Positions 1 to 64,000 of a DNA stretch of 64,000 nucleotides are shown piece by piece. The DNA is from Lates calcarifer (Eukaryota; Chordata; Actinopteri; Centropomidae): assembly GCF_001640805.2 (NCBI RefSeq), contig NC_066853.1:23681173-23745172 (forward strand), in the 5' to 3' direction. Position 1 is the stretch's first letter. Each line of letters opens with the position of its first letter. The notes below the pieces were generated by a model that was not told the DNA's origin, did not search any database, and was given only the letters and a program-made list of their open reading frames with translations. The translations under genes were made by a program, and so were the position numbers.

Positions 1-183
1 GTTCCATAAATACTAAGGTTGTCGTATGTTATTAGTGTCATATGTGTCCTCATTGTTGCATTTCTACTTTGTTAGAACTTTCATATCGTTGAAAATGTAG
101 GTTTTGTATGTTCCTCTGACCCTGTTTCTCTATTTATATTTACTGCCCTATTAGTGCTGCATTTGCTGATGCCATTACTCAGT

Positions 184-228
184 TTCCCCACAGGAATCAT
201 TAAAGTTTCATTTAATCTTATCTTCACC
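184..228 (+). mobile_element. LINE 3' tail fragment
   Basis: TTTCCCCACAGGAATCATTA followed by AAGTTTCATTTAATCTTATC is a diverged fish LINE 3' end with a terminal TTATC-like repeat. No coding part. Confidence 0.5.
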
Positions 229-3082
229 ACTAGAGTTACAGTGGACAAGTGTGGCTGTGTGCAGCTAAAAGCAAAAAGAGGAAGAGGTCAAAAACTTCAG
301 TGGTGGATCAGAAAGGTTGTCGGACTGATGCCAAGTGGACTTTTTGTTCTAGACCCTTTTAGTGTTTAATGGGACTTTATGCTTAGCCACAGTAGGCATT
401 TGGGACATTTGAAATTGATCCCACAGTGCTAAGCAAACGGAAGCTGTGCCAAGGAAAAGATTGTTAAGTGTTTTTAGGCAAGGGCCAGCTGTAATGTAAT
501 CTGTCAAAGAGTAAAGAGTTACCTCACAGGAGGATATTGTAGCTTCTCTGGGGACAGTGTCAGCTAACCTCCAGTTAAACCCATTTGCATCTATTTCAAC
601 TGCCATTCACTGATTAAAGGTGCTGTTAATAGTATTTTAGAGTCAACTGATCATCAGCACTGTAATTTGAGACAATACAGACTCTAAAGAAACAAGAGCC
701 AGACCAGCAGAATTCAACTTCAGCATTACATTTTTCACTGAACTCATATTTTTACTGCCAGTGCCAGAAACTAAAAATAATCTCCACTATATAATCTGAC
801 CAATACACATTGAAATCTAAAACAGACTCTGTTGGACTGATTCACTCAAATTACCAAAAACATATTTTATCACTTTTTGTTTCTCGCCTAGATTAAGGTA
901 ATACAGTGGATGTGAATTTTTTGTGCTCATAGCAATGAATAAAGGAATATTTTGACATTTTGGGAAACATTCCTATTTGTTTTGTTGCCAATACCACTTT
1001 TAAAGCCAACAACTCTAAAGCTCGATCCATACAGTGTAAAAACTACAAATTGTGGTTTTATGTGAGGTATCAAACTTTCTTGGCCACATGAAGAAAGTTT
1101 CTGCACATGTAAGATGTTAAATAGTGAGCTTTACATGAGGATTTTCTTACCTTTGGACAGAGCCAAGCTGTAAATGCTTTATGTGAGTTGCTGTTGAATT
1201 TTTAATGCAGTTTTTTATGTTTTGGGCATTTCCATTACCCTCAACTGTATGTGAGTGAAGACAGAAATCTCAGAGACAGATACCTGGGCACATCATCTTC
1301 ACACTACCTTCATAACTAGTTGACGTTGGAAAAAATACAGATGGGAGACAAATTAAAGAGAGAAACTGAACAAATGATGCATTTCCATATAGCGTCACTG
1401 AATATTTTGATGAGTATGAGAGTTATGGAAATTATATGCTATAGCCTTTTCAATAACCAGATCTCCACCTAGTTTGGACCAAAATGCCAGACAGTGCTTT
1501 CCTCCACTACCATGAAAATACTGAGTTGTAAAGTCAGTGCTGAAGAGCTGCTATTCTAGAGGTTATGTTTTTTGTAATTTGAGTGAACCAACCCCATAAA
1601 AGTTGTTTTCTTTTTGTGAAACTTGTTTTTTAAACAGTTACATGAGTTCTTTTCTCTGATTGAAATGATGGAAGTGTGGGCTGCTCTGAGTCCAGAGAAT
1701 CTCAAATGAAGTGACAGTGGCCTCAGGTCAAAACTCAAAGAAACATATTGTTATGTAAATATTCCAAGAAGCAGATTTGTCTCTTACAAAAGGGCCCACA
1801 GACAAACACACAGCAACAACAAGAGTAAACAGCATGGGAAAAATGGCAGGCAGATTCAGAGAGGCCGAGCAACAGAGCAGGGCTCAGATGCAGAGATCAC
1901 TTCACTCACACACATGCCTATATATACCACTGGCAGTTGTGGAGGGTGGTGTTTAATATGCTGAAGGAGATTGTGCGTGGTATTGGCTTTTGGCAGTGTG
2001 CAGCGAAGGGAGGGGAACGAGATGGATTGGTGCAGGATCCCTCTCTTAAATGTTTAAAGAGTATTCACACAGAGCCCAGAGGACAGGGGAGGGAGGGGTA
2101 GAACAGGTAACATTATGAATGGTTGGACGTAGGCACCGCCATGGCCGCTGGTAAGCCAGAAAGTCGGCGTGAGTGTTTGCTTGGTAGGAAGTGAGTGTTT
2201 CAACACAAACATGTATTTGTACATATGTGGAAGACAAAGGCTCTTCCAGGGCAGTAAGAAAAGTAAATCAAGACAAGCTTTAAAGAACTAAAGCTCCTTA
2301 CTCTATGCTGTTCTTTCATTTTCTCCTTTGCACAGTGGGGAAAACTTGGCTTGAGTGTGTGTGTGTGTCCTTAGGTTGTTTGCAAGCTCTGTCAGTGTCA
2401 CCACAGGAGCACCAGTATTGGTACAGTACTGGCAAAGGTTGACTTTCCAAGTTTGTCTTTGTGAATGAAGTTGGCCTTACACTGATACTTCAATAGTATC
2501 AAGTTTAGTGAAATAGAAAATGTTTCCATTTGGAGGAGAAATGCCTTCTGAAATGCTGAAGATGATATTGATACATTTCCCAGCCATAATATCTTTGGTT
2601 ACCCTTCCACCACCCACTCTACCACACACAGGGCACTATGTATTGATGGATTACACTCATTTTCAAAAGGGACAAGTACAATGCATGGCAGAGTTAACAC
2701 TGAAACCTTAATATCATGGTGTCCCCTTACCTTCAAACCAGTCTGGCAGTATGTCCAAATTCACAGAAAAGGTCTAAAAAAGCCTGTTCATTTGTTTTAA
2801 TATAGGGGCATCAGGTTTATTGAAGAGCTGTGTTTAAAGGAGTAACTGCTTATGTAGGTGAACTTGTTCATTCCAGTAGTTAGTGCTGCGTTTCTAGATG
2901 CTCCCTAACAAACTCAAATCTTTTACAGTGTGTGTAAAGAAGCTGCTTCACCGATATATAAAACAACCATGACTTAAAACAACCATCTTGTTGACTTATA
3001 ATGTATAATTGTGGGAATATATATATATCTTTGTTGTAGGATAGGGAACTGCTTTCAATCAATCTGTAATTACACATAAATG

Positions 3083-3575
3083 AGGTGGAGTTCCCCATGG
3101 CTCTATTGTTGGGCCTCTTCTGTCCAACATCTTCATGTTTTAGAAAAAATATGTTAATGCTTTTCTCTTTACAGACACATTATGTTCTGTCCAGGCCTTT
3201 GAGATGTTGTGGTATGGGTTTACAAAACCAAACATGGAGAAGCATTCAGCTTTTATGCACCACAAATGTGGAACAAACTCAACTTGAGGATTGCTCCAAC
3301 TCTAAAACAAGGCTTAAAACCTTTCGGTGTGCCACTATCTTTAATGAAATTAAATTTGGGAATATTTACTAATATCTAGCATTGCATTGAAGGTGAGATG
3401 TAACTTTTATTTTTTCAATTTTATTTTACTATTTTAAATTCTATTTATGTGTCTTTCATAAAGTTATGTGTTTTTTTGTATCTTGTCCTATTGCCTTTTT
3501 ATTTCTTATGTGAAACACTTTAAATTGCCTTGTTGTTTGATTTGACAAGCGCTATACAAATTAACTTGGCTTGCC
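3083..3575 (+). mobile_element. Degenerate LINE (CR1/L2-like) 3' part
   Basis: At 3091 the plus strand reads GVPHGSIVGPLLSNIFM, a decayed form of the reverse transcriptase motif GVPQGSILGPLLF. Further on FYAPQMWNKLNLRIAPTLKQ resembles the usual carboxy-terminal stretch of CR1/L2-type elements, and the end GCGCTATACAAATTAACTTG plus GGCTTGCC is the classic tail with a terminal short repeat. A deletion removes most of the protein between. It is antisense to clcn2. Confidence 0.7.
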
Positions 3576-3797
3576 AAAATCAATGAGTAAGCACTGATGC
3601 ACATGTTCCCATAATTGAAGCAGTTATTGTACACCAGGAATCACAGAAACAATCAAATTCAGGGGTATCAGTGTTTTATCAGCGTGGATAACCTGAAACA
3701 CCATACTAAGATACACACCTAGTCGCAAGGACGCACATTTGTGCTCCAGTTTGAGACACACACAGAGGCTGAACAACAGCTATATTTACAATCAGAC

Positions 3798-3902
3798 CTT
3801 ATGCAGCGACGTGCGCTCCACCAGCTGGAACGGGGCGGGGTCGATCTTGCAGTTGTTGAAGTTGACCTGCTCATCAAGCTGCTTCTCCTCCCATTCTGCA
3901 AT
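3798..3902 (-). CDS. clcn2: clcn2 exon: start of CBS domain 2, ends SLHK
   Basis: This 105-bp exon (35 codons) reads [53 protein letters not shown] is identical in mammalian ClC-2 and opens the second CBS domain; human ClC-2 continues in another exon after LHK. The acceptor is TTTTGCAG (3910-3903). The donor would be AAG|GTCTGA, with +5 G but poor +3 and +4 positions, so it is a weak site. If it is not used, the next codons are GTC then TGA: stop. The exon completing CBS2 is not found between 1 and 3797. Confidence 0.93.
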
Positions 3903-5411
3903 CTGCAAAACACACAGAGGATGAGGGAAATGAGTGATGAGAGTTAAATATCACCAAAGATTTGCTAACAAAAGAGGGAAAAAGAGAAGAGCCTCTGTAG
4001 CATTTAAGGACTTTCAACAGCCAGGGTAGTATTGATCAATTAGATTAAATAGGTGATTGAATAAACTGTGTTGTATCCAACTATAACACAAGTAGGATGA
4101 CACTGATTTCACTTTCATCTCTGATAAAATGTTGATTCCCAGGGTTCCTGCCTGACTTTGTTGACCAATCAATTATTTTTTTGACTGACTATAAAACTTG
4201 GGGTGACACAGTAATAGATGCTGTTAACAGACAATGTCTTTATGTCTGGTGTCAGTCACTAACCAGAGGGCAAAGGCATCAAATAATCCCATACCACCTC
4301 CAGACAAATCACCTCCTTCTGATAGACAATCAATGGACCAGACCCTGCACTGAATGACTCTATAAATCATATGAGGCCTACAACGATGGACAGTGAAGAA
4401 GGTGAACGGCGAACAAGGAAGGGAGACGTAGCAAGAAGCGATGACATGGCAGATGTATGAGAGGAGAGCGATGAGTGATTCGGAGATAGAAAAGAGGGGA
4501 TGGAGGTGGGAAAAGTGAGGAATGTGCGGCTGACAGAGAGGAAATGAGAGGTGCTGTTGATGGATGAATTATGAATGATGTCATATCCAAAAATATAAGA
4601 CTCGAGGGTAATCTTTCCGTCTGGGGATATTGAGAAATCTGAAAAGCAGAGTCTGTTAGAGCGTGATGTCATCAAACGCAAGCTGAGGTTTGAGTTAGAG
4701 AAATACAGGTTTTTGAAGAATGATACCAAGAATGCAATGTGTTTGATAGCTGTTAAGATAAGTCTGGTCATGCTCTCTTTTCTTCTGTCAACAAATCCCA
4801 TGAAAAGACCAAAAGCAACAATGAATGTATCCCTCTAATAAGTATTGTGTGTGTATCCAAAGCCTGATGTTATAGTAGCCCTTAATCCTCTGAGTCATGG
4901 AGCTCCATTATTGTCCAGACAAAATGTCAAAAACACATCAGTGAACCCCTCTATTGCACTAGGTGACTAAGTAAAAATATTCACAGAAGAAACAGATGTG
5001 TATTTATCCGCAGCTGAATTTGTCCCTTAACAAAAGCCTTGCTTCCAGATTCTCCTTCTTGAGGTTGGGAAACAACATTCACACTATCGTGGCAAATGAT
5101 GGCAGATGAACTCTTCATCAAAAGCTTTGTGATTCAACTTTAAAGGCTTGTAGCTGGTAAACACCCATTTCTTCGCACACTCAATTTGTGGTGCTCAGTC
5201 ACTTAAATATGATTCTGAAAGGCACAAACAAAATAAAATTCCATTGCACCTTTCACACTATCACTACTTTATGCATTTCAGAAAAAAGACTGTTCTGATT
5301 GTTCCACAGATAATAGCTAATCTCTGGAGACTGTGACCCTTTGCTGCTTTACTCTCACTGGATGTATTGTGTGTGTGTGTGTGTGCGTGCATGTATGTAT
5401 GTCCGTCTTAC
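3903..5411 (-). other. clcn2: clcn2 intron
   Basis: Non-coding, 1.5 kb. It contains repeat R1 copy 1 (4785-5170). The 144-codon minus-strand frame at 4367-4801 overlaps the edge of that repeat and has no recognisable domain. Confidence 0.65.
4785..5170 (+). repeat. Dispersed repeat R1, copy 1
   Basis: Shares TCAACAAATCCCATGAAAAG, GCCTGATGTTATA, GAGCTCCATT-TTGTCCA and AAAACACATCAGTGAACC with 50725-51130, in the same order and direction. Ends are approximate. Confidence 0.6.
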
Positions 5412-5450
5412 CTCTCTGATGGTCATGTCGTCCTCCATATCTCCATCATC
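5412..5450 (-). CDS. clcn2: clcn2 microexon-size constitutive exon: acidic linker
   Basis: This 39-bp exon reads DDGDMEDDMTIRE (7 of 13 residues acidic). It is phase 0 on both sides and slots between RISVV and [11 protein letters not shown]; the resulting RIS...REIAEWEE aligns residue for residue with RIS(LASDADLEGEMSPEE)ILEWEE of mammalian ClC-2, without a gap. The acceptor is TGTGCAG (5457-5451) and the donor is GAG|GTAAGA. The intron after it starts CA-rich. Confidence comes from the gap-free alignment. Confidence 0.92.
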
Positions 5451-6341
5451 CTGCACAAAGGAAAGAACAGGAGAACAGTCAGCGCAGAAAACATAGATAT
5501 AGTACACACTTAACACAGAAACATAAAGAAATCTAAAGTGTGCCACACAAATACATGACAATGTTATCCAGTTGTTTATCATCTCAATGCACATTTGTTT
5601 GCTCTTTTCACCTGTCCCCCCTCCACTGCATCTGTGCAGAGAAGGTAAAATGACACATTGAAAACACATCATCACCCATGCATCACATCATAAGTGTTAT
5701 AGAGTGCTGCCCTATTGAGACAGATGGACAGAAATGGAATGAGTGACTAAAGGAGCGACTACAGTACATTTAATGAGTGCGGGGGATGTGATGTATGAGA
5801 TGTCAGAACAGATGATCATTATAATGATGGATCTGTGGCGCTCTTGGAGCTCACGGCTCATAACTGACAAGCTGACACTGTTTGACAAGATGGAGTCAAA
5901 CTAGCAACCCAGAGCTTTACAGAGAAACAAGGAGAACACTACAAAGGTCTGGGTGATGGAAAAGTACAACTGGTTGTGTGAGAACATTACCACAAGGTGT
6001 CTATGCAGCTCTGTGTGTGTGTGTGTGTGTGTTTGATGGACTGTGAAATGCGATTTCAAAGTGTTTAGCCATGTGCTTGAGTACAGGTCTTTACTGTTTC
6101 AGGATTGAATGTAGGAGAACATGTGTATATATGTGTGTACGTGTGTGTTAGAGAGAGAGAGAGGAAGGCAGAGTGTGTCTGACCCAAGGGCTGATGGGAG
6201 CCCTGAGCTCATTTATCCTCATCGCTGTGGTGCCTGACTTACTGGTAACCCTAGCAACTGTTGCCGCAGGGGTAGAGAAGAGGTGCCCTACTGTAGCATT
6301 ATGCAAGCGGAGGCCAGAGGTGCTTGGACTTGATGAGCCAA

Positions 6342-6400
6342 AACAAACACAAACACAAACACAAACACAAACACAAACACACACACACACACACACACCT
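6342..6400 (+). repeat. (AAACAC)n followed by (CA)n
   Basis: About six hexamer units followed by a pure CA run. Confidence 0.92.
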
Positions 6401-6538
6401 ACAGCACTTTATCACTACTGTCTCACTGATCATTCTGCTTGTCACAAAACACAAGGGCACTCTGAATGTCGCAAAGACACATGGTTGTTCCAGGGGTAAA
6501 ATGAAAACTAAAGAAAGATGGGGAGATCAAATCATTTT

Positions 6539-6540
<2 letters not shown>

Positions 6541-6577
<37 letters not shown>

Positions 6578-6578
6578 T
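6541..6578 (+). repeat. (TC)n followed by (TG)n
   Basis: A compound dinucleotide microsatellite in the 11.3 kb intron. Confidence 0.92.
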
Positions 6579-7339
6579 TGCAGAAGAAGGTGGTTTTTTG
6601 AGAGACGGAGAGAGAGGGAGAAAGGTGGGACTGTGCATGCAAAATAGGTGCTTTCAGAAAGATTAGCTGCTCTATTAAGAGAGCAAATCTCTGCTTCTGG
6701 AAACATGAGTGAGGCAAGAGAGTTTGTGTGTGCATGTGCATGTGTCTGTGTAGAGAGAGTAAACTTTGTGATTTTGCATGTGACTGACAGTGAAATCAGA
6801 GGAACTGTGTGGGCATATTCAAATGAGCTTTGAATGAGCGTGCAAGTGTGTGTGTGCATGTGTGTGTGTGGGGGGGGCAGAGGCATGTGAGAGGCAGCAG
6901 AATCCAGAGTGCTGACAATGGGCTGATGAAGCTGTATTGCTTGCTGTGCTGTTTCTGTGACCAGACAAAGATTAGAAAGGTCCATTGCTCTTCTTTTCCC
7001 TCCCTCCCTCCCTCCTCTTGCAGTGATCCATTTTAACATCCAGTGACCAGATCCCTCTATCAGTGGCAACCATCCAAGACTGGGTCAGCAGAGAACAGAC
7101 AATCAACACCAAAGACAGCTGCATCATACACACACTGTAGGATTATGTAGTTAACTAAAGCATATAATGAAGAGAGTTTGATGATTGTGGAGATTTGGAT
7201 GACTATCCATCTCTGGGATAGTCCCTTCTTTATTCAGCCTACAGCAGATGGAAGGGGTGGTGGTAAGGCTTTCTTTAAACTTCCAATTTTTGTTGAAGGG
7301 AAGGATTAGTATCTTTGTCTTCTGATCTAAATTTAAAAT

Positions 7340-7510
7340 CAGCATGGTTTAAAGGGCCAGTTCATACAGATCCCAAAATATTCTGTCTGTTACACCTAGT
7401 GGTATTTAGTGAAGCAGAAAGTTTCAGTTTTATTTGCTCAGGTTTTGAAGAATACGTGTCTGGAAACTGCCACTCCAATACAATGGAAGTGAATATAGAA
7501 AGTAGGAGTG
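7340..7510 (+). repeat. Probable dispersed fish repeat
   Basis: The text TAGTGAAGCAGAAAGTTTCAG, then CTGCCACTCCAATACAATGG is familiar from repeated fish sequence, but only one copy is in this window. Confidence 0.4.
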
Positions 7511-7910
7511 CTTCACGCAAAGCATTCACAGGAGTGTCTTCACAACTGACCTGAAGATGGCGCTAGATGAAAGGTCAGGGAATCAGAATGTTTATGTTTT
7601 ATCCTCTGAGGGACATGAATGTCTGTGCCAAATTTCACTGCAATCCCTCTAAGATCTGAGATATTTCCACAAAAGGAGGAAACTGGAGGAAAAGTAGAGA
7701 ATGACCAAAATCATTAGGATACATTGTCTGGGAACCATGAAGATCTGTACAAATTGTGATTCACAATGAGGACACTTGAAATGTTTTCAATGCTTTGAGG
7801 AGCACATACAAAATTTCCATTCACCTGCACTTTATTGGGGTGCCAGTAGAATTCTGAGATACAAATAATGCATTAACCACAACTATTTGCATGGCTAGAT
7901 ACCACCACAT

Positions 7911-8180
7911 TCATTCATTCATTATCTATACCGCTTATCTGTTAAGGGTTGTTGGGGGGGCTGGAGCCTATCCCACCTGACATTGGGCAAGAGGCGGGCT
8001 ACACCCTGGACAGATCGCCAGTCCATCACAGGGCCAACACATACAGACAAACAACTATTCACACTCACATTCACACCTACGGGTAACTTAGAGTCACAAG
8101 TTAACCTAAGCTGCATGTCTTTGGACATGGGAGGAAGCTGGAGAGAACCTACGCAGGCTCAGGGAGAACATACCAACCCA
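7911..8180 (+). repeat. Dispersed repeat R2, long copy
   Basis: Starts with (CATT)n and ATTATCTATACCGCTTATC, then GGCTGGAGCCTATCCCACC, CCCTGGACAGATCGCCAGTC, ACTCACATTCACACCTACGG and TGCATGTCTTTGGACATGGG to AGGGAGAACAT. This is one of the most abundant interspersed sequences of fish genomes; I do not assign its superfamily. A short copy lies at 50365-50450. Confidence 0.75.
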
Positions 8181-11100
8181 TGTAATGTGTTAAAATTAAA
8201 CAATTTTGTTATAAGGTCATTGTAACAAACAGTAAAAGTTTATTAGCTTTAGTTCTGCTTGTACTGCTGCTGGACCAACTCACCTCAAGCAAGATTACAA
8301 CCTCCTGCATGTAATGTGGGTCTTGCCTCTTTGGATCATGTTCATACTAGAGCCTAGCTGATATCAGTCAGCCAGTATTAATGGCTTATCAATAATATAC
8401 CAGCATCAGCCAATATGTGAGAGAAAATACATATATATGAATTATCATGCGATCCACATGCAATACTTCCCATTATAAATAATAATGCACGTAAATAACA
8501 CAGACGATCTCCAACATCTGTGAGTAATTAATATTGATGATGCTCTGCGCTACAGTGCAGAGTGTATTAGTGTGTATAAACATGTCTGATTTTAGCAACA
8601 GCATCATTATCATTAAGACACTACTCTCTGTTCTCTGTATAACAGTTTGTTTCAATGACAAAAGATGCTATTGAGTTCATCTCTCACACTTACGTTCATT
8701 TCCGTAATGTCTGTCGTTTCTCTAACTGCTGCCTGTACCACACACTACATGGTGCAACAGGGAAACATTGCAACAATAATTACTTATCACTCAAGTGCAG
8801 GCAATGCTCACTTTGCTTATTGCTTTCACATTCTATTACTGCCTTATCTGTGTATCTGATTGGTTTAACACAATAGCGAAATAACATAATTAATAGCTTT
8901 GCTCATACTACAGTGGTGTTAATGATGCTGTCCAAGTCACAACAGCTTTCTGAAAAATTGCAAAATGGTGGGTAGTTGCTCTATATGATAAGGCTACGGT
9001 GCTGTAGTTACTATTCGGGAAGCAAACCCAAGATCACTGGCTAAACCTTGAGACTATCTGAGTGACATCTGTCAAAAGCCCAAAGTGACTGATTTGATGT
9101 TGCTTTTTAATATTGCAAATCCTTCCACTGACATTCTAAAACCTGTGATGAATTCCTCACTCTGGAAGTATCCGATATCAAGCATCAAAACAGTTCACCC
9201 TCAAAACAAATTACAGTCAGTGTGTCACACTCATCTTTTCCAGATAAGTTCACGCTCTCTACTGTGTATCGCTTCTCTGTTGTCTGAAATTATTCAGGGA
9301 ATGAAAACTTCATCCGATTCCCTGAATATTCTTCCGATCAGATACTTGAAGGACAATTTTAATGGAGTCAGTGTCTTTGTAATACAACTTAAATCTTGCT
9401 TTCACTGAACCTATTCTGAAAGAGCTAACACTTGACCCTGACTATTTTAATAATTGAAATAAGTGCCTTATTTCAGAATTCAACTTTCTTGCTGTACAGT
9501 TCTTGAAAAAGAGTATCTTATACTGTAATCTCTTCTGTCACAGTCAGTCAGGGATCATCACAACAACAAGTTTTAATCTTCTGTTAGTCTATTAGTCTGT
9601 TAGTTGGTAACCATCATTACTTGTCTTAGAACTACATGTGAGTATTGCAGAAAATCATCCTGTCATCTTGAACTCTCTGGTCTCTTCAGTTTGAGCAGGT
9701 CAAACACTAGCAAGGTGACGTTAGGTTTGTCAACCATTTGTGCAGCAGTTATATCTGGTGGATACTTGTGTAAATAGTGACACCAAGGAGACTACAGATT
9801 ATGACATGCAGGCTTCAGTTTATCTTAGCATGACCAGCTAATCACAAATTCATTACTAAGTTTATGTGAAAAATCCGTCCTTACTTATGGAATGTCTTAG
9901 CTACAAAAGACCTAATGAAAGTTTTAAGTGGTTGTTAGGAACCTGTAGTGCTATTCAATTAATCATCAATCAATTAGAAAAAATCAATAATGTGAAGGAA
10001 GCATCACAAGTTGTAATGCAGCTTCCATAAATAACATTTTTAAGAGTGAAATGATATTGGTAACTTAGTATGACTTTGTGTTTCAGAGTTAGTAGCAGAG
10101 TTGTGAGAAATATCTAATTATGCTAACATATTACCTAATTTATTCTTTCATCTCAGTGGGTCACCAAGTCAATTTAGGATTGGTTAATTGGTTCAGTTAG
10201 CTATGCAGCATTTCCATCTGGAAACTACTGGGTATGTACATACATGTAGTAACAACTAATCTCTATGTAAGAACTAGTTTATGAGGTGCAACCTATTTTA
10301 ATTTAGTGATGTGTGAGCACTTATATCACAACTAGGCTGAGTCTGAACTTAGAAACAAAGGGTACAACCAGTTCCTTGAACCCAAAACACCAACTTCCAA
10401 TTTTATGCTGATACCACTAAAATATATTTCAGCTCTATCTGAGAAATAGAAAAAAAGAAACTGCACTTTCCTCTAAGCTGCACATTAGCCTGTAATAAAA
10501 TGTCCCTAAATTCCATGCAGCTGGGTGCCAAAAACACTGAAATGTGTGTAATTGGCCTCAGCAGTTTGGCTCCAGATGTCACAGTGACTTAGCTCATTAT
10601 CTCCCTGCATCACTGATAATTGTGAAAATCTGCAGTTATTTTTCATAATAATGTTGGATAAACATGTCAGACCAATTGTGAAATCCTGTTTCTCTCAGCT
10701 TAGTAAAATTGCTTAGATCAAATACTTCTTCTCTGTCACTGATGCTTTCTTTACATTCTTTACCAAAGCTGTAACTGTCTCTAAGATCTGCTCTATGATT
10801 TTCCTGGATTGCTATTCAAGGTGGACAACTGACAATATACATATGTATAAAATAAAAGCAATTTCTTGTTTTTGTCCCTGGGCTTTGATTTCTGTTGCTA
10901 TTCACAGAAGGTGATACTGATGCAGTGGAGTGTGAACAGCCAAACAGATACTCAGAATTCAGTTTAGGTAGAGAAGCTGAGAAAGAGGCCTCATTACACA
11001 CATACACACACAACACAATTAAGACAGCAAGCAAAGAGAACACGTTACTCTGCCAACACTTCAATGCAACTTGTCTTTTCTCTCTTGCATCATATGTGCG

Positions 11101-14100
11101 TATTACCATGTAAGTGTGCAAGAGAGAAAGACACACAATCCCCAACGATCTGAGGAAACAAACAAACAAACAAAAACCTCAAAGAAATAAAGAGAGAGAA
11201 GCAAGGTGCCAAAAAAACTGAGCCCACAAGCCATCATAAATAAAGCATGGAGGCATTACGAAGATGCAAGAGTGGGGGAAAAATAATGAGAAAAACAGTG
11301 AGGAGAGACTGAGAGGCTGGGTGGCATTATTTCTCTGAAACAGACTACTGATGTCATTTACTCTGCATCAATATTTCACAGCTTAGATGGAAGGATGGAG
11401 GGGAGTGGGTGGGGAGGGGTTGGTGGGGACAAATGACAGCGATAGAAAAAGGGGAGGAGGGCTTTAGAAAAGTGCTAAAGATGGACGAAGAGCGTGAAGC
11501 AGAGCTGCAGAGATTAAACTGGATCGAGAAACAAAGAATGAAAGAAAAACTATGAGAGTAGAGCTGAAGGAAGGAGAGGGCGGGGAGGTAATAACTTGAT
11601 TTCTCTTCCGCCTGGGGGGGTGTAACTCAGAAGTCTTGGGAGGAAAAAAAAAAGGATACATTTGTTTGTCTATATTCCGGCTCAGGCCTTTGGAGCCTCG
11701 GTGGGCTCAGAGCAATGCTGTAATCAGCACTGCTCTCTGCCACGTGCACTGCTGAATGTTAATAATAACACCTGATGACAGGGAAAACAGGCTCACTGGC
11801 TAATGGTACTTTAAATACACACACACCAAGTGCTACAGAGGTTCATTACTAATTAGCTCACTGCAAGGTAATAATGACAAACATGCTTCTAGGCACACTT
11901 AACACATCCAAAATTCACTGCACCAGTAATATACCATCTGTCTCAGCGCTGACCATACAATATGCTCCTCATGGGTACACTTAACAAATCACTGGACTTT
12001 ATTAAATTACAGCCAGAAGTGGCAGACTGGAAGGGCCACTGGAAGCTTGATGGGTGTCCACCAATTAATGTTAAACACTGTAAAACTGTATGTGCAGGGC
12101 ATAAAATCAGAAATAAAAATGAGCGTATATAAGATAGCCTTCTACTAAGGCTGACATTAGTTAGTAGTGCCTAAACTGGTACTGAGATATATTTTACATG
12201 CTGGGGTGCCAAAACTATTTCACACTTAGGCCACAGATTTCCATTAATCTCAAGAACTAAAAGGTTTCTGTTGCAACCAGGGGTGCAGGTTTGGTTTCAA
12301 ATGTTGGGAAGACACAAATTCAGAGAGACAGAAAGTCATAAATACAATAAATCAATAGTCAATAAATACATTTGTGGAATGCTATTTCTAATATTTGTAT
12401 CAATCTAGAGGAAAAACATATTATTGTGAAATAACATTTTCAAATTATCCAAATTGCCCAAATTATTGCAGAAAATAAGGCAATGTTTTAGTGGCTTAAA
12501 TTATAAATAAATTACACAATTTTTAAAATGCTATTCACATAACACTTGGGGATATAATTTAATTAACAAAATATTAGGATCCACTGTGTCAGTTTTTCAT
12601 GTGACGCATTCACACTGGATGAAGTCAATTTTTCCTCGGATTTACAGAGCAAAGACAAATAAATGATCTCTTCTGAAATGTTCCATGACATAGACCAGTA
12701 GTAAACACTAAAGTATTCCTGAAGTCTGTATTGAATCAGTTGAAAGGTACTATATTCCTTACTTTAAACCTTCTGTAAATGAGTGTGCTACATGGACTTC
12801 CTAAATTTGCACCTAAACCTGTAATTGATTACATCAATATTGTTAACTGCAGCCTCAATAATTTGTGACTCAGAAGAGAAATTAAAAAACTGTAGAATAT
12901 ACGACCCTAAGTCAATGTGATTCAGAGGGATTCTGTCAGAGGACCTGTGTTGAAACATGTCTGGTTATATGTAGAGCAATTACAGATTGGTGGCTTTGTG
13001 CCAGATTAACAGCTTAAACCACCTCTGCATTTGTTGCAAATCACTTGAGACCCCAACGTAAAACTAGTCTTGTGTGAACAGAGCTATATTTTACCAAGGG
13101 TGCCAAGAACCCCCCCATGTCCCTGAATCCCTACTGTGCCTACTAACTAATATGCTTAATGAAACATGCAATTTCACAGGAATAATATACCATGCTGTGG
13201 CAAATCAATAATGAGGTTTCATTGCTTTCAAATTTCACTAAAATGGAAACAGTGGTGTAGCACTTATGACTTTTCAAAGTTTTTAAAATTCTGACCTTTA
13301 ATGTAGCACCCCATCAGGACAATCAATGTGATTTTTAGCTACCTGAGTATAAATGTGCTGTGCTGTTGCACAGACATTGCCTCAAAGACAGACAGACCAT
13401 GTAATGAGCAGCACTTCTGTTGTAAATATGTGAAACTCGTACATTTTCTTTTGATTAATCTCTTTCATTACTACAGCTGAAGAAATGTATTTCCTCATTC
13501 ACCTCAAACTAAAGTTCCTCCGGTGTAATACCGTCTCCATGGTCTTTTGCTGCCACACAACTCAACACGAGCACTGTGGTGTCATGGTGTGAAATACACG
13601 CCGGAGGGTTCATATTTTATGCCACCAAAAGAAAAAACACTCCCAGCGCGCCTCCTCTGTTACTAATTCTGTACTTTTCTCTGGGCAAGTTTGACTTCTG
13701 CTGTGTTACTGTGAAGCATGGATTGTGTGCAGGAACCAAAGTGCTGGATTTTGGGACCATATTTTGTGGTATTTCATAGCTGACACTGGTCATTTCAGAA
13801 AACCGCAGAGCTAGATATTAGAAAAGTCAAACTGGACTTGCAGTTGAAAGTCCTTTGAGATCCATTGGACAAACCTGATGGGAACAGTGCATGCTTTGAG
13901 AACATGGTGTTGCAAGTGTTTTCCTTGACTTATAAACAAGATTAAGACTTCACAGTGTAATTTATCAGCCGAATACCACGGGTTTATACACAGGCCCTGC
14001 AGCAATAGATGAGGAATGATCTGACACTTCTCTGTGCTTCTGAATGATTGAAAATGTGTACAGACTTCAATAATTGTCACTGACATGTGAAACTAATGGA

Positions 14101-16204
14101 GCCCTTTAAGTGCCTCAAGTCTAAATCATTAATAGCGCTAATAGAGTCACGCTTACACAATAATGACGGAGAATCTGAGGGAAGAATGGTGTAGTCATGT
14201 ATTATATATATATTAACGTAATGTCTGGTACAAGTAAACATTTCCATTAGGGTGAGTGATTAATATGCTAAACTAGCAACACAGATTTGATAGATAAATC
14301 AATGAAGCTCACCAATTACACAGGGCAGTTGCTTTTGTGTGTGTGTGTGTGATTCTGTGTTTTTTTCTTTGTCTGCTATAAAATGAATTCCCTCTGGAAA
14401 CCACCATGAACCTTAGAACAAACACCTAATCTGCTGCCTGTTAATGACTGTTCAGACTGAATTCGAAGCAAATCTTACATGCTGGGCGCAGATGTCACAA
14501 TTTTATACAGTCAGAAACTGTACGTAGTGATGCTGCAAGCTAGTTTTCATTGGAAGTAAGTACTGTATGAGCTACCCACAAAAAGTAACACATTCAAACT
14601 TTTTCACGCATGTTTTTTTAGAATAAACCACCATGAACTATGTTAACATGTATGAAGTTCTCATGCGTCTTTTTCAAATGACAAAATAAGGAGCAACATT
14701 AACTCTCAGACAGTGCAGTCTGCAAATATGCTGATGTTTCTTCAGAAACTTAATTTAATCAGTTGAATGAACTAATGTCAGAACAACTCATGTTTACAAG
14801 TTAACAACTAGAAATTTTAAATTGACTTGACTTGAAATTAATAAAACCTATATTACATTTATGTTAAGATACTGACAAAAGGTTTGTTCTGGTAAGATGT
14901 TTTTCAGTGTACAGTTGGTGTGTGGGGTGTACACTGGTTGTGTGGGGTGAATAAACACAGATTGCGAAACCAATTCAGCTGTCACATTCACGGTAATATT
15001 ACCTTGAACACACCTTCCTGTCATTCTAGACCAAATGGCGCTATCAGAACACTCTCTCTAATGTTGTTTCTCTAATGTGTGGGTGATTAAGGCACTGAAT
15101 CAGTAGAAACGTGTGGCTTTATGTAACAGCTGTGACTTCAAAAACTGGTATAAAAGATGATCAAGACAAAGATCCACTGTGTGTGTTAGTAAGCAAATTT
15201 TAAATTGAGAGTCTATATCTGCCCTTCCATCTTAATACTGGATTGAAATAAAAACAAATGTTTAGAAGAAATGTGGATAACATGCTCACCCCAGAGAAAC
15301 TCTTTAAGCTGGGTGGTGGCTCCTAGTGAATGAAATGACATTATATGTGATGAGTGAAAAACAATTTTATGATTATTTGAAAAATTAATGTGAGGAAAGG
15401 CTAGATTATAAATCAATTATTGATGCTAATAAACATATTTTGTCTGAATGCTTGATTATGTAATGCTTAATAAAGTTTGATTTTCAGAAACTGATGTTGT
15501 GTGATCATTTGTCATGCAACACTGGATGATCTTGTATTGTGCAATCATTTGTCTCAATTCATAATGAGACACTTGTTTCATTGATTGACATGCATCGCTG
15601 CTGGAGCATATGCGGTCGCTGGTAATTGGACAGCGGGCTACATCCCAGTTTGTGATGATACCTGCCTGGTCCTAATGAAGAGATATGATGCTCCTATTCT
15701 GATATTTAACTCTGCATGCACGGAAGGACTCGCCCCAGTGTGGTTCCCTCCCCCTCCCTCCCTTGCATATTAAACACACGGCATAGCACAGTGTCTTTCA
15801 TCGATTACAAGAAATGCAATGGGACTTTGGGTCACTCCAGGAACAGGGTGGGACCTGCTCTGGGAGGCAGTCACTGATTGGATGCCTCGGGTGACCGTTG
15901 ATGATGGACAGCACAGCATGCTTGGTTGAACAGCCTCGTCCTCGTAGACCACTTGCCCATAACTCAACCACATTTTAATTGTAAGTTGATAGTAGTTGCA
16001 TATAATTTCACCCCTTGAACACTGACTTCTACAGGGAATTCACAGGTTTGAGAAAAGCTAAATTTGTTAGGACTACAAGAAGCTCACTGGAAGTTAATAT
16101 AATAATAATAATAATGATAATGAAAAAGGACAATGAAATAAAGAGTTTAGGGTCAAAAGAAACATTTGTGTGTAAAAAGATGAATAAATTTACTTACTAT
16201 TTTT

Positions 16205-16388
16205 GGGGGGCTTTTTCGCCTTTATTTTGACAGGACAGTGGAGAGAAACAGGAAACAGGGAGCGAGAGTAGGAAAATGACATGTAGTAAAGGTCTGGCTG
16301 GACCGGGAGTCGATCCGGGGACCAGCTGCTCAGGGCACTAAGGCCCATGTGGTATGTGCCTTTTGGCTTTCAGCTATGGGGACGCCCT
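16205..16388 (-). mobile_element. tRNA-derived SINE, minus strand
   Basis: On the minus strand it begins GGCGTCCCCATAGCTGAAAG, where TAGCTGAAAG fits an RNA polymerase III A box. About 60 bases on it has GGATCGACTCCCGGTCC, where GATCGACTC fits the B-box consensus GWTCRANNC. The following GCCAGACC...TGTCATTTTC...CCACTGTCCTGTCAAAATAA body is the common fish SINE text. The head is diverged. The insert lies in the same orientation as clcn2, about 350 bases after the KRVRIS exon. Confidence 0.7.
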
Positions 16389-16734
16389 AGCATGGATATC
16401 TATGGATAAGTTACCGAAGCATTTAATATCACGATTGGCATTGGCACCAAGCATTGGTAGCATTGTAATCAAGTGGTCTGTATAAACGCTAACCAACAAC
16501 TTAAGCATCTAGAGACAGTGAAAGATCACCAGCGGGCTTACAGGTTTGGACAAGGACGAGGGTGTTCAACACTGTTTGGCACGATGGCACAGACGGGCTC
16601 TCGCTGAGCCTGGCCATCGGCATTTGGGATTAGCCCTGGAATGGAATGGCATGGTGACAATCAGTTGATTGGCTGATGAACCTGTTGCCAGGCGGATTCC
16701 AGGCATTTGGGTAGCCCCGATCGGTGGCTCTTAC

Positions 16735-16809
16735 CACGACGGATATCCTGACTCTTTTGGACGGCTTCCTGAGCTCAGGAGACGTGGGGCTCTCCATGTT
16801 GTTGTTTTT
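16735..16809 (-). CDS. clcn2: clcn2 exon: linker, KRVRIS motif
   Basis: This 75-bp exon reads KNNNMESPTSPELRKPSKRV, RISVV. KRVRIS is identical in mammalian ClC-2 at the same place in the linker. The donor is GTG|GTAAGA (consensus, 16734-16729). The start rests on phase (the previous exon ends in phase 0) and the nearest acceptor, CCGGAAG at 16816-16810. An alternative AG two bases after GG of ATGGAG (16791-16790) would also be in phase and give a shorter exon beginning SPTSPE. Confidence 0.88.
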
Positions 16810-17199
16810 CTTCCGGATGATCAGGAACAAGCACATAATATTAACAACAACCTCAGTGTCACTTTGACTTTGCAAAATATAAACTTCTTTGCAATGCCAC
16901 TCTGACATGACCAAACTTCATTGCAAAGCTGGGGAAAAAATAAATTGAAAACTTTCTGAATTTCTATGAAACAAGCCATTAGCAGGGTGGTGAAGGAGTG
17001 AGTTTTTCTTTAAAGCCTTGCAGGATGCAAGACTGAGACAAAGTGAAAAGGTTTTATATTGAGGCCGACTGAGATACTGTGTGTGTGTCTGTGTGTGTTT
17101 GTGTGGGAGGTGCTGTACTGTAGAGCGTGAAGGACTGTATGTGAGAGATAGCATAGGACTGTGTGGGTGTAGAGAATGTGTGAATGACAGGATGTGAGC

Positions 17200-17241
<42 letters not shown>

Positions 17242-17283
17242 TGGCATTGTTACTGGGTGTATTCGAGGACATGGCTCTCTCAC
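16810..17283 (-). other. clcn2: clcn2 intron
   Basis: Non-coding, 474 bp. It carries the CA/TG repeat near its donor. The acceptor side (TTGTTCCTGATCATCCGGAAG) is only weakly pyrimidine-rich, so the exact start of the next exon is less certain than the others. Confidence 0.6.
17203..17240 (+). repeat. (TG)n microsatellite
   Basis: A TG run on the plus strand, (CA)n on the coding strand, 44-81 bases after the donor of the linker exon at 17284-17354. Confidence 0.92.
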
Positions 17284-17354
17284 CTCCAGGCCTTCTGTGT
17301 CTGGACTGGCACAGAACAGGTTCTTTAAAGTAATGCCAGAATTATCATGTGCAT
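17284..17354 (-). CDS. clcn2: clcn2 exon: linker, ITLKNLFCASP
   Basis: This 71-bp exon reads (N)AHDNSGITLKNLFCASPDT, EGLE. It aligns with the GIALRSLFCGSP segment of mammalian ClC-2 (pattern GI-L--LFC-SP). The acceptor is CTTTCAG (17361-17355) and the donor is GAG|GTGAGA. It leaves in phase 0. Confidence 0.93.
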
Positions 17355-19013
17355 CTGAAAGAGATACAGAGAGATAATCAAAACAGTGAAACCATCAGAT
17401 ATCCCTGGTCTCCATCTGTTACATAATCTGTTTGCAGGCCTAATGTTACTGGTCCCATCTAAAGAAGCATTACAACAGCAGCTGTCAGACATGGGCTTTG
17501 ATAATGAATCAAGAGAAGACCAAGATCTTGATTTTCCATGAAATCGAGACTTACTATGCCACAAAAACATGTTCAGGCCTACCCATACTAACCCCACCTA
17601 CCTACAAAGACCACATGTTTCCAATATGGGCGCCTGAGCCCAGGGTGCAGAATTAGCTATTAATGCCAGTAGAGGTTCTGTGCTGTTGAAGGAAGCAGGA
17701 AATTTAAACAGTATAGACCACTATTACATTTATGCTAACCTCTGCTGCTGGTTGATGTTTTGGGAGAGTGTGTTCATTTCTCACTACCTGCAGTGTTAAC
17801 TGTGCGTTGTCTCAGTTAGCATTATCATTGCTACTACTGCCTGGAATATCATGTGTCATGGCAGCTAGTGAGAGCTGACAGGCTAAGAGAGGTGTGTTTT
17901 AATGTTTTAATGCGAGGACAAACATGTCTATTTTGATTGGTTTCTAGCAAGGTAGAACTATCATGTGGCAACATGTGTTATAGCTCCCTGCTGCATTCAC
18001 TCCTGGATTGTTATTGACAGATACCTGTCAATATTCAAAACTGAACTAATTTTACTATATGGTAGAGAAGAAAACACACAATAACCCATGGACATTTACA
18101 ACAAAGTGAACTTCAATCCTACTGAGAACTTAACAGACAATAATGAGTGGCAGATTATTGTCGTGCTACAAGCTACCACAAACCGAGAAAGACACAGCTA
18201 AAAAAAACAGACATGTGGAGAGACCACAGCCTGGGCATTGAGAGTAGTGGACACAAATGTAACTAAGCCAAAGAAATCAAACTGTATCATTTCAACCAAT
18301 GAGCAGAGGAAGACAGAGCAACTTCCTGCTACAGTGCAGCCTGAAGACAGAACAGTGAAGCTCTTCACCAAAGGAAAACTCAAACACCAAGACCACAACA
18401 AGATTCAGTATTTACCTGAAGAAAAACATTACCATAGAAGCAGCAAAATATGTGAGAATTCTCTCTCCACTATGATTCTCCCCTACATTATGTTTAACTC
18501 TTAAACTATATGTCATCTTATCACAAACATTCATTTTTCCAATGATTTTTTACTATTTAGCAAAATAAACATCACACATTCTAAATTAACATAATTACTG
18601 TAAACCTTGTACAACTTGCTCTAGAAATACCTAATTAAAATTCATTCAATATAATTACTTCCTAAATAATAATTCTTATGCTTATTATAGTATTAATTAT
18701 TTCTCATATATCATGCCACAAGAGCATATTACATATGAGAAATTGAAATGCACGCAATGCTATAAAGAGGAAGTGTTTTTTTTTTTGTTTTTTTTGCTTC
18801 AATTAAGATAGTTGTAGTCAGAGAATCCTAAAATAGTTTTTTCATCATCTAAGAGACGAGAGGGAGAGAGAGAGAGAGAGACGAAGAGGTACTTTTAGTG
18901 TTATTTGAGTTTAGAGACAGAGAAGCCATTACAGACACTCCTTCTGGATCTATTAAATCTCCCATTCTTTCTCTGCTTGATTGTCTCATCTATCTACTGT
19001 TTGGAAACTTGTA

Positions 19014-19044
<31 letters not shown>

Positions 19045-19049
19045 CTTAC
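17355..19049 (-). other. clcn2: clcn2 intron
   Basis: Non-coding, 1.7 kb, with a CA repeat at the donor and a (GA)n run at 18858-18882. An 88-codon plus-strand frame at 18238-18504 has unusual lysine- and glutamine-rich content but no recognisable family; I treat it as chance. Confidence 0.65.
19015..19045 (+). repeat. (TG)n microsatellite touching a donor site
   Basis: A TG run on the plus strand, (CA)n on the coding strand, beginning within 5 bases of the donor of the exon at 19050-19161. Confidence 0.92.
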
Positions 19050-19161
19050 TGGTGGGGATCTCGGTGGGTCGCTCAACCACAGAGGATCTCTTCAGAGCAG
19101 GTTTGAGAGGTTTCAAAGGAACTGGACGAGTAGGACTGAAGGATGATTCCTCAGTAGAGAT
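19050..19161 (-). CDS. clcn2: clcn2 exon: inter-CBS linker, KPLKPALKR motif
   Basis: This 112-bp exon reads ISTEESSFSPTRPVPLKPLK, PALKRSSVVERPTEIPT plus one base. KPLKPALKR is identical in mammalian ClC-2 and identifies this linker. The acceptor is TGCGCAG (19168-19162) after a TG-rich tract, and the donor is CCA|GTAAGA followed within 5 bases by (CA)n. Both splice sites therefore touch dinucleotide repeats. Confidence 0.94.
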
Positions 19162-20734
19162 CTGCGCACACACACACAAACACACGCACGCACGTGCATA
19201 CACAGACACATGCACAAAGACACACATACAAACAAAGATAAGAAACAGCACTCAAAACTCCCAAACCCCAGTCCTGCTTTAGCGGTCAACCCCTCTTTCT
19301 TTTAGTGCGGACTCATTAGACAAATGGATGTACTTCTACTGAGTGATGAGATGGAGGAAAATCAAAAGGGGGAAAGAGGCAAAACTAAAAGAAAGAGCAC
19401 ATAAAGAAAGAAAGTGCTGGAGTTGAGAGCTAAAAGAGGGGTTCTCATGTTCGCCTTGATGTAAAGTCTCATGACTTCAACTGATTTTCCATGCTGGCAT
19501 TTCCATGACCTAAAAAACATTTTTTGTTGGGTTATGTTAATACATTTCTGAAGTGGGAGAACATTTTGGTTTCAGCTATGAAATGTTTCACAGATCAAAT
19601 GCTTGCTTGAAATTAGAAATATGAATATGAATGAAGTTTCTTTAATACTTTTCCTATGTTGTAATTATTACATTTTAAGTTTTGTCTTTTGCAAGGTAAT
19701 TCTGAAATAAAAGAATAGTAGTGTTTTTGTTTGTTGATTTTAAATCTGCTTTAAATATGTAACAGAAGTGGGCGAGTCTAGTGAAAAGCTGTAAAACAAC
19801 TTACTTTAAGGAAGAGGTTGAGCTACATTGGTATGATTTCAATTAGATTTCTGCTATAATGATATACACAAAAACAGGGCAAAATTACATATTCCTAAGT
19901 TTTAGCATAAAAGTGGTTACATTTACAGATGTTAAAAGCATCACCTATTAACCTTTAAAAACCCATAGTCAAACTGAATAATGAGCTAAGGGTTATGTGG
20001 CCTGGGGAAACCATTTAAAAGTGTTGATGAAAGAAAGTGGAAAGAGGGTAAGATGGTATGAAGTCAGAAAAATTAAGAAAAGAGAAGAGCGATAAGGTAA
20101 ATGAGCATCTCTCTCTCTCACACACACACACAGTCCTCCCTCACATCCCCACATCTATGCCTGAGGGTGTTCTACTCAGCCACTCACTGCAAACAGATGA
20201 AATTGAAATGAAGACAGAACAAAGAGATAAATCGACATTTGGAGCCCTGCAGTACACACAGGACCTAGAACCAATTTAGACATCTACCTAAAACTACAGC
20301 TGTCTATTTCCAATTCTCTCCCTTAAACACACACAAACACACACACTGAACCTCATACAATCTCCTTATCTCTGTTATCGATGGCTTAATAACACACATT
20401 AATGCACTGAGCTATTAACATGTCACACACACAAAACACTGTGTTTCTGTGTGACCGTTCTTCCTCTTCTTTTAAACCATCCAGCCAGGAGTTTTTGTCT
20501 TTCAAGTATTACCTTCAAGAGCGTATCGTCTCACACTTACACTCTTACACTTACATATATATACACATATAATGGAGTGTAGATCAGCATTTGTCCAACT
20601 TTTCTGGGCTAACAAGCTTCAGTCCAGTATCTTGGTCACTGTATACTTGACAGGCACTTGCTCATCCAACAGATATAAAAAAGCCAAAGGTGTTTCCCAC
20701 CACACCCCATCTCTCCACCTGCAGTGACCCTGAC
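19162..20734 (-). other. clcn2: clcn2 intron
   Basis: Non-coding, 1.6 kb. On the coding strand it ends in a 70-base TG/CG-rich stretch directly before GCGCAG of the next exon. Short CA/TC runs occur at 20105-20135. Nothing else was seen. Confidence 0.7.
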
Positions 20735-20925
20735 CTGGAAGCGGACTTCCTGACTGGCCCGTTGGCTGTCGTCCTCGCTGCCAGGGTTTGATACAACCGA
20801 CAGGCGTTTCTTCTCTGCAGCAGCTCGCTCCCTGATGTACTGCAGCCGTCTTGGGCGACCAAGCTGCTGGGAAAGCAGTGACTGGAGCTGGGCACGTTCG
20901 ATGGATCCCAGCAGGATCATCGACT
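20735..20925 (-). CDS. clcn2: clcn2 exon: CBS1 end and variable linker
   Basis: This 191-bp exon reads (E)SMILLGSIERAQLQSLLSQ, then RPRRLQYIRERAAAEKKR, a serine/acid stretch (SNPGSEDDS) and QEVRFQ. The first third closes CBS1; the rest opens the long linker between CBS1 and CBS2, which is poorly conserved except for short motifs. The acceptor is TTTCCCAG (20933-20926) and the donor is CAG|GTCAGG. It leaves in phase 0. Confidence 0.95.
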
Positions 20926-22183
20926 CTGGGAAAGGAGACACAGACAGAGGGGAGAAGTGAGAAAAGAGGAACAAAAGTAGCAGAAGAAAGCAAAAGATGA
21001 TAGAGTGGAGAGGACAGCGGTTTTATGGAGGAGAAGAAAGAGAAAGGAGTAAGGCCAGGAAAAAGAGAAGGACCAGGAGGATGAGAGGAAGACAGTAAAA
21101 CAGCTTCGGGGGGTGGGGAGGGGGATTGAGCAGTGCAGGAGATTTCAAACACATGTTGCAGCACTGCAGAGAGATCAGCTGAGTTACATAACAAGAGCCC
21201 AGAATGCAGTGAATGTGTATTAAGTAGTGTGCGTGTGTGAGTGTGTGCGGGTGGGTGGCAGCTCGCTTGCTTTAAGTAATTGCCTTTGTGACAGTACGTG
21301 CTGATTATGTATTTGGTTAAATGCCGCAGCTAATTGTTCCTGCACGATTGCATAATTGAGACAGTGCTGGAATACCAAATTTGCACTTCAGTGAGGTGGC
21401 GAGCACGACCACATCAGCAAGCTGTGCTCAGGCAAGTTTGTCAATCAATCAATCACTTTAATGAGCATGCCACCAAGGTCGCTGGAATTTGTTCATGGCA
21501 CAGACTGGAAGGGACGCTCAGTCCAACAACATCAGCAACACTGAACACAGACATCAATATGACATCAGTGATTAGCACAACACATTATATTCAGGTAGGT
21601 AAGGTATACTAAAAAAACAGCTTTTGTATTATTTAGTGTCAAAGTAGTGGATGAAGGAATAAGTTGTTTTGACTGTTGTCATATCTCTTGATGAAATTTT
21701 AACTGTTAAAATTATAAGCTTAATAAAAAGACAGGAAAGTCTGTCTCTTTTGTTGGTTTAGTATTGCCAGTACCAGTACTATAAATCAAAGTATCAACTT
21801 GAGGGTTGAAGGTAAAATTTGACACAATGACCAGTTTAAGAGGTCTAAAAATATCTTTAATTGTATCTTCGACTGTCTATAAATATATTTTTATGCAATT
21901 GCCTCTTCAAACATCAAGTGAGTGAATGTGATGAATGTAATATTTAATCTCTGTTAAGCTCTGTTTTTGGCCTCCACTGATACTGTTACTTCATCCACTA
22001 CATTCACTAACTAGTCTCTGACTGTGTCCACCTGCTGTTTGCTGCTAAGCAGGTAGTGTACAGGGGGTCTATCAGAGATCTTTGCTAAAAGCAGCTGTCT
22101 ATTACTGCTGGAAATTAATGTGTATAAATTAAAAATACTAGACGATACAATACAGTCATAATCATTCAGGTTGCTTGTCTCAC
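20926..22183 (-). other. clcn2: clcn2 intron
   Basis: Non-coding, 1.3 kb, AT-rich. Purine-rich stretches lie at about 20935-21120. No element was recognised. Confidence 0.7.
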
Positions 22184-22317
22184 CAGCTGATTCCACCAGT
22201 GCCAGGGTTTTGAGGTGGCCCGTCAGCAGGACGTTATGCAGGTCTCGATAGCAGCAGTTTAGAGTGATGTACCGCACATCCCGCACCATTATGTCTTCCA
22301 CACGAATATTATACTTC
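22184..22317 (-). CDS. clcn2: clcn2 exon: CBS domain 1, first part
   Basis: This 134-bp exon completes a glutamate and reads KYNIRVEDIMVRDVRYITL, NCCYRDLHNVLLTGHLKT, LALVESA plus one base. VEDIMVRDV is the ClC-1/2 entry to the first CBS domain in the cytosol. The acceptor is CATTATAG (22325-22318) and the donor is GCTG|GTGAGA. CBS domains in ClC channels pair with each other and tune gating, including by nucleotides in some family members. Confidence 0.96.
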
Positions 22318-23228
22318 CTATAATGACAAACAGGAGAGGAGAAAAATACATGGGTGAGGAGATGGAGAACGAGAAGATTTTTTCAACTGGTTAAGGAATA
22401 GAAGCAAGCAGTAATGTGAGGAAAAAAAGAACAATGGATCCATTAAAGTGTCAAATGACATTTCCCTGAAGAGTCAATAGAATATACACACTGCTGACTT
22501 TCAAAAATTTACATTGATTAACGCTTTGGCAATTTGTTTTCTGATGACGTCATGCCACTGAAGTCAGTAAACTATAACTTCAGCTTGCCTCTCTGCACAG
22601 ATCTATAATGAATCCCTCCTTCATAGCTGACACTGACAGCACATCCTTCCTTCAGCTGACCGGTCAGTCCAATAACACGTTACAGTGTCAACACGTCATC
22701 AGGATGTTAGAGGTAGCAACGGCACGTCCATGTGTGCGGTAGGGGGAAGTGGGTGACATTGTGTGAGCACATCTTGCCTCAGCAGAATCGTACACCCTGG
22801 TACACCGGTCATAAACACTCAGCTCTCTCTTCCTGCTTGAGCTTGCCAAAACCTGCGAACACGACAGCAGTCGCTTGATAGTGTCCGTTGCCAAGGCCCC
22901 ATAGCCGTGCCAGAGCACAGGCTCTGGCCAAGCCTCCGCTCCTTGTTGCGGTGACAACTCAATACACTGACCTTTCTTGAAATATAAAGTTAATCTGATG
23001 ACCATCCTCTACAGCTCCACTTCAGTTGATCTGGTATCTCCATTACAAAAAAGGCCTGTGTACAGCACCATTATAATTCTGGGCTCCAACAAAGCCCTAG
23101 AGAAAGATTCTCTACAGGTCCTTATATGCTGTTGTAAAAAACCACTAAAGAACACATCAGATATTACCTAGCAATAAAGTGTCAGTTTACCCAAATTACT
23201 CAAATTAATAAATAGTGGTATAGCCTGC

Positions 23229-23300
23229 CAGCGAAGAAGAAGAAGCAGAAGCAGAAGAAGAAGAAGAAGAAGAAGAAGCAGAAGAAGAAAAAGACGACGA
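23229..23300 (+). repeat. (GAA)n/(GCAGAA)n triplet repeat
   Basis: An imperfect GAAGAA/GCAGAA tract on the plus strand. On the clcn2 coding strand it is a long CTTCTT pyrimidine tract about 980 bases after the CBS1 exon acceptor side. The plus-strand frames through it are low-complexity only. Confidence 0.85.
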
Positions 23301-24820
23301 ACACTAAGAATAGAGAGCAAAGAACACAAACACTAGAAGCAGTAGGCAGCTGCAGTGACTGGGGAGCAGTTGGGGGCTGCCGCCATAGAGAGACGCTGGA
23401 CATGTCTAATTGTACAAATGGGAATAACAGTATTCACTTTTCTCCTCAAAGTCATTCAAGGTGTTGAGCTTGTTTTTACAAATTAAAAGTGACATAAGTA
23501 GTTCTGTGGAGCTGTTGGCTCTCTGCTGGTTTCACAAAGTCAAATAAAACTTTTGGACACATCTCCAATTTTGATGTCAAAAAAGTATGGGCATTTCTGA
23601 AGCTGTTTGACCACTGCAATCAAGGACATGCGATCTCCTGCATTAGCACAGAATGTAAGTCATGAAGCTATGAAATTCCCGAGGATGCTTGGCTGGGTAT
23701 TTAGCCATTCAGACAGTGTTGGGTTTATTTGTCTAAGTTTTGAGATATTTGTCTCAATTCAGTTGAGGTACGTATCGTTTGTGGTGCTCACAGCATTGAA
23801 ACATGACATGAGATACCACAAGTGGTAAGACAGAAAATATGTGTCTTTGTTATTTGGTTGAACTGATCCTTTAAAGGGGGAATCAGTGAGGTCCCCATAG
23901 TATATTTTAGTTTAGTCTTTGATGCAAAGTGCTCACAGTAGCTGTATTACACATCTCCAAGATCACCTGTCAATCAAACATTGCAGGCTGCTCAAGATTG
24001 AACTTTTGCAGCTGCTGCTCTGGATCTTTTTAGCCATTGTGATGGTCCTTTCTCTTACCACCTCATGCACTGTTTGTCTGTTTATTCTAAAGTTTAAAAT
24101 CTAAACAAACCCAATGGCCCAAGCACATCAAGAGCTATTTTCCTCCATGACAGAGCTACCAGACACCTGCTGATCAAATAGATATAGTAACTGATAAAGT
24201 ATATCTATCAGTCTGTGACAGAAAGTACAAATAAATAAATAAATAAATCCTTTCAAATCCTTACTCATCCCCCTTGAAGAAAGCTCCTTTTTCCTGATGA
24301 ATTGGCAGCCTCTTTTAATTTGCTAGTGGATCTGAGAGAATAATGTAATGCATGCCTCTGAACTGACCACAACTGCTGCCAAGACTAATTTCCCTTGGGA
24401 TATCAAAGGCAGTTGATGAAATCTGATTGGTTTCCTCCTAATTGAACCTCCTCCCCTGCAAAGGCTGGGCAAGACATCTGATCAGTTTGAGCTATCTTGC
24501 TTTCATCCTCGGCTTATAGATTTGAGCCAAGATAAACAGACTTGTAGAGTTATAAATCCAGACTTATAGATCATCTATATTGTTCAGAGTAGAGCGGAGA
24601 GGCTTGGGGCACTGAAATGTGTGAGTATGTGCGAGGATGCAGGGGGAAGGTGTAGAAGCCAATAAAAGGATGTTTGTAATGATCCGGAGAAAATGTGATC
24701 ATCTCCTGTGGCTTTGCTCCCTGTCAGACGAGCAGAGACAACAGTGGACTGTGGACGAATCAACAAACTATAATTGGCCATTACAAAATACTAAGGAACA
24801 CAGAGTGACAGAGAGAGAAA

Positions 24821-24853
24821 CAAACACACACACACACACACACACCCACACAC
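24821..24853 (+). repeat. (CA)n microsatellite
   Basis: A CA run in a clcn2 intron. Confidence 0.88.
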
Positions 24854-25504
24854 AGTGATGTTATGTAATTGTTCCCACACTTTTAAAATGCCATTCCAAC
24901 GCTGAGGGGAGGAAGACAAGAGAGTGGTCTGAATAAAAAAGGGAGAGAAGAGGTGGAAAAGGTTTCATATGTGCTACTGGGTATGATTAGAGAGAGGGAG
25001 TGGGTAGCAGCAGGTCTGTAGTGGAAATATGCGTGTTATATATGTATATGTGTGTGTGTGTGTTCATATCTCCAAATGCTACACAGAAATAAAAGATAAC
25101 AAATCCAATTCTCTCCCCCTCCGTGTGGGTGTGCAAGCAAATGTACATGCCATCATATGTGTGTATCGCACAGCAGGCATTACATGAGTGTTAGCACGTG
25201 TGTGGGTGGACGGCTGTGTGGGTGTGAGATGGATAATTTCCAGTTTGAGTGAAAAACACATTCTGCACTGCCTACAGTGTCTCATCCAGCCCCCCCCCAA
25301 CCCCCACCCCAGCTACCTCCTACCAGAAAGAGGTACCAAAAAAAGTAAATGAAGGATGGAGGGAAGTAGGAACTTTCTGCAAAGCAACTCAAGTTCATAG
25401 TGTGTGTGTATATTATTAAATATAGATCATTCAACACAATTATATTTTTGAGTGGCTGTCTGTGTGTGTGGACTGACTATTTACACACCAATACACACAT
25501 ATAC

Positions 25505-25635
25505 AGAGGGGATTCCTGACAGTTTCTCAATCATCTTTAGGCCTCAGCAACCTCTAACATTTAGAGACGTGTGTCATTATATTGAGATAATTTGATATCT
25601 TTTGATGATCAATGATCATGTCATGATTTATTTTC

Positions 25636-25675
<40 letters not shown>

Positions 25676-25810
25676 CTTTCTGACAGTTTTTCAATCATCT
25701 TTATGCCTGGGAAACTTTGTTTTTATCATTCAATATAAATGACTTGATTGTGTGTTGATGATTGATGATCCTTTTATATAGCAGTGACTGTGCACACACA
25801 TCTAACACAC
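25505..25810 (+). repeat. Tandem duplication of about 160 bp around a CA repeat
   Basis: CTGACAGTTTCTCAATCATC near 25515 recurs as CTGACAGTTTTTCAATCATC near 25680. The following text (TTATATTGAGATAATTTGAT...TGATGATCAATGATC, then CA-rich) is echoed in the second unit (ATAAATGACTTGATT...TGATGATTGATGATC, CA-rich). Two units, diverged. Confidence 0.7.
25643..25674 (+). repeat. (CA)n microsatellite
   Basis: A CA run separating the two units of the local tandem duplication. Confidence 0.9.
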
Positions 25811-28701
25811 AGAAGATGTCTCATGTTTTCTTCATTAAATTTCTAATTCAATTCACTTGAATTTGTAGATATAAATATTTTATTAAATTTAACAGACCTG
25901 CAGAAATAGAACTGCAGTAAAGTTAGAGGCTAATTGTTTATTATGACTTTAATTGTATTTTTGTTGTTTTCCATTTCTATTGGTTATGATAATACCGAAC
26001 TCTGGAAAATCAGCGACATTGCTTAAACAAAATCTGTTTACAGGTTGTAAACAAAGCCACATGATCTAAATGACTTTCTTTGGAAATAAACCACCTACAT
26101 TGTCATTGCAAAGGTATGCAAAATACCCTATGACAATAAGAGGGCTCTTTGCCATACATGGTACTTCCAAAGCATCACAATCATTGCAGCAGAACCAGAG
26201 ATACGGACCTTTATTGAAATTTTTAAAATGTAGTTATTTATGTATTCATTTATTTTTATTCATCCCACACGCTTCTTCCTTGTTGCCTACAATACCAACA
26301 ATGCAACTTGGCTTGATCCCCTCAACTCTATTCAGGTGTTTTAGAACAATCTGGGAAAATAAAGAATGTAAAAAGTAAATACAAACACGGTGGTTTATGC
26401 AGATTACTGAGGAAAAGCAAGTGTTTCAGCATGTTCTGTTCACTTGTGTTTCCATTTGCTCAGTCCAACTTGTTGGCAGAGCACACTTTCTTAAACTGTG
26501 TCTTTAAGTATTGGCATTCATTATTTAAACATCAGGACATGGTATTAAGATTTAACAGTAAGTGACCTTGTGTGTATCTGAACACACAGGTGAAATCATT
26601 TGGTGTGTAACAGCTGACTCTGTCATATTATCTGTGTAGCTCCTCACTTTTTTTCATTTTAACATACAAAAAGAATTGGCAATATGCATAAATATTCTAA
26701 AATCATATGATGATTTTTGAGACAATGATTTTGGTGCTTTCAGGGGGTTTCAGGGGTTGATTAAGACCCCTCAAATCCCACAAATTTTGCAGTAGAGCAT
26801 CAGTTACAGACTGATGGATGTTTACAATCTTTGTTTTCTCTTCAAAAATAAGACTGGCTAACCTGGTTGTTTAAAACCTATACAATCAGCATCAGCATGT
26901 CAGTGCTTTCCTAAACCTCACCAGTTAACATGGTGACTTTAATGTTGGCACAATCAATCACTTAATCTATGAAAATAAAATCAAAGTTGTAATAAATACA
27001 GAATTGTCCTTTAAATTAAGTGCATGAACTTACTAATATCATACTAGATTCTATCTATCTAAGTCCTAGAGAGTTTGTGTGGCACATCCTGGGCATGTGT
27101 CCACAGTACATGTTGTGGTTGCTACATTACATAATCAGCAACAAGAAAATAACAAACTACGCAACAGCTCATTGAAAACACTTCTCATATTACACACAGC
27201 TTCTTTCTTTCTCTCCCACAAACACACACACACACACAGGACGAGAGAGTGAGGATGTGATGGAGAGGCTATGAGGCTGCAACAGAGCCACAGAGATAAA
27301 GTGAGAGAGGAATAGATAATGGAGAGGTGGATAGTGTGAAAGTGAAGACTCAAGTAGCAGACAGAGATGAAACTCTTCTGGGGATGATGAACAGATGGAG
27401 GATGAAATAAAATTTTTCCTCATTACTCCCAATTTGTGAATGATGCATCCAAACTATTATATCCACCTAATGATTTGCCAAATCATAACAACAATTGCTT
27501 CCAAACAATTAAATGAAAAGTGCTTCTGTGTGGTTTCGGTGAGCTCTGAGGATACCAAGCAGCTGGTAATCTCATTCAGTATTTGGTGGTTGGTATAAAT
27601 TATTAATGGGTAATGGCATTTAAAAGCCATGCAACAGTGAACCACTGAGCCAGGCACCTCCACCCATGTTTGTAAAGCAAATTCCACTCTCTACATGTAC
27701 CCTGAAGGTAAGAGGGTGTGTTGTTTGGAGTTCAAGCACCTAAATTAAAAGCAATATTTAGAACCATTAAGACTCACTCACGTTTAACTATTCAAACACT
27801 GGAGTAAGACTGGAAATACTATATGTACACCATTTCTAAGCCATTATATACAGCTGAGGAAATAAAGCCCTGCAGAGTTAAGACTTTCAATAACAGTCAA
27901 ACAAGACCGACTAGGCTCCAACATGGATGGATGCACTTGTAGTGTCCCTTGAAGAGAGTCACCAATATTTCTCAGGGAATGTGCTCTCGTGTGGCTTTCT
28001 GGACTGACTATTCAGCTTTGAGCTGTCAGTGTGTTTACCCAAAGAACCATAGCTGATACCAGGGAACTTCTTCTCAAGCTTTAGCTCAACTTATGTTCAT
28101 TTTTGAAATCCTGTATACATGTAAATAATAAAAAAATGTAAAAAAATAATGTTATGATGTTATAATGTTATGATATCATGGATGTACAATTTTGTGCATG
28201 ATATAATCTAACAACAAGCAAGATTTAGATACTTAGCATCTCTAAGGATCATATATCAGCATCACCCTTTATATTTTATCGTACAGATATTACAGTGATA
28301 TCAATCTTCTCATCTAACTCTGCAAGAAAGTGAGGGAGTGTATTTCCTCAAAAAGTCAAACTATTTCTTAAAATGACACAAACACACATGTAATGTCTCT
28401 TGAAATGCATGGTTGAGTGCTGCAGATGAGTTGTTTCATTCAGTGTAGGACAATGTGAGGGTGGCAGCTCTTAGTGAATGATGTCTCATATCACCAGTTT
28501 TATTGAATCTGCTGACAATTTGTGCTTTCAGAGGTTGAATGTGGATGATGCAGAAATATAATGGTACTTAAGTGATTTACTGTAAAACAGTGAAAAAATA
28601 TTCACTCTGTTGGAGAAAGCTTATGTGCTGGTCCTATGAAATGTAATGTTGATACGGTATGATAATAATAATGTACTTGAATGTTTCTAAAGTATCATCT
28701 A

Positions 28702-28998
<297 letters not shown>

Positions 28999-29606
28999 TC
29001 AGTGGTTTTCAAGACAGGGTGTGGGGTCCCTGAGGTAGGTTTCAAGGACATCATCCATTAAAATGAGAGACAGTTCAATATTAACAAGACTTCAAGTGAA
29101 ATTAATATTTTTTTACTACTCCAAAGCACATAATAGAGTGAACTGTTGATCAATAACATCTCAACATCTCGACTGGCTGCTGTGAATTCTCGCTTTCAAA
29201 ACTCAGCTGCCACCAGACCTGTTTGATTCTGAAAACAAATAAATACATACATTTACTCAAGTCCTGTAGTGAGGTACAATCTTGAGTTACATGTACTTTA
29301 CATGGGTATTTCTACTTAATTACGTAATTACTGTTGTGGTTATGTGGTGTGATAATAGTGTATTCCTTATGGTGGTGGATATGTGACTTTATGACTTTTT
29401 TCTTAGAGGTTGTTGTAAAATATACCACAGACACTGGAATGGTTACTGACAGGCTCACAAATTTATGAACCTTTACTGGACTATTCTGTTCAATGATGGA
29501 ACATTCCCTAATTGACAGAGACAATATACTGGTCATATAGTATTATTTATCTAAGACACAAAACCATAGATCAACTTTGAAGATCAATTTACTCAGAGAT
29601 TCAGAG

Positions 29607-29642
29607 TAACAGGATGATAACTCAGAAGTTATCATCCTGTTA
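29607..29642. repeat. Perfect 16-bp inverted repeat, 4-base loop
   Basis: TAACAGGATGATAACT, loop CAGA, AGTTATCATCCTGTTA: every one of the 16 positions pairs. It lies inside an intron and matches no feature described here. As RNA it would form a stable hairpin, but the stem is too short for a microRNA precursor. Confidence 0.95.
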
Positions 29643-30740
29643 TCAATTTCCTTGACCAGACCTGGCGCTCTCTCCTTTATATACTCCCAGCCCACACACA
29701 TATGGCAAAAATCGACTTATTCAGCTAATTCAATACAAAAAGGAACCTCAATATTTCCAATTCCCTTTTTTGCCAATAAAGTGTGAAAAGAGCAATATAA
29801 AAGCTGCATCAAAGCAGACAGAGCAGCATGGGGCATAGTGAGCCTTCACTGCTCAGCAGAGAAAATGGATGAGTCCAATCCAAAGAATGAGATGAACACT
29901 GTGCTGGAAAAAAATAGTAAAGAATGAAAGCATTAAAATAAAGTGAAAAGAGAGAAGAGAGCAGAGACGAAGCAGACGGTGGCTGAGAGAGTCTACAAAG
30001 GCAGGTTTCATTGTTCTTTCTCGTAACTTAATTAAGCTCGTGTATGTCTGCCTCTCCTCCTCAGATAAATGCTGCTGCTCCCTCTGCCCATCCTAACATT
30101 TAGTCCTTAAAGCGAGCTCGGCTGTGAGATGAAAGAGGCTCATCAGAGTGTCAGGCCTGTAAAGGACTGAGTCATCAGCTATAGTGCACCACAACAACAA
30201 CATCAGCAGCCCAGAAAAACAGCCGTCACCAACTCACAACACTGGCATAATCAACATGGCTGTCAACAAGTAGCACAGTGGAGGGAATCACAACACTGCA
30301 TCTCATTAGACACGCAACTTCAGGAAGGATGGAAATGATGTGGTTATGAAGGGACAGCTGGTCTCCGCAAAACATAGAATAAATTAGGCATTTTTCTGTT
30401 GTAGGCTGAAAACATGATGTTATAGTCTTTATAAGATAAAACCAGAACTTCATCTGATCTTCATTAATGGTACATTTTCAATGTGAATATTTATGTGAGG
30501 GAGCCTAAGTGCATGCAATCATTGACAGTCCACTTTTTAATATTGCTTGCTTAACTACTGAAGTTCAGTTCATGATTTCCACTTGCTGTCGGATGGACGT
30601 GGACTGCAGACACTCCTATTCACACTACAACTGGGGGTATGTGTATGCAAACACGTTCCACTAATGTGCACTAAAATGATGGTGGCCATGATGGTGTTTG
30701 TTAAATTTGGCTGAAGAAGCTAGACATAGACATACATACT

Positions 30741-30930
30741 CAGACACTTTATCAGGAACAGCAGAGCACCTGCTTAGTCGTGCAATCAGCCAGTGCAATA
30801 TATAAATGCCGATGCTGGTCAGGAACTTCAAACATCAGAATGGGCTAAATTTCTGATCTCAGTGACTCTGATGATTGATTGATTGGATAACTGGAGTTTA
30901 CACAGAATGGTACAAAATAACAAAAATATA
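30741..30930 (+). mobile_element. Tc1/mariner-like transposon relic
   Basis: Starts near ACACTTTATCAGGAACA, continues with GTGCAATCAGCCAGTGCAAT, CATCAGAATGGG, TGATCTCAGTGACT and ends GAGTTTACACAGAATGGTAC. This is the left end plus amino-terminal coding start (DLSD..., ...EFTQNG-like) of a common fish Tc1-like transposon, degenerate and internally deleted. Recognition is from general knowledge of these elements; the right half is missing. Confidence 0.6.
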
Positions 30931-31034
30931 TTTCAAAAGAAAGAAGAGAAGAGAATAAATGAAAGTATTACAGTACAGAGTACAGAATCTGATAGGTGAA
31001 GAATCACGGCAACATGTTTGTGTCTTTAACTTAC

Positions 31035-31145
31035 CCACGACAGCATAGCCTCCTGGCACGATGGGGTAGATGGTGCCATCTGTGTGAATGCCATCTGGGA
31101 ACCAGGCTGCCATGCTTTCTCCAACCAGACGACCAAAAGCTGCCC
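31035..31145 (-). CDS. clcn2: clcn2 exon: helices [11 protein letters not shown] to GGYAVVG
   Basis: This 111-bp exon reads (G)[36 protein letters not shown] plus one base of glycine. It encodes the end of helix N, the extracellular turn and helix O. The acceptor is ATTTCAG (31152-31146) and the donor is GTGG|GTAAGT. GRLVGE and PGGYAV are ClC-wide hallmarks. Confidence 0.96.
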
Positions 31146-31524
<379 letters not shown>

Positions 31525-32460
31525 CTAAGAAAGAAAAAGAGGAAGATAGAGAAAGAAAAGACATAAAAAGAAAGAACAGGGTGGCATTTCAATTAGCTTC
31601 AAAGTACCATCCTGTGTGCCCCTAGATGATAGCCAAGTTGAATCCTCCACCAGCAGTGAGGAGGCGGCCATGCGAGGCTTATTGCTGAGGTTAGATTGAG
31701 CTGTCACTTTCACTCTTCATTTGACAAAGACCCTGAAATGAACCTTGGGTAATGAGCGGGCTCTGCCGATTGGCCAACACTGTGCCAGGCAAGCGGAAGA
31801 GACTGCTAATTAGGAAAGACAAACAAAAAGGGAAATGTCACCACTGACAATGTGTGAGCATTATCGTCAGGTGTGTGTGTATGTCTGTGTGCTCTTAAGT
31901 TTTAAGCTGAGAGTTTAACAGACAGGATATAAGACTGGCATGCTTATGTTTAAAAAGAAAAAGCTGCTGTTTTTAAGTGACAATGAGTAAAAGCATTATC
32001 CATACATACTTGTCTGGACTCATTAGATGTCTCATTAAAATTCAAGTTAAGCTCTACACAGCCAGTGGAATATTGTTCAAAAAGTGTCTGTACCATAATA
32101 TTACAGGAGGATAACTGTGGTTGATACATTTCACACATTTTATTAGAGTTTTAATACAATGTGATTTTTATTTTTTTATTTTTTAATGAATTTGAAAAAA
32201 AAATCTAAAATTCTGTCTTCATTTGTCACTATGGAGCATTGAGTGTAGACTGATGAAGGAAAAAATGAATTATTACATAACAAAATGTGAAAAAAGTGAA
32301 GGGATCTGAACACACTCTGAATGTACTCTAGGTCTTATGTTGGAAAACAACTTATTTACTGGGGCTAACAACCAAGCTACATCCATGAAAAAAATGACAG
32401 ATGCATGGGTGAGGATGGATGCAGCTGCACAGATTGTCAATTTATAGACATAACTCTTAG

Positions 32461-32525
32461 ACTTAGATTTAGACTTGACTTTATTGATCCCTTTGGGATG
32501 ACTCCCTCAGGGAAATTAAATTAAT
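32461..32525 (-). mobile_element. LINE 3' tail fragment
   Basis: On the minus strand it reads AATTTCCCTGAGGGAGTCAT, AAAGGGATCAATAAAGTC and a short AGTCTAA terminal repeat, the 3' end of a fish non-LTR retrotransposon. Only the tail is present, so it is a 5'-truncated insertion in the same orientation as clcn2. Confidence 0.65.
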
Positions 32526-32904
32526 CAACATATTGATTTGATCACTGAGAAAAACGTTAACTGCTCCAGGCAATCGGTACCAAAGATTCTGTTTTAACTG
32601 CAGGATGGATTCCTCACTACTGACTGGCGGGGCAAAAACAACAACAAATCAGTAAACATGAACACAATGTCAGGGTGAATGAAGCCTGATCATCAGGCAG
32701 GGCTGACTGTATAGATGTAGACTTTGCTGTTTAAAAACAATGCTTTGGTGAGGTTGGTAGAAGTAACAAGGCACAAATTAGCTTTATGTTCAGTCTGAAC
32801 ACACATTAACACATGCAGAGATATGTGTGTATGGTGTATATAATGGTGTATATACATGTGATATGGAAGGACAGAACTGCGATACCCCCATTAAGCCCAG
32901 TATC

Positions 32905-32945
32905 TGGTTTTAAAGTTGTGGCTGATTGGTGTATACAGCACCTAA
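32905..32945 (+). repeat. Dispersed repeat end (GGTTTTAAAGTTGTGGCT)
   Basis: A diverged copy of the sequence at about 56990-57030, in the same orientation. Confidence 0.45.
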
Positions 32946-33933
32946 ACAGTCACATGTACATACTGCTGACTGCAATGCAGAGATAGTTTTAGGTGATTAC
33001 CTGAATTTTCATTTTTTTACTTCAAATTTATTTTGGCCACACATACACTTGCAGATTGGAGTTCGCTGTTTATCCAGCAGAGGGATAAGAAGTTGAGACT
33101 TGGTCAAATTCGGCGTTTGCAAGCATAAAATAAGAAGTATGAATTAGAGTATTGTGTAAGCCATTACACAAACCTCATCGATGTAATAATCTCATGGTTT
33201 CAAATAGACTTTTTAATTACACTCATTGCTCCGTCTCTCTCCATCCCTCCATACCTCCCATTCTCTCCTCCTCTCACTCCCTCTGCTCTGTCTATAGTTA
33301 GCTGTAATTAAGCCTGGCTGCCATGGCGATGTAATGGATCTCCTTCTGTAACCTTACACTGCTGCCGTTTTCACACCCCACACTGCGCATACACCACACA
33401 CACACACACATGCGTAGGTGTTCACACACACCATGACGAGAATCAGAGCTGAATGCAGCTGGGTGCCAGGGAGTAACAGACACACAACCAGTTGAATACA
33501 CAAAAAAAGTCTTGTTGGAAAAATGATACAGCCATGAGAATAATTCGTTAGACCTCTCCTGAACGGTCTTTCACGTCGTCTCTTATTCCTTCTCTTTTTC
33601 CCAGAGACTACAACATTAATAAGAGCTAGAAAGGTTTAAAAGGATCTGGGAACTCATAACGAGGGCTTAACTTTATTACAGAGGCCATGAACTCTGAGGA
33701 GAATGTGTGTCTGCGTATGAGTGTCCCCCAGTGTAGCTGTGGGACATAACATTAAAAAACCACACTAAGCAGAGAACAATGCAATCTAATCCAGCTGTAA
33801 ATTTACAGTTATATTATAAACTCCACAGTAGCTGAAACGACTTATTAACTGAAGCTTCTACAGGATAGCAGACCGTAACAGTGCATAATAATGGTCTTGG
33901 TGAGACAAAAATGTTTACAAAGACTATTTATAG

Positions 33934-33952
33934 TTTTTTTTTTTTTTTTTTT
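33934..33952 (+). repeat. T-run
   Basis: An uninterrupted T homopolymer of about 19 bases in the large intron. Confidence 0.85.
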
Positions 33953-35832
33953 ACTATTTCTTATCTGGTTAGGGAAACCCTAAATCACAACTACCAAACT
34001 ATATAATTGTCTGTAATGTGATGGCAAACCTCTGTCCTCATGATAAACAGTGTTCAGATTCACTGTCATAACATAGTCAGACTTATAAGGGAAGAAGCAC
34101 TCTAAAAAATAACAACTGCTTGGAAATGTTTAGCAACACATTCCAGGAAGAAAAAAACAAAAAGAAAAATGAAACTTGTTTTTTCATAATTCATCACTCT
34201 CCGGCAGTTACTATTGCATCAACTGAAGCAGAAAAAATTAACTCAACATAAAATATAGCAAAATGAGAAGGGAAACTGTATGCAGATGGCAGTGTAATCT
34301 GAACCAGCTGCTTGTTTATCCATAATAACAAGGCCACAGTCATGTACACTTGAACACAGGTGAGTGAGACAGGATGCTGGCTGCAGTTTCTTCTCCATCC
34401 TCATAAGACAAGTGCCTCAGCCCTCGCAATGGCAACCACACTGATGCGATCACTGGCTGCAGTGTTACTGTGGCCCATGGGTCCCTCTTCAGATGGCTCA
34501 AGGTTGCCAAGGTGATGGACTAACAACCACTAACAACCAAAGACACAACCCCCCTGGCTGGAAATATGGATTGACAGTTTTTATGCTGCTTTAAGTCGTG
34601 TAATGTGGTCAGTGTTGGAAGAATTACTCAGGACATTATTCAACACACTGTAGTAATACTTAATTACAAGTAAAAGACCAGCTTTAAAAAACTTGCAGAC
34701 ATTATCTGCAAAATATAGTCAGGATGTTGAATTATTACAGTATACTTTATACTGTAGCTATTATAGTATACAGGACTATTATTACCTATATAATTACATG
34801 TATGTAGCATTTATATGTGGTCACACTGGTCAAGGGGAAATTAACTTTCTATACTGCTGGGTGGTTGAATGGTTAATAGTAGAAGCAGTAATGGTAAAAA
34901 GTAATATTCACATCCAAAACATGGAGATAAGCTCATTAAGAACTGAATGGCATTCGTTAACCACTTATTGATCTCTTGCATTTCTTAGATGTTGGCTATA
35001 TGAATAATAATTGTGAATCGTAATTATGCATAAGTTGAGATACTATATACACTGTACAACCACACTGTGAATCATTTATGTGAAAAAGACAAATTCCAGT
35101 ACATTACATTTCTGTGGAGTCTCTCTGTGAATGCTGCATGGTGGCCTTTGTGGTGAAGCCACACTGACCAATTATTTCTGTAACAGTGTGTTTCCATTAC
35201 GATTTACAATACCAATGTTATCAACAAAAAACCTTTCTGCCACACACTTTATGTGATGTAAGTGTATGTGCACTTACATGAACTTTTATATATTATAGTA
35301 GATGGAAAGTGAGTCATTGTAGCATTGATTCTGCTCCTTCCAGCCTCCTGATAATACAGTTTCTAAAAAACAGTATATAACCAACTATGTCTTCATGTGC
35401 AAGGGTTGAGTCCAAAGAGAAAACTCAACAACTTGACCATTTTTCTGTAACATAACTGAAAAAACACTGCATCTATCTCACTCTATCTAAACCCTCTTAT
35501 GTTATACAATCAACATGATGTGATTTATAACTTAATAGGTGTGTGTTTTTACAAGGTTATAACCTAGTCCTGCTGAAACTCCTCCTAGAGTTTACAAGGC
35601 CTTAGAGCTTGAGTTCATTTACTGTGAAGGGAAAAAAGCAGGTGGATCGTGTTCATGTTTGATTCCTTGAGTACTTTTCAAACTGACATAGTATGACAGT
35701 ATAATTGAGAGCTGATCATTTTTGACGAGACACATTAGCATTTCTGGACATATTTCTAAGCCCTTTATTTGCTCTATTACTATTCATATCCTCCTAGCTA
35801 TTGCTATATCCAATTCTTTGCAGCAGCAATGA

Positions 35833-35893
35833 CTCACTTTCCCCCTGGAGGAATCATTAATTTTTCATCTAATCTAATCTAATGTAATCTACT
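35833..35893 (+). mobile_element. LINE 3' tail fragment
   Basis: TTTCCCCCTGGAGGAATCAT followed by a TAATC/TAATCTAATCTAATG microrepeat is the characteristic 3' end of fish non-LTR elements (TTCCCC-GGGGATCAATAAA plus a terminal short repeat). No coding part is left. Confidence 0.6.
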
Positions 35894-36329
35894 AAGTGTA
35901 CATCTCACTAAGGTAGAGCACAACCATCAAAATTTATAAGGATCTGTGACCTTCAACTGAAGGAGGACTTCGATAAACCATCAGAGGAAGCAAGAAGCAA
36001 GAAGCGCAAGCCAAGACATGACTGGGTTGTTGGTTTCTAACCATACACATGCTTTAAAAAAATGAGTGGAAGAAGAGAACATGAAAACCTCCTGCATTAA
36101 AATCCAATTAAAAATTACTTAATGACCCACATGAATTTTGACGGTGGCTTTAATGAGACTTACAGTATAAGTTATAGAGGTGCTTCAGGGCTAAACTATT
36201 TTAGAAGAAAAAAATTATTAAATTCAGTCAATATATGTGAGTAAGATTTCATCAGCAGACATGATTGGTAATGCATTTACTGAGCAAAAATAATAACTGC
36301 TGCCTTTTTAGAATTTTAGTTGAATTTAA

Positions 36330-36613
36330 AGGGGCTATTTGTAAGTTTTCTCTGCTGCTGAACGTGGTTGCTTGCTGGGAGAGGATGGTGGTGCCAAGAG
36401 CTTCAGCCATGGTTGTGTTTACAATACAAGAGGTTACTATACAGCCCTGAGTAGCACTACTTCTTCAGGGCAGTCTGGGTATATAGTGTAGCTCTTGGCA
36501 AGTAGCGGAATAAAGTTAGATGCTGAATCTGCAAGGTTTCTTCTAGATTGGTAAGTAAACAGCTGTTAATACTAACGGCTATGTAGTGATAGCAAAACTT
36601 ACAAATACCTCCT
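36330..36613. mobile_element. Non-autonomous DNA transposon (MITE) with TTAA target duplication
   Basis: The 284-bp element starts AGGGGCTATTTGTAAGTTTT and ends with the near-exact inverse (AAAACTTACAAATACCTCCT), 18 of 20 bases matching. It is flanked on both sides by TTAA (36326-36329 and 36614-36617). TTAA duplications are typical of piggyBac-like transposases. The inside has no transposase frame; the 61-codon open frame across its left part is fortuitous. Confidence 0.8.
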
Positions 36614-37646
36614 TTAAGCATGCCTTGGGCCCAAGTTCTGTTTAGGGCAAAACGGACTCAGACAAAACATCTTTTTCTGACACCCAGCAATGACATTGTA
36701 CCTTAATGATTAAAATAAAGCTACAATACAATAAAACACGGCTGTAATTTATTTTATGCGCAACTATGATCAAATTTAGTATCAGTGCTTGTTGTAATAT
36801 ACAGGTCAAGACAACTTGTCTTTTTGGTGGAATCTTTTTGCTTTGCCATCTATACCTAAATCAGATGTGATGGCAGATATGACGCTCAATTAGGAATCAA
36901 CTAGAGGGAAGACATCCTTTTATCAATAATGCTGCCTCTATCTTTATTATATTAATCGCGTCCCCTAACTTTCTTGCGAAGAAAAAATATTGCCTCCGCG
37001 ATACACCCTTAAGATACTGCCAGCTCCACCAGCCTTACTGCCGTTAATATGGACTGTCAGAATGATTTTACAAAATCAGCTACTTCTAAAGCTGGATTTG
37101 TAGTTCTGTGTAAAAGGATTCCAGCATAGCTACAGAGTCAACCCCCGTTGCTGTAGCTGACTTACACCTCCTCAAAAATGTAACTGCATGTCCGGGATAT
37201 GGGGGTTACATATGGAATGTGTTGCCATAGTGTTTGATAATGTTTTCTCTTACAATTTTCAAATCTTGGCGGAAACTCTTCATAGCAAAGACAGCATTAA
37301 AGAAGGTGAAGAAAGGTGTGGTAATCTGTGACTTTACGGTAACACACATCGAGCAAAGCCATCTCCACTTTAAACCCTATGCTCACTGCGATCACTGCTC
37401 TTTATCATAGGCGTCGCCAGACCCCTTTTACTGGGGCATGTGCCCTGATAGGAAAAGAATAGATGTATGTCTACTCAAATGTGTAGCAAAACTACTCCAA
37501 ATACAAGCCGTAGCCTACGCACACATTCTTTACATCACTGCATGTTACTGTGCTTGAACAGCAGGTGAACTACAACACAGACGCAGCGTCCTCATGTGCC
37601 GGTGCACAACACTGAACGCAGTGTGACGTCAGGTCTCAGTCAGGAC

Positions 37647-38334
37647 AAGCTTACAGCTGAGCTCCAGGCAGAGTTTAATGTTCTCCACAAAGAACTGAAG
37701 GTCAGACAGGAAATGTTTGACAGTGAATGAAAAACAAGATGCTCCAAGAAGAACTGTAAAAATTCAAAACTTCATACCAAGAGGTCAGCAAAAGGTATAA
37801 AGTTGATGTCCTCACAGCCAGGCAGCAGGCTGACAGTCTTCATCGTGAGCTTGATAGCCAAATCAAGTCTCACAAAGACACAGTGTCACAGAATGAGCTG
37901 TTGGTGCAAAACTTGAGGGATGAACAGGATGCCCTCCTTCAACAGAATGTGCAGGAGATTGAACTTGTGCAGAAAGACGCTGCTGAGAAAGAACTGATTT
38001 TGCAGAAGGAGCTGGAGGAGCTGATAACTCAGCTTAATGATCACCTCTCACACAACCTTGAGCTCTCCATGGAGCTTAAGGCTGAGAGTGAAGAGAAGCA
38101 GAAGCTCGAGGAGAAAAAGGAGGACAAGCCGCAGATATGGATGAGAAAGAAACATCCAAGCAGGAGTCTCTTTCTGATGCTCTCCCTGATCCCAAACCTA
38201 AAAAGACTGAGATGTCTGAGACAACAAGGGCAACCAACACTTCAGCCTGGAAGAGCGCTTGCCACTTTCTGGGCCTGAGGAAACCAAAGAGGTGGAAGAA
38301 GTCAGCAGTGCCTGCATCCACCAGCATCACCTAA
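37647..38334 (+). pseudogene. Broken intronless copy of a coiled-coil protein gene
   Basis: Plus strand, antisense to clcn2. One protein-like heptad-rich sequence can be followed across about 690 bases, but only by changing frame. It runs DKLTAELQAEF... to a TGA near 37730, then continues in a second frame (KNKMLQEEL, an in-frame TAA, KFKTSYQEVSKRYK, then QNELLVQNLRDEQDALL...), and after about 38135 in a third stretch (MDEKETSKQESL...LGLRKPKRWKKS) ending in TAA at 38332. The first two-thirds are rich in E, Q, K and L, like a long coiled coil; the end is basic. No introns are visible. I do not recognise the parent gene. Two frame changes plus at least two stops favour a retrocopy over a living gene. 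Confidence 0.65.
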
Positions 38335-38409
38335 GCTGACTTTTCCTCCCTCACCCACTGTAAGGAAATTGAACTTTTTCAAAGTAGAAATGAAAATTCC
38401 AGCTGGCTG

Positions 38410-38525
38410 AGGCAGACGTCCACCCACCATGAGCCAAGTTCTGCTCAAGGTTTCTTCCTTCCAAGGGAGTTTAACCTTGCTGCTGTTGCCAAGTGTTTGC
38501 TCATGGGGAACTGTTGTTCCTGCAT
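38410..38525 (+). repeat. Teleost dispersed repeat (GGTTTCTTCC...CTTGCTGCT type)
   Basis: The run GCTCAAGGTTTCTTCC, then GGGAGTTTAACCTTGC and AAGTGTTTGCTCATGGGG, is a well-known interspersed fish sequence. It begins about 75 bases after the stop codon of the coiled-coil copy. It may be part of the 3' end of the transcript that was copied, or an independent insertion. Confidence 0.55.
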
Positions 38526-40977
38526 CAATTACTGTATTTAGTGGTAGTTTGTAATGGTACAGTCAAGTGTTCAAGAACCTGTTGTCTGAAAAAAAAACTT
38601 ACAACAATGAAATTACAACAAAAAACACAGCAAAATACTTAAGCTTCTTCTCCATGAAACAAGATTCACTTTGATTAATCTCCATTATTTCTTTAAGTTC
38701 TGTCCAAAACCACAATTACATTCTCAGTAACACCTTGACAAATTACCTACCAGGAACCACATATATGCAGCACTTTTTTCATGATTCCTGGCAAGTATTC
38801 CACTTCCACAATTTCATGTGTTTTATGTCTCTATTGGGATTACATGGAGGATGGGTTTGCGGTGGGGGACCTGTGCAACACCCCTGCTCTCTATCACAGT
38901 GAACAAAAAAATGTGGGTAAAGTGATTGCATGGGAGGTTTCCTGTACAGGAGACAAGGTAAAACATGAGATTTCTGGATGTAACTCCAGTTATATAATTA
39001 ATTGGAATTAGTGAAGTATGTGTAACCCACCATCACTAAATCTTAAAATGTATTAAAACCTACATTGGTATCTATGGCACGACTCCTGTTAATCCCTTGC
39101 ATCAACTTTAAACCCAGTTAAAGGCAGCTGGAATAAGGCCTGATTCGGATGTGGAGAAATTGCTGGTTTCTGGTCCTAAAGCTGGAAACTATACAAAGCC
39201 AAAACAAACCTGATTTTCAGGACTGGATTTAAGTGACCGTGGTTAGGGTTGGTTGCAATGCACAAATCTGCACAGATAATCTGTGATTTCTTTCCTGATA
39301 ATCAAGTCAGGACCATTGTTATTACATAACCCACTTTATATTATGACTCAAGTCTGTACAAGTCTTGATTTTCTCCAGCAGCTGGTGACCGACTTTGAAC
39401 AGAAATAAGGAATGGCCAATCAAAGTCTGAGAGCTGAGCAAGAGGCTAAGATAATAAATGGAGTGTGAAAAGGAAAGAGTTGCATCTTTATGTTTGACTG
39501 GTTGTAAGAGTGTATGACTGTGTAGTGTGGAGGCTTGGGTAGAGTATGCGCCCTATACCTCAGTTCATCTTTGACAGTCTGCTTAATCAGGCAGTTTATC
39601 TTTAGCTTATGGTATGAGACGATCCATATCTAAGTTTATACAAACACTTAAAATGGCTCATATTTTTCTGAAAAGCAGCAGTTTAGGTTATAATTTTTTT
39701 TTGAGCTCTCACAGTCATAGCAAAAGATCTGAGTGGGTGACTGGGCATACTAAACATGGTTAATGTCTCTGACTCTGTCTCTGACAACCCCAAAAAATAT
39801 GGAACGCACCACGTCTACCCACAACACAGTGGCCGTCCCAAACCCCAACCTACCTGCCTTTACACTAATTTGCAGCAAATCTAGTAACATGGCACAAAGA
39901 TGGGGTGACACTACTCATGTCCCTCATTTAATCCCTGCAGTCATCACTTTTATTTAGGTTATTTCATAAAAATGAACTTTTGAATGCTACACTGCATTTG
40001 ACCTCCATTATGTATTTATTTGTTCATTCATTCATTCATTCATTCAGTCTATACTTTATTTTATTTCATTTATTTTCTGTGATGAGAGGTGATTTAGAGC
40101 AGTTGGTGACAGGCCTATGCATTTCCATCCCCGTCCCTCCAATTCATTGAAAACAAAAAGTAATAAAATATGTGATAACAATTATACTCGTAGAAAGAGA
40201 GGGCTGCTAATTGTAGCCTACTTGAGCCTAATATCCCGTTTCTATGGCATTTGATAGCCCTTGACTGTAACAGGAGAAATGGCTAATGGAAATTTATATT
40301 TTCTAGAGTTTGATGGCATGGTATGAAATATTAAATATGAAATCATCCAAGCAGATGTGCTTCTTCTCCATAGCAAAACAGCTGAGGATTATGGGTATTG
40401 TTGAGCCCAAAACAAAACTGATATAAATCACAGAAACATAAGATAGAAAACAGCAATAGAATCTACAAATGTAAACATACATTAAAATATGTGAAAGACA
40501 TTTAAAAAATAGCAAAGAAAAAACAAAACAGTTTCGTAGTAATGTAGTGAGGACACAAAAGTTATTTCCAATTGAAATACATTAGTCTGAAAGTCATGCT
40601 GAGAGGCACAAAAAAAATGAAAAATTTGTGTCCGTGGGCATGAATCAATAGATTACATTTCGTAACTATTTAATGAGCTGCCGTGAGACCGGGTTGTGTT
40701 TTAACATTTAATTTTTAGAAACGGGCTAAAAACTCCACAACAAAAAACTTAAGTGAGGTAGAGGGGAGAAGTGAAGGATACTCAGGTCAAGGGTATCAGT
40801 TATGACGTAGAATCCAGGACATTTATACTCTATTTAATTTGTCAGTCATCTGGGAGCCCTCTATGCTTGTGTGTATGTCACATTCAGAGGACAGTCTATC
40901 GCCTGGGGGCCTCAAGGGACCCTAAGGGGCCCTTCTTCTATTCCCACTCCAATTACAGTCCCGCTAGCTCTCTGTCA

Positions 40978-40981
<4 letters not shown>

Positions 40982-41012
<31 letters not shown>
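40982..41012 (+). repeat. (CA)n microsatellite
   Basis: A CA dinucleotide run in the large intron. Confidence 0.9.
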
Positions 41013-41013
<1 letters not shown>

Positions 41014-41193
41014 TATCTACACATGCACAATGACAGATAACACTCAGGCTGGAGAACACACGCACAAACACAAATGCACCTGTATTAATAAACACATTCC
41101 TCACTAAGAGATGCTGATGTGCATAATTGCACACGACAAAAATAGCATTTAACTACACAGCATGCCAAATTAGTTTGCAGGTTTGTGTGTGTG

Positions 41194-41225
41194 TGAGTGA
41201 GAGAGAGAGAGAGAGAGAGAGAGAC
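41194..41225 (+). repeat. (GA)n microsatellite
   Basis: A GA dinucleotide run in the large intron, preceded by a short TG run. Confidence 0.9.
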
Positions 41226-43049
41226 TTAAAGTGTGCTAAAAACCACAAATACACAAAAAATCTCAGCACAGGTGCTGTGAACTTTACAAAGAGTGACATT
41301 TCAGCCTTTTCTCTTAGAACACATTTTTCCGTGTCTTGTTTTGTGCGGTTCAAAAACACATGTAATTAAAGTATTTATAGCAGCTTCATTTGCTGACCTG
41401 CTGATGAGAACTTTGCATGCCATGCACCTTTACTTTCAAAAGTTTAGCAGCTGGAATGAGTGCCTTCGTCAAGTTTCGGCATGAAAAGGAGCAACAAGAC
41501 AAGATGGCTGCCATGTCGAATAAAAGAACCATTCATTACCAAGAAGGGAAGGGAGAGAGCAATCTCCCCTTTGAAAATCACCAGGCTGAATCCAGGAAAA
41601 CCAAAGGCTGTAATTAGACAGAGCCATTACAGCCTGACTTTGAATGCTGTGTGTGTGTGTGTGTCATTAGAAATTCTGGTGTGCATGTGTAAGAGTGTGT
41701 GTGTGTGTGTGTAAGTGAGAGGGAGAGGGAGAGAGAGAGAGGATATAAGACAGTGCATGCCCATAGATGTTGAGAGCAGCTCGATGAGATTTGTGCAGCA
41801 AGTGTGTATATATGTGTGTGTGTGTGTGTTTGTCCTTACACTGACTGTGTCTCACCTGTATGTCATATACAGGAAACGCTTTATCTATCTTTTGTAACCC
41901 TATACATACATAAATGCAATCACATGCACACACACCCTCTCTGTCTTGGACATCACACTGAGAGGTGAAAGCCATCAGATCATTTCGCTTAAGGACAGAA
42001 AAAACACACTGACACTCACATAGACACACACACACACACACAGGAATAACAGAACAAAGCTGGCTTTATAAAGTAATCAAAACCAGCTTTTTAGATTCAT
42101 GACAGACAAAAGGCTGAGAGAGATGTTCTCTGCTGTACTTTTCAGAAGCAATGACAAAGAGACAGTGAGTCAGTTTCTGCCATTTCGGCAGTACATGTTG
42201 TCACACCATCAGTTTTTGTGCTTATATAACTTTGAAACTGGAGCCTCTGGCTAATGGTGGATGCTCTTTTCACAACAACAACACACTTTGCTGTGAACGT
42301 TGCTTGGCAGTACTTCAGCTCAAGTTACCTGTGGATGAATCTCTGCTTTTTATAATAAGTGTAGTTAACTACTTGATGTTATATGTTACACCCCATCCTC
42401 CTCACAGTATGTTTAAGTATGACAACATTATTTAATTCAGTTCACTGTATTTTGGCATTAATATTCTGACTTTAAGGTGGTGTACTCCAATCCAAATCTT
42501 AGTTGGATGATGGAATAATTACTTTCTTGTAGCCACCAAGTTGCATAGAACAGAATGGGTATTAGCGATTGTCAGACTTGTGGCAAACATGACATTATGT
42601 TATGTCTGTTTACCGAACACCCCGAAAAATTCGTTATTTGCTGCTACAGGGTGGCGACAAATGATGTTCTCTCTGCAGTCTCTGAAGTTCAATCACTGAA
42701 AGGCCTCAGGAAAAACAATGATGACCTCACTTTAACATCCACTGATTTCAAATAAAATGTTATTTATTACTATATCAGAGCTAAAGTTTGCAAAACTGAG
42801 TTCATATTATGTTTGTAAATGTATATATGATTCTTTCTTAACCAACGTCATTTTTTGTGTAACTTTAGTTGACAAAACTACATTTCCTGTGTGTGAAGTT
42901 TTGCTGTAAAAACTGATTTCAGTGACCAGTACTGAACAGATAACAGATTTTAACAGATTTTGTTGACAAACCACATTTCAAACCACATTTCAAAATAATT
43001 TCTCTAAATCTGCCCGTAGCCAACAGCCCATGTGCTCACCTACACACTC

Positions 43050-43050
43050 C

Positions 43051-43092
<42 letters not shown>

Positions 43093-43118
43093 AAAACACA
43101 CACACACACACACACGCA
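43050..43118 (+). repeat. (TC)n followed by (CA)n
   Basis: A compound microsatellite of about 40 bases TC and 20 bases CA within the large intron. Confidence 0.9.
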
Positions 43119-45675
43119 AGCACACATAACCACATAACCTAGCATTTTTCTATTCTGCACCCACTCGCACTTTTGGGCTCTCTATATGCACTTTACTTGC
43201 TGTGTGACGTCCACATGCTCACGCCAAGCAGCTCTCGATGCAGTGAGGGGAGATTTACAACCTTTGCTTTTTGTATTCGGAAAGGACATTTCATTTCAGC
43301 TGAACGGAGCAGCCCAAATAAATAAAGGTTACATAAAAAAGCCAATCTAATCACAGCACAAGCAGCACTCTCCTCCAGTGGCCCTTAAACAGGAAGCCTT
43401 ACAGCAGCAGGCAGGCTGCTGGGGCACACAGTTCATCTGGGCTCCCAAACTTCTGTTTGGCCTCTTCTCATTACCTCACTCACCAAAAGAGAAGGAGGAG
43501 GATGGGTGTTGAGACTTTGGCATTTTCCCTCACAAGAGAAAAATGAATATATAGTAACTGTTCATGTCTTTTTTTTCTCTGAGGCCAAGAGAGCAGTGGC
43601 TTGGTTCCAGTATTTTATATCACAGTGGTTGTTTTTTCCCCTCACTGAGACCCAGGGGAGTTAAGTCAGGTACTGATGCTTTTAAAGCATATCCACCTTC
43701 CCCTCGTGCCCTTACTTTAGCAAAAATGAAATCAGCTGGGGTCCAAAGACTTTATATGGATGCTGTTTTTTCTGTTTAACTGACCTCAGATATACTTGAC
43801 ATTCCATACCTTTCTAAACACAGTTTCAGAGGACTGAGCAGCCTTGATGCGGGCTTTCAGGTAAGCACTTGTGTGTGTTTTCTATTTTCTCACATTTTGC
43901 AACTTTTTTATCTCTACACTTGACATGAGCTGTGTAATTAAATCTGTGGGATAATCTAAGACTGTTATCTTGCTGCATCAAAACCATAGCAAAGAGTCTG
44001 CTGTCCGCTTGTCCAGCTGTGTACATGACTGGCACTGAGATGGAAATCTTTATATTATTTCTGACTCTGAACCTTATCTCCTTGCCTTTTTTTAACTGCA
44101 TAAACAACCTTAAAGCTCGCAAACAGCTGCTTTGTCCTTACATGGTTTACACTAAATGTGGAAAACACCACTGAAGAGCACATTTCATGTCTTGGATTAA
44201 AAATAGACAGTGTACATCAAAGTGTGTTACTGTAATGTCAATACGTTTATGCTTTGCATTGTCATCAAGAGCTACGCTTGGTTCCTTTTATATCTGTAGA
44301 TCTTTTCCTCATGCAACCTCAACTCTGAAGTGAAAATAAATGGTCTGTGATCCATACATGGAATTGATAAGCATTTTACTGCATCAGGAACCTTTCATAT
44401 TCCTTTGGGGCTGTCAACATTTGCAATTAACTAAAGTCATAGACATCTAAAACTGTGTAATCAGCCTTTGTTGGTTGAGAAGGCAGATGATCCACAGAGG
44501 ATATGACATGCTGATTAAAAATGTCTCCTCCAGACATTGAAGTAACAGGTGCAGTCTTTTAAACCCTGTTTCTTCTGAGCTACTCCTGTAAGGATAAAAT
44601 AACTATACATAATTGAAGTTTAAGTTGGGGATTCTCTTGAAATTGATGAGACATGAGATCATTTTTCCTAGAGGAGAGTCATCACCCTGTTGGTCTTATT
44701 GAGCTTGAGCCCTCTTCCGGTCACAGAGTGGTGTTACAGTTTCATTCCCCTGTTAGACTATATTTAGCTAAGTACAAACGGCAGTTTGCAGAGAGGAAAT
44801 TTGTCATTTTAGTCATTATGGAATAAAGGTCAGAAACAGCAGATAGAATCTGTCAGAGATAAAAAAAAAAGGTTGCTGAGAGATCCATTAGGTTCAAAAA
44901 TGAATAAATTCGGCTACATTACAGACTGGATCCAAATTGGAACCAGCTATTGTGACACAGTCATAGCCTTACTTAGGACAGAGGTGAGTTTTTGATGTCC
45001 TCATAAACCCACATTGTCTATAACCTGGATTAAATTGCTTGTATGGAACACCTTCATTATCATTTAGGACATTTTGAGCCCCAGTTATTCACAGTTGGCT
45101 AGGCAGCATAAAATGTAACAACTAGGTATCAAGATATTCTCTGGTTGTATAATTGCATATGGAATCCATCAGTTCTTTCACTCAGTAATATAGCATCAAA
45201 ATGGACTCAAACTTTAAATGACCTCTTAGGAGCATAACTTTGTAACACAATGAGTGGGAGATAGTCCACTTTCCAACTATTTTTTGAAACATGATCTCCC
45301 TTTGTTTTTCACCAGAGACAAGAGGAGATGGGCTCAGCGCCAATACTTTCCCATTAGCCCAGGTTCAGGACTGAATAAAAACTGCAAAACCTTCCCATTT
45401 ATAATACGTTCATGTTCAATTCACACTTGTGATCCTCCTATATCTTTTATGCTGCTATAGAAACCAGCATCACACTGTATGGATGTGTACCAGTACACAT
45501 CCTACAACACTGAAAGAGGGAAGGATTTAATAATATATCATGAATGGAAATTAAAATAAATGGGATTTTTTAATGTAAATTTAAACTAAAATTTATTAAT
45601 AATATTATTGTATTCTGTATACTAAGATATATATCAAAATCTCCACCATCTTGTCTAACGGTCTGTCTAACCTAC

Positions 45676-45831
45676 CTTCATGACGATGAAGAGGACCAGG
45701 GTGACAAAGACGTTGACCTGCGGGTGTTTCCAGGCTTGGGAGTGTCCGATGTAGTCAAATTCCTCAGCGATGCCCTGTTTGGCCCATGTCCGGTTGTCCA
45801 GTAAAGTCACCAGAGACTCCTTCTGGGTGAG
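45676..45831 (-). CDS. clcn2: clcn2 exon: helices L-M with N-glycosylation site
   Basis: This 156-bp exon (52 codons, phase 0 at both ends) reads LTQKESLVTLLDNRTW...GHSQAWKHPQ...LFIVMK. NRT is an N-glycosylation sequon in the extracellular loop between helices L and M, a conserved glycosylation position in ClC-1/2. The acceptor is CCTGCAG (45838-45832) and the donor is AAG|GTAGGT. The middle (AEEFDYIGHS) is more variable between species than the flanking helices. It precedes a 14.2 kb intron. Confidence 0.95.
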
Positions 45832-46565
45832 CTGCAGGCAACAGAAAGTGACATTATCAAGATATAACTACAGGAGTGGGCTTTTTTTTTTTTTTACTTT
45901 ACTCATTAAAAAAACATCTTTGGACTGAGTCCATTTATTGGTTTGCTAACAGTAACTTTGACCCTGACAACTGTTAGGCCATTTTAGTTTCAAGAGTTTC
46001 AATGTGCAAAAATGCAAGGACTTGCAACATCCTTACCTTTAAAAACAAATGCTTTCCTTAAGAGCAAAACACTAAATCAAATGTTTAGCCCTCAGAATGC
46101 ATCCATGTTTCAATACATATAACCAAAGTGTACAGATCATTAAATCAATGCAACATTGCTTTGTAGTCAACACAGAGCAGAAGGAGAAAGCTGATTAGTT
46201 ACAATGACAGTGCAGTGTAAAGTCAGACTCATTACCTATAATTAAAATAATACAGGACACATTGTCATTTACATCCTCACTGTTATTGGATAAACTTTTT
46301 ACCGACAATTATTAAAATTCAATATTAAATGTTTATTATTAAATGTTCATCAATGCACTGCAGTTTGACAGATTTTTTCAACCTTTATCGTGATAACTGA
46401 CCGAAATATATTGTAAAACGGGACTGTGAGAGTCAGACAGAGGGATTTGAGATGCAGAACTTTGAGCGTGCTCTTTGGAATACAGCTTTAAGAGGAGAGG
46501 GTCAGTGCAGATTTAGAGCTTCAGAAGCCTGACTCACCCTCTCAATAGGAGCCAGGATTGAGGGA

Positions 46566-46567
<2 letters not shown>

Positions 46568-46602
<35 letters not shown>

Positions 46603-46640
46603 CGTGTAAGTGTGCATGCATGTGTGTGTGTGTGTGTATG
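46568..46640 (+). repeat. (TG)n microsatellite
   Basis: A TG run of about 30 bases followed by an interrupted TG/CG/TA part. It is complementary to the CA run at 46758-46809. Confidence 0.9.
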
Positions 46641-46754
46641 TGTATGTATGTATTGTATGTGCCTATAAGGTCTGAGGAGGCATAGAATATTCCTTTTCTA
46701 ATTCTGATAATTAGACAGATGAAGAGGGTGTAATTGGAGAGAAGTGCAGACATA

Positions 46755-46757
<3 letters not shown>

Positions 46758-46809
<52 letters not shown>
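46758..46809 (+). repeat. (CA)n microsatellite
   Basis: A CA run of about 50 bases, one of the longest in the window. Confidence 0.93.
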
Positions 46810-46811
<2 letters not shown>

Positions 46812-47061
46812 ATGAGTCATCCCTGGAGCAAAAGGACAGTATGCTTGCCCAAGTCTCCAGTGTACAAAGATGAAACATACAAACATCATTAGCACATTTA
46901 ACCTGTGATGTGAGTATTAAAAATCAATCACACACTGACATAAATGGTAATCAGGCTGTTGTACAGCTGCATAATGACCACAACTAGACCTGTACAACAT
47001 GTATGAACATAAATAGATAATGCATGGATGAGTGAGTGATTATTGTGTGTGAGAAGCCTAC

Positions 47062-47146
47062 CTTGCCAGCCATGAACTGCCCAAAGCCAGGGGGAAATGT
47101 TAGTGTGGAAACAAGTAAAGTAACCAATGCTGGGTACAGCAGACGT
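47062..47146 (-). CDS. clcn2: clcn2 exon: helix [10 protein letters not shown] to FMAGK
   Basis: This 85-bp exon completes a lysine and reads [28 protein letters not shown]. It covers helix K and the PPG(F/M)GQ turn conserved in ClC-0/1/2. The acceptor is CTCTCAG (47153-47147) and the donor is AAG|GTAGGC. It leaves in phase 0. In human ClC-2 the residue after MAG is Q; lysine here may be a species difference. Confidence 0.95.
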
Positions 47147-47725
47147 CTGAGAGAGAGGGAAAGGAGAGGAAAGACAAGAAGATATCAATATCTGCAGATT
47201 CAGTCAACATCAATACATTAGATTAACTGAAGAATTTATGTTAACAAATTTCAGTGTGTGTGTAAATAAGCCAGTTTACACACCAGTCATTACTGCTTTC
47301 ATTATTAAAGTCACAGCAACAAGGTGTCAGACCAATGGAAAAAACAGTGGTGTTCACACTGTAACCCTGCCACTGTATTGTGCTTGCGTGTCACCATGTC
47401 TTAGCACCATCAGATCACAGCATATAACAAACCACTACCATGTTTTCTTTATATTTTGGTAAATCAGTCTTTCTTGTTACTTGTTATCACAGCAAATATC
47501 AGTCAAAAATTAGCCCTCCAGTTGGAGTAAAGAGTGAAGCCCTCCAATAGTCAAAGCAAAATGAAAATTCTCTGTCACTTTGTGTTTAACTGCAGCTTAT
47601 CTTGAAATAAGAGAGAACACTGATAGTCCATCTTTGAAAAATGTTGCTCTAGGGTGTTCCCACTGCACACTGCTTACATAGCTATAGTACTGTTTGGCTC
47701 ACAATGCAGATAATTTTTCTGCTGT

Positions 47726-47728
<3 letters not shown>

Positions 47729-47794
<66 letters not shown>
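47729..47794 (+). repeat. (AT)33 microsatellite
   Basis: A perfect alternating AT run of 66 bases, self-complementary and able to extrude as a cruciform. It lies in an intron about 850 bases downstream (in transcript order) of the exon at 48647-48748. Confidence 0.95.
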
Positions 47795-47797
<3 letters not shown>

Positions 47798-48235
47798 TGT
47801 GATTATTTTTTTTAAATCACAAAATATAATCACATCTTAGTAGAGGCTGCTAAAACACCTCTATGAAGCAGCTAACAGTGACTTTCACTACCCTGTCATC
47901 TGTTGATTACTCATTTAGCCTAGAAAAAAATGTCTTTAAAGTTTAGTCTTTAAAATGCTAAAAAGTAATGAAAAAAGCTTCACGTGTTGTTTTGTTTAAC
48001 AGCACATGGTCTAAAATCATGTTCAGTTTACAAAAGAACATGACATACAAAAGAAAAGCTGGGTAAATCCTCTCATTTGAGAAGCTGAAACCAGACAGTC
48101 TTTTAGCTTTTATTACAATTCATATGATTTCCTGTCACAGTCTCATAAACAATGAGGAATCTGCCCCGATGTGCCTTATTGTGGAGAACCCAGACAGGAT
48201 AGGCCTGGTTACAGGCTGGAATCACATCTGTATAT

Positions 48236-48270
48236 ATAGTGGTATAGTGGTATAGTGGTATGCTACCACT
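48236..48270 (+). repeat. Tandem GTGGTATA units ending in a small hairpin
   Basis: Three units of about 10 bases (AGTGGTATAGTGG...) end in AGTGGTATGCTACCACT, a 7-bp inverted repeat with a 3-base loop. Confidence 0.7.
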
Positions 48271-48646
48271 GAGTATAGACTCACTGGTGGCATAAGTATT
48301 TAGATGTTTTATTGAAGTAAAAGTAGCAATACTTCAATCTGCTTTGGAAGTAAGGGACCTGAATTTAAATGTAAAAATACATATGCACTGTCAGCAAAAT
48401 ATACATAAAAATAAAATTAAAAGTACTGCTAAAGAACAGAATAACCTCTGTCTAAGTGTTATTATATTACTGATTTATCATTGACACATAATTGTGTAAA
48501 TGGCATTTTAATCTGGGCATTGAACTAACTATAACTTAGTTAAACCTAAAACAATGTATCATATTTTATAAATGTATCTTCTGTATCTAGTACTGTATTT
48601 AAATACAGCCTTTGATGTACCACTCTGTGTATCTTGTTACACCTAC

Positions 48647-48748
48647 TTTTTCATGAGGAATCTGTTAATGGCCTTCTGTTTCCTGATGAACTGGACAATA
48701 AGTCGGTTCAGATACACAAACAAAGCCCCTCCAAAACCACTGGCAATG
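48647..48748 (-). CDS. clcn2: clcn2 exon: helix J-K, IASGFGG to FLMK
   Basis: This 102-bp exon reads [15 protein letters not shown]...[15 protein letters not shown] and leaves two bases of a lysine. It covers helix J and the cytoplasmic basic link to helix K. The acceptor is CTCTCTGCAG (48758-48749) and the donor is AAAA|GTAGGT. The residues match mammalian ClC-2 through [12 protein letters not shown]. Confidence 0.95.
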
Positions 48749-50364
48749 CTGCAGAGAGAGAGAGAGATACACACACATCAGAGAGAGCTGGACCACTTTC
48801 TCTACTTGGCATAAACATGAATGTGTGATCAAATTGAAACTGGATAGAATAAATTAGTTCAAGCATAACAAAGCAAAACATCAATTATAATTTTTTTCTC
48901 TCTCAAACCACCTCCATAGGTTGTCCCCTGTGCATTTGGCCATAATAAAAACAATATAAATGTAACATAATGAGTCTCCAATAAACACTGTAGGTGGATG
49001 TGAGTGAAAGGTGCAAATGTAATGCAGTTGAACCATATGTACAGTGGATACAATCCACATACTGTACAGGACATATGTTAATATCAGGAGTAAATAAACA
49101 CTGAGAGACAACACATACACAGGATGGAAAGAAGTAAAGATGAGGATTGAAGTGTTAGAGAAAAGAGAGAAAGTCAACAAAGCATGTAGGAGGAATGTGC
49201 TGTAGATACAGAGGAGGAAAAACGAAACCCTGAGAAAAACAAAGACATACACTGAAAGGAGAAACATGCTAGAAATGAAAAATGAACAGGGAATTACAGA
49301 GAGCATACAGTCAGATTGGGATGTGTGGGGGAGTCAGAGACAGGGAAGGAGGTTTGCATAAGTAAGCATTTAAAAGCTCAGTGGGAGTCCTCTTTATGGC
49401 AGTAACAAGGAAAGAAAGAGGATAGAGGAAGAGAAAGAATAGACTCAGACAGCTATGCAGACAACCTAATGCTTATAAATTTATCTTGCTGCATTATTAA
49501 TTCCGTCAAATACCTCTGAATAAATAATGAACAGGATGATGAGGGAGTCTTTGCCCTCGTGGTGCAGCGGAGGAAAACACTGCATGTGTCCCTTTTTGTG
49601 TTCTTTGTAGTTGTAACCTTAAAAGGTCCAAATGTCCTCTCTCTGTGGGATAGTTCAAGACTAGGATTTGGGGGTACAGTACTGTTTGAAACCAACCAGG
49701 GTTCAGGGTACAGCCAGGTAAAGGTGTCTCAACCAGACCTATGCTTCCCTTTAAAGCCAGGGAGGGGCAGGGAGCGTGGAAGTGGTGGATGAGGTACAAT
49801 TAAAAATAAATCGAAGCATCAGTATGGATTAATATCACTTTTTTCAAGTCATTTATAACAGTGAAAAACAACTTCCCAGAGCTCATGATGTCTTCTATTG
49901 TTTGTAAACAGAGAATATTTTACATTTTTGCTTGCTCATCTTGATAATATACACTATACCACAATCTTAGCTTATCAAATCTGTTGTTTATTAAATGTCT
50001 GTTGGACAATTCGATTAACTGAGTTATTGTTCCGGCACTAATAAATAAATCAGGTGAAGTAAATGAATCAACAGAATGAATAAATGTCAGAAATAAAAAA
50101 GAACCAATTTTATGAACATAAGCATCTGTGCTGTGTGGGCTCTGATGCAGAGCTACAATCTATATCAGTTTATGTCACAAAAATATCTGCACTATCTGTA
50201 CTGGATGGGTGTGGCTTACATACAGTGAATAGTTGTTAGAAATAGTCTAATCTGTTCTTTTTCATTTTCTTCACTTAATAGTTACCTACTGCCATTTACA
50301 CTCCTCATACACATGTTTGGCTGCTAACAAAATCATGTAATATGTTAACCATGTACCTGAATTA

Positions 50365-50450
50365 ATTCATCCATCCATTATCTATACCACTTATCCTTAA
50401 GGGTTGCTGGGGCTGGAGTCAATCCCAGCCAGGGAAGAGGCAGAGTATCT
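50365..50450 (+). repeat. Dispersed repeat R2, short copy
   Basis: ATCCATCCATTATCTATACC followed by GGGGCTGGAGTCAATCCCA is a shorter, diverged copy of the repeat at 7911-8180, truncated after GGCAGAGTATC. Confidence 0.65.
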
Positions 50451-50724
50451 AAATGAATCTAATAATACATTCAAATTGAACCACATGAAATAAAATAAAA
50501 TGTGAACATTCATGGGGATCTGTTCTTGAAAATGACTAGAGATCCTAACACCATTGTAAAGAGTGAATTCCTCTGATTGTAATGATGTGTGTATGGTGAT
50601 ACTGAGTATTGACTCAGAGGAAGCAGTGTGATGCTTGTTCATATCTGAATAATGAATTTGTATTCAGGTTCACCACTACTGTGCTGTCAACTCAACAAAC
50701 AACACTCACTCGTTTTTTTTTTTC

Positions 50725-51130
50725 TTGTTGTCAACAAATCCCATAAAAAAGACAAACAATAAGTTGATCTGACTAACAGGTACTGTGTACTCTGGGCAGC
50801 CCCAGCCTGATATATCTTATTCCTCTCTATCACTGAGCTCCACTGTGGTCCAAAAACTATTAACAACACATCAGTGAGCCACATGAGCCACTGCAGTTTA
50901 TTCTGAGTGGATCTCACATACACTGTCCTGCTGCCATAAATACTCAAAAGAGCACAACATATGTATTATCCCCTGCTAAAATAGCTCTCAACTTTATTCC
51001 TGTTTTGAGACATTAAAAACTCTAAATGATCTGTGTGTGTTTATAGGAGAACTTTTCAGTCCAGTCTTTGTAAAACCTGAAATATAAACAATATAAAATC
51101 TGGCTACTGTGAAAATACACAGTGAGGTAG
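50725..51130 (+). repeat. Dispersed repeat R1, copy 2
   Basis: Shares with 4785-5170 the segments TCAACAAATCCCAT, GCCTGAT-TTAT, GAGCTCCA and AACACATCAGTGA in the same order and orientation, so the two are copies of one interspersed fish repeat. No coding capacity is visible. The right-hand limit is approximate. Confidence 0.6.
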
Positions 51131-51528
51131 TGATGTGATAAAGGCTTTCATTGGATAGTCTTCCAACTACTGCAAAATGTTGTTGCATGTATTAACACAC
51201 ACACCGCATTCCAACTTATTTGTATGTAATCACTGTACTGCCTGTGTTTGAGTGTATGCCTGTTTTTGTGTTCAGGAATCAGGTCATATTTCAGCCTCCT
51301 GTTGTCCCAGTGATTCTCACTTCTAATGCCTGAAGGTGTAAACACTAAGTAGAATAGTGTGTGACTCTTCAAAGACATGCCCTTGGCAGCATGTAACGCA
51401 GAGCAAACTCTTTCTGGCCTAGTTGACTGAGACACTGACCGACTTTCTCCGCCTGACAGCTATTGGCAGGGGAGGATGGAAACTACACCGATGCACCGAG
51501 GCACACTGTCATCGCCAAACACACATAT

Positions 51529-51531
<3 letters not shown>

Positions 51532-51560
<29 letters not shown>
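51532..51560 (+). repeat. (CA)n microsatellite
   Basis: A pure CA dinucleotide run within an intron of clcn2. Confidence 0.9.
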
Positions 51561-51561
<1 letters not shown>

Positions 51562-52418
51562 TGTGCCAATGCACACGTAAACACTAGCGCAGTGTAAAAC
51601 TGAGGCCAAGCACTCTGCTGGCTTCTGTGGAGGAAGCATTGAGTGTACTGTATGTGTAAGTCACTGATGCAGCAGAGGATACCTCTGGACAAAAAAGGAA
51701 AAAAAAATGCCAAAAGATGAAGAACAAAAGACAATAAAGAAGAAGAAGAGAGGGATTTTCTTCTCATGGGGAGCCTACGCACAGTTACACTCAGGCATGT
51801 ACTTTCATCTGAGGGGGAGAGAGTAAAGGAAAGAGGGGGAGGGAGAGCACACCTCCCATCTCTCCACCAGCTTTCTTCTAGGAGCCCGTGGTCTCATTCA
51901 CAGCCGTGGAGGAGCCCTCGGGCTAAGGCAGGATAAAATAAGACATCCCTCAGTGCGCTAGCAACTGTTGCAGCCTGAATTATCCATGTTAGGTGACTCA
52001 CGCAGGCTACCCTGAAGTACCACCTTCACAAGCTACAGTGAGTGGAGAGCCTGAATAATATCAGAATTTATTCTGCAGTCACAGCAAATGGGAATACCTG
52101 TCAGAAGAACCAGATGGGCAAAAACAATGACTCACAATGTTTGAATTTATTTGAAGTTTCTATCGACTTTTGTGGCAAAGCTGATTTGTGTTTATGTGGT
52201 ACCTGTATATGGTGAAAAAAGCTTCTTTTTTTTTATTACTTTCAAATAGGGAATTATTTATAAAGGACTATAATGCTGTAAGTTAATTGTTAGAAATCTT
52301 TAAAAAAATTATGGTTTTTAATTAATTTCCTTTTTTGGTTTTGAAAAAAACACTATATTCCCAAATCCTGCCCATATGTTTTTATGAAACCAGAAAAGGA
52401 CCACCAGTCAAAACTTAC

Positions 52419-52503
52419 CCAATAACAGCAAAAGCAGGAAGTTCCTGGAGGTCAAAAGGAAAGTCTAACCGGAAACGGGTTTTAAACAGGGCTGTGATGG
52501 TCT
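52419..52503 (-). CDS. clcn2: clcn2 exon: [10 protein letters not shown] to AFAVIG, loop I-J and helix J start
   Basis: This 85-bp exon reads (E)[19 protein letters not shown]...AFAVIG. It covers the loop after helix I and the start of helix J. The acceptor is CCTCCAG (52510-52504) and the donor is GG|GTAAGT. It begins by completing the glutamate split from the previous exon and leaves two bases of a glycine that the next exon completes with C. Confidence 0.95.
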
Positions 52504-53526
52504 CTGGAGGAAGTGGAAATACAGCAAGAGTTAGGAAGGAGAGCAAAATACTGTCAAAACAATCATCAAAATCATGCAGCTCTTGCAAACAGATGCAGTG
52601 CACTGTACAGGTGTTACAGCTGTTCAGGTTCTGTCCCTAATGGAAGGTAACGAATGAGAAGTAAACAAAAAGTCCAGCTCATTGTTGAGGTGATTACTGG
52701 AACATCTAATCTAACATAGACAGACCACAGTGTTGGAAACAGAGGGGTGGAGAAAATGTTGTGAAAAAACTGTTTAACAAGAGCACTGGAAATCCTGAAG
52801 GAGCCATTTAATTGGCTGTGAGTCTGAACCTCTGCCTCTACAAACTGAGACTCAGTTATACTGCAGTAGAAACAAATTTCCATTTTTGGTGTCTTCTTGC
52901 TACCCTCCACCATCAATTATCCTTATTTTACTGCCTTCATGTACAACAACAGCTCAAGCATTTTCATCCGCTGCTGATCAACAGCCCATTTTCACCACAG
53001 ACAATTTGACATGTCATAGCAAGAAAAGCACTGGTGTAATTAATTAATAACATTAATGACAGCTCAGGTCCAATGCCATGCTAATTTGAATAAAAGGAAA
53101 GCAAAGGAAAGTAGCTCCACCTGCACTTTTCCTACTATGCCATATCAAAACGTCTGCTGTAAAAAAAAAAAAAAAAAGATCTACTTTTAGCACTGATTTT
53201 CTATGAGAGCTTGATAAGACAGATGTGTGGCTAAAATAGAGCACATCTGCTCTACATCATCTGCTCTACGCACATCGTCTGCTTTATGTTCACCAATAAG
53301 ATTTGTTGAACACATCACTGCAAGCAGCCTATGATCTGTGCTGCTGATTTTGCAACTGCAGCTGCTGAGCTGTGAAGGTTATTGGAGAACATTAACACCG
53401 GGTGCATCGTTGTTTGAGTTCTGTATAAACAATCAACAGAAAGCACAAACCTCCAATACAAAAAAATCTACTTGTGTTACATGGAGCTTTTTCTCAACTT
53501 CATTATTTGTGTTTATTATTTGTTAC
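52504..53526 (-). other. clcn2: clcn2 intron
   Basis: Non-coding, 1.0 kb. It has an A17 run at about 53161-53177. No transposon or gene signature was recognised. Confidence 0.7.
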
Positions 53527-53652
53527 CTTCGTCTCTGTTCCAAACAGCCAGTACTCTGAAGATGAAGGCACTGAAGGTAGCAGCAAAGAAACCTCTCCAA
53601 TAGTTCCTCACCGCAAAGAATGTGGATGTTACTTCAATACTGAACAACACTC
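53527..53652 (-). CDS. clcn2: clcn2 exon: helices [10 protein letters not shown] to NRDE
   Basis: This 126-bp exon completes the PIGG glycine and reads [20 protein letters not shown]...[11 protein letters not shown]. The stretch is nearly identical across vertebrate ClC-1/ClC-2 and forms helices H and I, part of the dimer interface. The acceptor is TTCCAG after a TG repeat and the donor is GAAG|GTAACA. Losing this exon (126 = 42 codons) would keep the frame but remove dimer-interface helices. Confidence 0.96.
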
Positions 53653-53664
53653 CTGGAACGCACG

Positions 53665-53710
<46 letters not shown>

Positions 53711-53998
53711 AAAGTCTAAGTCACAGTACAAAAATAAATCCTTAATTTGGACAACTCATGTAATGTAGTGATGAGTAGTGCAGGGTCACAAGGAATAAAC
53801 ATATGACAGTCTATATAGGAATATACAAGATCACAATTAAGCTAACTTTCTGGGCATACAGAATCCCTGTGACTATATTTAACTTTATGAGTAATGATGA
53901 TGACAATTTTCTTTATTTCTTTTGAGAACCACCATAACATGTTTCTAACTGGTTTATGTGCAAACATACACCTTTAAGCTTCTCTTTTCTAAACTCAC
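53653..53998 (-). other. clcn2: clcn2 intron with TG-repeat acceptor
   Basis: Non-coding, 346 bp. On the coding strand the last 60 bases are almost wholly (TG)n with some CG steps, then TTCCAG. No pyrimidine tract longer than a few bases is present. Nothing else was seen. Confidence 0.8.
53661..53709 (+). repeat. (CA)n microsatellite at a 3' splice site
   Basis: A CA/CG-repeat run on the plus strand, equal to (TG)n on the clcn2 coding strand, ending 8 bases before the exon start at 53652. Its length is likely to vary between individuals. Confidence 0.92.
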
Positions 53999-54077
53999 CT
54001 CCTATGGGGGCAGCAAAACAGCAGCCCACTCCTACAGCACAGGCTGCTGCCAGCATCTCAATATTCCTCGACTCATT
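53999..54077 (-). CDS. clcn2: clcn2 exon: helix G, NESRN to AAPIG
   Basis: This 79-bp exon reads [15 protein letters not shown]...CCFAAPIG and leaves one base of the next glycine. It encodes helix G and the start of helix H. The acceptor is TTTCAG at 54083-54078 and the donor is GAG|GTGAGT. NESRN and AAPIGG are the ClC-2 versions; ClC-1 has a different loop and GTPLGG, so this exon is the clearest evidence for paralogue group 2. It begins in phase 0, which accepts either the helix F exon or a microexon as its partner. Confidence 0.96.
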
Positions 54078-54431
54078 CTGAAACACACATGCACACATGG
54101 ATTATATTTCAGTCAGTCTTTGGTACACCGAACCATTAACAGTATGTAGCCCAAAGAACAGAAGCCAACAAGTCTTTAAAGAAAAAAGTTGATAAATTAG
54201 CTCTATGTTTTAACTCCAGTGAAATAACATCTGTAACTGTTCACACAATACTAGACTGTTGATGTAGGAAAATAATAATGAGATTCTCATCAAATGAGGA
54301 GTTGCAGTCTAACACACAGCAAGAGCCATACAGAAGAACAAATGAAAAGACTGAGCTGCGTGACTGCAGGATCACAGAGCATCATGGGAAATGGAGGTGT
54401 TTTTTTTTTTTACATGGCTGATCCTACTTAC
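54078..54431 (-). other. clcn2: clcn2 intron after microexon B
   Basis: Non-coding, 354 bp. It ends in ATGTGTGTTTCAG, a short TG-rich acceptor, and has an A10 run (minus strand) about 20 bases after the microexon donor. Nothing else was seen. Confidence 0.65.
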
Positions 54432-54455
54432 CTTCATTCCAATGAGACTGGCTTC
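54432..54455 (-). CDS. clcn2: clcn2 candidate microexon B (EASLIGMK)
   Basis: Seen in sequence: a 24-bp segment reading EASLIGMK with a perfect donor, AAG|GTAAGT (54431-54426), acceptor TTGAAG (54461-54456), and CACTAAC, a near-ideal branch point, about 30 bases upstream. It is phase 0 on both sides. It is a diverged duplicate of the segment at 55707-55730, including parts of its flanks. Inference: an alternative cassette or mutually exclusive partner of microexon A, changing the loop between helix F and helix G. Its donor is much stronger than that of microexon A. If it is never spliced in, it would be a decayed exon, but the conserved frame argues against that. Confidence 0.62.
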
Positions 54456-55706
54456 CTTCAAGCAGCATGGCAGTGATAAAGCGAGGTTAGTGTGTCTGTG
54501 TGTGTGTGTGTGTTTTGCTTTGACTTAAAACTCTGTGGCTTATCTTGGTCTTACAAACTTACAGTGTGAAACTCTGAGTAGCATGCAGTACTGCTGTTCA
54601 CACACACACACAAACACACACACACACACACATACAGAGAGAGATGGTGACAGAGTAATAAAAAAAGGGGTGGTCAAAAATATTGCAAATACAGCTTACA
54701 CTGCAAAGCATCTTCATCCTAAATAAATATTTTACAAATCTGTCAGAAGGTTGGAATATTTCTTCAGAGTTATATGACATATGTTGGATTTTTTCTTGGG
54801 TGCACTAGAGCAGTTTATTCTAACACTCATAAAACTGTGGTTAAAAACATCTCAGGATTTGTTTTTCCACAACTATCTTTAGCTGTGGCCCTCAAGTGGA
54901 CTGTTGGGCATTCAAACACTTCAACGCTTCATGCTATTATAGTTTTGTAATATTATTCTATTCTTAATTTTTTCTGTACAAGTGTTCCCAGGAAACTCTC
55001 TTCAATTAGAAATTGGGCATACAATACTTTGAGTGCATTGAGTTTGTAGGTGTGTGCTGTGATATTTTCAATACCATTAGCATAACAAACTAGAGAACAC
55101 TAAAAATGTGGCCCAAGTCAAAAAGATGGACAAGAAAACTTTTTTTTACTTTTTTTTGTAACCGAACTGAAGTCAAACAAGGGTTTGTCACTTTGTTGGG
55201 AAAAGCCATGAATGTGACTTGTACGACAGATCTGGACTACTCATGAAATTCTAAAACTTGTGTTTCGTAAATCATTTGTACTACATGTGCCACCAAGGAC
55301 CAAATCTATTCATACTCATGTTTTTTGCATGAGACCCATTACTCAAACTCACAGGCGTATTTTTAAATTGATCACCAAGTTTCCAGACACCAATTATGTC
55401 AGGCTGCTGGTTGGGGAAATGTTCAGAAAATGATGCACAAGACTATTTGGGAGTGATAAAAAAACAAAGGTTCCAAATATTGTTGAGTTTGAGTATTTCA
55501 CTCAGTGTAAACATCATACACAGCAGTGATGAAGAGTTACAACAAGCAACACAAAAGGAGAATACTTTACTTTAAAGAGTTAAAACATGTTTCTGAGACT
55601 GGATACTAAAATAAATAGTTATAGTTTGAATTTTTACAGAGTGAATCAGTTTGACAAGATGGGACACGGACTGCAGAGCATGCTGGGAATTATGTGATCA
55701 AATTAC
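54456..55706 (-). other. clcn2: clcn2 intron between the two microexons
   Basis: Non-coding, 1.25 kb. Next to each microexon there is similar flanking sequence (see findings). (CA/TG)n tracts lie at about 54488-54514 and 54598-54631. Nothing else was recognised. Confidence 0.6.
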
Positions 55707-55730
55707 CTTAATCCCTATAAGACCAGGCTC
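55707..55730 (-). CDS. clcn2: clcn2 candidate microexon A (EPGLIGIK)
   Basis: Seen in sequence: a 24-bp segment reading EPGLIGIK, bounded by acceptor CCGAAG (55736-55731) and donor AAG|GTAATT (55706-55701), with a pyrimidine-rich stretch and a CTTAAC branch-point-like site upstream. It starts and ends in phase 0, exactly matching the phase at the IYE/NESRN junction. A second segment at 54432-54455 shares 16 of 24 bases and 5 of 8 residues; three central codons (L, I, G) differ only at synonymous sites. Inference: an alternatively included exon that would add 8 residues to the loop between helices F and G. The acceptor is AAG rather than CAG, so use in transcripts remains unproven. Confidence 0.6.
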
Positions 55731-56617
55731 CTTCGGGTGGCATGGGAGTGAGAAACAAAGTTAAGCTTAAGGACAGATGAATTGCTGTTAATACTAACTG
55801 TGTAAGTCATTGTAAGATTTAACAATCATTTTGTTCAACTTAATTAACAAAGCAGTGTTTAGCACCAAAATTTACACTCAATGAACTGACATTCATAGCA
55901 TTTTTTTTCAATTATATGTGATCCAGTGAGAGTCCTTCTCAAACAATGGCACACTCCACATGTGTGTGTAGAGCACTTGCCCCTGTTTTTTTAAAGTATA
56001 GTATGCTATCTAAAAGCATGCTGAAACGAGAAGCTGGGATTTTACAGCCCACAGGCCACATTAGCATACTGTACTTCAAACTCTGAAGAGGACGAACTAC
56101 TGCTGCAGAGGGACACTTCACACACACACACACACTCTCAGCATTAATATGCCATAAAATGCAGCACAACACTCTAGAGGGAGTGGAGAGTGGGAAAGAG
56201 TAACAGAGGGTTACTAGGAGACAATGAGGATGATGATGAATATTGCATAAAAGGTAGATAAAAACAAAAATGGGCAGATTGAAAAAAATTAAAAACTGAT
56301 AAATTAAGCGAGGGTTGTAAAATAATGCCTGTTTTTCTCTAAATGGAGAGATTGAGCCTCTCCTCCCAGACATTGTGATGATAAAAAGCTGTGTCCAAGA
56401 GGTGAGAAATTTCTTAGAATATATGATATTGAACTGTTAAATGCTCATGTACCAACTGATGGTGAGTACATGAGGTAGCAGGAGAGCAATATCAATGACA
56501 TTTCAATAACAGATTTAATGCTACACTATCACTGTTCTGTAAGTTTCTGAATATGTTTTATATATTGTAACTATATATTTGACTATGTTTTATGTATGTT
56601 ATGTTCATGTATGTATA

Positions 56618-56668
56618 TGTTTTGATTGGACGCAGGGCAAGTTCCCCTTCAGGGACAATAAAGTTAAA
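56618..56668 (+). mobile_element. LINE 3' tail fragment
   Basis: GTTCCCCTTCAGGGACAATAAAGTT is the signature 3' end of fish non-LTR retrotransposons (TTCCCC...GGGA-ATAAAGT). No coding part remains, so it is a short 5'-truncated relic in plus orientation. Confidence 0.55.
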
Positions 56669-56984
56669 GCTGATCTTTTCTGACTCACTGGTTTTGAAAT
56701 TTATCTAGAGAACAAAAAACCTACTATAACCATCACATATGGATGTAATGTATGGTTTTCTACAGTTTATATAGTTATAGTTCTTTAAAACCACTGAGAG
56801 TGAATAACAATGACCATCTCATGACAATACAGTGTTCTGCTGGGAATGACATGTACCACCCACTTAAACAATGAAGACCAAGTTGAATGGGCAATGTTTA
56901 GGTAGATGGTCAATGGTAGCATCCAGATGAAGATGGAGGACCCAGCAGAAGACTGTATTGTAATGAGATCATCAATGTTCTTCA

Positions 56985-57036
56985 GTTCTCCTGTCAGTGG
57001 TTTTAATGTTGTGGCTAATCAGTGATCAGTGTATAG
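56985..57036 (+). repeat. Dispersed repeat end (GGTTTTAATGTTGTGGCT)
   Basis: The sequence around GGTTTTAATGTTGTGGCTAATCAGTG is matched by a diverged copy at about 32908-32940 (GGTTTTAAAGTTGTGGCTGATTGG). Two copies of the same end within one window show that it is a dispersed element. The family is not established. Confidence 0.5.
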
Positions 57037-58334
57037 ACATGTTTTAGACCATTTCTGTTACTCTACTCTCTCTCTCTGAACAATGGATGGCCAATTGAGC
57101 TGATCCTCCAAACCACCTCTGCATAAAGATGGCTTTTGCCAGTGCAGCTGCCTACATAACACTTTTTTTTCTTTAGCTCATGGTCATATTGTGGATGCAG
57201 TGTAGGGATTTTTGCAGCTCTGGCGCATACCCTTCAGTCAGTCCCACTGCCCTCTGTACTCTATCTTCAAACTGTCCCATCTTCCCACCATTTCATCTCC
57301 CAAGAGAGGTGCTCACATCTTCAGAAAAAGAGAGATGAGAGGCAAGATTTTATCTGCCTTCCTCCAGTTCTCGGACTTCTCTCCCAAACGATGGAAAGGA
57401 TGGAGAAGAAGAAGGAGGAGGAGATGATGAAGAAGAAAATGATTTTGCTTTCCTTTTCACCTGATCGATATGCATCTTTTCTATCCCACTTTTTTACTTC
57501 TCTTCCTTTCCCCTACTGACATTCTCATCTTCATTGCTGCAAAGTTAGTTTTGAAGATAAATAAGATGCAATTTGTTGACAAATAACAGACTGATAAAAC
57601 ATTTATAAACTGGGTTATTACTGGCTGCTGGCTTTACAAGGGATGAAAGAAATAGATCCCTAAGGAAAAAGAGAAAAAAAAATGCACTTTGCATCATTGA
57701 GCACGGCTATTTTTCTACTTTTCTTAGCTAAACAAGTGATCTAGGGACAAACAGAGGCCAACTGGCAAAAGCTTTCTCTCAGGTGAGAAAATACAGTGAG
57801 TGTTTGCTCTCTGCTCAGAGCCATCAACAGACCAGTCAGAAACAGACACACATACTGTACTCAAAAAAGAGTCTGTACCATTCCATTGTTCCAAGCAGCA
57901 TCATTGTCACTGAAATCATTTCCTATACTCACCTTCAGTCTCATTTTCTCTTTTTCTTCTTCTTGCCTAGCCTCTCTCTTTCATTCCCACTCTCTCAAAC
58001 ACCTTCTCAAACAATGTCAGCTCTCAACCTGCTCCTCTTGGCCTTTAAAAACACCTCTCTTGGCTTTTGTTTTATTTAATTTCCTCCCCTTTACTCTCAG
58101 TCTCAGAGAGAATTCTGTGAGCACTGCCTGAAGATATCACTGGCTGCTGTTGAGATCCATCTTTGAGGATCTAAATCACTCAAGCAGCTCTGCATAAAAG
58201 CACCAACCTCTGTGTATGTTCATACAATTTGCTCCTACAAATACAACGAACTAACACAACTACTGAAACTGAAGATGGACTTATTGCACAAGCCACATTC
58301 AGAGTCCTTACAAAACTAATGCTCATGTATTGTG

Positions 58335-58430
58335 CTATCCAAGCAGGGTTGAATCAAGGGCAACTGGACTTGGATGTAGATACTTGAGGACGTCTCTCCT
58401 GTCATCCAAGAGGCTTCTTCAGTTCTTCTG
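58335..58430 (-). repeat. Dispersed teleost repeat with CTGAAGAAGCCTCTTGGATG core
   Basis: On the minus strand this reads a CTGAAGAAGCCTCTTGGATG core followed by a CTTCAAG-like stretch, a sequence found scattered in many fish genomes. I recognise the core from memory of fish genomic sequence and cannot assign a formal family name. The ends are approximate. Confidence 0.5.
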
Positions 58431-59144
58431 TCTTCAAGCATCTACAACCAACAAGTCCTGTTTCCCTCTATTCAATCCTTCTTTCATAGCTATGACATGG
58501 ATGACTGAGAATCTTCACATCCTTAAGTATTGTGAGCTGCAATATTGCATATTTTGCCATATGAGCTTGGTGAGCAAGTGACAGTGTTGAATGGGCCATT
58601 TTGCTGCAGCATTCCTTAATATAGTCATGGAGGGCAGCAATGAGGTTTAAAAAAGGCCCATAATGTGTTTGTCATATAAAAATAATCTAAAGTACAAATA
58701 AAGCACAAAAAGATGCTATGTGAACCTCTGGATTGTTAATGCACTAACCCTACTTAAAATACTTTATACTTTGTGATAGATAATGCTGTATTTGCATATT
58801 TACTACAGGCAGCCCAGTGTCTTGTTTCTTTGTTAAATGATGTTCATGCTAGCACCTTTTTAGGGAGAATATTAACTGTTGAGAAAAATATTAGTTTCTC
58901 TAACCTTGACCAACAGGATGGGGGAACCTGTATACCTGAGAGGCAAAAAAGGTTGCAAAGCACTTTCCGCTGCTTATTAAACTTATTGCTTTGAGAGAAC
59001 AGCAACAAGGGAAGGTGACTCAGATGAGTGTATCATATTTATCAACTCAGATACTTGGTCATCATGATTTTGGCAGCGGGACAGAAAACAAAGTTGTTTC
59101 TAACAATTTCTGGTGCATGGCAGATACAGTGTATATGAAAAATC

Positions 59145-59147
<3 letters not shown>

Positions 59148-59175
<28 letters not shown>
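59148..59175 (+). repeat. A(28) homopolymer
   Basis: An uninterrupted run of A on the plus strand, T on the clcn2 coding strand, inside the intron after the helix F exon. Possibly a retroposon tail, but no body is recognisable beside it. Confidence 0.9.
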
Positions 59176-59177
<2 letters not shown>

Positions 59178-59313
59178 TGAATTGGTGTTTTAATGTAAAG
59201 TTTTGCCAGTAAAACACTGTGAAATCAAGTGAGCAGTTGGTCAAAATTAAAAAAAGAGTAAAAGAAAAAGTGAGAGGAAGGACGACAATATTAATAAAGA
59301 TGACAATATTTAC

Positions 59314-59391
59314 CTCATAAATTCCTCCAAACAGAGACATGAACTTGCTGAGGAGAGCAGCACACAAACTGGCGATGTGTACGAATGGACC
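59314..59391 (-). CDS. clcn2: clcn2 exon: helix F, GPFVHIA to FGGIYE
   Basis: This 78-bp exon encodes exactly 26 residues, [13 protein letters not shown]...SLFGGIYE, which is helix F with its GP cap. It begins and ends in phase 0. The acceptor is TGTCAG at 59397-59392 and the donor is GAG|GTAAAT. In human ClC-2 the next residues are NESRN (the exon at 54077), so the reference junction is IYE-NESRN. Here the intron that follows contains two candidate in-frame microexons. A run of 28 A (T on the coding strand) lies 138 bases into that intron. Confidence 0.96.
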
Positions 59392-61219
59392 CTGACAGGA
59401 GGAAAAGAAAGACATAAAACACTAAAGGTGCAAACAATACAAACATTGCAAGTTAAGAAGCACACAACTGTTTAAAATATATCAGCAACAACAAAGTCTA
59501 CAGTGAATATTAAAATTCAGGGGATGGAGTTCAAAGTGGAACTAACAGGATTAAAAGTGAGAGCATCAGAAAAGTGATGTTCAAGTTAAAGGAAGTGAGA
59601 GGCCTGCGCTGAATCCAAACTGTGGATGCTGTTGCAGCTGTACATAACCAAAAGGGCCTGAGGCTTGTGCGTGTGTATGTGTACGTGTGTGTTTGTGGGG
59701 AGAAAAGATATTTTCCGGAGAGTATGTCTTCAGGCTAGGCAGTCTTTTGGGGGATGCCATACTTACCTGAAAATGTTTTTGCTAAAAGACTGAGGAATCT
59801 ACACTACATTATCCACACATAGACACATACTAAAGTACAAGACATAAACAACATCTGCATAGTGAATTTGGGGATGCCACATTTTCCAGAAAATAACTCT
59901 TCTACCTCCCTTTGGGTTTAGAGAAGGTCCCAAGTTAGCACTGCACCTCCTTTCTTTCACCTTTTTTTCACTTTTCCAGATTTAACACTCATTGCTCTCT
60001 ACCTGAACCTGAGCATATCGGCCCACTGTGTGCCATTTAGCTCTGGGATGTTTGAATGTAATTTTCTCTCTGGACTTCTAAATGTATTGAGTACTTCAAG
60101 TTTTCCAGTCCTGGGTGTTTGGTGCAGCATGTACTAACATAGCATGCTAGCATCAAATGAAAATAAAACAATATGCCTCATTATCCCCTCAAAATATGAA
60201 GCTGCAGGCTACACGAAGCTGAACTTATAAAAGTGTTTTTACATAACTTACCCTGATAACTGTGTTGATAAGTTACACAAATTATGTTTGCTCACATCTG
60301 GCTCAGAGCTCACCCTGAACTGAGAAATGAACTGATCATTTCAGGAAGTGATTCAGTTCAGTTCATTCACCCATAAGATTTGTTGTGAACAAATTGCTCA
60401 CGAACTCATTCCAGTAGAAAATACTTTGGACCAGCACTAGTGCCACTTATGAATCATTTGTAATTCGTGCAGCAGGGATGTAGGGGACTGGAATGCGAAT
60501 GAGCTGGGGAGGGTGATGTTTGCTTTCATGTATTGTAGCATGTAAGTTCGAAAGCTGCTGCTAAACCTGACCCACACCGAGTCTTACAACCTTCTCTATG
60601 CCTCACTTTGACCTACATGGGTATTTGATGACTAATAATGACTGGAACTGAAGCTGCAGACAGCTGGTATTCTTCTCTGATATTGACGGTTTATTTTGGA
60701 TTTTGTGTAAGCTGGCATTCAAAGCTGCAGGCGGCCTGGTGCCAGTCTGGGTTTTGTATTTGATCACAAAGATTGAATGCTGTGAATCACTGAAACTGTG
60801 TCACCAAACAACATACAGTAGCTGTTGAATGTGGGTCAGCACTTGAGTTTTCCTGGCATTGCTAACATAATAAAGTGTGAAGTGGAAAATAAAGTGGAAA
60901 ATGGATTTTATCAGCAATAATGGGATGTACCTGTAAGATGAGTTTCTGTTCACTTGCATATTTTAATTGTGCTCACACACAGAAAACATGAAAGCATGTA
61001 TGAGTAATTTTGCCTGGTAGGTTGTCACCAACACTCATTTGAGCAGCCTGTATTTTGACTCCATCTTATGAGTCACATATGGTATTGACTGACTCATTGA
61101 TGGACAAAGTTGTCAGCTTGTGCTGTGTGTGGGTGTGTGTGTGTTACATGTCCCAGCATAGTATGTCTTTCCATTCAAGACTATTTGTTTGTGTGTGTGT
61201 GTGTGTGTTCATGTGTTAC
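59392..61219 (-). other. clcn2: clcn2 intron
   Basis: Non-coding, 1.8 kb. It has a (TG/CA)n tract at 61190-61209 close to the donor. At about 60300-60440 there is a GAACTGA/TTCAGTTCAGTTCATT-rich segment that looks like a dispersed fish repeat, though I cannot name its family. No gene was seen. Confidence 0.65.
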
Positions 61220-61353
61220 CTCCTTGCCCAGAGGCATGCCGCTGCCCAGAGCGCAGGTGAGACCGATGACTTTGGCCACAAACGTTTTGAAGGTGAGATA
61301 TTCCTTCAGCACCACTCCTCTCAGGATGGTCTTCATCTCTGGAATACCTGAAC
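61220..61353 (-). CDS. clcn2: clcn2 exon: GSGIPEMK and helices D-E, ends GKE
   Basis: This 134-bp exon completes the glycine of GSGIPEMK (chloride-coordinating serine at the start of helix D), then reads [17 protein letters not shown] and [16 protein letters not shown]. Its last codon is the gating glutamate (equivalent of E. coli ClC E148) of GKEGP; the motif continues in the next exon. The acceptor is CCTACAG at 61360-61354 and the donor is GAG|GTAAC at 61219. The exon leaves in phase 0. On the coding strand the donor is followed within 15 bases by a long AC repeat. Confidence 0.96.
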
Positions 61354-62470
61354 CTGTAGGTGGGGGAACAGCGGCTGCTTTACAGCTGACTGTCAACTTA
61401 AAGAGAGACCAAACGCACTTCATCCAAGCATCTGTCTTTCAAAGCTCCAGAAAAGTTGGTTTCAAATTTTATAGTATAAGTATTTCTCTAAAACTTTAAA
61501 TACTGATGACTAAATAAGCAACAAAGTTGAAGTCCAGAACATCCTCAGGGATAATTTAGGGATAAACACTCAAAAACTAATCTGGTTTGAACAGATTTGA
61601 CTGACAGTAAAACTGCAACATAAACAAGTTTCCATTCAAATGTAGTGAAAATCTGAACCAAATTTCCCAAACTCAGCGAAATAAAATGTAAATTCATGTG
61701 CATTCCCATCTATTGCTGCTTCTTTTTTTTATGAATCAGACGTGGAAAATGTCTTAAGATTATTTTCAGCAGCTTCTGAAACCTACAAAACTGTTTGAAA
61801 CAATGATTCAGTGAGCTGAAAAGTGAAAGGGAAAAGGAGGTGTGTCTCACTGATAGAAGGAGAAACCTCAGGTTTTCAGAAGCATACGCATCAATACAGC
61901 TTCTGTTAGCGAGAGTGACAGTAAAGCCTCTGCTATACCTGCTGTAGAAATGACTTAGGGCAGGTCTGTGTGCACCTGTGCAGAGTGCTGCACTGAATTC
62001 AGACAAACATAACCTGAATTTTATATATACTACAATTCTGAATTGTGGAGGACTTCTCTCCTTCCCCCATCTCATAGTGAAGCCGAAGTCCCTGGGGAAG
62101 AAGCTGAGCTTTTAGAGGCAAAAGCTGAAGAGGAGCAGAGGAGATTTACAGTGTGTGACAGTTGTGTTACACTACGGTATGGTAAGGTAATCTGTTACGC
62201 AGTTTATATGATAACATAATTTGTTTATAAGGTTGGGGTTTGATAGCATTTCATCATATCTAAATTCAGCATTACATCCATTTATATCTCCTGTAATACA
62301 GAGCTGAAACAAATGAGTACTTTCAATATAGATGAATCCAACCATTAATTTTCCATCAATCAATTATGCTAATATATACGATGTAATGTGAGATTATCTA
62401 GCCCTTTTGTGTTGGCTAATGTATGTTTGTGTATATGCTTTGTTTTTTTGTGTGTGTGTATGTGTCGTAC
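61354..62470 (-). other. clcn2: clcn2 intron
   Basis: Non-coding, 1.1 kb. It begins with a CA-rich stretch after the donor and is otherwise AT-rich unique sequence. Open frames in it, such as one at 61710-62075, have no recognisable protein similarity. Nothing else was seen. Confidence 0.7.
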
Positions 62471-62599
62471 CAACAGCCTGCGGGGCGAGGATCTGTGTGA
62501 AGCCAGCAGAGAAGGTGATGAGGACTACAGGGTAAGTGACCCAGGCCAGATACTGCAGGAACACATTACTGTCCAGACCACCGTACATCCACTTCTGTG
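62471..62599 (-). CDS. clcn2: clcn2 exon: helix C region, ends in QAVG
   Basis: This 129-bp exon reads (A)QKWMYGG...[12 protein letters not shown]...ILAPQAVG. It encodes the hydrophobic helix C segment and the approach to the GSGIP selectivity motif. The acceptor is CCACAG at 62605-62600 and the donor is G|GTACGA at 62470. The exon enters with a codon split after its first base and leaves with one base (G) of the glycine that opens GSGIP, which is completed by the next exon at 61353. The donor is directly followed by a CA-rich intron start. The match to mammalian ClC-2 is near complete, so the call is firm. Confidence 0.95.
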
Positions 62600-62869
62600 C
62601 TGTGGACACACACACAGGCACACAAAGGACAAAAAACAGTTATGTAGGCACACACACACAAATAGACACACACAAACAGGCAGGCCTAAATGTGCATGTT
62701 GTTATATAAACCATTTTAAAGACTGGAAAAATGTGTGTATGTGTGTAGCTGTGTGCATGTCTCTTCAGGACAGGTAGTTAGTCATGTTCTGTATCCAATT
62801 AATAAAACTGTACACCGTAACTAAAACTGACAACACTAGGTTAGCTTCTCCTTGAGAGTGCAGCACAAT

Positions 62870-62904
<35 letters not shown>

Positions 62905-63998
62905 CAAATCCAACTGAATTACAGTGAGTCCCGAAGGTTTCAGATCAGCTCTCACAACTTCTTTCAGTCGTTTTAAGTCCACCTTCTTCTTCCAGGAATT
63001 TAGAGTTGACTTAGTCATAAATCCCTCGTTCACATCATCTCCTCCCTCAGTTTCCTGCATCCACCTCGCAGGTGGATGACTGATGTTGTAAGAGGGCTTC
63101 CATCCATCCCTCCTGCCATCCTTTGATCCACCTTAAATCCCTATTTCTGTCTTCCATCCCTCTAGCTCTGCTTCCTGTATTCCTTCCTTTATCTCTAACT
63201 TGTTTCTCTTACTTCTCCAATACTTCTTTCTGCTCTTTGTGCCTACTACGAGTTGTTCCTTCTTCCCCTTTTAGAAACTTCTCAGTCACCACATTCTTAT
63301 CATCCGCAATAATTTCCAATGGTTGTCCCAAGGGCTCAATCATCAGTATGATCTTTCTCTATTTATAAGCTCCTGTGGGTCCAGATCATTTAACAGTATT
63401 CCATTTAATTGCAAGGTTATGCAGATGTCTCAATAAAACTTAGTGAACAGCGTTAAAAAATATTGGGTGGCTCACATTTTTCTCCAGTTAATTAAATAAA
63501 CCTGTGAGAGCTGAGCCCCTCCTAATTTTCTTGACACCTAAAGTCAGAAATTTTTATGAACAGGCTTTGATACATTTGTATAAAACTAGAAAGCAAGTGT
63601 AACTGGGTCCAAGCACGTGGCGCAATTCACAACTGAAGGTTCACAAACCTAACAGGTGGTTTAAAGAGTGTATTTTCACACTTTGGCAGAATCTGATGCC
63701 CTCTGCAGGGCACTCTGCCAGGATCTAATTCAGCCTTGACCAAAAGGATTTTTAAGTAACAGGTAAAACAGGTAAAAGGTAACAGCGACTATACTATCAA
63801 GATCCTGATACACTTGCAAAACTCATATCAGTGTCGTAATGCAGCTTTCTCAAATCATTCTAGTTTTGACCAAGCGTTGAGTTATTTTTACATAAAAATA
63901 GAGTGAATCAGTCACGCATTTATTTCTACATTCCTCAATTACTATATGCCACGTTATACTGGTATTAGACAGGTATTTCACTCCCCTCCCTGACTTAC
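62600..63998 (-). other. clcn2: clcn2 intron before the helix C exon
   Basis: Non-coding. It holds a (GA)n tract at 62878-62905 and CA-rich runs at about 62604-62616 and 62650-62675. The CA-rich run next to the exon means the acceptor of the following exon is preceded by TG repeats on the coding strand. I see no gene or transposon signature in the rest. Confidence 0.7.
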
Positions 63999-64000
63999 CA
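63999..64000 (-). CDS. clcn2: clcn2: probable last two bases of the preceding exon
   Basis: Read on the minus strand, the window edge is TG followed at once by GTAAGTCA, a consensus donor at 63998-63993. The next exon (62599-62471) needs one base from an upstream exon to complete its first codon, and an exon ending in G would make that codon GCA (alanine, as in AQKW). No other exon-like sequence with helix B coding potential is visible between 62600 and 63998. This is an inference from a splice signal at the very edge; the exon itself is not in the window. Confidence 0.4.

Follow-up and report, generated by a model that had tools for sequence, protein, structure and literature searches.

Genomic context and host gene

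The window, a 64,000-nucleotide stretch of Lates calcarifer contig NC_066853.1, carries part of a chloride channel gene on its minus strand. Searches by tblastn with human ClC-2 (an approximate query) and with a Seriola relative (P0001), itself matched by Pfam PF00654, place the exons in collinear order, descending from about 62600 to 3798; their ends are approximate, and the N-terminal exons were not found in the window. In a PDB search the encoded channel matches ClC-2 with an E-value of 1e-24 and ClC-1 with 5e-13. Because the exons are ordered and the PDB match is closer to ClC-2 than to ClC-1, the host gene is ClC-2; in the tree described below, the window clusters with fish ClC-2. The parts of the gene that concern us here are the following.

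about 62600 to 3798, minus strand: portion of the clcn2 (ClC-2) gene, from tblastn (queries: human ClC-2, Seriola P0001)
59314 to 59391, minus strand: helix F exon, ending ...LFGGIYE, read from the sequence
53999 to 54077, minus strand: helix G exon, starting NESRNIEML, read from the sequence

In the PDB chains 8ta3 and 7xf5, which we take to be human ClC-2, IYE abuts NESRN with no insert, in agreement with the original prediction that the mammalian channel joins the two helices directly.

Other elements of the window lie outside this junction. Positions 16735-16812 on the minus strand match EKNNNMESPTSPELRKPSKRVRISVV, a segment present in Seriola P0003 and absent from P0001, and likely represent a cassette exon within the part of ClC-2 that is C-terminal and cytosolic. 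A 131-codon open frame with the look of a coiled coil occupies 37883-38278 of the plus strand, within a large intron, and yields no match in Pfam. Rfam reports nothing at gathering score within the window.

Two candidate microexons between helices F and G

The intron that separates the helix F exon from the helix G exon contains two 24-nt segments, A and B, each preceded by a branch-point-like site.

55707 to 55730, minus strand: 24-nt predicted microexon A, encoding EPGLIGIK in phase 0 between an AAG acceptor and a gtaatt donor
54432 to 54455, minus strand: 24-nt predicted microexon B, encoding EASLIGMK in phase 0 between an AAG acceptor and a gtaagt donor
55760 to 55765, minus strand: CTTAAC, branch-point-like by its match to the consensus, upstream of A
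54486 to 54490, minus strand: CTAAC, branch-point-like by its match to the consensus, upstream of B

The sequence confirms what the original prediction ascribed to both segments, namely their positions and peptides, an AAG acceptor and a GT donor for each, and phase 0, and a recount gives the same likeness of 16/24 bases and 5/8 residues. Microexons have been delimited as exons of 3-27 nt (PMC7935315); A and B fall within this range, possess two splice sites each and keep the reading frame. We predict from these signals that both are spliced as in-frame microexons in Lates calcarifer. Directly before B, the hexamer TTGAAG (54456-54461) reads in frame as LK, and tblastn extends the B peptide accordingly to LKEASLIGMK. 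Further upstream of B, two runs, one of TG and one of CA (54491-54515 and 54612-54636), show 92% complementarity across 25 nt and could pair as a hairpin in the transcript.

A tandem exon duplication

Of the eight differences between A and B, six affect the third base of a codon (P = 0.005, hypergeometric test). The likeness also extends beyond the exons. Regions of about 300 bp around A and B reach a gapped alignment score of 37.5, while 500 shuffled pairs score at most 29.5, and BLASTN resolves two pairs of blocks.

55695 to 55763, minus strand: duplicated block, A copy, exon and flanks (BLASTN, 72% to 54419-54489, E 4e-7)
54419 to 54489, minus strand: duplicated block, B copy, exon and flanks (BLASTN)
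56078 to 56140, minus strand: upstream block collinear with the exon block, A copy, TG repeat in part (BLASTN)
54569 to 54630, minus strand: upstream block collinear with the exon block, B copy, TG repeat in part (BLASTN)

The exon-spanning block aligns over 71 bp at 72% identity (E 4e-7). The upstream block aligns over 63 bp at 73% with the same E-value but carries less weight, about half of it being TG repeat. Given that exon and flanking intron are alike in both copies, A and B are a tandem exon duplication that takes in part of the surrounding intron.

The 5236-bp F-G intron offers 24 segments of the form AG-24-GT, 16 of them free of stops, from which look-alikes that are not exons might arise by chance, but just 1 of 1000 dinucleotide-preserving shuffles of the intron contains a pair that equals A and B in likeness (16/24 bases or more and 5/8 residues or more) and the proteins of relatives carry the peptides at exactly the F-G junction, which together rule out a chance or pseudo-exon origin and leave it scarcely any credence. 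The minus strand of the window has 162 stop-free segments of this form and the plus strand 139; A and B are the only such pair among them within 5.2 kb of each other.

Two-unit ClC-2 proteins in related fishes

Three protein searches were carried out, yielding 40 matches from 816 candidates, 3754 matches from 4115 candidates (best 120 used) and 1407 matches from 1440 candidates (best 120 used). Together they give 145 distinct proteins from a database clustered at 90% identity, whose entries are mostly predicted gene models. Since insert-bearing queries were used throughout, proteins with an insert come first in the ranking, and the lists are uninformative on how often it is absent. All named rows among the 145 matches listed are ray-finned fishes; with these queries and this clustering, none bears the name of a tetrapod, a lobe-finned fish or a cartilaginous fish.

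The first search returns 19 rows (P0001-P0019) from 13 species in which two units lie in tandem between IYE and NESRN or NDSRN. They come from Seriola, Fundulus, Girardinichthys, Neolamprologus, Salarias, Pholidichthys, Nothobranchius, Poecilia reticulata, Centroberyx, Chaetodon, Acanthopagrus, Halichoeres and Dicentrarchus. The Seriola pair is one residue off that of the window, and its B peptide is identical. Unit A is five residues long in four of the two-unit species, and unit B of Centroberyx has seven. The short forms of A (EPGSK, EPGTK, DPAMK and EPWTK) are found in P0016-P0019, P0077 and P0079; B, where present in these records, has eight residues. With these 19 records and a one-unit version in gar, the expectation that the peptides would be conserved at the F-G junction of other teleosts and gar holds.

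Equal-length tandem duplicate exons are the usual source of mutually exclusive pairs, but the two-unit records hold A and B together and 24 nt preserves the frame in any combination, so this arrangement is contradicted and strikes us as very improbable here.

Some inserts depart from the common pattern. The single EASLIGLK of Synchiropus (P0026) is assignable to either unit, and the garbled model P0020 (Poecilia latipinna) contains only a B-type peptide. Unusual inserts are seen in Gouania (FENEKR), Denticeps (P0107, NTDENK), Salarias (P0074, QPFENHFL) and Xiphophorus (KESGLVGIK).

One-unit versions and the age of the insert

Single units occur widely: EASFDGHK in gar, EESGEGYK in bichir, EQTVIGNK in the mormyrid Paramormyrops, EEIFIENK in Conger, EPSLIGTK in Polymixia and EPSLVGTK in Lepidogalaxias. 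By their flank (NELRN or NEMRN), 96 of the 145 matches listed are of the clcn2a type, and all 96 carry the unit, in a list that favours insert-bearing rows. Among these, 78 have eight residues, mostly EEPFEGNK or EEPFEGSK, and 18 have ten, LKEEPFEGNK (P0083-P0098, P0100 and P0101). Five cyprinid-type species (Pimephales, Rhinichthys, Pseudorasbora, Ctenopharyngodon and Puntigrus) are represented by both lengths. We read the records with and without LK as a sign of splice choice at the F-G junction; taken with the TTGAAG before B, the LK of clcn2a suggests a shared acceptor region that may have two use sites in clcn2a. Just before the loop, helix F of many clcn2a rows (P0099, P0102, P0103, P0105 and others) has one extra residue, so that SKFMAALFGG or SKFMAPLFGG stands in place of SKFMALFGG.

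A quick tree of 53 rows, built with the insert removed, shows two groups: one of 15 clcn2a rows (SH-aLRT 100), the other of 34 rows from the window's gene, among them the window itself (SH-aLRT 87). Gar, bichir and human ClC-2 lie at the base, where the branching order is not resolved. The row nearest to the window by tree path is Seriola at 0.016, and no sister is resolved. Since both teleost paralogues, gar and bichir carry a unit, the insert would most simply predate the teleost genome duplication and go back to early ray-finned fishes. It is thus not peculiar to the window's gene, and only the doubling is younger, as the one-unit versions in clcn2a, gar and bichir indicate.

Across ten taxa, A peptides differ from one another by a mean of 2.31 residues of 8 and B peptides by 3.62, compared with 4.50 between A and B within a fish, and none of 511 label swaps does as well. 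Because A and B keep separate identities across taxa, the doubling most likely took place before Centroberyx (Beryciformes) and the percomorphs, to which Seriola belongs, parted. The best reading is that it belongs to spiny-rayed fishes. Database rows are isoforms, so one unit in a row is no proof of a one-unit gene.

Optional or constitutive inclusion

Both units could be genuine and yet constitutive, giving ray-finned ClC-2 a longer F-G loop with little splice choice. Some insert is indeed found in 145/145 of the matches listed, clcn2a rows included, and the unit is strongly conserved in clcn2a. These lists are biased, however, being drawn from insert-bearing queries with the best 120 taken per search; Dicentrarchus has an A-only record (P0079) beside its A+B record (P0019), and clcn2a shows the LK alternative. 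We consider constitutive inclusion rather unlikely, and read the records as a sign that inclusion of A and B is probably optional. Four loop versions had been foreseen, with neither unit, either one, or both. A+B and A-only are represented, both in Dicentrarchus, and B-only is doubtful, its candidate being Synchiropus P0026; a fish ClC-2 with no insert is not seen among the 145 matches listed, which come from insert-bearing queries.

A possible switch is the neuronal microexon programme, in which Srrm3 and Srrm4 would bind UGC before the acceptors and promote inclusion in neurons and retina, though we would put it forward with some reserve. It is compatible with the main reading and would name its switch. 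A and B share with the Srrm3/Srrm4-dependent in-frame microexons the length range, the frame, the conserved peptide and the UGC and branch-like sites at the acceptor: CTAAC and three UGC motifs stand upstream of B, CTTAAC and one UGC upstream of A. The layout of UGC and UC resembles the published one for likely zebrafish Srrm4 targets (PMC12626420), and adult zebrafish clcn2a is described as expressed mostly in brain, eye and heart (PMC11948899). They differ from these microexons in forming a tandem pair and in being absent from the ClC-2 structures of the PDB. A further parallel comes from another phylum, where an exon of Drosophila ClC-a needs a related activator in the eye (PMC8797185); there a small-exon programme acts on a ClC-2-type channel, and the likeness drawn here is one of programme and channel type. 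On the other hand, 9 of 16 other clcn2 exons examined have at least one UGC within 20 nt of the acceptor (a count in which e4 and e5 are not trimmed exactly to AG), so UGC is a lead rather than proof of Srrm4 control. Nor does the main text of the zebrafish microexon papers examined name a clcn gene, the string "clcn" being absent from it.

A literature search over titles and the beginnings of abstracts, with subscription journals and supplements outside its scope, found no description of an exon at the ClC-2 F-G site. Public gene models do, even so, already contain the peptides; A and B are undescribed rather than unseen. The known splice variants of ClC-2 (PMC10942593) resemble them as splicing that could alter gating, but those described there are N-terminal, whereas A and B would fall in a loop of the membrane domain.

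Position of the loop and proposed effect on gating

The topology of CLC proteins puts the F-G loop on the cytosolic side. On this basis, and from membrane crossings counted back from the J-K linker, the loop that would receive A and B is very likely cytosolic. The J-K linker of ClC-2 meets the intracellular blocking hairpin, and in the same channel ATP alters gating and the C-terminal domain is mobile and affects gating (PMC10942593).

It is more likely, given a cytosolic loop, that inclusion of A and B would affect the cytosolic control of gating than the gating glutamate directly. The closest guide is ClC-1, whose F-G loop is assigned a role in NAD+ inhibition (table in PMC10604815). The Y261C channel has wild-type-like current and has lost control by NAD+ (PMC10604815), and both G200R and Y261C abolish the potentiation of NAD+ inhibition by low pH (PMC4410605). 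In the PDB alignment, Y261 lies three residues beyond the Glu that occupies the place of the E in IYE, which is to say in the same loop and three residues past the aligned splice junction. It differs from the units described here in being a point change in a paralogue, and the gating effect of A and B, likely as it is, is extrapolated from it. An AlphaFold2 model of Seriola P0001, built on an alignment of 36 rows taken from the 145 proteins, has a mean pLDDT of 34 and a pTM of 0.26 and provides no basis for inference.

In-frame splicing of A, or of A and B, would make the F-G loop 8 or 16 residues longer; the longer loop would be expected to change the coupling of the C-terminal domain to the gate, and inclusion would in this way likely retune the control of gating by nucleotides, pH and the C-terminal domain. 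With moderate confidence, we favour the reading that the duplicated pair, whose peptides stand at the F-G junction of relatives, represents in-frame microexons that lengthen a likely cytosolic loop by 8 or 16 residues and retune the cytosolic control of gating. A broader proposal is more tentative: since before the split of bichir, gar and teleosts, ray-finned ClC-2 may have possessed a splice-controlled, eight-residue rheostat in the F-G loop that sets the nucleotide and pH drive of the gate through the C-terminal domain, doubled in spiny-rayed fishes to a range of 0, 8 or 16 residues and lacking in mammals.

The insert serves as a warning that a functional loop of ClC-2 is not the same in fish as in human. 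A and B constitute a natural series of loop lengths in a loop that is tied, in ClC-1, to control by NAD+ and pH. The gating of ClC-2 is still debated, and fish channels with none, one or both of the units could serve to probe the F-G loop as a relay from the C-terminal domain to the gate.
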